This document shows positions 1-34,602 of a DNA stretch of 34,602 bases, piece by piece. Positions within the stretch are counted from its first letter, which is position 1; each line of letters opens with the position of its first letter. The translations under genes and the position numbers were made by a program. The notes under the pieces are model-generated. The model saw only the letters and a program-made list of their open reading frames with translations. It searched no databases and had not been told where the DNA came from. Source of the stretch: a virus; the IMG/VR virus record IMGVR_UViG_3300049845_000147, positions 1 through 34,602 of that record; one strand, given 5' to 3'.

Positions 1-50
1 GCCTTGGGCGTATCACTACGCTTATCTTTAATGGACATCAAGCTGCCCAT
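1..50 (-). CDS. possible 5' end of a reading frame running off the window
   Basis: An ATG at 48-50 opens a frame that stays open for 16 codons to the window edge. It begins MGSLMSIKDK, with a second possible start at the internal MSIKDK. No clear Shine-Dalgarno is visible, and the frame lies just beyond the inverted repeat at 67-245. It is listed only because it is the first open frame downstream of the RNA-rich region. The function is unknown and it could be chance. Confidence 0.2.
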   Translation of the reverse strand, partial: MGSLMSIKDKRSDTPK

Positions 51-66
51 AAATTCTAAAACAAAA

Positions 67-245
67 TTGTATTTTGGCTATTGTCTGAAACACAGTATAA
101 GGGAATCGAACCCTTGTCTCCAGCTTAGCGCCGGCGCATCCTCCTCAATGCTAATACCACTCGTTATAAAGTGCGCTCGGTAAAGATCACAATACAACGT
201 TCAGATTTTTAACCATCTACTGTTACCGCAATAGCCAAAATACAA
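67..245 (-). ncRNA. tRNA-like RNA with a long insert, closed by a 17-bp perfect stem
   Basis: Seen in sequence: positions 67-83 and 229-245 are perfect 17-bp inverted complements (TTGTATTTTGGCTATTG / CAATAGCCAAAATACAA). Inside, on the minus strand, lies a canonical T arm AAGGG-TTCGATT-CCCTT (about 99-115), followed by ATACTGT and G as an acceptor 3' strand. A candidate 5' strand ACAGTAG lies at 217-223, giving 6 of 7 pairs. The span 91-223 is 133 nt, some 60 nt too long for a tRNA. A D-like segment GGTTAAAAATC follows the 5' strand. CCGGC-GCTAA-GCTGG could be an anticodon stem with only a 5-base loop. No CCA is encoded. It may be a tRNA with an insertion, a decayed tRNA or a tRNA-mimicking RNA. 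It does not match the tmRNA layout I know. Confidence 0.5.
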
Positions 246-663
246 CTTCGTACCTTGTCTGGTTTCCTATGTCACCAGCAAACGATCAACAAATCTTCTT
301 ACTGGACAACCCTGAGTTTACATCAGGACCGACTGGCTAGGTCATTTCTATCACGAATCTGCTCGCTCGAGCGTCTCTGCACAGTTACTCCGGCCAAGGT
401 ATCACCGCACAGTCGTTAAGTCGGAATTCGTCACCGACACATATCGTCCAGAAAGAAGACTTCCTGTAAATCATTCCTGCATATCTCCATCAAGCACTGA
501 TGGGCGGGAGCAAGCAAGCCCTCCTACACTAAGTGACGCGGCGGCGCCTGTGGTTTCCTTGCATTCCCTTGTTAGTCCAGGATGCTCATTCACGCCGCGA
601 CCTTCTTGGGTCGCACTCGGGTTCCACTACCGTTCGTGGGCTATACTTGCCACGACTCAAGTT
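246..663 (-). other. gene-poor stretch with regularly spaced hairpins
   Basis: No convincing protein gene is seen in this 418-base stretch. Perfect short hairpins occur at 311-327 (CCTGA/TCAGG, 7-base loop), 420-438 (GTCGG/CCGAC), 487-503 (CCATCA/TGATGG, 5-base loop), 597-614 (GCGACC/GGTCGC) and 634-655 (TCGTGG/CCACGA). Tiny frames exist on the minus strand, such as a 29-codon frame starting MIYRKSSFWT behind GGAG, but none is persuasive. The stretch is probably part of the structured-RNA locus that continues to about 1920. Confidence 0.45.
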
Positions 664-795
664 TTAGACGCCGGCACCGTAGTTGAAACGGCAGTAGCGG
701 CCCAGCATTTTCACGTTGCCACCGTCAAGGAAACGATTCAGCCTGCGGCGATTCTGACGACGGTAAAAACTGTAGTTCTTACGCTTGGTAGTCAT
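664..795 (-). CDS. small highly basic protein, 43 aa
   Basis: A 43-codon frame begins MTTKRKNYSFYRRQNRRR and ends FNYGAGV. The start is supported by GGAG at 803-806, seven bases upstream of the ATG (TTGGAGCAACAAA-ATG). About one residue in four is Arg or Lys, clustered in the N-terminal half, which suggests nucleic-acid or ribosome binding; that is inference. It has no recognisable family and is not ribosomal protein L34. It sits between structured RNA stretches and near the ArfA-like gene, so a role in RNA or ribosome biology is possible. Basic content and a good ribosome-binding site favour a real gene, but it has no other support. Confidence 0.5.
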   Translation of the reverse strand: MTTKRKNYSFYRRQNRRRLNRFLDGGNVKMLGRYCRFNYGAGV

Positions 796-990
796 TTTGT
801 TGCTCCAAGTTGTTGCGAATAGGGCTCACACTAGGCACATTCAGTGAGTATGTCGCGTCGCACCAGCTCTTTCGAGTCACGCGATTTGTCAGTAGAACTA
901 GACTGACCGGCTAGAATATTGCAGAATTTTTGATTTATGACAGATTTCAAACTGTCAAAGGGTTTTAACTATTTGAAACCCATAACGTCT
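796..990 (-). other. hairpin-rich stretch between the small basic gene and tRNA-Ala
   Basis: Minus-strand structures seen: GTCAGT/ACTGAC hairpin at 888-907; an outer CGCGT/ACGCG pairing (854-858 with 879-883) enclosing CTC-GAAA-GAG, a GNRA-type tetraloop; and, just below tRNA-Ala, GGGTTT/AAACCC (about 960-981) followed by a short T run, which may be a weak terminator or processing hairpin. A 33-codon GTG frame overlaps the start of the small basic gene but lacks a ribosome-binding site, so it is not called. Confidence 0.35.
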
Positions 991-1066
991 TGGTGGACCA
1001 GCGGGGTAACGATCCCCGATCTTCGCATTGCAAGTGCGACGTGTAGCCCTCTATCACTACCAGCCC
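991..1066 (-). tRNA. tRNA-Ala (anticodon UGC)
   Basis: The minus strand folds as a 76-nt cloverleaf with encoded CCA. The acceptor is GGGCTGG with CTGGTCC (four Watson-Crick and three G-U pairs). The D stem is GTG/CAC. The anticodon stem is TCGCA/TGCGA around CTTGCAA, anticodon TGC. A four-base variable loop and a T stem CGGGG/CCCCG follow. The discriminator is A. The T loop reads ATCGTTA instead of the usual TTCNANN, so positions 54 and 58 are non-standard. The tRNA may be working but atypical, or starting to decay. It lies in the same orientation as tRNA-Tyr. Confidence 0.82.
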
Positions 1067-1080
1067 GAATTGAATTGAGT

Positions 1081-1318
1081 TAAGAATGTCAGGAATCGAA
1101 CCTGATCAGGCCAGCTTTCATAATCTTACTTCGTGCGCTAACACTTTTCAGAAAACTACTCCCCAGCCCATGCTGCCATTACATCACATCAAATTGTCGG
1201 GCTACGTTTAGCGACGCTACCGGACAACCTCAAATTAGTGACTTGTGTCTGCTCCGTGGCATTAATCAGCAACGAACTGTATAAGGTCGGATTTTAACCG
1301 CCAACACAAATCTTTCTT
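1081..1318 (-). ncRNA. second tRNA-like element with a long insertion
   Basis: A canonical T arm TCAGG-TTCGATT-CCTGA (about 1089-1105) is followed by CATTCTT and A (1081-1088), with no CCA. The best 5' acceptor partner is AAGAAAG at 1312-1318, pairing 6 of 7. It is followed by AT and a D-like hairpin GTTGG/CCGAC containing GGTTAAAAT. The span is 238 nt, about 160 more than a tRNA. AAAGCTGG precedes the T arm, much as AAGCTGG does in the element at 67-245. An imperfect hairpin, TTGTC...GACAA with a second arm inside it, sits in the insert at 1194-1228. The shared design suggests relatedness, but the pairing across the insert is an inference. Confidence 0.32.
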
Positions 1319-1322
1319 GCTC

Positions 1323-1409
1323 TGGTGCTGCTACTAGGAATCGAACCCAGCTGGCCCTTGGGGCGAAAGTTTTACAGACTTCCCTGTCTCCATAACAGTC
1401 TATAACAGC
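1323..1409 (-). tRNA. tRNA-Tyr (anticodon GUA)
   Basis: An 87-nt type II cloverleaf with encoded CCA. The acceptor is GCTGTTA paired with TAGCAGC (one G-U). The anticodon stem is GAAGT/ACTTT with loop CTGTAAA, giving anticodon GTA, followed by a long variable arm built on GCCC/GGGC as expected for bacterial tRNA-Tyr. The T arm is CTGGG-TTCGATT-CCTAG with the standard loop, and the discriminator is A. It is encoded downstream of a consensus promoter at 1929-1957. Tyrosine anticodons are modified with queuosine in bacteria, so host TGT would probably act on this tRNA. Confidence 0.93.
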
Positions 1410-1509
1410 ATAATTAAAAGGCGCAACGGCATTAGTTGTTCCCCAGTAGTTCGGCGACTGGTCGCCACTGCACAGTGCGCATAAATCATTAAGCACTCTT
1501 ACGAATGCT

Positions 1510-1623
1510 GATAATTAAGTGGTCTTAGGATGCTTTCGCTTGGCACAATTACCATCTATTTCAATGGGCTCTTGTGTTGTTCCCCTGCTCCTTTGCAGGC
1601 ATAGTTCAGGCCACTTAATTATC
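1510..1623 (-). ncRNA. structured RNA closed by a 13-bp perfect stem
   Basis: GATAATTAAGTGG (1510-1522) and CCACTTAATTATC (1611-1623) are perfect 13-bp complements enclosing 88 nt. Read on the minus strand, the interior folds into three arms: CCTGC-AAAGGA-GCAGG; a two-part arm with CACAA/TTGTG outside and CCAT/ATGG inside; and a short arm GC-GAAA-GC with a GNRA loop. The result is a compact four-way junction. The GNRA loop appears only on the minus strand, which agrees with the direction of the tRNAs and the promoter at 1929-1957. It has no known tRNA features and I do not recognise the family. T4 carries two small RNAs of unknown function in its tRNA cluster, which is a contextual parallel only. 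Confidence 0.6.
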
Positions 1624-1687
1624 TCTGAATTTTTTTACCCACAAGAGGGTAAGCCATCCTCAGATCCGCCCGTTTCGATCTTATTTT

Positions 1688-1728
1688 ACTTGGGTATCGA
1701 TGGTCCACGTTACCATAACTCCCCAAGT
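1688..1728 (-). ncRNA. hairpin with symmetric internal loop
   Basis: On the minus strand ACTTGGG pairs with CCCAAGT (1688-1694 with 1722-1728). Inside, ATGGT pairs with ACCAT around a seven-base loop AACGTGG. The two helices are separated by a 5 x 5 internal loop. The element stands between the pseudoknot at 1801-1838 and the four-way junction RNA at 1510-1623, so all three may belong to one transcript. Confidence 0.45.
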
Positions 1729-1775
1729 CCAACACTCGCTATGTCCTGGAACTTCTGACATTACCCTTCTATCAA

Positions 1776-1838
1776 CTTATGTTACGAGCTCCATAAGCCG
1801 GGGATTCTAATGTACGGTCTGCGAATCCCTACAAGACC
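1776..1838 (-). ncRNA. H-type pseudoknot followed by a hairpin
   Basis: Reading the minus strand, GGTCT (1834-1838) pairs with AGACC (1816-1820). GGGATT (1824-1829), lying in its loop, pairs with AATCCC (1801-1806). The two stems interleave as in an H-type pseudoknot, with connecting segments TGTA, CGC and GTACATTAG. A six-pair hairpin CTTATG/CATAAG follows at 1776-1797. It lies about 85 bases below the start expected from the promoter at 1929-1957. Pairing is perfect in all three stems; formation in vivo is inferred. Confidence 0.5.
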
Positions 1839-1928
1839 ATCCTACTTTTCGTTGCCACGTCATAATTAATACCTCACGTTTATCTCATGCGATGGACTTC
1901 ATCCATCAAAATTTACTTCAGAAACTAC

Positions 1929-1957
1929 ATTATATTCGAAACTTTCTTTTTTGTCAA
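1929..1957 (-). promoter_or_regulatory. consensus sigma70-type promoter for the RNA locus
   Basis: TTGACA (1952-1957) and TATAAT (1929-1934) are separated by exactly 17 bases, with both hexamers identical to consensus. Transcription would start near 1922. The first element made would be a perfect GATGGA/TCCATC hairpin at 1891-1907, then the pseudoknot, the junction RNA and tRNA-Tyr. No substantial gene follows at once, so the product is probably structured RNA. A consensus promoter like this would be served early by unmodified host polymerase. Confidence 0.87.
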
Positions 1958-1970
1958 TCAATTATTTAAC

Positions 1971-2090
1971 TTATTGATCGGACTGATGTTTTGCCTTACG
2001 CTTGAAGCTTCCTTTACCCTTTTTGGAGCCGACTACACGCATCCGATATTTCGGGGTACGCAAGTCGCGGGCTACTGGATTTCTTTTCAC
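1971..2090 (-). CDS. arfA: ArfA-like alternative ribosome-rescue factor, 39 aa
   Basis: The frame starts at GTG 2088-2090, seven bases after an AAAGG ribosome-binding site, and has its own promoter at 2121-2148. Residues about 7-33 contain the ArfA signature: a short stretch with DLRTP then YRMRVV, followed by KKGKGSFKRKAKH. This closely matches KKGKGSYMRKGKH of Escherichia coli ArfA, from memory. ArfA enters the empty mRNA channel of stalled ribosomes through this basic tail and recruits release factor 2 when trans-translation fails. The bacterial precursor is longer and carries a hydrophobic C-terminus that is removed or makes it unstable. This copy ends soon after the KH motif, like the active truncated form. 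The match rests on one motif region, so homology is likely but not proven. Confidence 0.7.
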   Translation of the reverse strand: MKRNPVARDLRTPKYRMRVVGSKKGKGSFKRKAKHQSDQ

Positions 2091-2120
2091 TTTGTTGCCT
2101 TTCGTTCAATCGATGAATCA

Positions 2121-2148
2121 AGTATAACAGTTTCTCTTTCTTTGTCAA
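2121..2148 (-). promoter_or_regulatory. sigma70-type promoter upstream of the ArfA-like gene
   Basis: TTGACA (2143-2148), a 16-base spacer, and TATACT (2121-2126). Transcription would start near 2115, just upstream of the GTG start at 2090. It follows the terminator at 2181-2209, so the ArfA-like gene and the RNA locus form a separately controlled unit. Confidence 0.8.
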
Positions 2149-2180
2149 TGAACCACGTAACTTATTGTTTCTATTAGTTT

Positions 2181-2209
2181 AAAACCCAGTGATTTGAATT
2201 TCACTGGGT
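2181..2209 (-). terminator. rho-independent terminator
   Basis: A nine-pair perfect stem ACCCAGTGA (2184-2192) / TCACTGGGT (2201-2209) with an eight-base loop is followed on the minus strand by TTT and an AT-rich stretch. It closes the long operon that ends with the 34-aa gene and separates it from the ArfA/tRNA unit. Confidence 0.68.
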
Positions 2210-2244
2210 CCTTTGTTGTGCAGCAAATTCTTGTCAAGGACCCT

Positions 2245-2349
2245 CTACGATAGGCAATCTCCGAAATTAGCATATGTACCACCAATAGGAGACCACACGG
2301 GAGCATTATGCTCTAGTGATAATCTTATTGATAGTTGACGTTGTTTCAT
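2245..2349 (-). CDS. hypothetical protein, 34 aa
   Basis: A 34-codon frame (MKQRQLSIRLSLEHN... ending FGDCLS) starts at ATG 2347-2349. AGAGG lies about six bases upstream, and an AT-rich TATAAT-like element is at 2373-2378 without a good -35 box. It is followed by the terminator at 2181-2209. There is no recognised family. The N-terminal third is basic and could be amphipathic. The ribosome-binding site and position make it plausible. Confidence 0.45.
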   Translation of the reverse strand: MKQRQLSIRLSLEHNAPVWSPIGGTYANFGDCLS

Positions 2350-2392
2350 AAGTGCCTCTTTAAATGTGTTATATTATATATGCCTACTTTAC

Positions 2393-2515
2393 TTAAAATC
2401 TCGTAAATCTTGAAAATATTTTTAAATATTTGACAGGATTAGGGTCATCATTGTTATGATTATAGACGTCTTTCCATCGGTCATATGATTTCTTTCCTAT
2501 CATAAAAGTCTGCAT
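2393..2515 (-). CDS. hypothetical protein, 40 aa
   Basis: A 40-codon frame starting MQTFMIGKKSYDRWKD, with AGGA about six bases before the ATG at 2513-2515. It is rich in aromatic and basic residues and ends KIFSRFTRF. No family is recognised. It lies in the same direction below the 57-aa gene after a 95-base gap that contains small hairpins (ATTAGT/ACTAAT, CACAA/TTGTG) without a T run. No known homologue can be named. Confidence 0.5.
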   Translation of the reverse strand: MQTFMIGKKSYDRWKDVYNHNNDDPNPVKYLKIFSRFTRF

Positions 2516-2610
2516 TCTTTCCTGCTGTCATCCCCTTCGGGAACTCTCCACAAAAACTACTTGTGAGCTTAGCGTATTAGTTTGTTTGCTGTACTAATCC
2601 CTTACAAATA

Positions 2611-2784
2611 TTATTCTACTGCTGCCTCGTCTGATGCGTCCAAATTAGCCAACAAATAATCTTTCATCAGCTTCATTGCACGATTCAACGATGTTACAAT
2701 TTCCATACTTTCGCCAGTTGTTACAAGAAAACCACCCTTATATGCGACAACCCCGACGTATTTTTGTTCTGCTCCACTATGCAT
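2611..2784 (-). CDS. hypothetical protein, 57 aa
   Basis: The chosen start is ATG 2782-2784 (MHSGAEQKYVGVV), because GAGGAG lies about eight bases upstream, at the stop of the Lsm-like gene. A longer form would need a TTG inside that gene. The product looks like a small mixed alpha/beta protein (beta strand near YVGVVAYKGGFLVTT, helix near LNRAMKLMKDYLL) with an acidic tail. It has no recognised family. Translation is probably coupled to the preceding gene. Confidence 0.55.
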   Translation of the reverse strand: MHSGAEQKYVGVVAYKGGFLVTTGESMEIVTSLNRAMKLMKDYLLANLDASDEAAVE

Positions 2785-2795
2785 ATTTATTCTCC

Positions 2796-3080
2796 TCAAA
2801 GTTTTGTTGCGGTTAAATCAATTCCTGATGTATGTTGAAGATACGAATCTTCTAATTGTTTTGATGCACCTACTGTAGCCAAAATTGTGGTAGAGTTCAA
2901 TTCGACACTTTCATCTGGGGCTGACCAGATCCAAGGGACTAGTGCTGCCCCAATACCTTGAGATGTTTGTTGTGTCAAAAACACTCGAGGTTTCGTAAAA
3001 ACAGTCTTTCCACTTAAATTTTCTTCTCTGCCGGCGATGACTTCTTCACCTGTAATTAATTTCATTACAACAATACCCAT
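2796..3080 (-). CDS. Lsm/Sm-like phage protein, 94 aa
   Basis: The protein opens with VVMKLITGEEVIAG, the strand-turn-strand typical of Sm/Lsm-fold proteins. It continues with a PRVFLTQQ strand and a VPWIW segment followed by an acidic turn and SVELNSTTIL. The same plan (a GD/GE turn near the N-terminus, PLLII, then MVPWVPYSDNAIVDIS) recurs in the 154-aa protein at 20871-21335. The two are therefore probably distant paralogues. Such proteins are common in marine T4-like phages, where their role is unknown; Hfq-like RNA binding is an inference. GGAG lies seven bases before the ATG, overlapping the end of queD. Confidence 0.65.
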   Translation of the reverse strand: MGIVVMKLITGEEVIAGREENLSGKTVFTKPRVFLTQQTSQGIGAALVPWIWSAPDESVELNSTTILATVGASKQLEDSYLQHTSGIDLTATKL

Positions 3081-3081
3081 T

Positions 3082-3543
3082 TCATTCTCCTAAAAACATT
3101 GCCGAATTAGACGGCGTTTCACGAACTTCAACTTTACGAACTTTTACTCTATCACCGTATCCGTTATCAGGAATCCAAATTTCTCTCAAATAGTCGAAAA
3201 GAAACTTTGCTAGACCCTCACAACCAGTTTTCTCAACCACAACCATTTTTATCAATTTCTTGTTATGCATTTCCTCAAACAATTTGAATTCTGGGTCATC
3301 TTGAGCAACTAAACATGTATGATCGAAATGATCTTCCAAAAAGTCTTTGAATGATTTTAGACTACCAAAATCAACACACCAATTTCTTGCATCTAGGTCA
3401 TTTTCATCACATTCGAACTCGAGATGAAATCCCAAACTGTAGCCATGAATCAAACGACAATGAGACTCGGCACGCCATTGACGATATGCAACAGCAAATC
3501 CTCTTTCAGCAGTATATGTTTTAGTCGATACAAACTTACCCAT
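3082..3543 (-). CDS. queD: QueD-like 6-carboxytetrahydropterin synthase, 153 aa
   Basis: QueD converts dihydroneopterin triphosphate, the FolE product, to 6-carboxy-tetrahydropterin, the second step of 7-deazaguanine synthesis. The sequence has SHCRLIHGYSLGFHLEFE (residues 27-44), a WCVDFGSLK segment (55-63), DHFDHT (71-76) and a C-terminal KVEVRETPS strand that should bind the pterin. Length fits the family. Two positions that are zinc-binding His in E. coli QueD appear as Tyr here (AYRQW at 19-23 and HGY at 33-35). I recall the same pattern in other phage relatives, so this may be a distinct subfamily. The gene follows the U32-like gene with one base between them. Its substrate would come from folE at 15119-15802. 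Confidence 0.85.
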   Translation of the reverse strand: MGKFVSTKTYTAERGFAVAYRQWRAESHCRLIHGYSLGFHLEFECDENDLDARNWCVDFGSLKSFKDFLEDHFDHTCLVAQDDPEFKLFEEMHNKKLIKMVVVEKTGCEGLAKFLFDYLREIWIPDNGYGDRVKVRKVEVRETPSNSAMFLGE

Positions 3544-3544
3544 T

Positions 3545-4855
3545 TTACTTCCTTGTTACTTTGATTGGGAAAGAATCAACTTTCCTCAAATAAGAACTTG
3601 TCGGCTTTCTGACCTCAACAAGAGAATCAACGTCATCATGTCCAAATACTCTTTCGCAAGCATGACAATCCCAACATTGGTTCTTACATGTTTTGAGAAC
3701 AACCGCCAATGAATTGCCTTTCTTGGAAAGCCACAACTTAACTAACTCATTTCTTTCACAAATAGTCCTGTAAACTTGTTCATTCTCTTTTGTGAATTTT
3801 TCTGCACCCAATAAACCATATGCAAAAGGATGATGTGCTGGTTTCCATGCATTGAAAGGAATCAAGTCATTTTCATAAACTTCTTTAAATGAATGGCATT
3901 GCAAAACTTGATCCTCGAATCCACTATGAAGTTCCCAAACATAACCATTCCTAACTGGAGGTGTTCTACCAGGCATACCCGGAGCGATTCGACTCGAATA
4001 TTTGAATACATCAACGTTGTTCAAAAGAATGTCCAAAATTTCTTTGGTCGGGGCCACAATATCAGTTCCAGATCGAGGCATTGGCAATCCTTTGAATCTC
4101 CAACGATTACAAGACAAATCACCCAAAACAGACCAATAATTGAACTGTGGGTTTGTTTGTAAATCGGCTTGAGTTAGGTCATGTTCTGACTTAAACGGAC
4201 ACGAAGGTAAGCAACCCTCAGACATCAGCAATGAAGTCTTAACACCTTTCAAATCAGCAACCTTTTTAACTTGGATCAATTCATCAAAATTTCTGTTCAA
4301 TGAACGATCAAGTAAAATTGTGTTGTAACCAAGTGCTGCATAGTCGGCAACTTCTTGAGCTGACCTCACCAAATGATTAACTGTATTCTTCCAATGCATC
4401 TCAGGAAATTTCTCTTGTAGAATACCACTTGCCATCAAATGCACATTACTAACAGTACAAATACGAAGGCCACGTTCATAAAACGACCTAATATATTCCA
4501 CAAACTGATTTCTAATTTCCGAATCCAAAACGATTTCGGGATGCGACTCGAGTGTGTTCAATGTTAAAGAAATTGGGACGTTGAACTCATCTTGCATTTT
4601 AAATAACCAATCAAGCCCTCGTTCAGAAGGCTCAACACCCATAACTTCACCGTACCTAACTGCTCGACCATTATAATGGTACTTAAAAGAATGACCAAAA
4701 TAAATGTCAGCAATCTCATCTCTGAATTGCTGACTAGCATGAAGAATATTTAGATAAATTTTCTTATCAAACTCCTCTGCATCAACTGCATTGTGCAACG
4801 AAATTGGTCGCTCTTGATTAGGTAGCGAAAATCTTTTCTTTAACAGATCACCCAT
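3545..4855 (-). CDS. U32-peptidase-like iron-sulfur protein, 436 aa
   Basis: The middle of the protein resembles the U32 family: LLDRSLNRNF (181-190), then MSEGCLPSCPFKSEH (211-225) with C215 and C219, and C249 further on. The C-terminus adds a CxxxCxxCxxC cluster (C390, C394, C397, C400). U32 members UbiU/UbiV, TrhP and RlhA carry a [4Fe-4S] cluster and perform oxygen-independent hydroxylations on ubiquinone, tRNA or rRNA. That is family knowledge. Lying directly upstream of queD, the gene may act in base modification, but this is inference. It is not QueE: there is no N-terminal CxxxCxxC radical-SAM motif and it is twice the length. Its ATG overlaps the upstream lytic transglycosylase gene by eight bases. 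Confidence 0.68.
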   Translation of the reverse strand: MGDLLKKRFSLPNQERPISLHNAVDAEEFDKKIYLNILHASQQFRDEIADIYFGHSFKYHYNGRAVRYGEVMGVEPSERGLDWLFKMQDEFNVPISLTLNTLESHPEIVLDSEIRNQFVEYIRSFYERGLRICTVSNVHLMASGILQEKFPEMHWKNTVNHLVRSAQEVADYAALGYNTILLDRSLNRNFDELIQVKKVADLKGVKTSLLMSEGCLPSCPFKSEHDLTQADLQTNPQFNYWSVLGDLSCNRWRFKGLPMPRSGTDIVAPTKEILDILLNNVDVFKYSSRIAPGMPGRTPPVRNGYVWELHSGFEDQVLQCHSFKEVYENDLIPFNAWKPAHHPFAYGLLGAEKFTKENEQVYRTICERNELVKLWLSKKGNSLAVVLKTCKNQCWDCHACERVFGHDDVDSLVEVRKPTSSYLRKVDSFPIKVTRK

Positions 4856-5444
4856 TGAACCCCCTTATATTTTCACGAATACTTCTATATGCTGCCATAA
4901 CCTTTTCATCGTACCCATTAGGATTTGCATTTGAACCATTATAACATAGTAGTGCATTTCTTTGCAAATTAAATTGTTTCAAACATTCTTTAAGAACTTT
5001 CGTTCCTAAGTATATATTAGTATGAATATTGAACAATTCTGGAGATCCAGTTTCTTTTTTAGCTTGTTGTAGTTTATCTAAATGCCATTTAGGAATCACT
5101 TGCATTACACCAAATGCACCAGCTGAACTAATTGCATACTTATCAAACTTTGATTCTGTTTGTTGTATCGCAACCAACAGTGCTGGATCAACATTAAATT
5201 CCTTAGACCACTGCATTGTCGACTTAACAATTTGAAGTGTGTCCTCTTTTGAAATATCTTTGTTGATTTTGTTGATGTATTTGGTTAAAGCATACTCAGT
5301 TGTATCATACATCATAACTTGCATTTTAGGAAACACCAGGCCTGGGGTTGTGTAACCACCCACAGTGCTTGTTCCAAATATAAACGAAAGAACTAAACTA
5401 AACAATAAACCAATTCTTATACCTTTTGCTGTCTTACTTTTCAT
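4848..5444 (-). CDS. lytic transglycosylase (SLT domain) with signal peptide or anchor, 198 aa
   Basis: The catalytic core shows LLVAIQQTESKFDKYAIS with the catalytic Glu (E97 in this form), then AGAFGVMQVIPKW and a late NIYLG and CYNGS, as in soluble lytic transglycosylases that cleave peptidoglycan. The N-terminus MKSKTAKGIRIG followed by LLFSLVLSFIF is a typical secretion signal or membrane anchor. I chose ATG 5442-5444 because it gives a textbook signal. A TTG at 5496-5498, six bases after AAGGAG, would add 18 residues and cannot be excluded. It probably acts in the periplasm during lysis or DNA entry. Confidence 0.83.
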   Translation of the reverse strand: MKSKTAKGIRIGLLFSLVLSFIFGTSTVGGYTTPGLVFPKMQVMMYDTTEYALTKYINKINKDISKEDTLQIVKSTMQWSKEFNVDPALLVAIQQTESKFDKYAISSAGAFGVMQVIPKWHLDKLQQAKKETGSPELFNIHTNIYLGTKVLKECLKQFNLQRNALLCYNGSNANPNGYDEKVMAAYRSIRENIRGFNG

Positions 5445-5501
5445 GTAGAATTTCCCATCGCGGAAGAAGTAATCTTCCCTTTTTGGTATCTTATACAAGT
5501 T

Positions 5502-5723
5502 TTACTCCTTCTCTTCAACCACAATCCCTAGGGATGTGTCGAACCTTACGCGAGCTGGGGCGTAAGTACCTGTGCTACTTTTGACATACACATTAGGTGG
5601 GCAATATGCTTTACCGACGTCTAACTTGCCTGCACCTTTGAGCGAAAGAAAATGCTCAGAATTGGCATCTTGAAGTGCCTTTATGAATGATTCTAAGTCG
5701 GTATGTTTATTTATGTAAGTCAT
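5502..5723 (-). CDS. hypothetical protein, 73 aa
   Basis: The start MTYINKHTDL is set by the ATGA overlap with the preceding stop at 5720-5722. The product has a helical N-terminal half (LESFIKALQDANSEHF) and a beta-rich C-terminus ending GIVVEEKE. No family is recognised. It forms part of a chain of four-base-overlap genes running from about 7.66 to 5.5 kb, which implies translational coupling. Confidence 0.65.
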   Translation of the reverse strand: MTYINKHTDLESFIKALQDANSEHFLSLKGAGKLDVGKAYCPPNVYVKSSTGTYAPARVRFDTSLGIVVEEKE

Positions 5724-5998
5724 TTCCACACCTGATCCCAAACTTCCTTCATTTCAGAATCATTATCGATAATTTCTTGTAGTCTCGTTTCCCAGTCAAC
5801 AAGAGATGCAATATGCGTATACTCAAACCCTTTCAACTCTTCTGGTTCAAATAACATAATTGCCATTTCACAATCAGATACAAAGTCAATAAACCCTTTT
5901 GGGACGTCAGCATCGTTATCCTCAAAAACGAAACATCCGGGCCGACCATTCTCAATATTATCTTTTGTTGCCTTAACTTTATAGTGTTGTGTGATCAT
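5720..5998 (-). CDS. hypothetical acidic protein, 92 aa
   Basis: An acidic protein with a small beta-rich N-terminus (YKVKATKDN, GCFVFEDNDADVP) and a helical C-terminal half rich in Glu, Asp and Trp. It has no cysteine cluster or recognised family. Its ATG overlaps the HNH gene stop by four bases. The acidic nature would fit an inhibitor or DNA-mimic protein, but nothing else supports that. Confidence 0.65.
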   Translation of the reverse strand: MITQHYKVKATKDNIENGRPGCFVFEDNDADVPKGFIDFVSDCEMAIMLFEPEELKGFEYTHIASLVDWETRLQEIIDNDSEMKEVWDQVWK

Positions 5999-6279
5999 TT
6001 TGCTCTCCTACTAGAATCAACATAATTAATTGGGCGCTTTCTAACCCAAGCGATAAATTTTTGCATGTCAGGATTTGATTTGAGTGCAGCCCAAGTGTTG
6101 TAATAATCTCGCAATTCATTTTCAGAAAACAACGAATGAACTTTGCGGTGACAAATGACATGCACTTTATGCTTCTCTTTTCCACGCTTGCTTTTAGGGA
6201 TTAAATGATGTTCATCCCAATATTGACCTAGTTCTCTGTCACATAATGGGCAACATTCTTTAATATCAGTTTCCATCAT
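5995..6279 (-). CDS. HNH-type nuclease-like protein, 94 aa
   Basis: CPLCDRELG (10-18) is followed by WDEHHLIPKSKRG (22-34), then VHVICHRKVHSLF (39-51). This is the CxxC...HH...CxxxxH arrangement of small HNH proteins with a structural zinc and an HH catalytic core. Such proteins cut DNA. This one is short and lacks a separate DNA-binding domain, so it could be a host-DNA-degrading nuclease or a remnant of a mobile endonuclease. A four-base overlap with the upstream stop fixes the first of two adjacent ATGs as the start. Confidence 0.75.
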   Translation of the reverse strand: MMETDIKECCPLCDRELGQYWDEHHLIPKSKRGKEKHKVHVICHRKVHSLFSENELRDYYNTWAALKSNPDMQKFIAWVRKRPINYVDSSRRAK

Positions 6280-6485
6280 TCACCTTCATTTCGTAGAGGG
6301 CACCAGCTGGGAATTTTTACTTTTGGATCATTCCACTCATGGTAGGTAATGTGCATCATGTTTGCAACAGCACATTTCCAATCATAAACTTGTTCAAATG
6401 AGTCTGAAGTATAATGTCTCTCTGCTATCATATGCGGACAATTTTCACAACTATCAATTTTAATTTTAACGTAATCATTTTCCAT
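6276..6485 (-). CDS. small cysteine-rich hypothetical protein, 69 aa
   Basis: The start MENDYVKIKI is chosen because GGAG lies seven bases upstream; a longer form would need TTG. The product contains CENCPHM (about 14-20), a WKCAVANMMHIT segment and a final SWCPL, giving four cysteines that could hold one zinc. No enzyme motif is visible. It overlaps the upstream gene by 11 bases and the HNH gene by four. Confidence 0.65.
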   Translation of the reverse strand: MENDYVKIKIDSCENCPHMIAERHYTSDSFEQVYDWKCAVANMMHITYHEWNDPKVKIPSWCPLRNEGE

Positions 6486-6663
6486 TTTTATCTCCAAATT
6501 TCTTTACTTCTGTGCATGTTGCGTATCCGTCACGCAACTTTGAATTAGTGACCTTCATGTCATATTTGCAGGCTTCCATAGTTGGATAAACAAATTGACG
6601 GGTAATTTCACATTGCCCACCCCAGAGAATATAAACACAGACAGTCAGTATCACCGAGTTCAT
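6475..6663 (-). CDS. small secreted or membrane-associated protein, 62 aa
   Basis: The N-terminus MNSVILTVCVYILWG is hydrophobic and could be a signal or short membrane segment. It is followed by three further cysteines (GGQCEI, EACKYD, YATCTE) spaced as in small disulfide-bonded periplasmic phage proteins. An ATGA overlap with the previous gene defines the start. Function unknown. Confidence 0.6.
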   Translation of the reverse strand: MNSVILTVCVYILWGGQCEITRQFVYPTMEACKYDMKVTNSKLRDGYATCTEVKKFGDKNGK

Positions 6664-7010
6664 TTCATATCTTTCCCTATTTGAGCAGCGGCCTTGACAA
6701 TAGCACGCCGAGTTGCTGCGTAGGGGTCAATACCGTGAGTTTCAGACCCATATCCTGTTAGGCCCTGCTGCTTACACCTAAAATCAGAAATGTAAGTGGT
6801 CATCCCCCAATGGCATTGGGATGCTGTGTCTATACACAACCCCAACTTCACCGCCAGCCGCAGTGCATCACCATCATCGGTGAGGGGGTTCCATTCAGTC
6901 CAAGACCTTCCACCATCAATAGACAACCAAAACGATCCGCTTTCAGGACTTAAATTCACCCTATACCCCGCAGCCTTCGCCGCAAGTTCCAACAGTTCTT
7001 TATCGTTCAT
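6660..7010 (-). CDS. DUF2591-like phage protein, 116 aa
   Basis: The protein begins MNDKELLELAAKAAGY and contains WNPLTDDGDALRLAVKLG (about 40-57) and DPYAATRRAIVKAAAQIG near the C-terminus. These are recognisable features of a hypothetical family widespread in enterobacterial temperate and lytic phages, which I recall as DUF2591-type. Function unknown. This gene is visibly more GC-rich than its neighbours: 36 of 60 bases are G or C at 6841-6900, against 23 of 60 at 6061-6120. It was probably acquired from another phage. Confidence 0.7.
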   Translation of the reverse strand: MNDKELLELAAKAAGYRVNLSPESGSFWLSIDGGRSWTEWNPLTDDGDALRLAVKLGLCIDTASQCHWGMTTYISDFRCKQQGLTGYGSETHGIDPYAATRRAIVKAAAQIGKDMK

Positions 7011-7444
7011 TTCTTTTGTTCCAATTTGTCCGCCGTGTGGTTGAGGAGAAGGTGTATGTGTGATGCTGTATATCTACCGTAAGTAGTAAATACATTTTTC
7101 GCATCCTTCAACAGCTTCGCCCCATACTGCCGCAAAGCGGTGTCGTCGGTGGGTAGGATTAATGTTTTTCGGATAATATTGTAAGTATCCCCAGTGGTTA
7201 AACTGAGAAGTGCAACTAAAACTTCGCGCAACTGCTGCTCACGGGCTTGAGAGGCAACAAGTTGTTCTTTAGCTTTGTCAAATGCAAGTTCAAGCTGGTT
7301 AGCACGAAAGTTCTCGTCTGCAAACTCACGGCGCAGGGCTTTGATGGTTGCATCACGTTGATCAAGACTTTCGGCAATTTGTTCGCAGACCCAATCGGGA
7401 CACTCGCCTGCCGTTAATTCTTTGATATGTTCAAGGTTTGTCAT
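7007..7444 (-). CDS. coiled-coil hypothetical protein, 145 aa
   Basis: The start MTNLEHIKEL is set by an ATGA overlap with the upstream stop at 7441-7443. A CPDWVCEQIAESLDQRDATI segment leads into a long heptad-rich helix (about 35-90: RREFADENFRANQLELAFDK and on), a predicted coiled coil. The C-terminal half is helical and ends LEQKK. It resembles accessory proteins of lambdoid phages in style, but I cannot assign a family. Its GC content is raised like that of the DUF2591-like neighbour. Confidence 0.65.
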   Translation of the reverse strand: MTNLEHIKELTAGECPDWVCEQIAESLDQRDATIKALRREFADENFRANQLELAFDKAKEQLVASQAREQQLREVLVALLSLTTGDTYNIIRKTLILPTDDTALRQYGAKLLKDAKNVFTTYGRYTASHIHLLLNHTADKLEQKK

Positions 7445-7662
7445 TTTGGTTCCCACAATGCTCCACGCATACCACAAGGCATCCTCCCCATAATAGTCCA
7501 ATTACAGGAACGTTCTGTTTGAGCTGAACTACCATGAGGTTGGGAACCAGCCAAGGCCCAGGGATCTTTTGAATTAACTTCTGGATGCATACACCTAAGA
7601 GTCCATTCACTTCTTGGTTCAGGCATACAATGTTTGCAATCTCGACACAATTTGACTTTCAT
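7441..7662 (-). CDS. zinc-finger-like small phage protein, 73 aa
   Basis: The start MKVKLCRDCKHC follows GGGGGA closely. CxxCxxC at the N-terminus, RCMHPE around residue 25, SCNW and a final CGMRGALWEPK form the pattern of a common small hypothetical phage family that probably binds zinc. No catalytic motif is seen. The start codon lies two bases beyond the stop of the 28-aa membrane peptide. Confidence 0.7.
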   Translation of the reverse strand: MKVKLCRDCKHCMPEPRSEWTLRCMHPEVNSKDPWALAGSQPHGSSAQTERSCNWTIMGRMPCGMRGALWEPK

Positions 7663-7663
7663 A

Positions 7664-7750
7664 TTATCCCCCAAAAATTACAGTAACGATTTTATATAAC
7701 ACAACAGCTAATAAAACCAACCACAGTAATATAACTTCAAACCTATTCAT
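7664..7750 (-). CDS. 28-aa single-span membrane peptide
   Basis: A short frame fills the gap between its neighbours exactly. It starts MNRFEVILLWLVLLAVVL, contains about 18 consecutive hydrophobic residues and ends YKIVTVIFGG, with TAA two bases before the next gene's ATG. The start lies seven bases below the preceding stop, with only a weak GAAA ribosome-binding site, so translation is probably coupled. The exact fit favours a real gene. It would insert in the inner membrane; function unknown. Confidence 0.55.
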   Translation of the reverse strand: MNRFEVILLWLVLLAVVLYKIVTVIFGG

Positions 7751-7756
7751 TTTCTA

Positions 7757-7957
7757 TCAGAAAATAGCCCTTATTTTTAGTTCATTACCAAACGAATCAT
7801 AAACTCGAATTTGACCACAAGACATCATTTCAATGAATGTTTTAACATACCTAAGATGAACATCACTCCGAAACTCAACAGAAGGTGCGTTTGTTGTTAT
7901 AACCATATCAGATATTACTGAAATAGTTGGGAATGGGAAAAGTTCCTCTTGCATCAT
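7757..7957 (-). CDS. hypothetical protein, 66 aa
   Basis: The start MMQEELFPFPTISV is set by a four-base overlap with the lipoprotein gene stop. It looks like a small beta-rich protein with a central helix (VKTFIEMMSCG). No family is recognised. It belongs to the chain of coupled small genes below pseT. Confidence 0.6.
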   Translation of the reverse strand: MMQEELFPFPTISVISDMVITTNAPSVEFRSDVHLRYVKTFIEMMSCGQIRVYDSFGNELKIRAIF

Positions 7958-8148
7958 CTCACATTTCCTTTAATTTTCGTTTTACTTTTACATATTACAT
8001 CGTATGTGCCTGCTATACTGGTTGGGGTATGCAGTTCAGCACCACCATGAGGTTCACAGGCTTTTCTAGCAGCTTCAATCTCATTATCGTATATAACACA
8101 CCCTGTAAGAAACACACAAAACGCACAAATAACCAAAACTGGTTTCAT
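7954..8148 (-). CDS. small predicted lipoprotein, 64 aa
   Basis: The N-terminus MKPVLVICAFCVFLTGC is a type II signal peptide with lipobox LTGC, so Cys17 would become the lipidated first residue. The mature part of about 48 residues has two more cysteines. A strong AAGGAG lies in the end of pseT, eight bases before the ATG. Phage lipoproteins often serve as outer spanins or in superinfection immunity. No inner-membrane spanin partner is obvious next to it, although the 28-aa membrane peptide is close. Confidence 0.7.
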   Translation of the reverse strand: MKPVLVICAFCVFLTGCVIYDNEIEAARKACEPHGGAELHTPTSIAGTYDVICKSKTKIKGNVR

Positions 8149-8149
8149 A

Positions 8150-9052
8150 TCAAAACTCCTTGTACGGGTTGCCCACGTTGAACACCTTCAAACCAAGTTC
8201 CATCCAACGACGACACATAACTGGTCGGTCATCAACAACCGCAATTACGTTGTACTTGTGAGCAACATGGGCCCAGAACAGTTCTTCCTTGATTTCAGCA
8301 TCTTTACGCATATCACCTGCGGTACGCATAAACATTTCATCGTAGAAAATGTTGTTATCGGCAAGCCATTTGGCAGTCTTTTCGTAGCACACACCATCAC
8401 GGCCCGACATAACAATCATTCGGATTCCTGCATCTTTAAATCCCCAAAACATGGCTGCAACAACAGAATCGAGATCATCGAGATCGACTTTATCCCAATC
8501 GAACGCACCACGCTTACCATTCATATGAGCAAGAGTACCATCAACGTCGAAAATGATTGCAGCAGGCAGCGAAGTGTCTGCAAGATACTTCTTGCGACCA
8601 ACATATTCGTTCCACTGTTCCATCTGCTTGTAGATAATATCGTGACCAACACCGTCAGCTCGACCAGCATCACGCTTCCAAGCTTCTTCAAGTGTTATTG
8701 GAAAGTCTTTCACCTCAACCTCAAATCCCATATCTTGCAGCCGGGAAATAAGGTCAACTCGAAAACCTTCCTTTAAGTTGGTGTCAGCCACAATGATGTT
8801 GCGTTTCCATTCAGCGGCTTCAGCCATTGCATAGTTCATTCGATCATTGACGATATTTTCATCGCGCCACTTCCACATCTTCCACAGCTCACCGGCCGCA
8901 AGAGGGCGCTTGAGTTTTTCCTCAAGAATCTGGCGCCGGAAATCATCACGGGAAATTACTTTCCAAGGCGAAGGGTTGTTAATCCAAGCAAAGTTCTTTG
9001 CCCAGGTCGTCTTACCTGACGCAGAAACACCAACAGTTACAATTGCTTTCAT
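8150..9052 (-). CDS. pseT: T4-type polynucleotide kinase/3'-phosphatase, 300 aa
   Basis: The enzyme phosphorylates 5'-OH RNA or DNA ends and removes 3'-phosphates, preparing cleaved tRNAs for ligation. The N-terminal kinase shows the P-loop GVSASGKTT (8-16) and SRDD (34-37). The C-terminal phosphatase has the DxDGT motif FDVDGTLAHMNG (D169, D171), SGRDG and a late VDDRP. The length matches T4 Pnk (301 aa). It is encoded just below RNA ligase 1, its partner in repairing tRNA cut by host anticodon nucleases. The ATG overlaps the C2H2 gene stop. Confidence 0.95.
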   Translation of the reverse strand: MKAIVTVGVSASGKTTWAKNFAWINNPSPWKVISRDDFRRQILEEKLKRPLAAGELWKMWKWRDENIVNDRMNYAMAEAAEWKRNIIVADTNLKEGFRVDLISRLQDMGFEVEVKDFPITLEEAWKRDAGRADGVGHDIIYKQMEQWNEYVGRKKYLADTSLPAAIIFDVDGTLAHMNGKRGAFDWDKVDLDDLDSVVAAMFWGFKDAGIRMIVMSGRDGVCYEKTAKWLADNNIFYDEMFMRTAGDMRKDAEIKEELFWAHVAHKYNVIAVVDDRPVMCRRWMELGLKVFNVGNPYKEF

Positions 9053-9165
9053 TCATGGTCCTTTTCAAGATGTTCTATAAATGCAAGTTTACCTCTAATT
9101 AATGCAACACAATGCGGGCAATGATACCATCCGTTCGGTTGGGTTGTAATAGTATAGAACCTCAT
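9049..9165 (-). CDS. 38-aa single C2H2 zinc-finger protein
   Basis: A complete small gene fits exactly between two others with four-base overlaps at both ends. After MRFYTITTQPNGW it has HCPHC, then twelve residues, then HLEKDH: C-x2-C-x12-H-x4-H, a classical C2H2 finger. A one-finger protein could bind DNA, RNA or a protein partner. The overlap with both neighbours and the intact finger make it convincing. Confidence 0.72.
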   Translation of the reverse strand: MRFYTITTQPNGWYHCPHCVALIRGKLAFIEHLEKDHE

Positions 9166-9353
9166 TTCTTTTCCTCAAAATATCCACACTCACAGTATTT
9201 GCAACCAACCGGATACATATCTTCGTAAGTGTCAAAATGTCGATAATACGGATGACCACAAACACACATTCGATCATCACCGTATTCTGGGTTGTAGTGT
9301 CTAACAACTTTAACTGTGGTAACCGTTTCCTCGATATAAGGTTTATCGCTCAT
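9162..9353 (-). CDS. small zinc-ribbon-like protein, 63 aa
   Basis: The C-terminal half holds CVCGHPYYRHFD then GCKYCECGYFEEKK, giving a CxCGH...C..C.C pattern expected to bind one or two zinc ions. The N-terminus TVTTVKVVRHYNP is probably a beta strand. Similar small cysteine-rich proteins occur in many phages; function is unknown. The start is the ATGA overlapping the rnlA stop. Confidence 0.72.
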   Translation of the reverse strand: MSDKPYIEETVTTVKVVRHYNPEYGDDRMCVCGHPYYRHFDTYEDMYPVGCKYCECGYFEEKK

Positions 9354-10465
9354 ACAAATCGCTCCAAAAGTTTAACACGTTGCGAAACCTCCATTGATTT
9401 ATACGCATGTTCTGGTGTAACACCATCTTTTCGTGCTCTGAACAAGACAGGTGCTGTCATTGAATCTTTCACTGCCAAAGCAAAATCTTTTTGTGTTTCA
9501 AGGTGCTTTGTTGCATCATACACAACCGCAGCGGTTTCCAACAACTCGGCCATAGCCATTTCAACTGGCTCGATAAATTGCTTATACTCAGGAAAGTATG
9601 CAAGCAATTCGTCCTGTTCATTCTTCGCAACCAGTTCAAGAAGGTTATTCATTGTTGGTGCGCCATTACCACGCATCTGATGCACAAGAACATAATGCGA
9701 CGACTTACATTTGATGCGCTTGCTTGTGTTGTAATCCTGCACAACAAAACCTTCTTGCAAGTTGTCAAGCGACTCAGCCAATGCACGAAGTTCGTCACCG
9801 TTCTTAACTTGATATGTCTTTGGCATACGAACATTCATACCGACATTGTTGAACCGGTCGCAATAGTGCCGCAATGCGCCAGGCGGTTCTTCCCAACCAT
9901 CCAAACATACGATAGCCAACAACACCATTTTTGGTTCTGGATACGGTGTAACAATCCGGTTGAATGGAGAAATATATTCCATAACATACGTCGAGTCTGT
10001 CGGAAAAGTGAGCATTGCAGACTGAAACTGATCTTCCGTCAACTGCATAGCCTCAAGAATCGCTTCACGAAAAGTGCAGTTAGTCTTTGTGCCCCAGACG
10101 TGGTTTGCTTCCGCGAAACCAGTTCCACGAGTCGAAATCTCCCAACGGTTAGTCTGTGGGCACCAATATACTGGGCAAAGCGAACCATCAGCCTTTTCCC
10201 AAACGGTGCAATTGGAGAAATCGAAGTCGAGAGTATCAGCTTCACCGTAATTGAAGAAACGGTTAAATGCACGTGACACAATGTTCGCGTCGGAATCGAG
10301 CTTTAATGCTCGGCATTCCATAACAACAGGATGCATTTTTGGTGATTCAATCATAGAATAGTTCAGCACGCGTAGGCCATTGTCGTACTCACGAACCTCG
10401 ATAAACAATTCTTCCTTGAGTGCGTTCCAACCACGTTCTTTTATGAACTTCTGAACTTCCATCAT
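9350..10465 (-). CDS. rnlA: T4-type RNA ligase 1, 371 aa
   Basis: The enzyme joins 5'-phosphate and 3'-OH RNA ends through an enzyme-AMP intermediate and restores cleaved tRNA. The nucleotidyltransferase motif KADGS is at 91-95 (Lys91 is the adenylated residue). ISTRGTGF (motif III region), EGFVVQDY (motif IV) and RIKCKSSHYV (motif V, KxK-like) follow. Length is close to T4 Rnl1 (374 aa). The first of two ATGs is used because it overlaps the preceding stop by four bases. Encoded with pseT, it suggests that hosts carry PrrC-like or other anticodon nucleases. Confidence 0.95.
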   Translation of the reverse strand: MMEVQKFIKERGWNALKEELFIEVREYDNGLRVLNYSMIESPKMHPVVMECRALKLDSDANIVSRAFNRFFNYGEADTLDFDFSNCTVWEKADGSLCPVYWCPQTNRWEISTRGTGFAEANHVWGTKTNCTFREAILEAMQLTEDQFQSAMLTFPTDSTYVMEYISPFNRIVTPYPEPKMVLLAIVCLDGWEEPPGALRHYCDRFNNVGMNVRMPKTYQVKNGDELRALAESLDNLQEGFVVQDYNTSKRIKCKSSHYVLVHQMRGNGAPTMNNLLELVAKNEQDELLAYFPEYKQFIEPVEMAMAELLETAAVVYDATKHLETQKDFALAVKDSMTAPVLFRARKDGVTPEHAYKSMEVSQRVKLLERFV

Positions 10466-10626
10466 TTACTTTTTCTCCCGATTTTGTTTGCTAATTCAGC
10501 ACGATCATTCTTCAGTTTGGCCAGATTTTCATCATACCCGCCTTTGGGATAGTCTTGATGAATCTTCTCGAAGGCACTAATGAGGCGGTCGAGCTCCTTC
10601 AATTCACGCTTCATCTTTTTACTCAT
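10462..10626 (-). CDS. short charged helical protein, 54 aa
   Basis: A 54-codon frame begins MSKKMKRELKELDRLISAFEK. It has heptad-like leucine spacing in two stretches and a basic C-terminus (NKIGRKSK), so it is probably a small coiled-coil dimer. Its stop is fused to the rnlA start (ATGA). It lies two bases after the AT-hook gene, in whose promoter unit it belongs. Function unknown. Confidence 0.65.
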   Translation of the reverse strand: MSKKMKRELKELDRLISAFEKIHQDYPKGGYDENLAKLKNDRAELANKIGRKSK

Positions 10627-10628
10627 TT

Positions 10629-10832
10629 TTAGAGCAAACCAAATGCTTTATACATATCTGGATTTACGAAAAATTTACTACCCTCAGACGATTCATCTTT
10701 TCTGGGTCGGCCTCGCTTACTTCTTTTGACGACTTCGACTTTGGTTTGAATTTCATCACCATCCTCATTCACCTCCATTTGTCGGCCATAAGTCCCATAA
10801 TGAATGTGACTCCCTACGATATATTGACTCAT
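10629..10832 (-). CDS. small AT-hook protein, 67 aa
   Basis: The central stretch VKRSKRGRPRKDES contains the AT-hook core RGRP flanked by basic residues, a minor-groove DNA-binding motif. The rest is short and without other domains. It is the first gene behind the promoter at 10866-10895, with GGAG about nine bases before the ATG, so it is probably expressed early. A DNA-binding regulator or nucleoid-altering role is inferred. Confidence 0.68.
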   Translation of the reverse strand: MSQYIVGSHIHYGTYGRQMEVNEDGDEIQTKVEVVKRSKRGRPRKDESSEGSKFFVNPDMYKAFGLL

Positions 10833-10865
10833 ATTTTGATCTCCAAACTATATTGGTGTTCATTC

Positions 10866-10895
10866 ATTGTAACACAAAAATTAACCAAAAATCAA
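10866..10895 (-). promoter_or_regulatory. sigma70-type promoter for the RNA-repair operon
   Basis: TTGATT (10890-10895), an 18-base spacer and TACAAT (10866-10871), in the 76-base gap between the glycosyltransferase and AT-hook genes. It would drive the AT-hook gene, rnlA, pseT and the following small genes. Confidence 0.7.
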
Positions 10896-10908
10896 TAATT
10901 GATGTAAC

Positions 10909-12015
10909 TTATTGATCTTTAGTCATTTTTTCTAGCATTTTTTCCATTGGAGTGTTGATGTACTTGGTTGCATACTTAGTCACGTCGAAAGTCGAACCCA
11001 TCAACCTTTCAATTTTCGACACAATCTCGTCCTCGTCATTGAACAACAAACGCGGATCATCCTCAACCAATTCTGGATGTGATAGTGCATTCCTTAGCAT
11101 AGGATAGGTGTTATACACCAGTGCCTCGGCAATACAATAACCAAAATTTTCTTCAATACTGTTACTGAGCATAACCTTGCTCTCAGCCAAAGCTTTATAA
11201 TATTCATATTTTGTTAGTCCAGAATAAACCGAAATTACGCCGGCCTCTTCTAGAGCACGAGCATAATCAACCAACCATTGCTTATTAGACTTAAATTCTT
11301 TCCTGGATGTTGTAACAATGATCTTCCAATCTGGATGTTTTCTTTTTAAAACAATTGCAAAATCTAGACTAAGGTTCGGTCGTTTCTCCCAATCGAATCT
11401 ATTTGAAATAATTATTTGGTTCCTCTTTTTGGAGGAAAACTCTGGGAACTCATTACTAAAAAGTGGATTTCCAGTAACAACAATTTTATTTCTGATTTCA
11501 TTCTTCTGTTTTGTCAATGCTAACGGAGCAACACGACGAGAGTAAAACGCATCTTTGTGATATTGAGATCCCACAAAAATACCATCACATGCTACTGCCC
11601 AACCAATTTCTGTATATTGCTGATATGGTTCTGCAATAGCAAATGCATCTTGAATTGTGTATGATGCTGCATGTAGAAAAGCGTAAATTCTAATTTTAAC
11701 TTTGTTCATATCCGCCATCAAACGCAGACTTTCCAACCCCCAAAATTCCATATCACCAAAAAAGAATATACTACCATCTTTAACTTGACCGTTATGGAAC
11801 AAACTTGCGATCTTTATGAACTGACTATTTTTATATGCAATGGTTGAGTTAATATCAAGGAAAGTACCAACACCAACATGATTAGATAACGGAGTTCCAT
11901 CAATCACTTCAACATCATAACCCGCGTCACGAAAATCTACTGGGAAATTGTCATACCATTGTTTTGTGTATCGCTCTTCCAACGGTTCAATTGGTACATA
12001 ATATAGTTTAGTCAT
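10909..12015 (-). CDS. GT-B glycosyltransferase (GT4-like), 368 aa
   Basis: The C-terminal half has the GT-B nucleotide-sugar domain: NRFDWEKRPNLSLDFAI, an alternating strand-helix pattern, and SIEENFGYCIAEAL, the E-x7-E motif of GT4 retaining enzymes. The N-terminal half binds the acceptor. T4 modifies its DNA with glucosyltransferases. Here the gene closes the folE-dpdA operon and overlaps its neighbour by eight bases. A role in adding a sugar to 7-deazaguanine DNA is a fair inference. The acceptor is not proven; surface polysaccharide or protein glycosylation are alternatives. Confidence 0.8.
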   Translation of the reverse strand: MTKLYYVPIEPLEERYTKQWYDNFPVDFRDAGYDVEVIDGTPLSNHVGVGTFLDINSTIAYKNSQFIKIASLFHNGQVKDGSIFFFGDMEFWGLESLRLMADMNKVKIRIYAFLHAASYTIQDAFAIAEPYQQYTEIGWAVACDGIFVGSQYHKDAFYSRRVAPLALTKQKNEIRNKIVVTGNPLFSNEFPEFSSKKRNQIIISNRFDWEKRPNLSLDFAIVLKRKHPDWKIIVTTSRKEFKSNKQWLVDYARALEEAGVISVYSGLTKYEYYKALAESKVMLSNSIEENFGYCIAEALVYNTYPMLRNALSHPELVEDDPRLLFNDEDEIVSKIERLMGSTFDVTKYATKYINTPMEKMLEKMTKDQ

Positions 12016-12451
12016 CTAAAATTCCTTTCAGCGGCACGTCACTAGAAAATTCAACCGGTGCAGTATATATCATCGAACTCTTTTGAATTGAATACACGTT
12101 CAGTTCTTTTTCAAATTTAATTTGGTCTTGACCCCTTAAATTCCAAAAAGAACCACATTGCACATAAAGCATGACATTGATATAAAACGGGGCTCCATGA
12201 AACACAGTTCTTTCTACAGTGATCCGTTTCTTTTGTGCTGCTAATATTTCCAATTCCTGGCAATACAAGTCAAGAAAATTATCGTGATCACAAATATAGA
12301 TTTGTTCAACTTCCATTCTAAGAATCTTAACAAATGCTTTATTTGGGCCAGGGTCGTTTTTCTTACTGATAGCGGCAGACATCTCATCACTATCTAAAAA
12401 TAATGTTCTAAGACCTTTAAACTCACCTTCACACTCTAATCCAATTTTCAT
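12008..12451 (-). CDS. unknown protein of the DNA-modification operon, 147 aa
   Basis: The sequence begins MKIGLECEGEFKGLRTLFLD and contains IYICDHDNFLDLY, an INVMLYVQCGSFWNLR segment and DQIKFEKEL. There is no radical-SAM cysteine motif, P-loop or SAM-binding motif, so it is not QueE or a recognisable methyltransferase. The balanced beta/alpha pattern suggests a compact domain. Its ATG overlaps the PIG-L/T-fold gene stop by four bases and its end overlaps the glycosyltransferase start by eight. It is therefore translated with both and is likely to share their pathway. Confidence 0.65.
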   Translation of the reverse strand: MKIGLECEGEFKGLRTLFLDSDEMSAAISKKNDPGPNKAFVKILRMEVEQIYICDHDNFLDLYCQELEILAAQKKRITVERTVFHGAPFYINVMLYVQCGSFWNLRGQDQIKFEKELNVYSIQKSSMIYTAPVEFSSDVPLKGILDD

Positions 12452-13260
12452 ATCATATACTCACAAGTGCAACCACATTCTCCATCTTCAGAAATCTCAA
12501 TTATAAGCTTTCGTTTATTATAACGTTTACCTATAATAAATGCAAGTTCATCAGCCAACATCTCACAACTCTTAAAGTCTAATTCTAATGTTCCGTCATA
12601 TAACGACTCCAACCAATTTAGAAATTGATGGAACTCAATTTCTCTATCAGAATGCGAAACTTCAATTGACACTTTAAACTTAAAAAGATGCCTGTGCTTA
12701 TAAGATAAGTAATTTACATCTTGTAGTGTTGGACTAATTGCAGCTTTATCAAAACGATGAAAACCTTTTCGCTGGAATGTGACCCAAATCATTTTCAACA
12801 TGTCTTCTTCAACAAGCGATTCAAACAAGTAATATTTTTCATTCGTAAAAAGTGCTTGTTGACTTGGAAAAAGATTGTTCAACGCAATCTTCTTCCGAGC
12901 CTGTTCCATCAAACTCAATACATCAAACCTACCGACCATATCAACTGAATAATATTTCTTTTTGTTGCTAAGGCTTTTAGCTAACCGATTAATCTCTTTG
13001 TGATGTGGATGGTTATCAGAGATATTCGGAGCCAAGATAATAACATCAGAGGGAATGTTAAGGGCAGAACTAGCAACTTGCCCAACAAAAATTGGTTCAA
13101 AACCATAATGTGCCGCACAATTAATTGCCTCAGACTTTCTTGCATCTGTTATGTCATAGAAATAATAAACTTTTGACACAACTCGCGATTCGAGTAATCT
13201 GAAACAACCAATAACCTCATCATCAATGTGAGGTGCAAAAATCACATACTTATCACTCAT
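12448..13260 (-). CDS. PIG-L-type deacetylase fused to a QueD-like domain, 270 aa
   Basis: The N-terminal domain has APHIDDEVIG (9-18) and NHPHHKEI (83-90). These are the two zinc-binding motifs of the PIG-L family, which removes acetyl groups from N-acetylglucosamine-containing compounds. From about residue 155 a second domain begins: GFHRF, then KHRHLFKFKVSIEVSHSDREIEF (188-210), KSCEMLADELA (230-240) and IIEISEDGE (253-261). It resembles a QueD/T-fold-like domain, but this assignment is tentative. The start MSDKY overlaps the PP-loop gene end by eight bases; a longer upstream form would lie inside that gene. A deacetylase next to a glycosyltransferase suggests processing of an attached N-acetyl sugar. 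Confidence 0.8.
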   Translation of the reverse strand: MSDKYVIFAPHIDDEVIGCFRLLESRVVSKVYYFYDITDARKSEAINCAAHYGFEPIFVGQVASSALNIPSDVIILAPNISDNHPHHKEINRLAKSLSNKKKYYSVDMVGRFDVLSLMEQARKKIALNNLFPSQQALFTNEKYYLFESLVEEDMLKMIWVTFQRKGFHRFDKAAISPTLQDVNYLSYKHRHLFKFKVSIEVSHSDREIEFHQFLNWLESLYDGTLELDFKSCEMLADELAFIIGKRYNKRKLIIEISEDGECGCTCEYMI

Positions 13261-13843
13261 GTGTCTTTTTCCATTTCCAAGAATCATACTCGCCGTTTTT
13301 TCTATATTCGTCACTAAATGGTAGTTTAAAGAAATGTAGATAATCAAAAACGTCTTCATCTGACCAATCTAAAATTGGATAACAAATATTCAAACCAAAA
13401 ATACCATTAGGTTCAAATTCGTTCATCAAACTGCGATTTACATTTTTACCATCTCTAATAATATCAGAACTTTTTCCCGGACGACTTGCTTCAGCTATTC
13501 TTGCGCCATCAATTTGACAACGCAACCCATTAGCAACAACAAACTCGGGCATTTGACTAGAGTGCATAAAATGAACCTTATAGTTTCTACAGACAGTTTC
13601 ATAAAGAAAAACTAATGTTTCTGGATGCATTTCTGTCAAAGCAGCAACTGGATCACCACTAGTACCTAACATTGGTTTGACGTTATGTACCACCCTAACA
13701 TCATCACCGAAAACACTTTTCGTTAAATGATGAATAACACATGAGTCTTTGCCGCCTGAATGACCAACAAAAACCTCAGACAACGCAAAACCACAGTAAT
13801 TAAAAATTCTATCTTTGGCCTGCAAAATCTTCTTAGTTTCCAT
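13253..13843 (-). CDS. PAPS-reductase-like PP-loop ATPase, 196 aa
   Basis: The PP-loop SGGKDS (29-34), following VFVGH, identifies an N-type ATP pyrophosphatase. PILDWSDEDVFDYL near residues 156-169 is characteristic of the PAPS reductase/ATP sulfurylase/DndC branch. The zinc-binding cysteine cluster of QueC is absent, so it is probably not the preQ0 synthase, although it could replace it. Relatives activate substrates by adenylation in sulfur or nucleobase chemistry. GAGGAG lies in the dpdA end, about ten bases before the ATG. Operon position makes a role in the modification pathway likely. Confidence 0.78.
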   Translation of the reverse strand: METKKILQAKDRIFNYCGFALSEVFVGHSGGKDSCVIHHLTKSVFGDDVRVVHNVKPMLGTSGDPVAALTEMHPETLVFLYETVCRNYKVHFMHSSQMPEFVVANGLRCQIDGARIAEASRPGKSSDIIRDGKNVNRSLMNEFEPNGIFGLNICYPILDWSDEDVFDYLHFFKLPFSDEYRKNGEYDSWKWKKTHE

Positions 13844-13844
13844 A

Positions 13845-15122
13845 TTAAAAGAACTCCTCTAAGGTTGCAAATTTTTCTTTATTCCTAACTGTTTTAGAAG
13901 GAACATGCCGCCCTGCGTGCCTCATCCAACTATTATAATCTTCTACTGTTTTTATTTTGGATAATGCAAAAAGGTTTTCGGGCTCTACACCTCGAATGAT
14001 GTTGGTGATATACTTTTCATCAGCCATCATTCTTTCTGTCGCTTTCATTGTTTCATTTACAGAATACAACATAAAAGCATAAGCTGTTGCATTCCGTTCC
14101 AACATTCTTGCTGTACTAGAACCATACTTATCAGTCCATTCCAAATTAGATCGAATGATGACCATATAAAAATCATCTTCCGTCATATCAAATTTAAGTA
14201 CATTCTTACTGAAGTCTGCAATTTTTTCATATGCAAGATGAAATTTAGGACAGCGAGTCCTTCTCAACTGAACAATTTGAGAATCTTGCTGATATTGGCC
14301 TCGAATGACACCACCAGTGTGTTTTGTCGAATCATAAGAAAAAAGCATATCATCAGTGAAAAGGCCTGACCTACGAAATTGAATTGCAGGTATCAATCGG
14401 TTCATTGCACCAACACCCAGTAAATGGACATGTTTACTAATATGTTCTGGTATATCCAATTGTGTTAATGTGAATGCTCTCTCAACGTCTTGTAACAACC
14501 CATTACCTAATGAGAAGGAACTACTAGATATTCCACCAATGTACTTCCAATATTTTTTCGGAACCTCATTAATGATAATATCTGTCCATTGTTTATACGT
14601 CTCCATACAATTACCTTGAATAATCATCAAAGGTTTGCATTTCGACTTTTCTTCCAAATACACTTCAATCTGTCTTGTTAAGTTCTTACCAGATGCTATT
14701 GCACAGTCCCTAATCATAGATGGATCAAAGTACTTTGTTCCCATATCGTGGATTTCTGCACGTTCACCGATAATTTTGACAGGTATTTCATCGAATGACA
14801 TACCAATGGTTGCATATTTGGCTTGAATTCTATAAATTTTATCTTTGGCCTCATCTGTGATACTTCCATGAGCCAGAGTCATCATCTGCAAACCACCAGA
14901 GTCTGCCTGCACTGTGTATTTACCAAAAACATCAACAACACTTTGCACTGTTGATTTTTCAGTATATGCATTGAATAGAACACCATATTTGTGGTTAGGC
15001 CACTGTGCAACCATTCTATCAGTCATGTCGACCAACTTATCACACAGATCAGGAGCATTAGTTCGATCAAATGTGTTTTTATGAACGAAACTAAGTCCAC
15101 TTGCTATATATTCAAAAATCAC
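13845..15122 (-). CDS. dpdA: DpdA-like DNA 7-deazaguanine transglycosylase, 425 aa
   Basis: The protein belongs to the tRNA-guanine transglycosylase superfamily. It shows QADSGGLQ (72-79, with nucleophile or base-binding Asp74), SFDEIP (109-114), IIQGN (167-171), YIGGIS (194-199), HLLGVGA (233-239) and FSYDSTKHTGG (261-271, second Asp at 264). DpdA enzymes exchange guanine in DNA for a 7-deazaguanine base. Phage DpdA proteins have this size and divergence. The start is GTG, sharing GTGA with the folE stop; no in-frame ATG lies nearby. A tRNA target is possible but less likely given a phage context with folE and queD. Confidence 0.85.
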   Translation of the reverse strand: MIFEYIASGLSFVHKNTFDRTNAPDLCDKLVDMTDRMVAQWPNHKYGVLFNAYTEKSTVQSVVDVFGKYTVQADSGGLQMMTLAHGSITDEAKDKIYRIQAKYATIGMSFDEIPVKIIGERAEIHDMGTKYFDPSMIRDCAIASGKNLTRQIEVYLEEKSKCKPLMIIQGNCMETYKQWTDIIINEVPKKYWKYIGGISSSSFSLGNGLLQDVERAFTLTQLDIPEHISKHVHLLGVGAMNRLIPAIQFRRSGLFTDDMLFSYDSTKHTGGVIRGQYQQDSQIVQLRRTRCPKFHLAYEKIADFSKNVLKFDMTEDDFYMVIIRSNLEWTDKYGSSTARMLERNATAYAFMLYSVNETMKATERMMADEKYITNIIRGVEPENLFALSKIKTVEDYNSWMRHAGRHVPSKTVRNKEKFATLEEFF

Positions 15123-15802
15123 GACCTGTAACCTTTCATACCTTGTAGCAAGGAGAAAAATTCATCACGAAGTTTAGGTTGATCCCTCAATGCACCACGC
15201 ATAACACTTGTCACCATATCAGATTCATGTGCCTTCACACCTCTATGCGTCATACACATATGTTCAGCTTTAACAACAACTGCAATTCCTTCTGCATCAG
15301 TAATGCGCTCGATCTCGTTTGCAATTTGCACTGTCATTTCTTCTTGAATTTGTGGTCGAGACGCAATATGATCAACAATTCGATTAAATTTACTCAAACC
15401 AATTACATTTTTACCAGGGAAAACACCGACCCATGCACTACCAACGATATTTTGAAAATGGTGAGCGCAAGTGCTTCTAACATCAATTGGCCCAACAATA
15501 TAAAGTTGGTCATATGATTGAGCGTTTGGGAACGATGTAATTTTTGGACTTGCAACATATCGACCAGAGAATATTTCTTTGATGAACATTTTTGCAACTC
15601 GACGTGCTGTGTCGTGTGTGTTGTGATCATTGTCTGTGTCGATAACAAGAGATTCTAAAACGGCTTGCATCTTCTCTGCAACTTCCTCTTGCAGAAGATG
15701 TAGCTCATTTTCGTCTTTAATGAAATCTGAGATATTATCATTACACAAAAATCTTCCGTTCGCGGTTTTAATGCGAGCAGTAATGGTGTCAGATATTGAC
15801 AT
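15119..15802 (-). CDS. folE: GTP cyclohydrolase I, 227 aa
   Basis: FolE converts GTP to dihydroneopterin triphosphate, the first step of both folate and 7-deazaguanine synthesis. The zinc ligands are seen in STCAHHF (C112, H115) and HMCMTHRGV (C183). VGVFPGKNVIGLSKFNRIVD (125-144) is the family signature, and HDTARRVAKMF matches the conserved N-terminal part. Length is as in E. coli (222 aa). AAGGAGA precedes the ATG. It is the first gene behind the strong promoter at 15830-15858 and overlaps dpdA by four bases, tying it to DNA modification. Confidence 0.95.
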   Translation of the reverse strand: MSISDTITARIKTANGRFLCNDNISDFIKDENELHLLQEEVAEKMQAVLESLVIDTDNDHNTHDTARRVAKMFIKEIFSGRYVASPKITSFPNAQSYDQLYIVGPIDVRSTCAHHFQNIVGSAWVGVFPGKNVIGLSKFNRIVDHIASRPQIQEEMTVQIANEIERITDAEGIAVVVKAEHMCMTHRGVKAHESDMVTSVMRGALRDQPKLRDEFFSLLQGMKGYRS

Positions 15803-15829
15803 ATTTTCTCCTTATTCTATTGGAAATAC

Positions 15830-15858
15830 ATTATGACACAAGACGTATATTATGTCAA
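15830..15858 (-). promoter_or_regulatory. sigma70-type promoter for the folE-dpdA operon
   Basis: A consensus TTGACA (15853-15858), a 17-base spacer and CATAAT (15830-15835) stand 28 bases above the folE start. It suggests expression by host RNA polymerase from the start of infection, so modified precursors could accumulate before DNA replication. Confidence 0.85.
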
Positions 15859-15859
15859 C

Positions 15860-16423
15860 TTAAAAAGGGATGGTTTCAAACAACTCTAGTAACTCTTTTG
15901 TTTGATATTCAGCATCGGCTAGAGCATCATGGTACAATAAGGTTGTATCTGAATCTAAACCTCGCTTTCTCTTATCGTAACCAATCATGTTGTATATAGT
16001 GCGAAGATCCATTTCGTTTCTGAAATGCCAAGGTGGTTTCTTACCCACCGCTTGAATTGCATTTCTTAGAATTGGGGCATCAAAAGAAAGACCGTTACAG
16101 TAAAACCAATCATTAGGTCTATCACCCCACCAATCCATAAACATCGAAATACCATCTTCTAACGACTGAGGATTGGTTTTCCATGCTGCAATTGCATCCT
16201 TAGATTGCTTTGACCACCAATCGATTGTTTCGGGACAAAGATGTAGTTTGTGTTTGTGACAATCATGACCAGAAATATTTACTTTGAACCTACTTTGAAT
16301 TCCCATATCATATGTGAATCTCACAGCACCAATTGAAACAACAGCAGCATTAGACTCTGTTGATAATGTCTCCAAGTCAATCATTACACCTGGATGTTTT
16401 TGAAACGGTAAAATTTCATTCAT
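15860..16423 (-). CDS. dexA: DexA-like 3'-5' exonuclease (DEDD superfamily), 187 aa
   Basis: The first acidic motif is MIDLETLST (14-22) with AVVSIGAVRF behind it. The second region is WFYCNGLSFDAPILRNA with Asp, and the third is YHDALADAEYQ. These form the DEDD active site. T4 DexA (exonuclease A, 227 aa) belongs to the same group, as do RNase-like Rv2179c proteins, so DNA or RNA substrates are possible. Its ATG overlaps the upstream 71-aa gene stop by four bases. Confidence 0.82.
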   Translation of the reverse strand: MNEILPFQKHPGVMIDLETLSTESNAAVVSIGAVRFTYDMGIQSRFKVNISGHDCHKHKLHLCPETIDWWSKQSKDAIAAWKTNPQSLEDGISMFMDWWGDRPNDWFYCNGLSFDAPILRNAIQAVGKKPPWHFRNEMDLRTIYNMIGYDKRKRGLDSDTTLLYHDALADAEYQTKELLELFETIPF

Positions 16424-16635
16424 GCAGTCTTAAACCCCAAAGAATTTGCTGCCACATCTTGCTTCTTAACATGGTTATTTGGATGAAGGATCCACTTTTC
16501 ACCCATTGCCTCAATTGCTTTTTGTCGTTTTGCTTCTAACCTCTCACCAAGGACTCTCATTTCTTCATCGACATCCACAACATTCGTAGGTTCGACTTTG
16601 ACATTGAAAATATCTCGTATCATTCGCATGAACAT
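16420..16635 (-). CDS. hypothetical protein, 71 aa
   Basis: The start MFMRMIRDIFNV is preferred because GGAG lies nine bases upstream, inside the end of the amidoligase gene whose stop is one base away. Other ATGs upstream would overlap more. The sequence has a charged central helix (RVLGERLEAKRQKAIEAMGEKW) and a basic tail ending NSLGFKTA. It has no known family. It may be a virion or regulatory protein. Confidence 0.6.
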   Translation of the reverse strand: MFMRMIRDIFNVKVEPTNVVDVDEEMRVLGERLEAKRQKAIEAMGEKWILHPNNHVKKQDVAANSLGFKTA

Positions 16636-16636
16636 G

Positions 16637-17374
16637 TTAGCATTCTCCATATTGATTAAAATAACCTTCGATAACACTTTTGTTTTTCCCTTTTGCTGCA
16701 TATGTCACACCTTCGGTAAAATGATGAACAAAAGGTTCTAACATTTTACAATGGTAATTGGTACCACCAATCATTCTGAACTCGACATAATTGTAATGTA
16801 ACTTTGAAACATTTATTGAAACATACTTATCTGTGATCTCTTTTGAGACTCTTTGTGCATACTTATATTCATCGTTTATCCAGTCTCCGTATGCACTGGA
16901 ATTTATCAGTACAGTTGCATTATCAATCATCTTTTCATTTTTGTCAAACTTCTCTGATCTATTTATCTTCTTCCACAGTTTATCGAAATAAAACGTCCAA
17001 GACAAACAGTATGGGTTATCAGCACGATTGAATGTGTTTCCGATTAAGGCCTCATCTGTTACAGATATTAGGGTTGTAGGATCAAATTTATTCATATTCG
17101 TTTCTGATACATTAACGTGAAAACCGCAAGAAGTGTTAGTTCTTGCGTCTGTGTTAATCAAGTATGATTGAACTGTCCTTAAAGTCTTAAATGCTTTGTT
17201 AGGTGACTCCGGCGGAGTTATAATTTCCCATCGATTCCACCCATCACGTTTCAAGCACTTTTCATCGTACCTAACTGATGGATCGACTACTATTTGGTAC
17301 TTTTTACCCAAATCATCAATAATTTCATCGTCATACAGTTGGTGCAAAAACTCAAACTCGAAACCAATTTTCAT
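16637..17374 (-). CDS. predicted amidoligase (ATP-dependent), 245 aa
   Basis: The N-terminus MKIGFEFEF holds the acidic metal-binding motif. WEIITPPESP (48-57) and TNTSCGFHVNVS (99-110), with the conserved GxHVH-like strand, are typical of the Amidoligase_2 family, distant relatives of glutamine synthetase and GshA-type ligases. A late VEFRMIGG contains the expected Arg. Such enzymes join an amine to a carboxylate at the expense of ATP. Phage examples are mostly uncharacterised. It is the first gene behind the promoter at 17413-17441 and near the DNA-modification operon, so it may ligate an amino acid or amine to a modified base; this is speculation. Confidence 0.72.
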   Translation of the reverse strand: MKIGFEFEFLHQLYDDEIIDDLGKKYQIVVDPSVRYDEKCLKRDGWNRWEIITPPESPNKAFKTLRTVQSYLINTDARTNTSCGFHVNVSETNMNKFDPTTLISVTDEALIGNTFNRADNPYCLSWTFYFDKLWKKINRSEKFDKNEKMIDNATVLINSSAYGDWINDEYKYAQRVSKEITDKYVSINVSKLHYNYVEFRMIGGTNYHCKMLEPFVHHFTEGVTYAAKGKNKSVIEGYFNQYGEC

Positions 17375-17412
17375 AAATTCCTTTCATCATATAATACTAC
17401 ACATTTGGTACA

Positions 17413-17441
17413 AGTTTACATTAAGTCATCATTTTTGTCAA
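17413..17441 (-). promoter_or_regulatory. sigma70-type promoter upstream of the amidoligase gene
   Basis: Consensus TTGACA (17436-17441), a 17-base spacer and TAAACT (17413-17418, 4 of 6 to consensus) in the 93-base gap after gene 46. It should drive the amidoligase, the 71-aa gene and dexA. Confidence 0.7.
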
Positions 17442-17467
17442 AAATACCGCGTAACTACTTGATTTTA

Positions 17468-19177
17468 CTAGACATCGAATGTAGTAAAATTGTTCTTCTT
17501 CACAAACTTGATTGTGCTAATAAACTTATCAGCAATCGATTCTCTATGTGATATGACAAAAACATTAGTATCTTTCAAACCATATAACAAGTTTATACAT
17601 AATTCCATTCCAACTTGATCTAATGAGCTGTCTAACAATTCATCCATTATGACAAGATTCGTATTGACCGAATTCTTCATTCTAGCAACATCGCGCCACG
17701 CAAAAACAAGTGCAAGGTCAATTCTCATCTTTTCACCTTCACTAAACGAATCGTAAGTGAACTCATCACGGTATCGCGATTTAACAATTTCATTGAAATT
17801 TTCATCCAAATTGAAATTACAAAAGAAGTCCAATGCGTTCAGATACTTATTGATTTGTTTGTTAATGATAGGGATATACTGCTTGATGATTTTTGCTTTA
17901 ATTCCACTATCTTGCAACAGTAAAGATGCAATCGACTGATATTGCTGTTCATCGATATTGTTGCGACGTTGTTCATCCAACACAATAACCTTCCTTGCCA
18001 TTGCCCGCAATTTCTTCTTATCGTCATCAATGTTTGTAGTGTCGTTCTCCAACGATGCATACTCTTTTTCATATTTCTGCACAACAAGATTGTTACCATG
18101 AATGTTTTGATTGTGAGTAGAAATTTTACTTTGGAGATTGGTAATTTTCTCTAATGTGTCATTGTAATCCTTCATCTTCACTTGCAACTTCCTCAATTTC
18201 TCTTGAATGTCAGCTAACTCTTGTGAATGTGAGGAAACAACATTCTCAATAGAACTAATGATATGACTTCTATGATCGTCACCAATGGACTGCTTGCAAG
18301 TCGGACATTCTTCAATTGATTCATAAAAATTCTTTTGTGAATCGTGTTCATCAATTGTCGATTGAATGTTTTTGTTTTTAATTCTCAAGTCGGAAAGCTG
18401 CTCATTCAAATCAGCAAAACTATTCAAATGTTCTTGATGTTTCTGTAACTGTTCCTCGATTTTCTTTATTTCGACCTTTTCTTTTGTGATTTCTTTTTGG
18501 GCAGCTTGGATGTCTTTTGTTATTTTGGCTAGTGTATTTGATCTCTCTTCTTTCCTTGATTTAACAAAAGCTTCTTGAAGTTCGATCATTTCTTTTGTTG
18601 ACTTTATCTCCAACTCAATTTCTCGATACCTCTCTTTTGATTCTTTAATCTTCAAAGCCAAAAGTTTACTCATAACAGAAAACACTTTAATGTCGAGTAA
18701 ATCTTCGATGAACTCTCTACGCTCATGCGGGCGAAGCTTCATAAAAGGCACATATGAAGATGAACCCATAACTACAACTTGTGTGAATGCTCGGTAATTC
18801 ATTTTGAGAATTTGTGTCTCAAGAATTTTCTGATAATCCCTATTATTTGGATCTTGGTTGATCATTTTATCATTACACCAAATCTCAAACACATTAGGTT
18901 TCATACCGCGAACAACTTTATATTTCTTCTTACCAATATCAAACGTAATTGTAACTAACGTTTTCTTTTGGTTGATAGAATTGATCAAAGCTGGTTTGTT
19001 GATGTTTCGATATGCTTTTCCATACAAACCAAAACAAACTGCATCTAAAATTGTTGTTTTACCTGCTCCATTTGTTGCTGTAATTAATGTTGTGTGGTGT
19101 CTGCTCAAATCAATTGATATTGGTGCACTACCAACGGCCAGAAAATTTTGATATGTTACATTTTTGAACAAAATCAT
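17468..19177 (-). CDS. 46: gp46 recombination endonuclease subunit (SbcC/Rad50-like ATPase), 569 aa
   Basis: With gp47 it resects DNA ends for recombination-dependent replication and degrades host DNA. The Walker A is NGAGKTT (36-42). A long coiled coil runs through the middle with a zinc hook ECPTCKQS (about 294-301). The ABC signature SEGEKMRIDLALVF and Walker B LVIMDELLDSSLD lie near the C-terminus. Length matches T4 gp46 (560 aa). Its ATG shares one base with the gp47 stop. Confidence 0.96.
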   Translation of the reverse strand: MILFKNVTYQNFLAVGSAPISIDLSRHHTTLITATNGAGKTTILDAVCFGLYGKAYRNINKPALINSINQKKTLVTITFDIGKKKYKVVRGMKPNVFEIWCNDKMINQDPNNRDYQKILETQILKMNYRAFTQVVVMGSSSYVPFMKLRPHERREFIEDLLDIKVFSVMSKLLALKIKESKERYREIELEIKSTKEMIELQEAFVKSRKEERSNTLAKITKDIQAAQKEITKEKVEIKKIEEQLQKHQEHLNSFADLNEQLSDLRIKNKNIQSTIDEHDSQKNFYESIEECPTCKQSIGDDHRSHIISSIENVVSSHSQELADIQEKLRKLQVKMKDYNDTLEKITNLQSKISTHNQNIHGNNLVVQKYEKEYASLENDTTNIDDDKKKLRAMARKVIVLDEQRRNNIDEQQYQSIASLLLQDSGIKAKIIKQYIPIINKQINKYLNALDFFCNFNLDENFNEIVKSRYRDEFTYDSFSEGEKMRIDLALVFAWRDVARMKNSVNTNLVIMDELLDSSLDQVGMELCINLLYGLKDTNVFVISHRESIADKFISTIKFVKKNNFTTFDV

Positions 19178-20244
19178 TAGTCAACTACCTCCAGTGCTTC
19201 GGTGTAAAGAGACTTCATTAACGACTTCAACTTATCTTTATCACCAACAACATCAATTGAATCGATGTATGTATCGGTTAATGACATAGTATCCTCAAGT
19301 TCTAAATCCTCGTCATCTACAGAGTCAGAATCAATATCAGAGAAGTCCTCTATGATTTTTAAATCTGACAAATTTGCATTGTAACATTTATCCAAAAATC
19401 TATCAAATTGATATGGATCTGTTTTATTCACAACTACAACTTTAACATAAGTGTTTTCAAATCCATCCAATGATAAAGTTTTCCAATAATTGTCTGGCTT
19501 TTTCTTATCGTCATAAAACACTTTATTGAACATAGTGAATGGGTTTTTATGAAACTTCATTTCTCTCTTTTTGGGATCGAAGATGTGAAAACCTTTTGGA
19601 TCATTGTAATCAATCCAAGTAAACTCCATCGGACAACCGAGATAATTAATATTCCCGCTACTGCTACGGTGGTGATAATGACCAGAATAAACAGCCTCAA
19701 AACGACTGAAAAGTTTAGCATCCATTCCTTCATGTTGAACTTGTCCTTTATGCATCTCAAAATTTGCCAGTTCTAAATGACCAAACATGATTTGAGCTTT
19801 TGATTTTTTGACGGCACTTAAAGTTTCTGCATAATTTGAAGAACATATCCATGGAACCAAAATAACATCTGTTCCATCAAAAGAAACTTCTGTGGGTTTA
19901 TCGTAAATGATTACATTTTTATACTTTGACAAAAACAACGTTGGGGAATTTATCTCCAAAGAATTTCTCAATGCTAGATCGTGGTTACCCAAAATCAAAT
20001 GGAATGTAATACCTTCCTTTTCCATATAATCAAAGAACCTTTTATTCCACATATCTAAAATTACGTGGTTACTAAACTTCCGCGTATCGAACAAATCACC
20101 ACAACAAAGAACTGTGTCTATTTTGTTCTTCTTCATATGCGGGAAAAATGACTCTTCAAAGAATTTTAATTGGAACTCAGCAAAAGTTTGTGATGCGTTC
20201 CTAACACCGATATGAACATCGGTGACAATAGCAATTTTACTCAT
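19177..20244 (-). CDS. 47: gp47 recombination endonuclease subunit (SbcD/Mre11-like), 355 aa
   Basis: Metallophosphoesterase motifs are in order: TDVHIGVR (8-15), CGDLFDTR (48-55), LGNHD (85-89) and the later GHLELANF and SGHYHHRS. It forms the nuclease partner of gp46. An acidic segment DIDSDSVDDEDLELED near residue 310 precedes the C-terminus. Length is slightly above T4 gp47 (339 aa). It follows gene 55 with a three-base gap. Confidence 0.96.
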   Translation of the reverse strand: MSKIAIVTDVHIGVRNASQTFAEFQLKFFEESFFPHMKKNKIDTVLCCGDLFDTRKFSNHVILDMWNKRFFDYMEKEGITFHLILGNHDLALRNSLEINSPTLFLSKYKNVIIYDKPTEVSFDGTDVILVPWICSSNYAETLSAVKKSKAQIMFGHLELANFEMHKGQVQHEGMDAKLFSRFEAVYSGHYHHRSSSGNINYLGCPMEFTWIDYNDPKGFHIFDPKKREMKFHKNPFTMFNKVFYDDKKKPDNYWKTLSLDGFENTYVKVVVVNKTDPYQFDRFLDKCYNANLSDLKIIEDFSDIDSDSVDDEDLELEDTMSLTDTYIDSIDVVGDKDKLKSLMKSLYTEALEVVD

Positions 20245-20247
20245 GAA

Positions 20248-20862
20248 TTACTCTTTCGTTGGGGGAATATCGTCACTGAAAAGAGTATCTAATGATTCCT
20301 CTTCTTCATGTAAAAGTTTCTTCCTTTTCTTTACAGGTTCAGTTGCGTTAATAATGTAACTATTTTCTCTCAAAAAGTCAATGAACTGACTATGATGTTG
20401 CATTGTTTCTTCATCATGATCTTGCACATCCATCAACTCATCCATTGGTAATTCAGAAATCAATTTTGCTTTCACAAATGTTTGTTTATGTTCAGCAGCA
20501 ATTCTTCGCAAAAAAGCATTATAAGCAATTGTTGTTATGAATGAGAAAGGGTTGGTTGACTGTTCTGGATTAAAGTTCTTAACTGTTCTAATACAATTTT
20601 CGATTGCATCTCCTATCATATCCTCTCTAAAGCTGTAATTGATAAAGTTTGGTCTGTATGCTAATCGAGTACATATTTTTATAATAGACTCTGCAATATA
20701 TTTTGGTACGTCTGGTGGCGGTCTGGACTCGGCCTCGGCTTCAATAATCTTGATGTACCACTCACAATATGCTTTATAAAGTTCTGGGTTCGATACATAA
20801 TGTGGTTTTAGTTTTGGGGAAATTTTAACTTGCTTTTCAACTACGACTTGTCCATCACTCAT
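20248..20862 (-). CDS. 55: gp55 late sigma factor, 204 aa
   Basis: gp55 redirects host RNA polymerase to phage late promoters. The segment SFREDMIGDAIENCIRTVKNFNPEQSTNPFSFITTIAYNAFLRRI (about 80-124) is the sigma region 2-like core, including the residues that read the -10-like octamer. There is no region 4, as in T4 gp55 (185 aa). The C-terminus is acidic and would meet the sliding clamp. It agrees with the TATAAATA-type sites seen before structural genes. Confidence 0.93.
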   Translation of the reverse strand: MSDGQVVVEKQVKISPKLKPHYVSNPELYKAYCEWYIKIIEAEAESRPPPDVPKYIAESIIKICTRLAYRPNFINYSFREDMIGDAIENCIRTVKNFNPEQSTNPFSFITTIAYNAFLRRIAAEHKQTFVKAKLISELPMDELMDVQDHDEETMQHHSQFIDFLRENSYIINATEPVKKRKKLLHEEEESLDTLFSDDIPPTKE

Positions 20863-20870
20863 AATACCTC

Positions 20871-21335
20871 CTAATGTAAAACAATGTTTGATTTTTGTTT
20901 TTGTACCATCGATTCAAATTCAGAGAAATCGGGAGGTTCAACACCAAACTTTTTAGACAGGTCATCACAAACCTGTTTAATTTCATTTAAACCTTCTAGG
21001 AAGACTTCAACCGCAATGTCGCCACTCTTATCTTGAATGGAATCCATCATCCTGTACTTTATTCTGTTTATTTCTAATTGTATCACAACCTTACCATAAT
21101 ACTCAAAAAATTGTTTGCTCAAAGGCTGGGACAATATGATTGCGTTCGATGAAATATCCACAATGGCATTATCTGAGTATGGAACCCAAGGTACCATAGC
21201 CAGTTCATTTTCTTTGTCTGAAATAATCAACAACGGATTACACAGTATTGTTTTGTCTCGTTCCTCACCCAACACTTCAGAAAAAAGAGTATCACCTGAG
21301 TTTAACTTAATACAACGGTATGGGATATTATTCAA
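20871..21335 (-). CDS. Lsm-like phage protein, 154 aa
   Basis: The N-terminal 70 residues (KLNSGDTLFSEVLGEE, NPLLII, LAMVPWVPYSDNAIVDIS) follow the same plan as the 94-aa protein at 2796-3080 and look like an Sm/Lsm-type fold. The C-terminal part is helical (VEVFLEGLNEIKQVCDDLSKKF). The start is TTG (21333-21335), six bases after AGAGG, at the uvsW stop; no ATG is close. Similar proteins are found at this place in marine T4-like phages, from memory. Function unknown. Confidence 0.7.
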   Translation of the reverse strand: MNNIPYRCIKLNSGDTLFSEVLGEERDKTILCNPLLIISDKENELAMVPWVPYSDNAIVDISSNAIILSQPLSKQFFEYYGKVVIQLEINRIKYRMMDSIQDKSGDIAVEVFLEGLNEIKQVCDDLSKKFGVEPPDFSEFESMVQKQKSNIVLH

Positions 21336-22818
21336 TTGGTACCTCTATTATTTTGTAGTGAAATTCTTGACCAGAATATATTTTGAGTCTTTCGATCAAA
21401 TGAGTATATGTGTAGTTTTGTTTCGTTTTTGTTTTATATATTAAATCTGATATATCATAAACATTGACCACACTTTTTCCTTCAGCCAATCGCAAACCGC
21501 GGCCTAGCGATTGCAACACTCTGATTATTGACTTTGTTGGAGAAGCAAACACCAAATTATGAATCTTTTTGATATTAATACCTTGCGAAAATGTACCAAC
21601 TGATGCTAAAACAATCGCATTGTCAGACTTTTCAATAATGGCACGGACGGCATCTCGATCTTCTGCATCAACACCACCATGGATATAATACACCTCTCGA
21701 CCCTCTGGATTATCTTTCAAAAGGTCAAAAAGAATATCACCATGCTTTTCAATCAATGTATATAGAACTAAAGTGTTCCCCTTTGTTGATAAAGCTAAAT
21801 TCTTAATGAATTTGTTTCTCTTTTCATGTGACACAATGAAGTCAATTTCTTTTTGATAGTCCAAATGACTAACAATTTTCGCAGACTGTTTGTTGTATTT
21901 GAGTACCAAACATTTAAGTTCAATATCAGAAACATGGCCGTCATCAATTAGTTGGCGAGTTGTTGTCACTTTGGTTATTGTACCAAACAAACCTTGAATA
22001 ACTAATTGATTTGTTTTTGATTGATCTAAAGAACCTGTGAATCCCAACCTGTATTGAACACCCGTTGCTGTTTCCAAAATTTTTGTTAATTCGGCTGCCT
22101 TACTTCCGTGTGCTTCATCTACAATAACAGCATCATAACCATTAAGCCATTCTTCTGAAACTTTTTCATTTTGTAATGACTGCCATGTGCTGACGGTAAC
22201 ATCTTTATTAGTTATTTTACTTTTACCACTCATAATGACATGGCAATTCTTTTCGGCATTCCATTCATCAGCTTGACTATAATCATCAAAGTCACCGATC
22301 ATTTGGTATATAAGAGATGTAGAGGGGACGATAACTAAGACCCGCATATCATTCTCAAGAAACCATCTAACCAATATGTAAATAAGAGCCGATTTTCCTG
22401 ACGCGGTTGGTGACAGTAACGTTCTTCGTCTGTACTTCAATGCTGCATGGACAGCCACATATTGGTAGTCACGAAGAACCAAATCTTTGTCTTGAGTTTT
22501 CAAATTCAAACTTTTTACATGCTCGGCAACAACTTCTGGTGTTATTGTTGTATCAACAGTTTCAAACAGAACTTCGTATGTATAACCCAAACTTGTCAAT
22601 TTTTGACAAAGCATATCTAACAAACCAACGTACAACCTGCGTTTGTAGATAGACAGAAGTTTTATCTTTCCGTCCCAAACTTTCATTTTAAACTTCGGGG
22701 AATATTTGGCACCAGGCACTTCAAACGTAAATAAAGGTTCTAACTCATAAAGAATTCCCAAATCACAATCTAAATGAAGGTACACTTCATTCAGTTTTCT
22801 TATTTTTACGTCAACCAT
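21328..22818 (-). CDS. uvsW: UvsW RNA-DNA/branched-DNA helicase, 496 aa
   Basis: UvsW unwinds R-loops and branched DNA and moves T4 from origin to recombination-dependent replication. The superfamily 2 motifs are seen: TASGKSALI (motif I), VLVIVPSTSLIYQM (Ia), VDEAHGS (DEAH), LGFTGSL (III), IVLASVGTFSQGINIKK (V) and QSLGRGLRLAEGK (VI). Length is close to T4 UvsW (503 aa). Its ATG shares one base with the uvsY stop. Confidence 0.95.
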   Translation of the reverse strand: MVDVKIRKLNEVYLHLDCDLGILYELEPLFTFEVPGAKYSPKFKMKVWDGKIKLLSIYKRRLYVGLLDMLCQKLTSLGYTYEVLFETVDTTITPEVVAEHVKSLNLKTQDKDLVLRDYQYVAVHAALKYRRRTLLSPTASGKSALIYILVRWFLENDMRVLVIVPSTSLIYQMIGDFDDYSQADEWNAEKNCHVIMSGKSKITNKDVTVSTWQSLQNEKVSEEWLNGYDAVIVDEAHGSKAAELTKILETATGVQYRLGFTGSLDQSKTNQLVIQGLFGTITKVTTTRQLIDDGHVSDIELKCLVLKYNKQSAKIVSHLDYQKEIDFIVSHEKRNKFIKNLALSTKGNTLVLYTLIEKHGDILFDLLKDNPEGREVYYIHGGVDAEDRDAVRAIIEKSDNAIVLASVGTFSQGINIKKIHNLVFASPTKSIIRVLQSLGRGLRLAEGKSVVNVYDISDLIYKTKTKQNYTYTHLIERLKIYSGQEFHYKIIEVPIE

Positions 22819-23258
22819 TAATTACCTGATAGATATTTGTTATATTCAATTAAAGATTTCAATGCCCAGTCTCTTCCTTGAATTTGTTTCATAACATATT
22901 CGGTCGCAGCAACGGCTGTTTTATATGTGGCAACAACTTCAGCCAAATCATTCATATCTGTATCCATTTCAAGTAACTGATTCAATTCACTACTTGATGG
23001 TTTCAGACCTTGCCATTGTGACCACCCATATTTCTGTAGATCAGCAAGTTCCATTTCACCTCGCCAATATTTTCTTTTGACCCACATCATTTTGTTATGC
23101 TTCTTCTCGGCTGCAGCCAATTTAGCTTTAAAATACACAAAATACTCGAGGTATTTTGCATGAAGCATCGGTGACTTTAAGAGTTCCAAGTTTATTTTGG
23201 CCTCATTCATAACAGAATCTTGCTTCCACTCATCCAACACTTTTTCAACAGAAACCAT
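22818..23258 (-). CDS. uvsY: UvsY recombination mediator, 146 aa
   Basis: UvsY loads the UvsX recombinase on gp32-coated single-stranded DNA. The sequence has the family's pattern: an N-terminal VLDEWKQDSVMNEAKINLELLKSPMLHAKYLEY helix pair, a basic KRKYWRGEMELADLQKYGWSQ middle and a C-terminal helical oligomerisation region. Length agrees with T4 (137 aa). It is placed directly upstream of uvsW and below the promoter at 23292-23320. Confidence 0.88.
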   Translation of the reverse strand: MVSVEKVLDEWKQDSVMNEAKINLELLKSPMLHAKYLEYFVYFKAKLAAAEKKHNKMMWVKRKYWRGEMELADLQKYGWSQWQGLKPSSSELNQLLEMDTDMNDLAEVVATYKTAVAATEYVMKQIQGRDWALKSLIEYNKYLSGN

Positions 23259-23291
23259 GATTGCTCCTCACATAATTTGCATATTAGTCAT

Positions 23292-23320
23292 ATTATAACA
23301 ACACATACTTTAAAAATCAA
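23292..23320 (-). promoter_or_regulatory. sigma70-type promoter upstream of uvsY
   Basis: TTGATT (23315-23320), a 17-base spacer and a consensus TATAAT (23292-23297), 34 bases above the uvsY start. It separates recombination genes from the late structural units upstream. Confidence 0.8.
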
Positions 23321-23333
23321 ATGAAAATAAATT

Positions 23334-23366
23334 TGACAAAAAGGCAAGATCACTGTAGTATGATCT
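23334..23366 (-). terminator. probable weak terminator after the tail-tube-like gene
   Basis: AGATCA (23347-23352) and TGATCT (23361-23366) form a six-pair stem with an eight-base loop. On the minus strand it is followed by TGCCTTTTTG. It stands 44 bases below the tail-tube-like gene and just above the uvsY promoter. Confidence 0.5.
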
Positions 23367-23409
23367 ATGTCCCTCTTTTGCAAGTAGTCTATTGTATTGA
23401 TTCAGTCGA

Positions 23410-23925
23410 TTAGGGATTTGTTTCATGGAATGGTGATTCGACAAATTCCATGTAATCAAAGTTAAAAGAGACATCAGCTGTAAGGTATGTTGGTTCTGAC
23501 ACATTTGAAACAAAATTCAAATTTGAAACAGAAGAAGGCCAAGCGCCAACAAATCTAAATGTTTCCTTGTTGTTGATGATAAGGACTGGATTATCAACTT
23601 CATTAATTGCTGTTCCAGCTACAGTCATTCTCCTCATCCAATTAAAGATTTCTTTATAGTTCTTCATGTTCTTATCTACCATGAAGGTACAATTAAAGTC
23701 GCCGTAGCTCATTTTCTCACCGATTTCATTGATGTCTGCATATCGAGTAGGAAACTTCACTTCTGTAACACTAACAGAAGGTACAGTTGCAGCTTGTAGA
23801 AACATTGACATCCAAGGTAGTTTGATAAATGATAGTCTGAACCCAGAATTCAAAAGACCGTCATAAGACGCTGGACTACCATCTGGCATTAGTAAAGTAC
23901 CTACAACATCACATTCTTGTGCCAT
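23410..23925 (-). CDS. tail-tube-fold structural protein, 171 aa
   Basis: The segment FRLSFIKLPWMSMFLQAATVPSVSV, then PTRYADINEIGEKMSYGDFNCTFMVDKNMKNYKEIFNWM, follows the order of strands in gp19-type tail tube proteins (GFxxxF..., VPS/PG..., T/Y-x-D-I/L, GD..SY, FxVDxxxxNYxEI). It is distinct from gp19 at 30222-30809. In marine T4-like phages the gene at this place, between 23 and uvsY, is labelled gp3, from memory; a gp54-like tube initiator is another possibility. It has its own late promoter (23952-23959) and terminator. Confidence 0.72.
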   Translation of the reverse strand: MAQECDVVGTLLMPDGSPASYDGLLNSGFRLSFIKLPWMSMFLQAATVPSVSVTEVKFPTRYADINEIGEKMSYGDFNCTFMVDKNMKNYKEIFNWMRRMTVAGTAINEVDNPVLIINNKETFRFVGAWPSSVSNLNFVSNVSEPTYLTADVSFNFDYMEFVESPFHETNP

Positions 23926-23951
23926 ACATGATCCTTTTTGATATTATCATA

Positions 23952-23959
23952 TATTTATA
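23952..23959 (-). promoter_or_regulatory. T4-type late promoter, TATAAATA
   Basis: An exact TATAAATA on the minus strand, 27 bases above the ATG of the tail-tube-like gene and just below the terminator that ends the gene 23 unit. It would be read by RNA polymerase with gp55. Confidence 0.85.
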
Positions 23960-23964
23960 TGCGT

Positions 23965-23991
23965 AAAAACGGGGACCGAAGCCCCCGTTTT
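23965..23991 (-). terminator. strong rho-independent terminator after gene 23
   Basis: AAAACGGGG (23966-23974) pairs with CCCCGTTTT (23983-23991), nine pairs around an eight-base loop. It is followed on the minus strand by a T run (CCCCGTTTTTACG). It ends 19 bases after the gene 23 stop. The hairpin is symmetric enough to act in either direction. Confidence 0.9.
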
Positions 23992-24009
23992 GTTTGTTGC
24001 GACTACTAA

Positions 24010-25350
24010 TTACGCAATGTTTGAAACCTTGAAAATGCGGAAATAGAAGTTTGAAGCTGCACCTAGGGTTGCTGCGTCACCGCTTAATGGGTGTGAAACT
24101 AGACCGTAACGTGTCTTGAAGCCGATTTTTGGCTGGAAGGTTGTTGGGTCAACAGCACGCATCAACTGTAGTGGAACGTATGGGCAGTAGAAAAGACCTG
24201 CATCAAACGCTGATGTACCACGATATCCAACTACGCAGAACTGATCGTTAGATCCGTTTGCCATGTATGGGTCGATGTACACTTTGTACTTACCATTCAA
24301 TGTACCTGCGAAGGTTGTGGATGAATCATCAACATTCAATGAACCACCACCAAGAGCCTTGCCTGTATCTAGAACTCCACACATTGACAATGCAGAAGCA
24401 ACGTCTGCAGAGCAAAGGATGAAGTTTGCACGTCCCCTACGTGTTGTTTGTGCAACACGGTTAGCTTCGCGCTCGATTTGGAACATTAGACCCTTGAAAC
24501 GTTCAACAGACCAACGACCGTTTGCATCGACGTCTAGGTCGAATGTACCTGGTGTTGTTGTTAGTTCAGCACCTGTCTTAGCAATCTTATAGACTGTGCG
24601 GATAACTTCACGGTTGATTTCAGCAAGGATTTCATTCGATAGAATGTTGCTTAGTTCACCTTCTGCATCTAGACCATGAACTGCCTTAAGGTCTTGTGCA
24701 AGTTCGATGCTGTATTCTGCCTTTAGAGCACGGCTCTTAGCAGTTACAGTGAACTTGTCGATGTAGAATGACATTTCCTGTGGGTTTAGACTTTCAGCAT
24801 CTGCTGTAGCCATACCACCATTGTTTGTGAACTGGCCTGGTGATGCATCCCATGGGGATAGACCGTCTGTTGCTGCAACTGGGCTTGTACCACCGTTACC
24901 TGCTGCGGAACCTGCAACTGCAGTTGTCCTGTTTAGACCCTTACCTGCATCACCTGAGAAACCAGAGTGAGCTTCGTTGAATAGAGCCTCTGTACGGCTA
25001 GCTGCTGTTGCGGAATCGACATACATCGACTTCAATGCGAAAACTAGACCGCTTGGTGCTGTCATTGGCTGAACGCCGCAGATGTCATAAGCGATTAGTT
25101 GTGGCATTGCACGGCGGACTAGACCGATAAGAACTGGATCATAACCCTTAGCAACAGAACCTGTTGCACCATCGAAAGCACCAATTGTGGATGCTTCCAT
25201 TAGTGACTGACGCTCTTCGCGTAGTGCTGTTTCTGTGTTCTCTAAGAGAACAGCAGTTGTAGCACGGCGGTGTGCATCAGACAATGGAGGTAGATCAGCG
25301 TGGTCAAGAATTGGACTCCACTTCTCATTTAGTTGTGTTTGTGTTAGCAT
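24010..25350 (-). CDS. 23: gp23 major capsid protein, 446 aa
   Basis: The N-terminal propeptide is followed by QSLMEASTIGAFDGATG; LME at 50-52 fits the (L/I)xE cleavage rule of the gp21 protease, so the mature protein would start near Ala53. The HK97-fold body shows LIAYDICGVQPMTAPSGLVFALKSMY, EMSFYIDKFTVTAKSRALKAEYSIELAQDLKAVHGLDAEGELSNIL split over two helices, and a C-terminal RYGLVSHPL. It is shorter than T4 gp23 (521 aa), as in marine T4-like phages. GGAG lies about nine bases before the ATG. Confidence 0.96.
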   Translation of the reverse strand: MLTQTQLNEKWSPILDHADLPPLSDAHRRATTAVLLENTETALREERQSLMEASTIGAFDGATGSVAKGYDPVLIGLVRRAMPQLIAYDICGVQPMTAPSGLVFALKSMYVDSATAASRTEALFNEAHSGFSGDAGKGLNRTTAVAGSAAGNGGTSPVAATDGLSPWDASPGQFTNNGGMATADAESLNPQEMSFYIDKFTVTAKSRALKAEYSIELAQDLKAVHGLDAEGELSNILSNEILAEINREVIRTVYKIAKTGAELTTTPGTFDLDVDANGRWSVERFKGLMFQIEREANRVAQTTRRGRANFILCSADVASALSMCGVLDTGKALGGGSLNVDDSSTTFAGTLNGKYKVYIDPYMANGSNDQFCVVGYRGTSAFDAGLFYCPYVPLQLMRAVDPTTFQPKIGFKTRYGLVSHPLSGDAATLGAASNFYFRIFKVSNIA

Positions 25351-25369
25351 TGTGTATTGCTCCTTTGAA

Positions 25370-26695
25370 TTATTTAAACTTTAAATTTTTTGCGACAGCA
25401 TCAACATACGCATCCATTACTTTGGTTTCTGTTATGCTATCACTGACGGTTTCTGTCAAAGTTGTTACTGGTGCTGTGCGACCTTGTAGGAAATATGACT
25501 CCTTCAATGTTTGTAGCTTACCAGCATATTCTTCGACGGTTGAAAATTCAACATTCTCAACCAATTCCTTGAACTTCTCTGCTTGAATGTCTGTCAATTC
25601 ATCAGCAACTGATTCAAACACTAGCTGAGCCTTTAGTGAATTCAATTCTGCTTCTAATTCACCAACGTATGCTGTAAGTGTTTCTGTTGTTTCTGACAAT
25701 TGATCAATCTCTGCAGATTGTTCTTCGATTACATCTAACTTGTCTTCGGGAATATCGACGTAATGTTCTGCGAACAACGTCTTGAGACCATCAATAAATC
25801 CGTTCACTAATTCAACTTTCATCCCGCTTTCTAGAGCAACTTGGTTTTCTTCAATCCACTGTTCCACAACAAAGTTTAGGAACCCATCAACCTGTTCAAC
25901 CAAATCATCCCTTACTTCTTCAACTGCTGCTTCTACTAGCTGCTGCTGTTCTTCCTCAAGACGAATAATCTCTTGAGCATATTCTTCTTGTAATGCATCA
26001 ATTCTTGACTGAGCAACTTGTTCAACCGCTGCTTCAAAAATTGTTGCTGCCTTCAATTGAAACTCTTCTGACAATTCTTCGCCAGCAAATAATGCTGTCA
26101 TGTGCTCTTTAACTCCAACTGGGTTCTTGTTAGCACCCTTTTGAAGGTCTGTACCTGCATCATTGCGATCTACGTCTGCGTTTGTTCCAGATCCAGTTGC
26201 ACCATCTGACAACTTACCTGTTGATTCTTTCTTACCTGCACCAGCCTTCAAGCGAGCATTGTCTCCGTTATCATCTTGCTTGTCAGCAGATACACCATCT
26301 TTCAACTTACCCTGACCAGCGTCATCCTTGCGAGAAAGACCAGACTTCAACTTTGAATTCCTAGAACTAGCATTCTCTTCACCAGGGGCAGCATCTAAAC
26401 TACCAAAAGGATCAAGTCCTTCTGCAACAGCTGCTTTATTCTTCTTTGTTTCGCCTGGATCCTGAGAATATTCTGTGTCATCACCTTCTGAATCGTCGTC
26501 TTCTTCTGAATCGTCGTCTTCGGAATCATCCTTATCTTCGTCGTCAGAATCGTCTTCGTCGGTAATTGTAGCACCACCCTTTGTTTCGATGGTTTCTTTT
26601 GCTTTTTCGTCTAGCTGCTCAATAGAATCTTCAGATAGAACTTCTGTTCCTTGCTTACTTTCCATTAAGGCTTTAATTTTTTCCTCGAGGGTCAT
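25370..26695 (-). CDS. 22: gp22 prohead scaffolding protein, 441 aa
   Basis: A helical scaffold around which gp23 assembles, removed by gp21. Residues about 45-76 are an almost pure run of Asp, Glu and Ser. They are followed by a low-complexity region with four LKxG/LSDG repeats (about 111-165). The C-terminal two thirds is coiled coil rich in Glu and Gln. It is longer than T4 gp22 (269 aa) because of the acidic repeat region. A TATAAATA late promoter stands before it. Confidence 0.9.
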   Translation of the reverse strand: MTLEEKIKALMESKQGTEVLSEDSIEQLDEKAKETIETKGGATITDEDDSDDEDKDDSEDDDSEEDDDSEGDDTEYSQDPGETKKNKAAVAEGLDPFGSLDAAPGEENASSRNSKLKSGLSRKDDAGQGKLKDGVSADKQDDNGDNARLKAGAGKKESTGKLSDGATGSGTNADVDRNDAGTDLQKGANKNPVGVKEHMTALFAGEELSEEFQLKAATIFEAAVEQVAQSRIDALQEEYAQEIIRLEEEQQQLVEAAVEEVRDDLVEQVDGFLNFVVEQWIEENQVALESGMKVELVNGFIDGLKTLFAEHYVDIPEDKLDVIEEQSAEIDQLSETTETLTAYVGELEAELNSLKAQLVFESVADELTDIQAEKFKELVENVEFSTVEEYAGKLQTLKESYFLQGRTAPVTTLTETVSDSITETKVMDAYVDAVAKNLKFK

Positions 26696-26720
26696 TGGAT
26701 ATTCTCCTATTTTGATATAT

Positions 26721-26728
26721 TATTTATA
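26721..26728 (-). promoter_or_regulatory. T4-type late promoter, TATAAATA
   Basis: An exact TATAAATA on the minus strand in the 77-base gap between genes 21 and 22, 26 bases above the gene 22 ATG. It gives genes 22 and 23 extra late transcription. Confidence 0.88.
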
Positions 26729-26772
26729 CAAATACAATCTTCACACACCCATCAATATTAGTTTAATACAAA

Positions 26773-27411
26773 TTAATTACCTTTAAGTAGGTTAATTAAT
26801 CGTGTAAATTCAGATAATGCAACTTCTTCGTTAATTCTTTTCTTAGCTGTATCAACAGCTAACTGAATAATTCTTCCATCCTCTAACATTTGGTAATCAA
26901 CTGACTCCAAAATACCATTAACCCAGCAGCCCTCACCACTTGGATCTGATACAATATCAATTGCCGAAATGAAGAAATCATTTTTGACTCTTTTATATCC
27001 GTCCTTGCTTTCTTCTAATGATCCTAAACCACGAGTACTAACACCTAGTTTAACACCCTCGTCGATTAAACTCTTAGCAATTTCGCCCATTGGTGTACTC
27101 ATGATTTTTGCACGACCAGTAACATTATCACCATCCATTTTTAGATGTTCAATAATGTGTGATGCACGATCTAAGTTAATTGTTGGACCTTGAGGATGAT
27201 TTAATTCACCTAATGCACGCTTCTGAGAAACATATGATGCATTATATTTTCCAAGAGCAGATTCCATAACATCGCCTGGGTAAAATCTACCGTTACGGTT
27301 AGGTTTGTTTGCACTTGCCCAAATACCTTCAACGTAATATTGTTTTCCTGTTTTAGTCGATTCGACTAAGCACTCAACATTTTGATCGGTTAGTTCTGTT
27401 AGTAATTTCAT
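26773..27411 (-). CDS. 21: gp21 prohead core protease, 212 aa
   Basis: A serine protease of the herpesvirus-assemblin-like fold that matures the prohead. GIWASANKPNRNGRFYPGDVM (about 29-49), GELNHPQGPTINLDRASHIIEHL with the catalytic His (about 68-90) and GVKLGVSTRGLGS with the catalytic Ser (about 137-149) match the family. Length is the same as T4 gp21 (212 aa). AGGAAATAAA precedes the ATG. Confidence 0.95.
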   Translation of the reverse strand: MKLLTELTDQNVECLVESTKTGKQYYVEGIWASANKPNRNGRFYPGDVMESALGKYNASYVSQKRALGELNHPQGPTINLDRASHIIEHLKMDGDNVTGRAKIMSTPMGEIAKSLIDEGVKLGVSTRGLGSLEESKDGYKRVKNDFFISAIDIVSDPSGEGCWVNGILESVDYQMLEDGRIIQLAVDTAKKRINEEVALSEFTRLINLLKGN

Positions 27412-27435
27412 TTTATTTCCTTTATTAGTCAGCTC

Positions 27436-28092
27436 TTAAACGTCTCTATATTGATATGCTGCATTGAATCCTGAAACTTTAGCCAAATCAATTACTACTG
27501 TTCCACCTGCTGTAACTGTTGCCAATACAATATCACTACCATTCTGTTCATTAAAACCAAAACTTTGATCGTTTAACGTTAGCCACGTTCCAAATAGAAC
27601 TGCAACAGTAACCGAATTTCTTACAACTGTGCATGAACCGCCCAATGTGTGTTGAACGCCGCTAATATTAACTAATGGTGTTGCAATTGTTTGACCAGGC
27701 ATTGCAACATCAGATTCGTAAGATGTCGCAGTTGCACCAGTTGCAACCTCAGCTTTTGTCATTTCAAGAACCGTAATCGTATCATTTGCGTTTGATGTTG
27801 TTGAAACTGATAGTACTGAATATGTCCTGTTATTTGTTGCAATAGCTGCACCAGCAACGGTTACAAATTTATTACCTGGTGCGGAAGCAAAATCTGTTGC
27901 CCATGAACCGGCCTGACGAACAATTTTACCTGTCCCGTTATCACCAGCAACAAAAGTTAATGATGTACCAACAGATGCTAAAGTGACAGTCTTTTTAAGA
28001 TTTATTGTGATTGTGTCTGATGCTGCAGTAGCAGTAAACTTAATCCTTGTCTTATTAAGAGAGTTTTGAATAATTGTTTTTGTGGCAGTCAT
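27436..28092 (-). CDS. putative virion protein, 218 aa
   Basis: A beta-rich, Thr/Ser/Val/Ala-rich, nearly cysteine-free sequence typical of virion or decoration proteins (NSLNKTRIKFTATAASDTIT at the start, YRDV at the end). It is encoded between the gp68-like and protease genes, where T4 has no such gene. Its place in the head module suggests a capsid or prohead role, possibly a decoration protein; no family can be named. Confidence 0.7.
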   Translation of the reverse strand: MTATKTIIQNSLNKTRIKFTATAASDTITINLKKTVTLASVGTSLTFVAGDNGTGKIVRQAGSWATDFASAPGNKFVTVAGAAIATNNRTYSVLSVSTTSNANDTITVLEMTKAEVATGATATSYESDVAMPGQTIATPLVNISGVQHTLGGSCTVVRNSVTVAVLFGTWLTLNDQSFGFNEQNGSDIVLATVTAGGTVVIDLAKVSGFNAAYQYRDV

Positions 28093-28094
28093 TT

Positions 28095-28469
28095 TTAATC
28101 CTTATCGTTATTTGCATCTTCTTCTGAGTCATGATAACGGCCAGTCTCTACTGATTGCCACCTAACTGTAGGAGGTCCACCAGAACCATCGTAACCAGTG
28201 GACTTTATTGATTTCTGTCCCTTACCCACAACACTTTTACGAAGAATTGCTGAATTTTTCTTTCCTCTTTCGGAATCAGGGTGGCCTAACATTCTACCAA
28301 CACCTTCAGTTACGTTTTCTTGATTCATAAAAGAACTTCCGACTTCAGCCTTGACATCTTCTAATTTGTCCGCAACTTTTTGCGTCAAGATATATGAAAA
28401 CTGCTCCTTAGCAGCATCAAAGTCTTTAGCAACTAAGTCACTAAACATTTGTTCAATATTGGTCTTCAT
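28095..28469 (-). CDS. 68: gp68-like prohead core protein, 124 aa
   Basis: The N-terminal half (MFSDLVAKDFDAAKEQFSYILTQKVADKLEDVKAEVG) is a helix resembling T4 gp68, an internal prohead core protein, in charge pattern and position between portal and protease genes. The C-terminal part is polar and ends with acidic DSEEDANNDKD. Length is near T4 gp68 (141 aa). The assignment is mainly positional. Confidence 0.65.
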   Translation of the reverse strand: MKTNIEQMFSDLVAKDFDAAKEQFSYILTQKVADKLEDVKAEVGSSFMNQENVTEGVGRMLGHPDSERGKKNSAILRKSVVGKGQKSIKSTGYDGSGGPPTVRWQSVETGRYHDSEEDANNDKD

Positions 28470-28492
28470 TCAAATCTCCTGTCCGGTTCAAT

Positions 28493-28500
28493 TATTTATC
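28493..28500 (-). promoter_or_regulatory. late promoter variant, GATAAATA
   Basis: GATAAATAATTG overlaps the last codon and stop of gene 20 and lies 24 bases above the gp68-like ATG. It differs from TATAAATA only at the first base and shares AAT after the octamer with the sites at 30835 and 32706. Confidence 0.55.
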
Positions 28501-30193
28501 ATCTTTGTGGTTGTGGTGAAGGATCTGAATAGTCCTGACCATCATCTGCAACGCCCGATTGTGCCTCAGGGTCACCCTGAGCATATGGATCTCCACCACC
28601 TGCTGGGTCTGCACCAGGATCACCCATCATACCAGGTGGCATTGGTGGTTGATTTAATTCATTTTGTCCCCAAATTGTTGCTGTTTTATCATTCTCTTCA
28701 GCCTTCATTTTTGCTTTTTCTTCTTCTATTTCTAAATCTGTCATCATCAATATGTCTTTTTGGATCTTCTCTTTACTGAAATAAATTCCAGCAAACTGAT
28801 TTGCTGCAGTTAGAAGATTTAAACGAGCCTGAAGAATATCTTGATTCTTTAGTTCTGCAAAGAAATTGTCTTTTTGGAATCTAAAAGAAACATGTTGTCT
28901 CAATTCTTCCCATTCTAAATCATTACAAATACCCTTTAGAATGAGTTGTGTTTTTAATGTCTCATAAAATAATATCGAGAACTTCTTACGCAATGTATTG
29001 ATGAACTTCTGAAACTTAACTTCATCTCTAGATATTTCTGTTGATCGTCCCAAAGAAAACCCGGTTTCTGGTTGCATTCTTGAAACAGGTACATTCAATG
29101 ATTCAAATAACTTCTTTTTAAAATACTCAACGTTCTCCAACATCGATGATTGATTATTTGCACCTTCTAATGTTGTAATTTCTGTTCCTTTACCACCATC
29201 ACGTCGTGGCATCCAGAAATCTTCTAACATTGACATGTATTTCTTATCATCTCTAACTTCACCTGTCTTTGCATCATAAACCATTTTGTTACGATACCGA
29301 TTCATAATATCTTTAACGTACTGTTCGGCCTTACCTTTTGGAAGATTACCAACATCAACGTAAAATATTCTACGCTCAGGTGCTCTTGCAATAAAATAAA
29401 CTACTGTTGCATCTTCCAACATCCTTAGCTGATTTGCAGGTCTTATCGCCTTTTGCAAATAGCTTAGTACTGTATTTGTGTTATAATCTAAATGACCTGA
29501 CGGAACAAAAATAATAGCGTCACTACTTATTTTGATCGTTTGTGAGTTTGACCCCGCCCCAGAATTCTGGCCTTGTGGTTGCTGGCCTTGTGGTTGTGCA
29601 ACAAATCCAACCTCGTTATAAAGGTAATATTCATTAATATCGACAATTTTATCAACGCCTAAATCTGTTTTCTCTTTTTTAACTTCCTTGACCTTACGAA
29701 TTTTTGTAGCCTCAACTGGTCGTAGTTCAACAATACCAGACTTCAAATTGGCTTTATCAACAATGATATGATAGACAATTCTACCATCGACGTACCACTT
29801 TTTGAATAAATCTGAACTCTTTGAATTGTAGTCTAACAACTCAAGGGTGTTGTTAAATTCATCAACAATTTTTTCTTTTAACTGGTCAGATATGTCAGCA
29901 CCGTCTAAAATTATCTCTATCTGATCGTTCTCACTTTCGTTAGGTACAGCCTCATTGACAATATCTTGAATTGCACTATCAACTTCTGGAAATAATGCCA
30001 TCTCACGATATTTGATAATTTGTTGAATATCAGATTTTAAAGTACCATCGACGTCTAGATAAACACCATAATATGCACTTCCGCTAGTAGGTGCTACAAC
30101 AGATGCACCATCATCCGACGCGGGAAGAGAAAACGCGGCTGATTTGTCCTCAGCCGGTTTTTTCTTCCCAATAGTTAACCCAAATAAATCCAT
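28499..30193 (-). CDS. 20: gp20 portal protein, 564 aa
   Basis: The dodecameric portal through which DNA is packaged and ejected. YREMALFPEVDSAIQDIVNEAV (about 64-85), IIFVPSGHLDYNT, SYLQKAIRPANQLRMLEDATVVYFIARAPERRIFYVDVGNLPKGKAEQYV and MPRRDGGKGTEITTLEG are signature regions of the T4 portal, here divided over the middle of the protein. The C-terminus is a Pro/Gly/Gln-rich tail. Length is slightly above T4 (524 aa). Confidence 0.96.
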   Translation of the reverse strand: MDLFGLTIGKKKPAEDKSAAFSLPASDDGASVVAPTSGSAYYGVYLDVDGTLKSDIQQIIKYREMALFPEVDSAIQDIVNEAVPNESENDQIEIILDGADISDQLKEKIVDEFNNTLELLDYNSKSSDLFKKWYVDGRIVYHIIVDKANLKSGIVELRPVEATKIRKVKEVKKEKTDLGVDKIVDINEYYLYNEVGFVAQPQGQQPQGQNSGAGSNSQTIKISSDAIIFVPSGHLDYNTNTVLSYLQKAIRPANQLRMLEDATVVYFIARAPERRIFYVDVGNLPKGKAEQYVKDIMNRYRNKMVYDAKTGEVRDDKKYMSMLEDFWMPRRDGGKGTEITTLEGANNQSSMLENVEYFKKKLFESLNVPVSRMQPETGFSLGRSTEISRDEVKFQKFINTLRKKFSILFYETLKTQLILKGICNDLEWEELRQHVSFRFQKDNFFAELKNQDILQARLNLLTAANQFAGIYFSKEKIQKDILMMTDLEIEEEKAKMKAEENDKTATIWGQNELNQPPMPPGMMGDPGADPAGGGDPYAQGDPEAQSGVADDGQDYSDPSPQPQR

Positions 30194-30221
30194 TATATAT
30201 TCCCTTTAAACCAAAACTCGA

Positions 30222-30809
30222 TTATATTGAAACTCCTATACCACCAATTGGAGTAGAAATACCAACTGTTGCGGAGATTGCTGTTGGGTTGTTTGTTGTT
30301 TCCCAGAAGGAGTATGCCAATTCAACTTGGAACTCTTCAACAGTATCATTCTGATTGAACGCCAACTGAATATCAGTAATACTTGTAGGCCATGCATCAG
30401 CGATTTTGTATGACTTGATAACACCACCATTCCTGTCTAGCTGATGAACATTCATGTCAGCTGTATATAGTAATGGATTAGTTAAACCAATGTTTTCTTT
30501 TGGATCATTGATAGCCTTCATCCAATTTTCAAATGCCGAGTGAATAGCAAAGTCAGTATCGTTAATAACTGTAACAGTCCAGTTTTGAAACTGTCTTTCA
30601 CCAGCCAACTTTACTTCTCGGCCCCTGTAGAATACAGGTGCCACATTGACAAATGATCCAGGAAGAACTGTTGCCGAGCAAAGAAACTGGCCTTTACGAC
30701 CAGCTTGCGTACTATTAGTAACAAACCCAGGAAAATTCAACTCAACTCGAAATTGGTTTGGACGAGCGCCACCACCAAGTAACGAACTCTTAAATTCCAA
30801 AATGCTCAT
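30222..30809 (-). CDS. 19: gp19 tail tube protein, 195 aa
   Basis: The hexameric inner tail tube. GGARPNQFRVELNFPGFV (12-29), FLCSATVLPGSFVNVAPVFYRGREVKLAGER (43-73) and FQNWTVTVINDTDFAIHSAFENWMKAI are typical of gp19. A long C-terminal IQLAFNQNDTVEEFQVELAYSFWE follows. T4 gp19 has 163 aa. The gene has GGAG before the ATG and a late promoter variant at 30835-30842. Confidence 0.94.
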   Translation of the reverse strand: MSILEFKSSLLGGGARPNQFRVELNFPGFVTNSTQAGRKGQFLCSATVLPGSFVNVAPVFYRGREVKLAGERQFQNWTVTVINDTDFAIHSAFENWMKAINDPKENIGLTNPLLYTADMNVHQLDRNGGVIKSYKIADAWPTSITDIQLAFNQNDTVEEFQVELAYSFWETTNNPTAISATVGISTPIGGIGVSI

Positions 30810-30834
30810 GTGCTTCTCCTTTAATTTCTTTTAT

Positions 30835-30842
30835 TATTTATT
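30835..30842 (-). promoter_or_regulatory. late promoter variant, AATAAATA
   Basis: CAATAAATAATAAAAG, overlapping the stop of gene 18, lies 26 bases above the gene 19 ATG. One base differs from TATAAATA. The spacing to the start codon equals that of the other late sites. Confidence 0.55.
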
Positions 30843-32664
30843 GCCCAACTAGAGTACTAAATGAAACATCAGTACGAGTTGCAATAAAGTTGAGAGTAAT
30901 ATAGTTGATTGAACGAGCAGGCTTGATGTAGATGCTAGCAATAAATTCGTATCTATCAATTACGTCACCAGTGTTGTTACTTTCGTCACAAACAACCTTA
31001 AAGTCTGTAATACCTCGACGACCTTGAATGTTACGAAGGAATGGCTCAACCATGTTCTTGAACTGAGATCTTGTAAATGTGTCGTTGAACTCAAACAATT
31101 GGTACTTAGCTGCAATTGCAATGGCCTTTTCTAGGACGATAAACAAACGACGAACGTTGATTCTATCGAACGCACTTGGCTTCATTGTCAATGTCTTATC
31201 ACCGAACAGCACAACACCTTGTCCAGGGAATGCAACAACGGGGTTGATGGACTGAGGATATAAAACATCACGCTGAGACTGGTTAGGGTTGAATGCTAAC
31301 TTAATGACGTTCTTGATACCACCTCGAGTGAAACCACCAGGGCTCCACCAAGCATCAGCTAACCTATCAACTTGAGCGCATAGACCAGCAATGTCACCGT
31401 TCAATGGAACCCAACGGTACTTGTTGTTATAACGATCAAATATGTACTTGTAACCAGAGTCACATACTGCATAAGATGCATATGTTTCAGCAATATTCAA
31501 AGCATTCTTCCATGCGATCATATCTGTAACTGCTGTTGCACTGCGATCTGTGATAACTTCATATGTTCCGGTCTTAACAGGAGAATAGAAAACCATTGCA
31601 TCTTTTCTTGGGTATGCAATGTTGTTCAAAATCCCCTGTAGTGTACCAACTTGACGGTATCCACCGGTTGGGAACAAATTGACGTCATATAGATCTGTGT
31701 TTGTAAAGACATTGTATGATGTTAAAATTTCTGTTTCATCTGCTGCAATTCCGTCCGCACCGTCTTTTAATATGGATGCATAGCCAGCTGTGTTTGGTGA
31801 AGTAGAAATTGGATCACTAAATGTGAATGAGAACAAACCGAATGTTGTACCAGCTGTTGCTACTTGGAATGTTTCCGAACCAATAGCCAAAGAGGTAGTA
31901 CCGTTTGCATCTGTACTTAAGTTGGCACCAGCCCAAAGATACTTTGACTTTACGTTAAGTACATTAGGGTAGTAAATCGACTCACCTTTGTAGTCTAATG
32001 CATCAGATGCTTTTGATAGACCTTGATATGCCTCAAGAACCTGATACTTTGTACCTGTGTATAGACCTGTCGCATCGAAAATGATAATGTGAACTTCGTC
32101 TCGCTTAGCTGCGCCTGCATACTTCAAAACATATTCTGATGTATCAGGTTGGTATTGAAGTCCATCAGCAAACGATACAGACATTTCACCTGTTGTTACC
32201 AATCCATCTGCCCAAGACTTAAATGCAGCCCATGTTCCATAATCGACAACAATCACACCAACATGGTTACCTGCTTGGCCCAATTCGCGGTAAAAGAACT
32301 TAGCATCAGTATCTGTTGTTCCGATTCCAGAATCAAATTCTGCTTGGTTACCGAAAGAAATAACACCAGAAACTGTACCTGTTTTAGCATATGCAGTTGT
32401 TGCATTTGTAGGCTTTGCACGAACTGTCCAAAGCTTGTTGGTGTATTGTAAGAACTGTGCTGCAGTAAACCATTCAAGATAGTTATCTTCTGTTGGTTTA
32501 CCGAAAATATTGACAAGTTCTTCTTCTTTGCTGATCATAACTGGTGTATTGACAGGACCCTTTAGGAATCTACCAACAATACCACCGATACCAGTAGCAA
32601 CATTTGGTACGATACCAGAAAAATCTTTCTCTTTAATCTCTACGCCAGGACTTAGTAATGTCAT
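30838..32664 (-). CDS. 18: gp18 contractile tail sheath protein, 608 aa
   Basis: The N-terminus MTLLSPGVEIKEKDFSG and GIGGIVGRFLKGPVNTPVMISKEEELVNIFGKP are the hallmark start of T4-type sheath proteins. The C-terminal domain NPVVAFPGQGVVLFGDKTL, FDRINVRRLFIVLEKAI and FEFNDTFTRSQF carries the conserved contractile core. Start ATG 32662-32664 has GGAG nine bases upstream; a TTG three codons earlier is not needed. Slightly shorter than T4 (659 aa). Confidence 0.97.
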   Translation of the reverse strand: MTLLSPGVEIKEKDFSGIVPNVATGIGGIVGRFLKGPVNTPVMISKEEELVNIFGKPTEDNYLEWFTAAQFLQYTNKLWTVRAKPTNATTAYAKTGTVSGVISFGNQAEFDSGIGTTDTDAKFFYRELGQAGNHVGVIVVDYGTWAAFKSWADGLVTTGEMSVSFADGLQYQPDTSEYVLKYAGAAKRDEVHIIIFDATGLYTGTKYQVLEAYQGLSKASDALDYKGESIYYPNVLNVKSKYLWAGANLSTDANGTTSLAIGSETFQVATAGTTFGLFSFTFSDPISTSPNTAGYASILKDGADGIAADETEILTSYNVFTNTDLYDVNLFPTGGYRQVGTLQGILNNIAYPRKDAMVFYSPVKTGTYEVITDRSATAVTDMIAWKNALNIAETYASYAVCDSGYKYIFDRYNNKYRWVPLNGDIAGLCAQVDRLADAWWSPGGFTRGGIKNVIKLAFNPNQSQRDVLYPQSINPVVAFPGQGVVLFGDKTLTMKPSAFDRINVRRLFIVLEKAIAIAAKYQLFEFNDTFTRSQFKNMVEPFLRNIQGRRGITDFKVVCDESNNTGDVIDRYEFIASIYIKPARSINYITLNFIATRTDVSFSTLVGQ

Positions 32665-32685
32665 TTTATGCAACTCCTTTGATTA

Positions 32686-32713
32686 TGAATCATATATTGA
32701 TTCATTATTTATT
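32686..32713 (-). promoter_or_regulatory. late promoter variant with immediate downstream hairpin
   Basis: AATAAATA (32706-32713) stands 41 bases above the gene 18 ATG. Directly below it TGAATCA (32698-32704) and TGATTCA (32686-32692) form a perfect seven-pair hairpin with a five-base loop. Given a start about ten bases after the octamer, the hairpin could sit at the very 5' end of the sheath mRNA and protect or regulate it. Confidence 0.55.
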
Positions 32714-32729
32714 AATTTTTCGTTTTCCC

Positions 32730-33293
32730 TTAAGTACCCGACCTTCTTACAATACCACCATTTGTGATGGAATCTGGGCCAGGACGTCGTTTTTTATTGC
32801 GATCTGTGTACTTATTCTTAATACTAGGCACAACTGGTGTGTTTGATGTTGGAGGAATCGATGAAACATTCATTATCGTTGTTCCCATGTCCTCACAAAT
32901 TGATTTAACTAACTCCAGTTCTTCATGTGAAGGTTTATACGAATCAATAAAATTCTCAAAACCAACGAAATTTTCGTTTTCTCTAATATACTTTAAAGCA
33001 CCAGCCATTGTAACAAAGGGTTGAGCTTGTGCTCTTTTTACGTTGTATTGAATAAAAAGCTGCTTTACCCTAATCAAAATCTTCATTAGTGGACTATATG
33101 CCTTCTTTTCTTCAACTGTTTTTAACTCATACGACTTTTTTAGTTGATTACCATTTTTATCGATAATTCCAAGTTTGTATGCGTCCAAATCTTCAAATGG
33201 AGTCATAATAACTTTAACAACACGGATTGCCAACTGCAAGTCAATTGTGTTGTTTGTTGTTAAAAATTCCTTTGGAACTACTCCTATTGTCAT
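32730..33293 (-). CDS. conserved T4-like virion-module protein, 187 aa
   Basis: The region VVKVIMTPFEDLDAYKLGIIDKNGNQL and a later ILIRVKQLFIQYNVKRAQAQPFVTMAGALKY recall a hypothetical protein found beside the sheath gene in marine T4-like phages, from memory. The C-terminal 60 residues are Pro/Ser/Asn-rich and end in a basic NKKRRPGPDSITNGGIVRRSG tail split by Gly. Function unknown. Its ATG overlaps the preceding stop by four bases. Confidence 0.65.
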   Translation of the reverse strand: MTIGVVPKEFLTTNNTIDLQLAIRVVKVIMTPFEDLDAYKLGIIDKNGNQLKKSYELKTVEEKKAYSPLMKILIRVKQLFIQYNVKRAQAQPFVTMAGALKYIRENENFVGFENFIDSYKPSHEELELVKSICEDMGTTIMNVSSIPPTSNTPVVPSIKNKYTDRNKKRRPGPDSITNGGIVRRSGT

Positions 33294-33646
33294 AATGCTC
33301 TCAACTCTTGTATAGTTTCTGAATCTAGCGGTATATCACTTGATAGTATATTCAAATCTTCAACAACATCTGGCATGACACTTAAAAACTCAAAATATGT
33401 TTTAATTATAGGCCAGTACTTTTCATCTATTTTGTAAAACAACATTGTAACAGCAGCCTTAGTTTCAAAAGTATTAAGAAGGACAATTATATGGTTCAGT
33501 AAAAGCCTTTTGTTAAAATCTTTTGAAACCAACTTCTTTATATGAATAACTTTCTGTAGGTCATCATTAAAATCTTCGACTGTACTGCAGCCAGGATTAT
33601 CATAATGAAGCATACAATATTTGATATAATTATCTTGAATTCTCAC
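33290..33646 (-). CDS. conserved T4-like hypothetical protein, 118 aa
   Basis: The start RIQDNYIKYCMLHYDNPGC and the LLLNHIIVLLNTFETKAAVTMLFYKI helix pair match a small protein that I recall as common in marine T4-like phages next to structural genes. The start is GTG 33644-33646, with no good Shine-Dalgarno; the region before it reads AAATAAAC, which is close to the late octamer. It is all-helical. Function unknown. Confidence 0.65.
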   Translation of the reverse strand: MRIQDNYIKYCMLHYDNPGCSTVEDFNDDLQKVIHIKKLVSKDFNKRLLLNHIIVLLNTFETKAAVTMLFYKIDEKYWPIIKTYFEFLSVMPDVVEDLNILSSDIPLDSETIQELRAL

Positions 33647-33661
33647 AATGTTTATTTAAGT

Positions 33662-34300
33662 TTACGCTATTACCGCTCCGTTATTACCAAGCACCGTCCA
33701 ACCGGTTATAGAACCGGAACCCTTATACACCAGAATGACACCTTCACCTTTTGTATTTAATTCAATTGAGGAAAATGCACCACCCAAACCAGCACACGTA
33801 ATGTTAGCTGTTGAAGTTGTCATTGATGTAATTGCTTTTATTTGACCATCAAATCCTGGGGCTAATGAAAATAACCCTGTTTGACCAGCCTGTACGGAAA
33901 CATGAGATGTTTGTCTGGTTATCGACAATGCTTTAGTTGGATCACCAGCAACCCAAAACACTTCCTCTGAAGATGTAATGACAACACCATCTAACAAATC
34001 ACTACCAACACTAATACTACCATTAACTGTTAAAATGTGTGGTCGTAAAGTGTTGGTACCTATTCCAATTTTATCAGAAACACCATCGACATACAATAAA
34101 TTTGCTATATTCTTAGATGATATAGTTGTTGCAATTGCATTTTGTGACGCGTTGATTCTGATATTGTTGTATGAGTTTAAATTACTCATAATAGTCGACA
34201 AGTCAGTTTTCTTATTGATCCCGTTCTGTAGGATCATAAAAACATCATCGCCAGCATGTGATGACGCAGCAACTAGCTGCGATATCTTAATCTCTGCCAT
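33662..34300 (-). CDS. putative structural (fibre- or whisker-like) protein, 212 aa
   Basis: The N-terminus MAEIKISQLVAASSHAGDDVFMILQNG is the typical start of small structural proteins of marine T4-like phages. RPHILTVNGSISVGSDLLDGVVI resembles the beta-helical repeat at the tips of tail fibres and whiskers, and the rest is Ser/Thr/Gly-rich beta structure ending GWTVLGNNGAVIA. A tail fibre or neck whisker accessory role is likely but unproven. Confidence 0.65.
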   Translation of the reverse strand: MAEIKISQLVAASSHAGDDVFMILQNGINKKTDLSTIMSNLNSYNNIRINASQNAIATTISSKNIANLLYVDGVSDKIGIGTNTLRPHILTVNGSISVGSDLLDGVVITSSEEVFWVAGDPTKALSITRQTSHVSVQAGQTGLFSLAPGFDGQIKAITSMTTSTANITCAGLGGAFSSIELNTKGEGVILVYKGSGSITGWTVLGNNGAVIA

Positions 34301-34304
34301 TTAA

Positions 34305-34602
34305 TTATGCCACTGTAACGTTTCTGGAACTAGCTACATACCAAAAGTTGTTAATGTTCTTTAATTTAACATATGCACCAACTGCAGTGGCATGGGTGAA
34401 TGTTAGTGTTGTGAAACCACGACCGCCAGTCACAGTAACAACGGCTGAACCAGAAGTTGAACTAGCACAAAAGATCTCCTTTTCCATACCATGGGTTCCT
34501 GCAGCCAATGTGTATGCTGTTGGTGAACCAACAGGAACAACACTGCTAGATAAAACAGCCGTTGAAATTGCACCAGATACGGGCGCCTCGAAGGCCTCAG
34601 AA
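34305..34602 (-). CDS. 3' part of a structural protein gene, open at the window edge
   Basis: The frame is open from the window edge (reading SEAFEAPVSGAIST...) to TAA at 34305-34307; the start lies outside the window. At least 98 residues are visible. The C-terminal half has GMEKEIFCASSTSGSAVVTV, GGRGFTTLTFTHATAVGAYVKL and NNFWYVASSRNVTVA, a pattern I know from beta-rich structural proteins of marine T4-like phages, often fibre or whisker proteins. A TTG within the frame is not considered a start because the reading continues upstream. Confidence 0.7.
   Translation of the reverse strand, partial: SEAFEAPVSGAISTAVLSSSVVPVGSPTAYTLAAGTHGMEKEIFCASSTSGSAVVTVTGGRGFTTLTFTHATAVGAYVKLKNINNFWYVASSRNVTVA

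What the first reader, a model, noticed from the sequence alone, without database searches (positions are those of the whole stretch)
10909..15858. Possible new DNA hypermodification operon: folE, dpdA, PP-loop ATPase, PIG-L/QueD-like fusion, unknown, glycosyltransferase
Six genes with overlaps of four to eight bases (one two-base gap) sit behind a near-consensus promoter. Seen: FolE zinc and signature motifs, TGT-family motifs with both Asp, SGGKDS, PIG-L motifs and the GT4 E-x7-E. Known: FolE and QueD begin 7-deazaguanine synthesis and DpdA inserts such bases in DNA. Inferred: the remaining genes decorate the base, giving a sugar-bearing 7-deazaguanine in phage DNA as protection from restriction. 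I know of no described phage base with this enzyme set.
Basis: partly seen in the sequence, partly recalled or inferred. Interest (0 to 1): 0.88.

Follow-up and report, generated by a model that had tools for sequence, protein, structure and literature searches.

The report
Phage operon for sugar-decorated deazaguanine DNA
This piece of an uncultured virus of bacteria carries genes that very probably swap guanines in its DNA for an altered base and add a sugar, a chemical disguise not found in the literature I could read; close relatives in cultured phages make it testable now.

Summary
The six-gene operon is real: folE, a DpdA2-type DNA-guanine transglycosylase, PP-loop ATPase, PIG-L fused to a QueD-like T-fold domain, an unknown and a GT4 glycosyltransferase. 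A true QueD lies outside it at 3082-3543. In IMG/VR, public phages and some bacterial chromosomes the T-fold protein and the GT accompany DpdA of several kinds. Of 77 non-redundant loci with the T-fold, 68 have the GT and none has QueC; all 7 DpdA2 loci without it have QueC and none the GT. The two states are scattered over the DpdA2 tree. QueE is in every full-size relative. So the pathway appears to run to 7-carboxy-7-deazaguanine (CDG) and there branch to T-fold plus glycosyltransferase instead of preQ0. PP-loop, PIG-L, unknown and GT4 form a second conserved cassette (16 records). I read it as adding an amino sugar to a CDG-derived base in DNA. The unknown has a QueE-like predicted fold without the FeS cluster (weak match). 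The chemistry is inferred; DNA as target rests on kinship to DpdA2 phages with measured bases. Cui 2023 (dCDG, dDG, DpdL), not readable here, may already cover part of the T-fold's role.

The parts
15119..15802 (-). folE, GTP cyclohydrolase I: first step from GTP
   Evidence: PF01227 1.7e-50, phrog_2197 3.6e-56; zinc residues conserved
13845..15122 (-). dpdA2-type DNA-guanine transglycosylase
   Evidence: 39% identity over 238 aa to DpdA2 of Vibrio phage nt-1; phrog_10773 4.7e-96; three TGT Asp conserved in 90/90
13253..13843 (-). PP-loop ATPase of the PAPS reductase/CysD fold, probably an adenylating enzyme
   Evidence: PF01507 3.5e-6; profile nearest to CysD 1.3e-8 and FAD synthase 2.8e-8; SGGKDS invariant in the in-operon family, no invariant Cys
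12448..13260 (-). fusion: N-terminal PIG-L-type deacetylase domain, C-terminal QueD-like T-fold domain (about 12804-12448)
   Evidence: AF2 model pLDDT 89.6; PIG-L half matches BC1534/BshB-type deacetylases Z about 14, T-fold half matches PTPS/QueD Z 11.5; the two halves are separate genes in Xanthomonas phage X1
12008..12451 (-). small protein with QueE-like predicted fold and no radical-SAM cluster
   Evidence: AF2 pLDDT 91.2; best PDB match E. coli QueE 6nhl Z 6.1, 116 aligned, next 4.5; no sequence support
10909..12015 (-). GT4 glycosyltransferase
   Evidence: PF00534 8.9e-11, over the cut-off; E-x7-E, and R15-Y16-T17 nearly invariant in 143 homologues
15830..15858 (-). sigma-70-like promoter before folE
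   Evidence: TTGACA-17-CATAAT, 11/12
   Evidence: PF01242 2.8e-19, phrog_2389 7e-39

Best explanation
The operon is a DNA base hypermodification pathway. FolE, QueD (3082-3543) and a QueE encoded elsewhere (not in this fragment, but in all full-size relatives) make 7-carboxy-7-deazaguanine (CDG) from GTP; the usual next enzyme, QueC, is absent. The DpdA2-type transglycosylase exchanges guanine in phage DNA for this 7-deazaguanine. The QueD-like T-fold domain, which keeps the metal and ring-binding residues but not the QueD catalytic residues, acts on the 7-side chain of CDG (my guess: decarboxylation or activation), and the GT4 enzyme adds a sugar to the base. In this variant the PIG-L domain then removes an acetyl group from the sugar (GlcNAc to GlcN, as in the GT4 plus PIG-L pairs of bacillithiol and mycothiol synthesis), and the PP-loop ATPase adenylates a carboxylate or similar group so that the amine can be joined to it. 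The outcome would be a bulky, perhaps charged sugar on guanines that blocks restriction enzymes. Shown by computation: gene content, folds, active-site conservation, replacement of QueC, cassette conservation. Inferred: DNA as substrate, order of steps, sugar identity, attachment, protection. Likelihood: DNA modification about 0.85; glycosylated CDG-derived base about 0.6; amino-sugar detail about 0.35.
For: DpdA2 relatives (about 39% identity) are in phages whose DNA carries 7-deazaguanines: nt-1 dPreQ0 (PMC6884629) and 6E351A dPreQ1 at 15% of dG by MS (PMC12028318). QueC and T-fold+GT exclude each other: 77 non-redundant T-fold loci have QueC 0, GT 68; 7 DpdA2 loci without T-fold have QueC 7, GT 0; QueC types occur at four or more places in the DpdA2 tree. 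Whole records: no QueC over the cut-off in X1, ACP17, BUCT-ZZ01, Paride, RHph_I1_18, Phosso, while QueE is present in all; T-fold and GT absent from QueC-type phages. T-fold+GT accompany DpdA1-like, DpdA2 and a third TGT-like protein and occur with DpdA in Magnetospirillum, Methylobacterium and Aurantimonas. PP-loop, PIG-L, unknown, GT4 occur together in 16 records. Active sites intact. Folds. PP-loop nearest CysD/FAD synthase.
Against: No DNA chemistry has been measured on any phage with this module that I could find. QueE is not in this 34.6 kb fragment. The GT4 could glycosylate something other than DNA. If the T-fold decarboxylates CDG, no obvious functional group is left at C7 for a sugar. 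Two module records (G017, G021) have partial QueC-family matches just above the cut-off, not examined. Three Vibrio/Aeromonas phages have folE and the T-fold without GT or a known DpdA.
Confidence: 0.6

Rival explanations
1. A plain 7-deazaguanine such as CDG or 7-deazaguanine (dCDG, dDG) is put into DNA; the T-fold is a CDG decarboxylase and the sugar enzymes act elsewhere, for example on host surface glycans.
For: From memory, Cui et al. 2023 (not held here) reported dCDG and dDG in phages and predicted a CDG decarboxylase, DpdL. The T-fold keeps metal and ring-binding residues. Bipper without QueC was already suggested to carry CDG (PMC6884629).
Against: The GT is as tightly tied to the T-fold as DpdA is: 68 of 77 loci, near it with each kind of DpdA, and absent from QueC-type DpdA2 phages. 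A surface GT has no reason to follow the QueC swap.
Confidence: 0.2
2. The enzymes modify tRNA: a hypermodified, sugar-bearing queuosine-like base, with DpdA acting as a TGT.
For: DpdA belongs to the TGT superfamily (TIGR00449 weak match); the phage carries tRNA genes; glycosylated queuosine exists in eukaryotic tRNA (general knowledge).
Against: The nearest measured relatives put the base into DNA (PMC6884629, PMC12028318).
Confidence: 0.08
3. The operon makes a glycosylated pterin or other small molecule, and DpdA is incidental.
For: FolE and T-fold enzymes also serve pterin pathways; pterin glycosyltransferases exist (general knowledge).
Against: QueE and QueD are present in the relatives and DpdA of the two kinds sought in 63 of 77 loci; QueC is swapped in and out with this module.
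Confidence: 0.06

Closest known systems
DpdA2/preQ0 phages: Vibrio nt-1, 6E351A; Stenotrophomonas Ps15, Pseudomonas pf16
   Same: FolE, DpdA2 transglycosylase of the same family, QueE (and QueD in most)
   Different: They have QueC (some with QueF or ArcS) and lack the T-fold and this GT; no PIG-L or PP-loop cassette gene was found near their dpdA
Phage 9g and CAjan type (dG+, dPreQ0) and bacterial dpd islands
   Same: 7-deazaguanine exchanged into DNA by a DpdA
   Different: Other DpdA subfamily, base ends at preQ0/ADG/G+, no sugar enzymes
dCDG and dDG phages with DpdL (Cui et al. 2023, from memory)
   Same: Pathway ending at or after CDG without QueC; DpdL may or may not be this T-fold
   Different: No glycosylation known to me; the paper could not be read here
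T4-type glucosyl-hydroxymethylcytosine
   Same: T4-like phage, glycosylated base as shield (works like)
   Different: Other base, made at the nucleotide level, other glycosyltransferases
Bacillithiol/mycothiol GT4 plus PIG-L pairs (BshA/BshB, MshA/MshB)
   Same: GT4 enzyme and a PIG-L deacetylase of the same fold
   Different: Acceptor is malate or inositol, not DNA; no PP-loop or T-fold partner

Membership tests
DpdA2 | sequence relation to nt-1 DpdA2 | tested here: met
   39% over 238 aa, E 1e-51
DpdA2 | TGT catalytic Asp residues | tested here: met
   D74, D111, D264 in 90/90
DpdA2 | lacks the conserved His196 of DpdA (PMC6884629) | not tested
   no residue mapping to 9g DpdA was made
DpdA2 | base exchange in DNA | not testable with these tools
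   needs assay or LC-MS
preQ0 pathway (FolE-QueD-QueE-QueC) | FolE and QueD | tested here: met
preQ0 pathway (FolE-QueD-QueE-QueC) | QueE | tested here: inconclusive
   none in this fragment; present in all full-size relatives
preQ0 pathway (FolE-QueD-QueE-QueC) | QueC | tested here: not met
   no PF06508 match in the window, which is a fragment; 0 of 77 module loci
QueD (C-terminal domain of the fusion) | T-fold and His zinc triad | tested here: met
   Z 11.5; 166/166 His; profile comparison with QueD 93%
QueD (C-terminal domain of the fusion) | catalytic Cys and Asp-His | tested here: not met
   no Cys before the HxH motif and no conserved Asp-His pair in alignment A1
PIG-L deacetylase | His-x-Asp-Asp-Glu and His-x-x-His; fold | tested here: met
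   11/11 for the His and Asp residues, Glu or Asp at the fifth position; Z about 14; Pfam score below cut-off, 17.6 against 28.2
GT4 glycosyltransferase | GT-B C-terminal domain with E-x7-E | tested here: met
   PF00534 42.1 bits against 26.4
PAPS reductase superfamily | PP-loop SGGKDS and family profile | tested here: met
   PF01507 27.6 against 22.5
PAPS reductase superfamily | conserved Cys for sulfur chemistry | tested here: not met
   no invariant Cys in 9 in-operon homologues
QueE (unknown gene 12008-12451) | CxxxCxxC radical-SAM cluster | tested here: not met
   no such motif, no invariant Cys in 51 sequences
QueE (unknown gene 12008-12451) | fold | tested here: inconclusive
   top match Z 6.1, next 4.5; profile probability under 5%

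The most novel reading that the evidence does not exclude
A widespread, undescribed class of phage DNA base: guanine replaced by a CDG-derived 7-deazaguanine that carries an (amino)sugar, made by a branch in which a QueD-derived T-fold enzyme and a GT4 enzyme replace QueC, possibly with the sugar as a C-glycoside at C7 or joined through the 7-carboxylate, and with a second pathway paralogue (QueE-like, cluster-less) as helper.
Probability: 0.45. Interest if true: 0.88.

Novelty: new variant of a known kind. Interest (0 to 1): 0.74.

Why it matters
All phage 7-deazaguanine bases that I know of carry small groups on C7. A sugar-bearing one would join the two great phage disguises, base exchange and glycosylation, in one base, and would explain why hundreds of T4-like and giant phages carry folE-queD-queE without queC. 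Cultured carriers (Xanthomonas X1, Acidovorax ACP17, Pseudomonas Paride/PA5oct, Sinorhizobium Phosso) make the prediction testable with one LC-MS run. The T-fold and QueE-like proteins would show pathway enzymes turned to new chemistry, and the enzymes could be tools for labelling DNA.

Tried and rejected
Unknown gene as a sequence-detectable QueE: rejected (profile probability 1.4-4.6%); only the predicted fold hints at it, below the Z 8 level under which the tool warns of common arrangements. PP-loop as QueC: profile comparison 14.8% only, nearest CysD. PP-loop as thiolase: no conserved Cys. QueD-like domain as the pathway's QueD: catalytic residues missing, separate QueD present. GT donor from sequence: no informative PDB match. 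Amidoligase at 16637-17374 as part of the module: found only in the closest relative, no match in phage records, so left out. Defence-system library: only a weak BrxP match to the PP-loop. DNA-level search: one short folE match. First PIG-L HMM was contaminated by the fused T-fold and was rebuilt on domains. Key papers not held: Cui 2023, de Crecy-Lagard 2024, Iyer 2013.
Full report
OBSERVATION. The PIG-L gene starts at 13260. A TTGACA-17-CATAAT site lies at 15858-15830. Pfam and PHROGs name FolE, a PAPS-reductase-fold PP-loop protein and a GT4 enzyme; the transglycosylase matches phrog_10773 (unknown function) at 4.7e-96 and PIG-L matches weakly. The window is a 34.6 kb virus record of a T4-like myovirus: portal, major head protein, protease, sheath, gp46/47-type nuclease, late sigma factor, UvsY, helicase, RNA ligase, polynucleotide kinase. 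A true QueD lies at 3082-3543. No QueE is in the fragment.

THE TRANSGLYCOSYLASE. P0002 is 39% identical over 238 aa to DpdA2 of Vibrio phage nt-1. Hutinet 2019 (PMC6884629) defined DpdA2 in nt-1 and measured dPreQ0 in its DNA; PMC12028318 measured dPreQ1 at 15% of dG in 6E351A, whose DpdA2 is a hit here (H37). The three Asp of the TGT active site are invariant in 90 of 90 family members. That DNA is the substrate here is by kinship only.

THE MODULE. tblastn found the set in cultured phages: Xanthomonas X1 has folE, PP-loop, PIG-L, unknown, GT, dpdA2, T-fold and QueE in a row; Acidovorax ACP17, Synechococcus BUCT-ZZ01, Pseudomonas Paride, Rhizobium RHph_I1_18 and Sinorhizobium Phosso have subsets with the T-fold. 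IMG/VR scans gave at least 596 T-fold relatives and 374 DpdA2 relatives. Typical order with DpdA2 is QueE-folE-DpdA2-T-fold-GT-QueD; another set has a DpdA1-like enzyme (named so here after the Paride protein) with the small unknown, T-fold and GT.

QUEC IS REPLACED. Using HMMs on fetched loci, T-fold loci of 15 kb or more had QueC in 0 of 91; all 7 DpdA2 loci of that length without T-fold had it. After removing redundancy: T-fold 77 loci, QueC 0, GT 68; DpdA2 without T-fold 7 loci, QueC 7, GT 0 (Fisher 2e-10 and 2.5e-6; loci are not fully independent, so the p-values are only a guide). In the DpdA2 tree the QueC type occurs at four or more separate places among T-fold+GT types, so the swap seems to have happened repeatedly (FastTree, midpoint root, support values not examined). 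Whole-record searches agree: QueE in every record of full size, QueC over the cut-off only in QueC-type phages apart from partial matches in G017, G021 and W13; T-fold and GT are absent from the QueC-type records. Since QueE makes CDG and QueC turns CDG into preQ0 (PMC6884629, PMC11888242), the module most likely works on CDG. Hutinet 2019 already noted that the QueC-less phage Bipper could carry the CDG base.

THE FUSION PROTEIN. The AF2 model splits cleanly: the N-terminal half matches PIG-L deacetylases (BC1534, diacetylchitobiose deacetylase, BshB; Z about 14) and the C-terminal half PTPS/QueD (Z 11.5). Profile comparison of T-fold and QueD families gives 93%. The T-fold's three His are in 166 of 166 sequences, S-C-E has Cys in 160 of 166, and the ring-anchoring Glu is invariant, while the QueD catalytic Cys and Asp-His are absent (QueD residues from general knowledge). 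It should bind a guanine-like ring at a metal and do other chemistry than QueD.

THE UNKNOWN. P0005 belongs to a family also found in DpdA1-type loci (54 loci; alignment A7). Its model (pLDDT 91.2) has E. coli QueE as best of 998 PDB chains, Z 6.1 over 116 residues against 4.5 for the next. Sequence profiles do not support it, and Foldseek ranks QueE only 46th. I treat it as a likely but unproven cluster-less QueE derivative.

THE SECOND CASSETTE. PP-loop, PIG-L, unknown and GT4 occur together in 16 records (some of them near-identical pairs), 15 in that order on one strand, with DpdA2, with a different TGT-like protein, or with a weakly matching one (TGT-like). The PP-loop profile is nearest to CysD and FAD synthase, which transfer AMP, and has no invariant Cys. 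GT4 plus PIG-L is the pair used in bacillithiol and mycothiol synthesis (general knowledge), hence my proposal of GlcNAc transfer, deacetylation, then ATP-driven joining of the amine. This part is inference.

OUTSIDE PHAGES. The trio GT, T-fold, DpdA lies on contigs of Magnetospirillum, Aurantimonas and Methylobacterium, some of them large, so it may not be only a phage device; prophage origin was not excluded.

NOVELTY. In the papers held I found no glycosylated 7-deazaguanine in DNA. PMC7824862 lists PA5oct as having a deazaguanine system, without detail. Three key papers were not held. From memory, Cui 2023 found dCDG and dDG and predicted DpdL, a CDG decarboxylase; if DpdL is this T-fold, its role is partly known and the novelty lies in the GT and the second cassette.

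VERDICT. Observation confirmed; interpretation right in kind, wrong on the QueD-like domain, and incomplete. New variant of a known kind; interest 0.74.

Noticed in passing
window 16637-17374 (-): Amidoligase_2 (PF12224, 1.8e-8) gene just upstream of the operon, shared only with the closest relative L088; no match in phage records. A carboxylate-amine ligase could be a further decorating enzyme.
   Followed up: partly
window 91-160 (-): ARAGORN calls a tRNA with anticodon CTA (labelled Pyl), which would read the amber codon; tRNA-Ala and tRNA-Tyr follow at 991-1066 and 1323-1409.
   Followed up: no
L187 (Vibrio D479), L186 (Bakedbeans), L185 (Aeromonas Ahp1): folE and the T-fold without GT or a DpdA recognised here, QueE in the genome; D479 has a deoxynucleoside monophosphate kinase nearby, which could mean modification at the nucleotide level.
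   Followed up: partly
L192 8823-12905, also L193, L194, L197, L204 (Magnetospirillum): GT, T-fold, DpdA1-like and QueD genes in a row on bacterial contigs: a possible host DNA modification system.
   Followed up: partly
L207 (Streptomyces specialis), 9995 onward: A 317-aa ORF on a bacterial contig matching the T-fold profile (1e-12) with no other module gene near.
   Followed up: no
L090 7812-9855: A GT2-like glycosyltransferase and a 403-aa protein sit between the T-fold and the PP-loop cassette: perhaps extra decoration.
   Followed up: no
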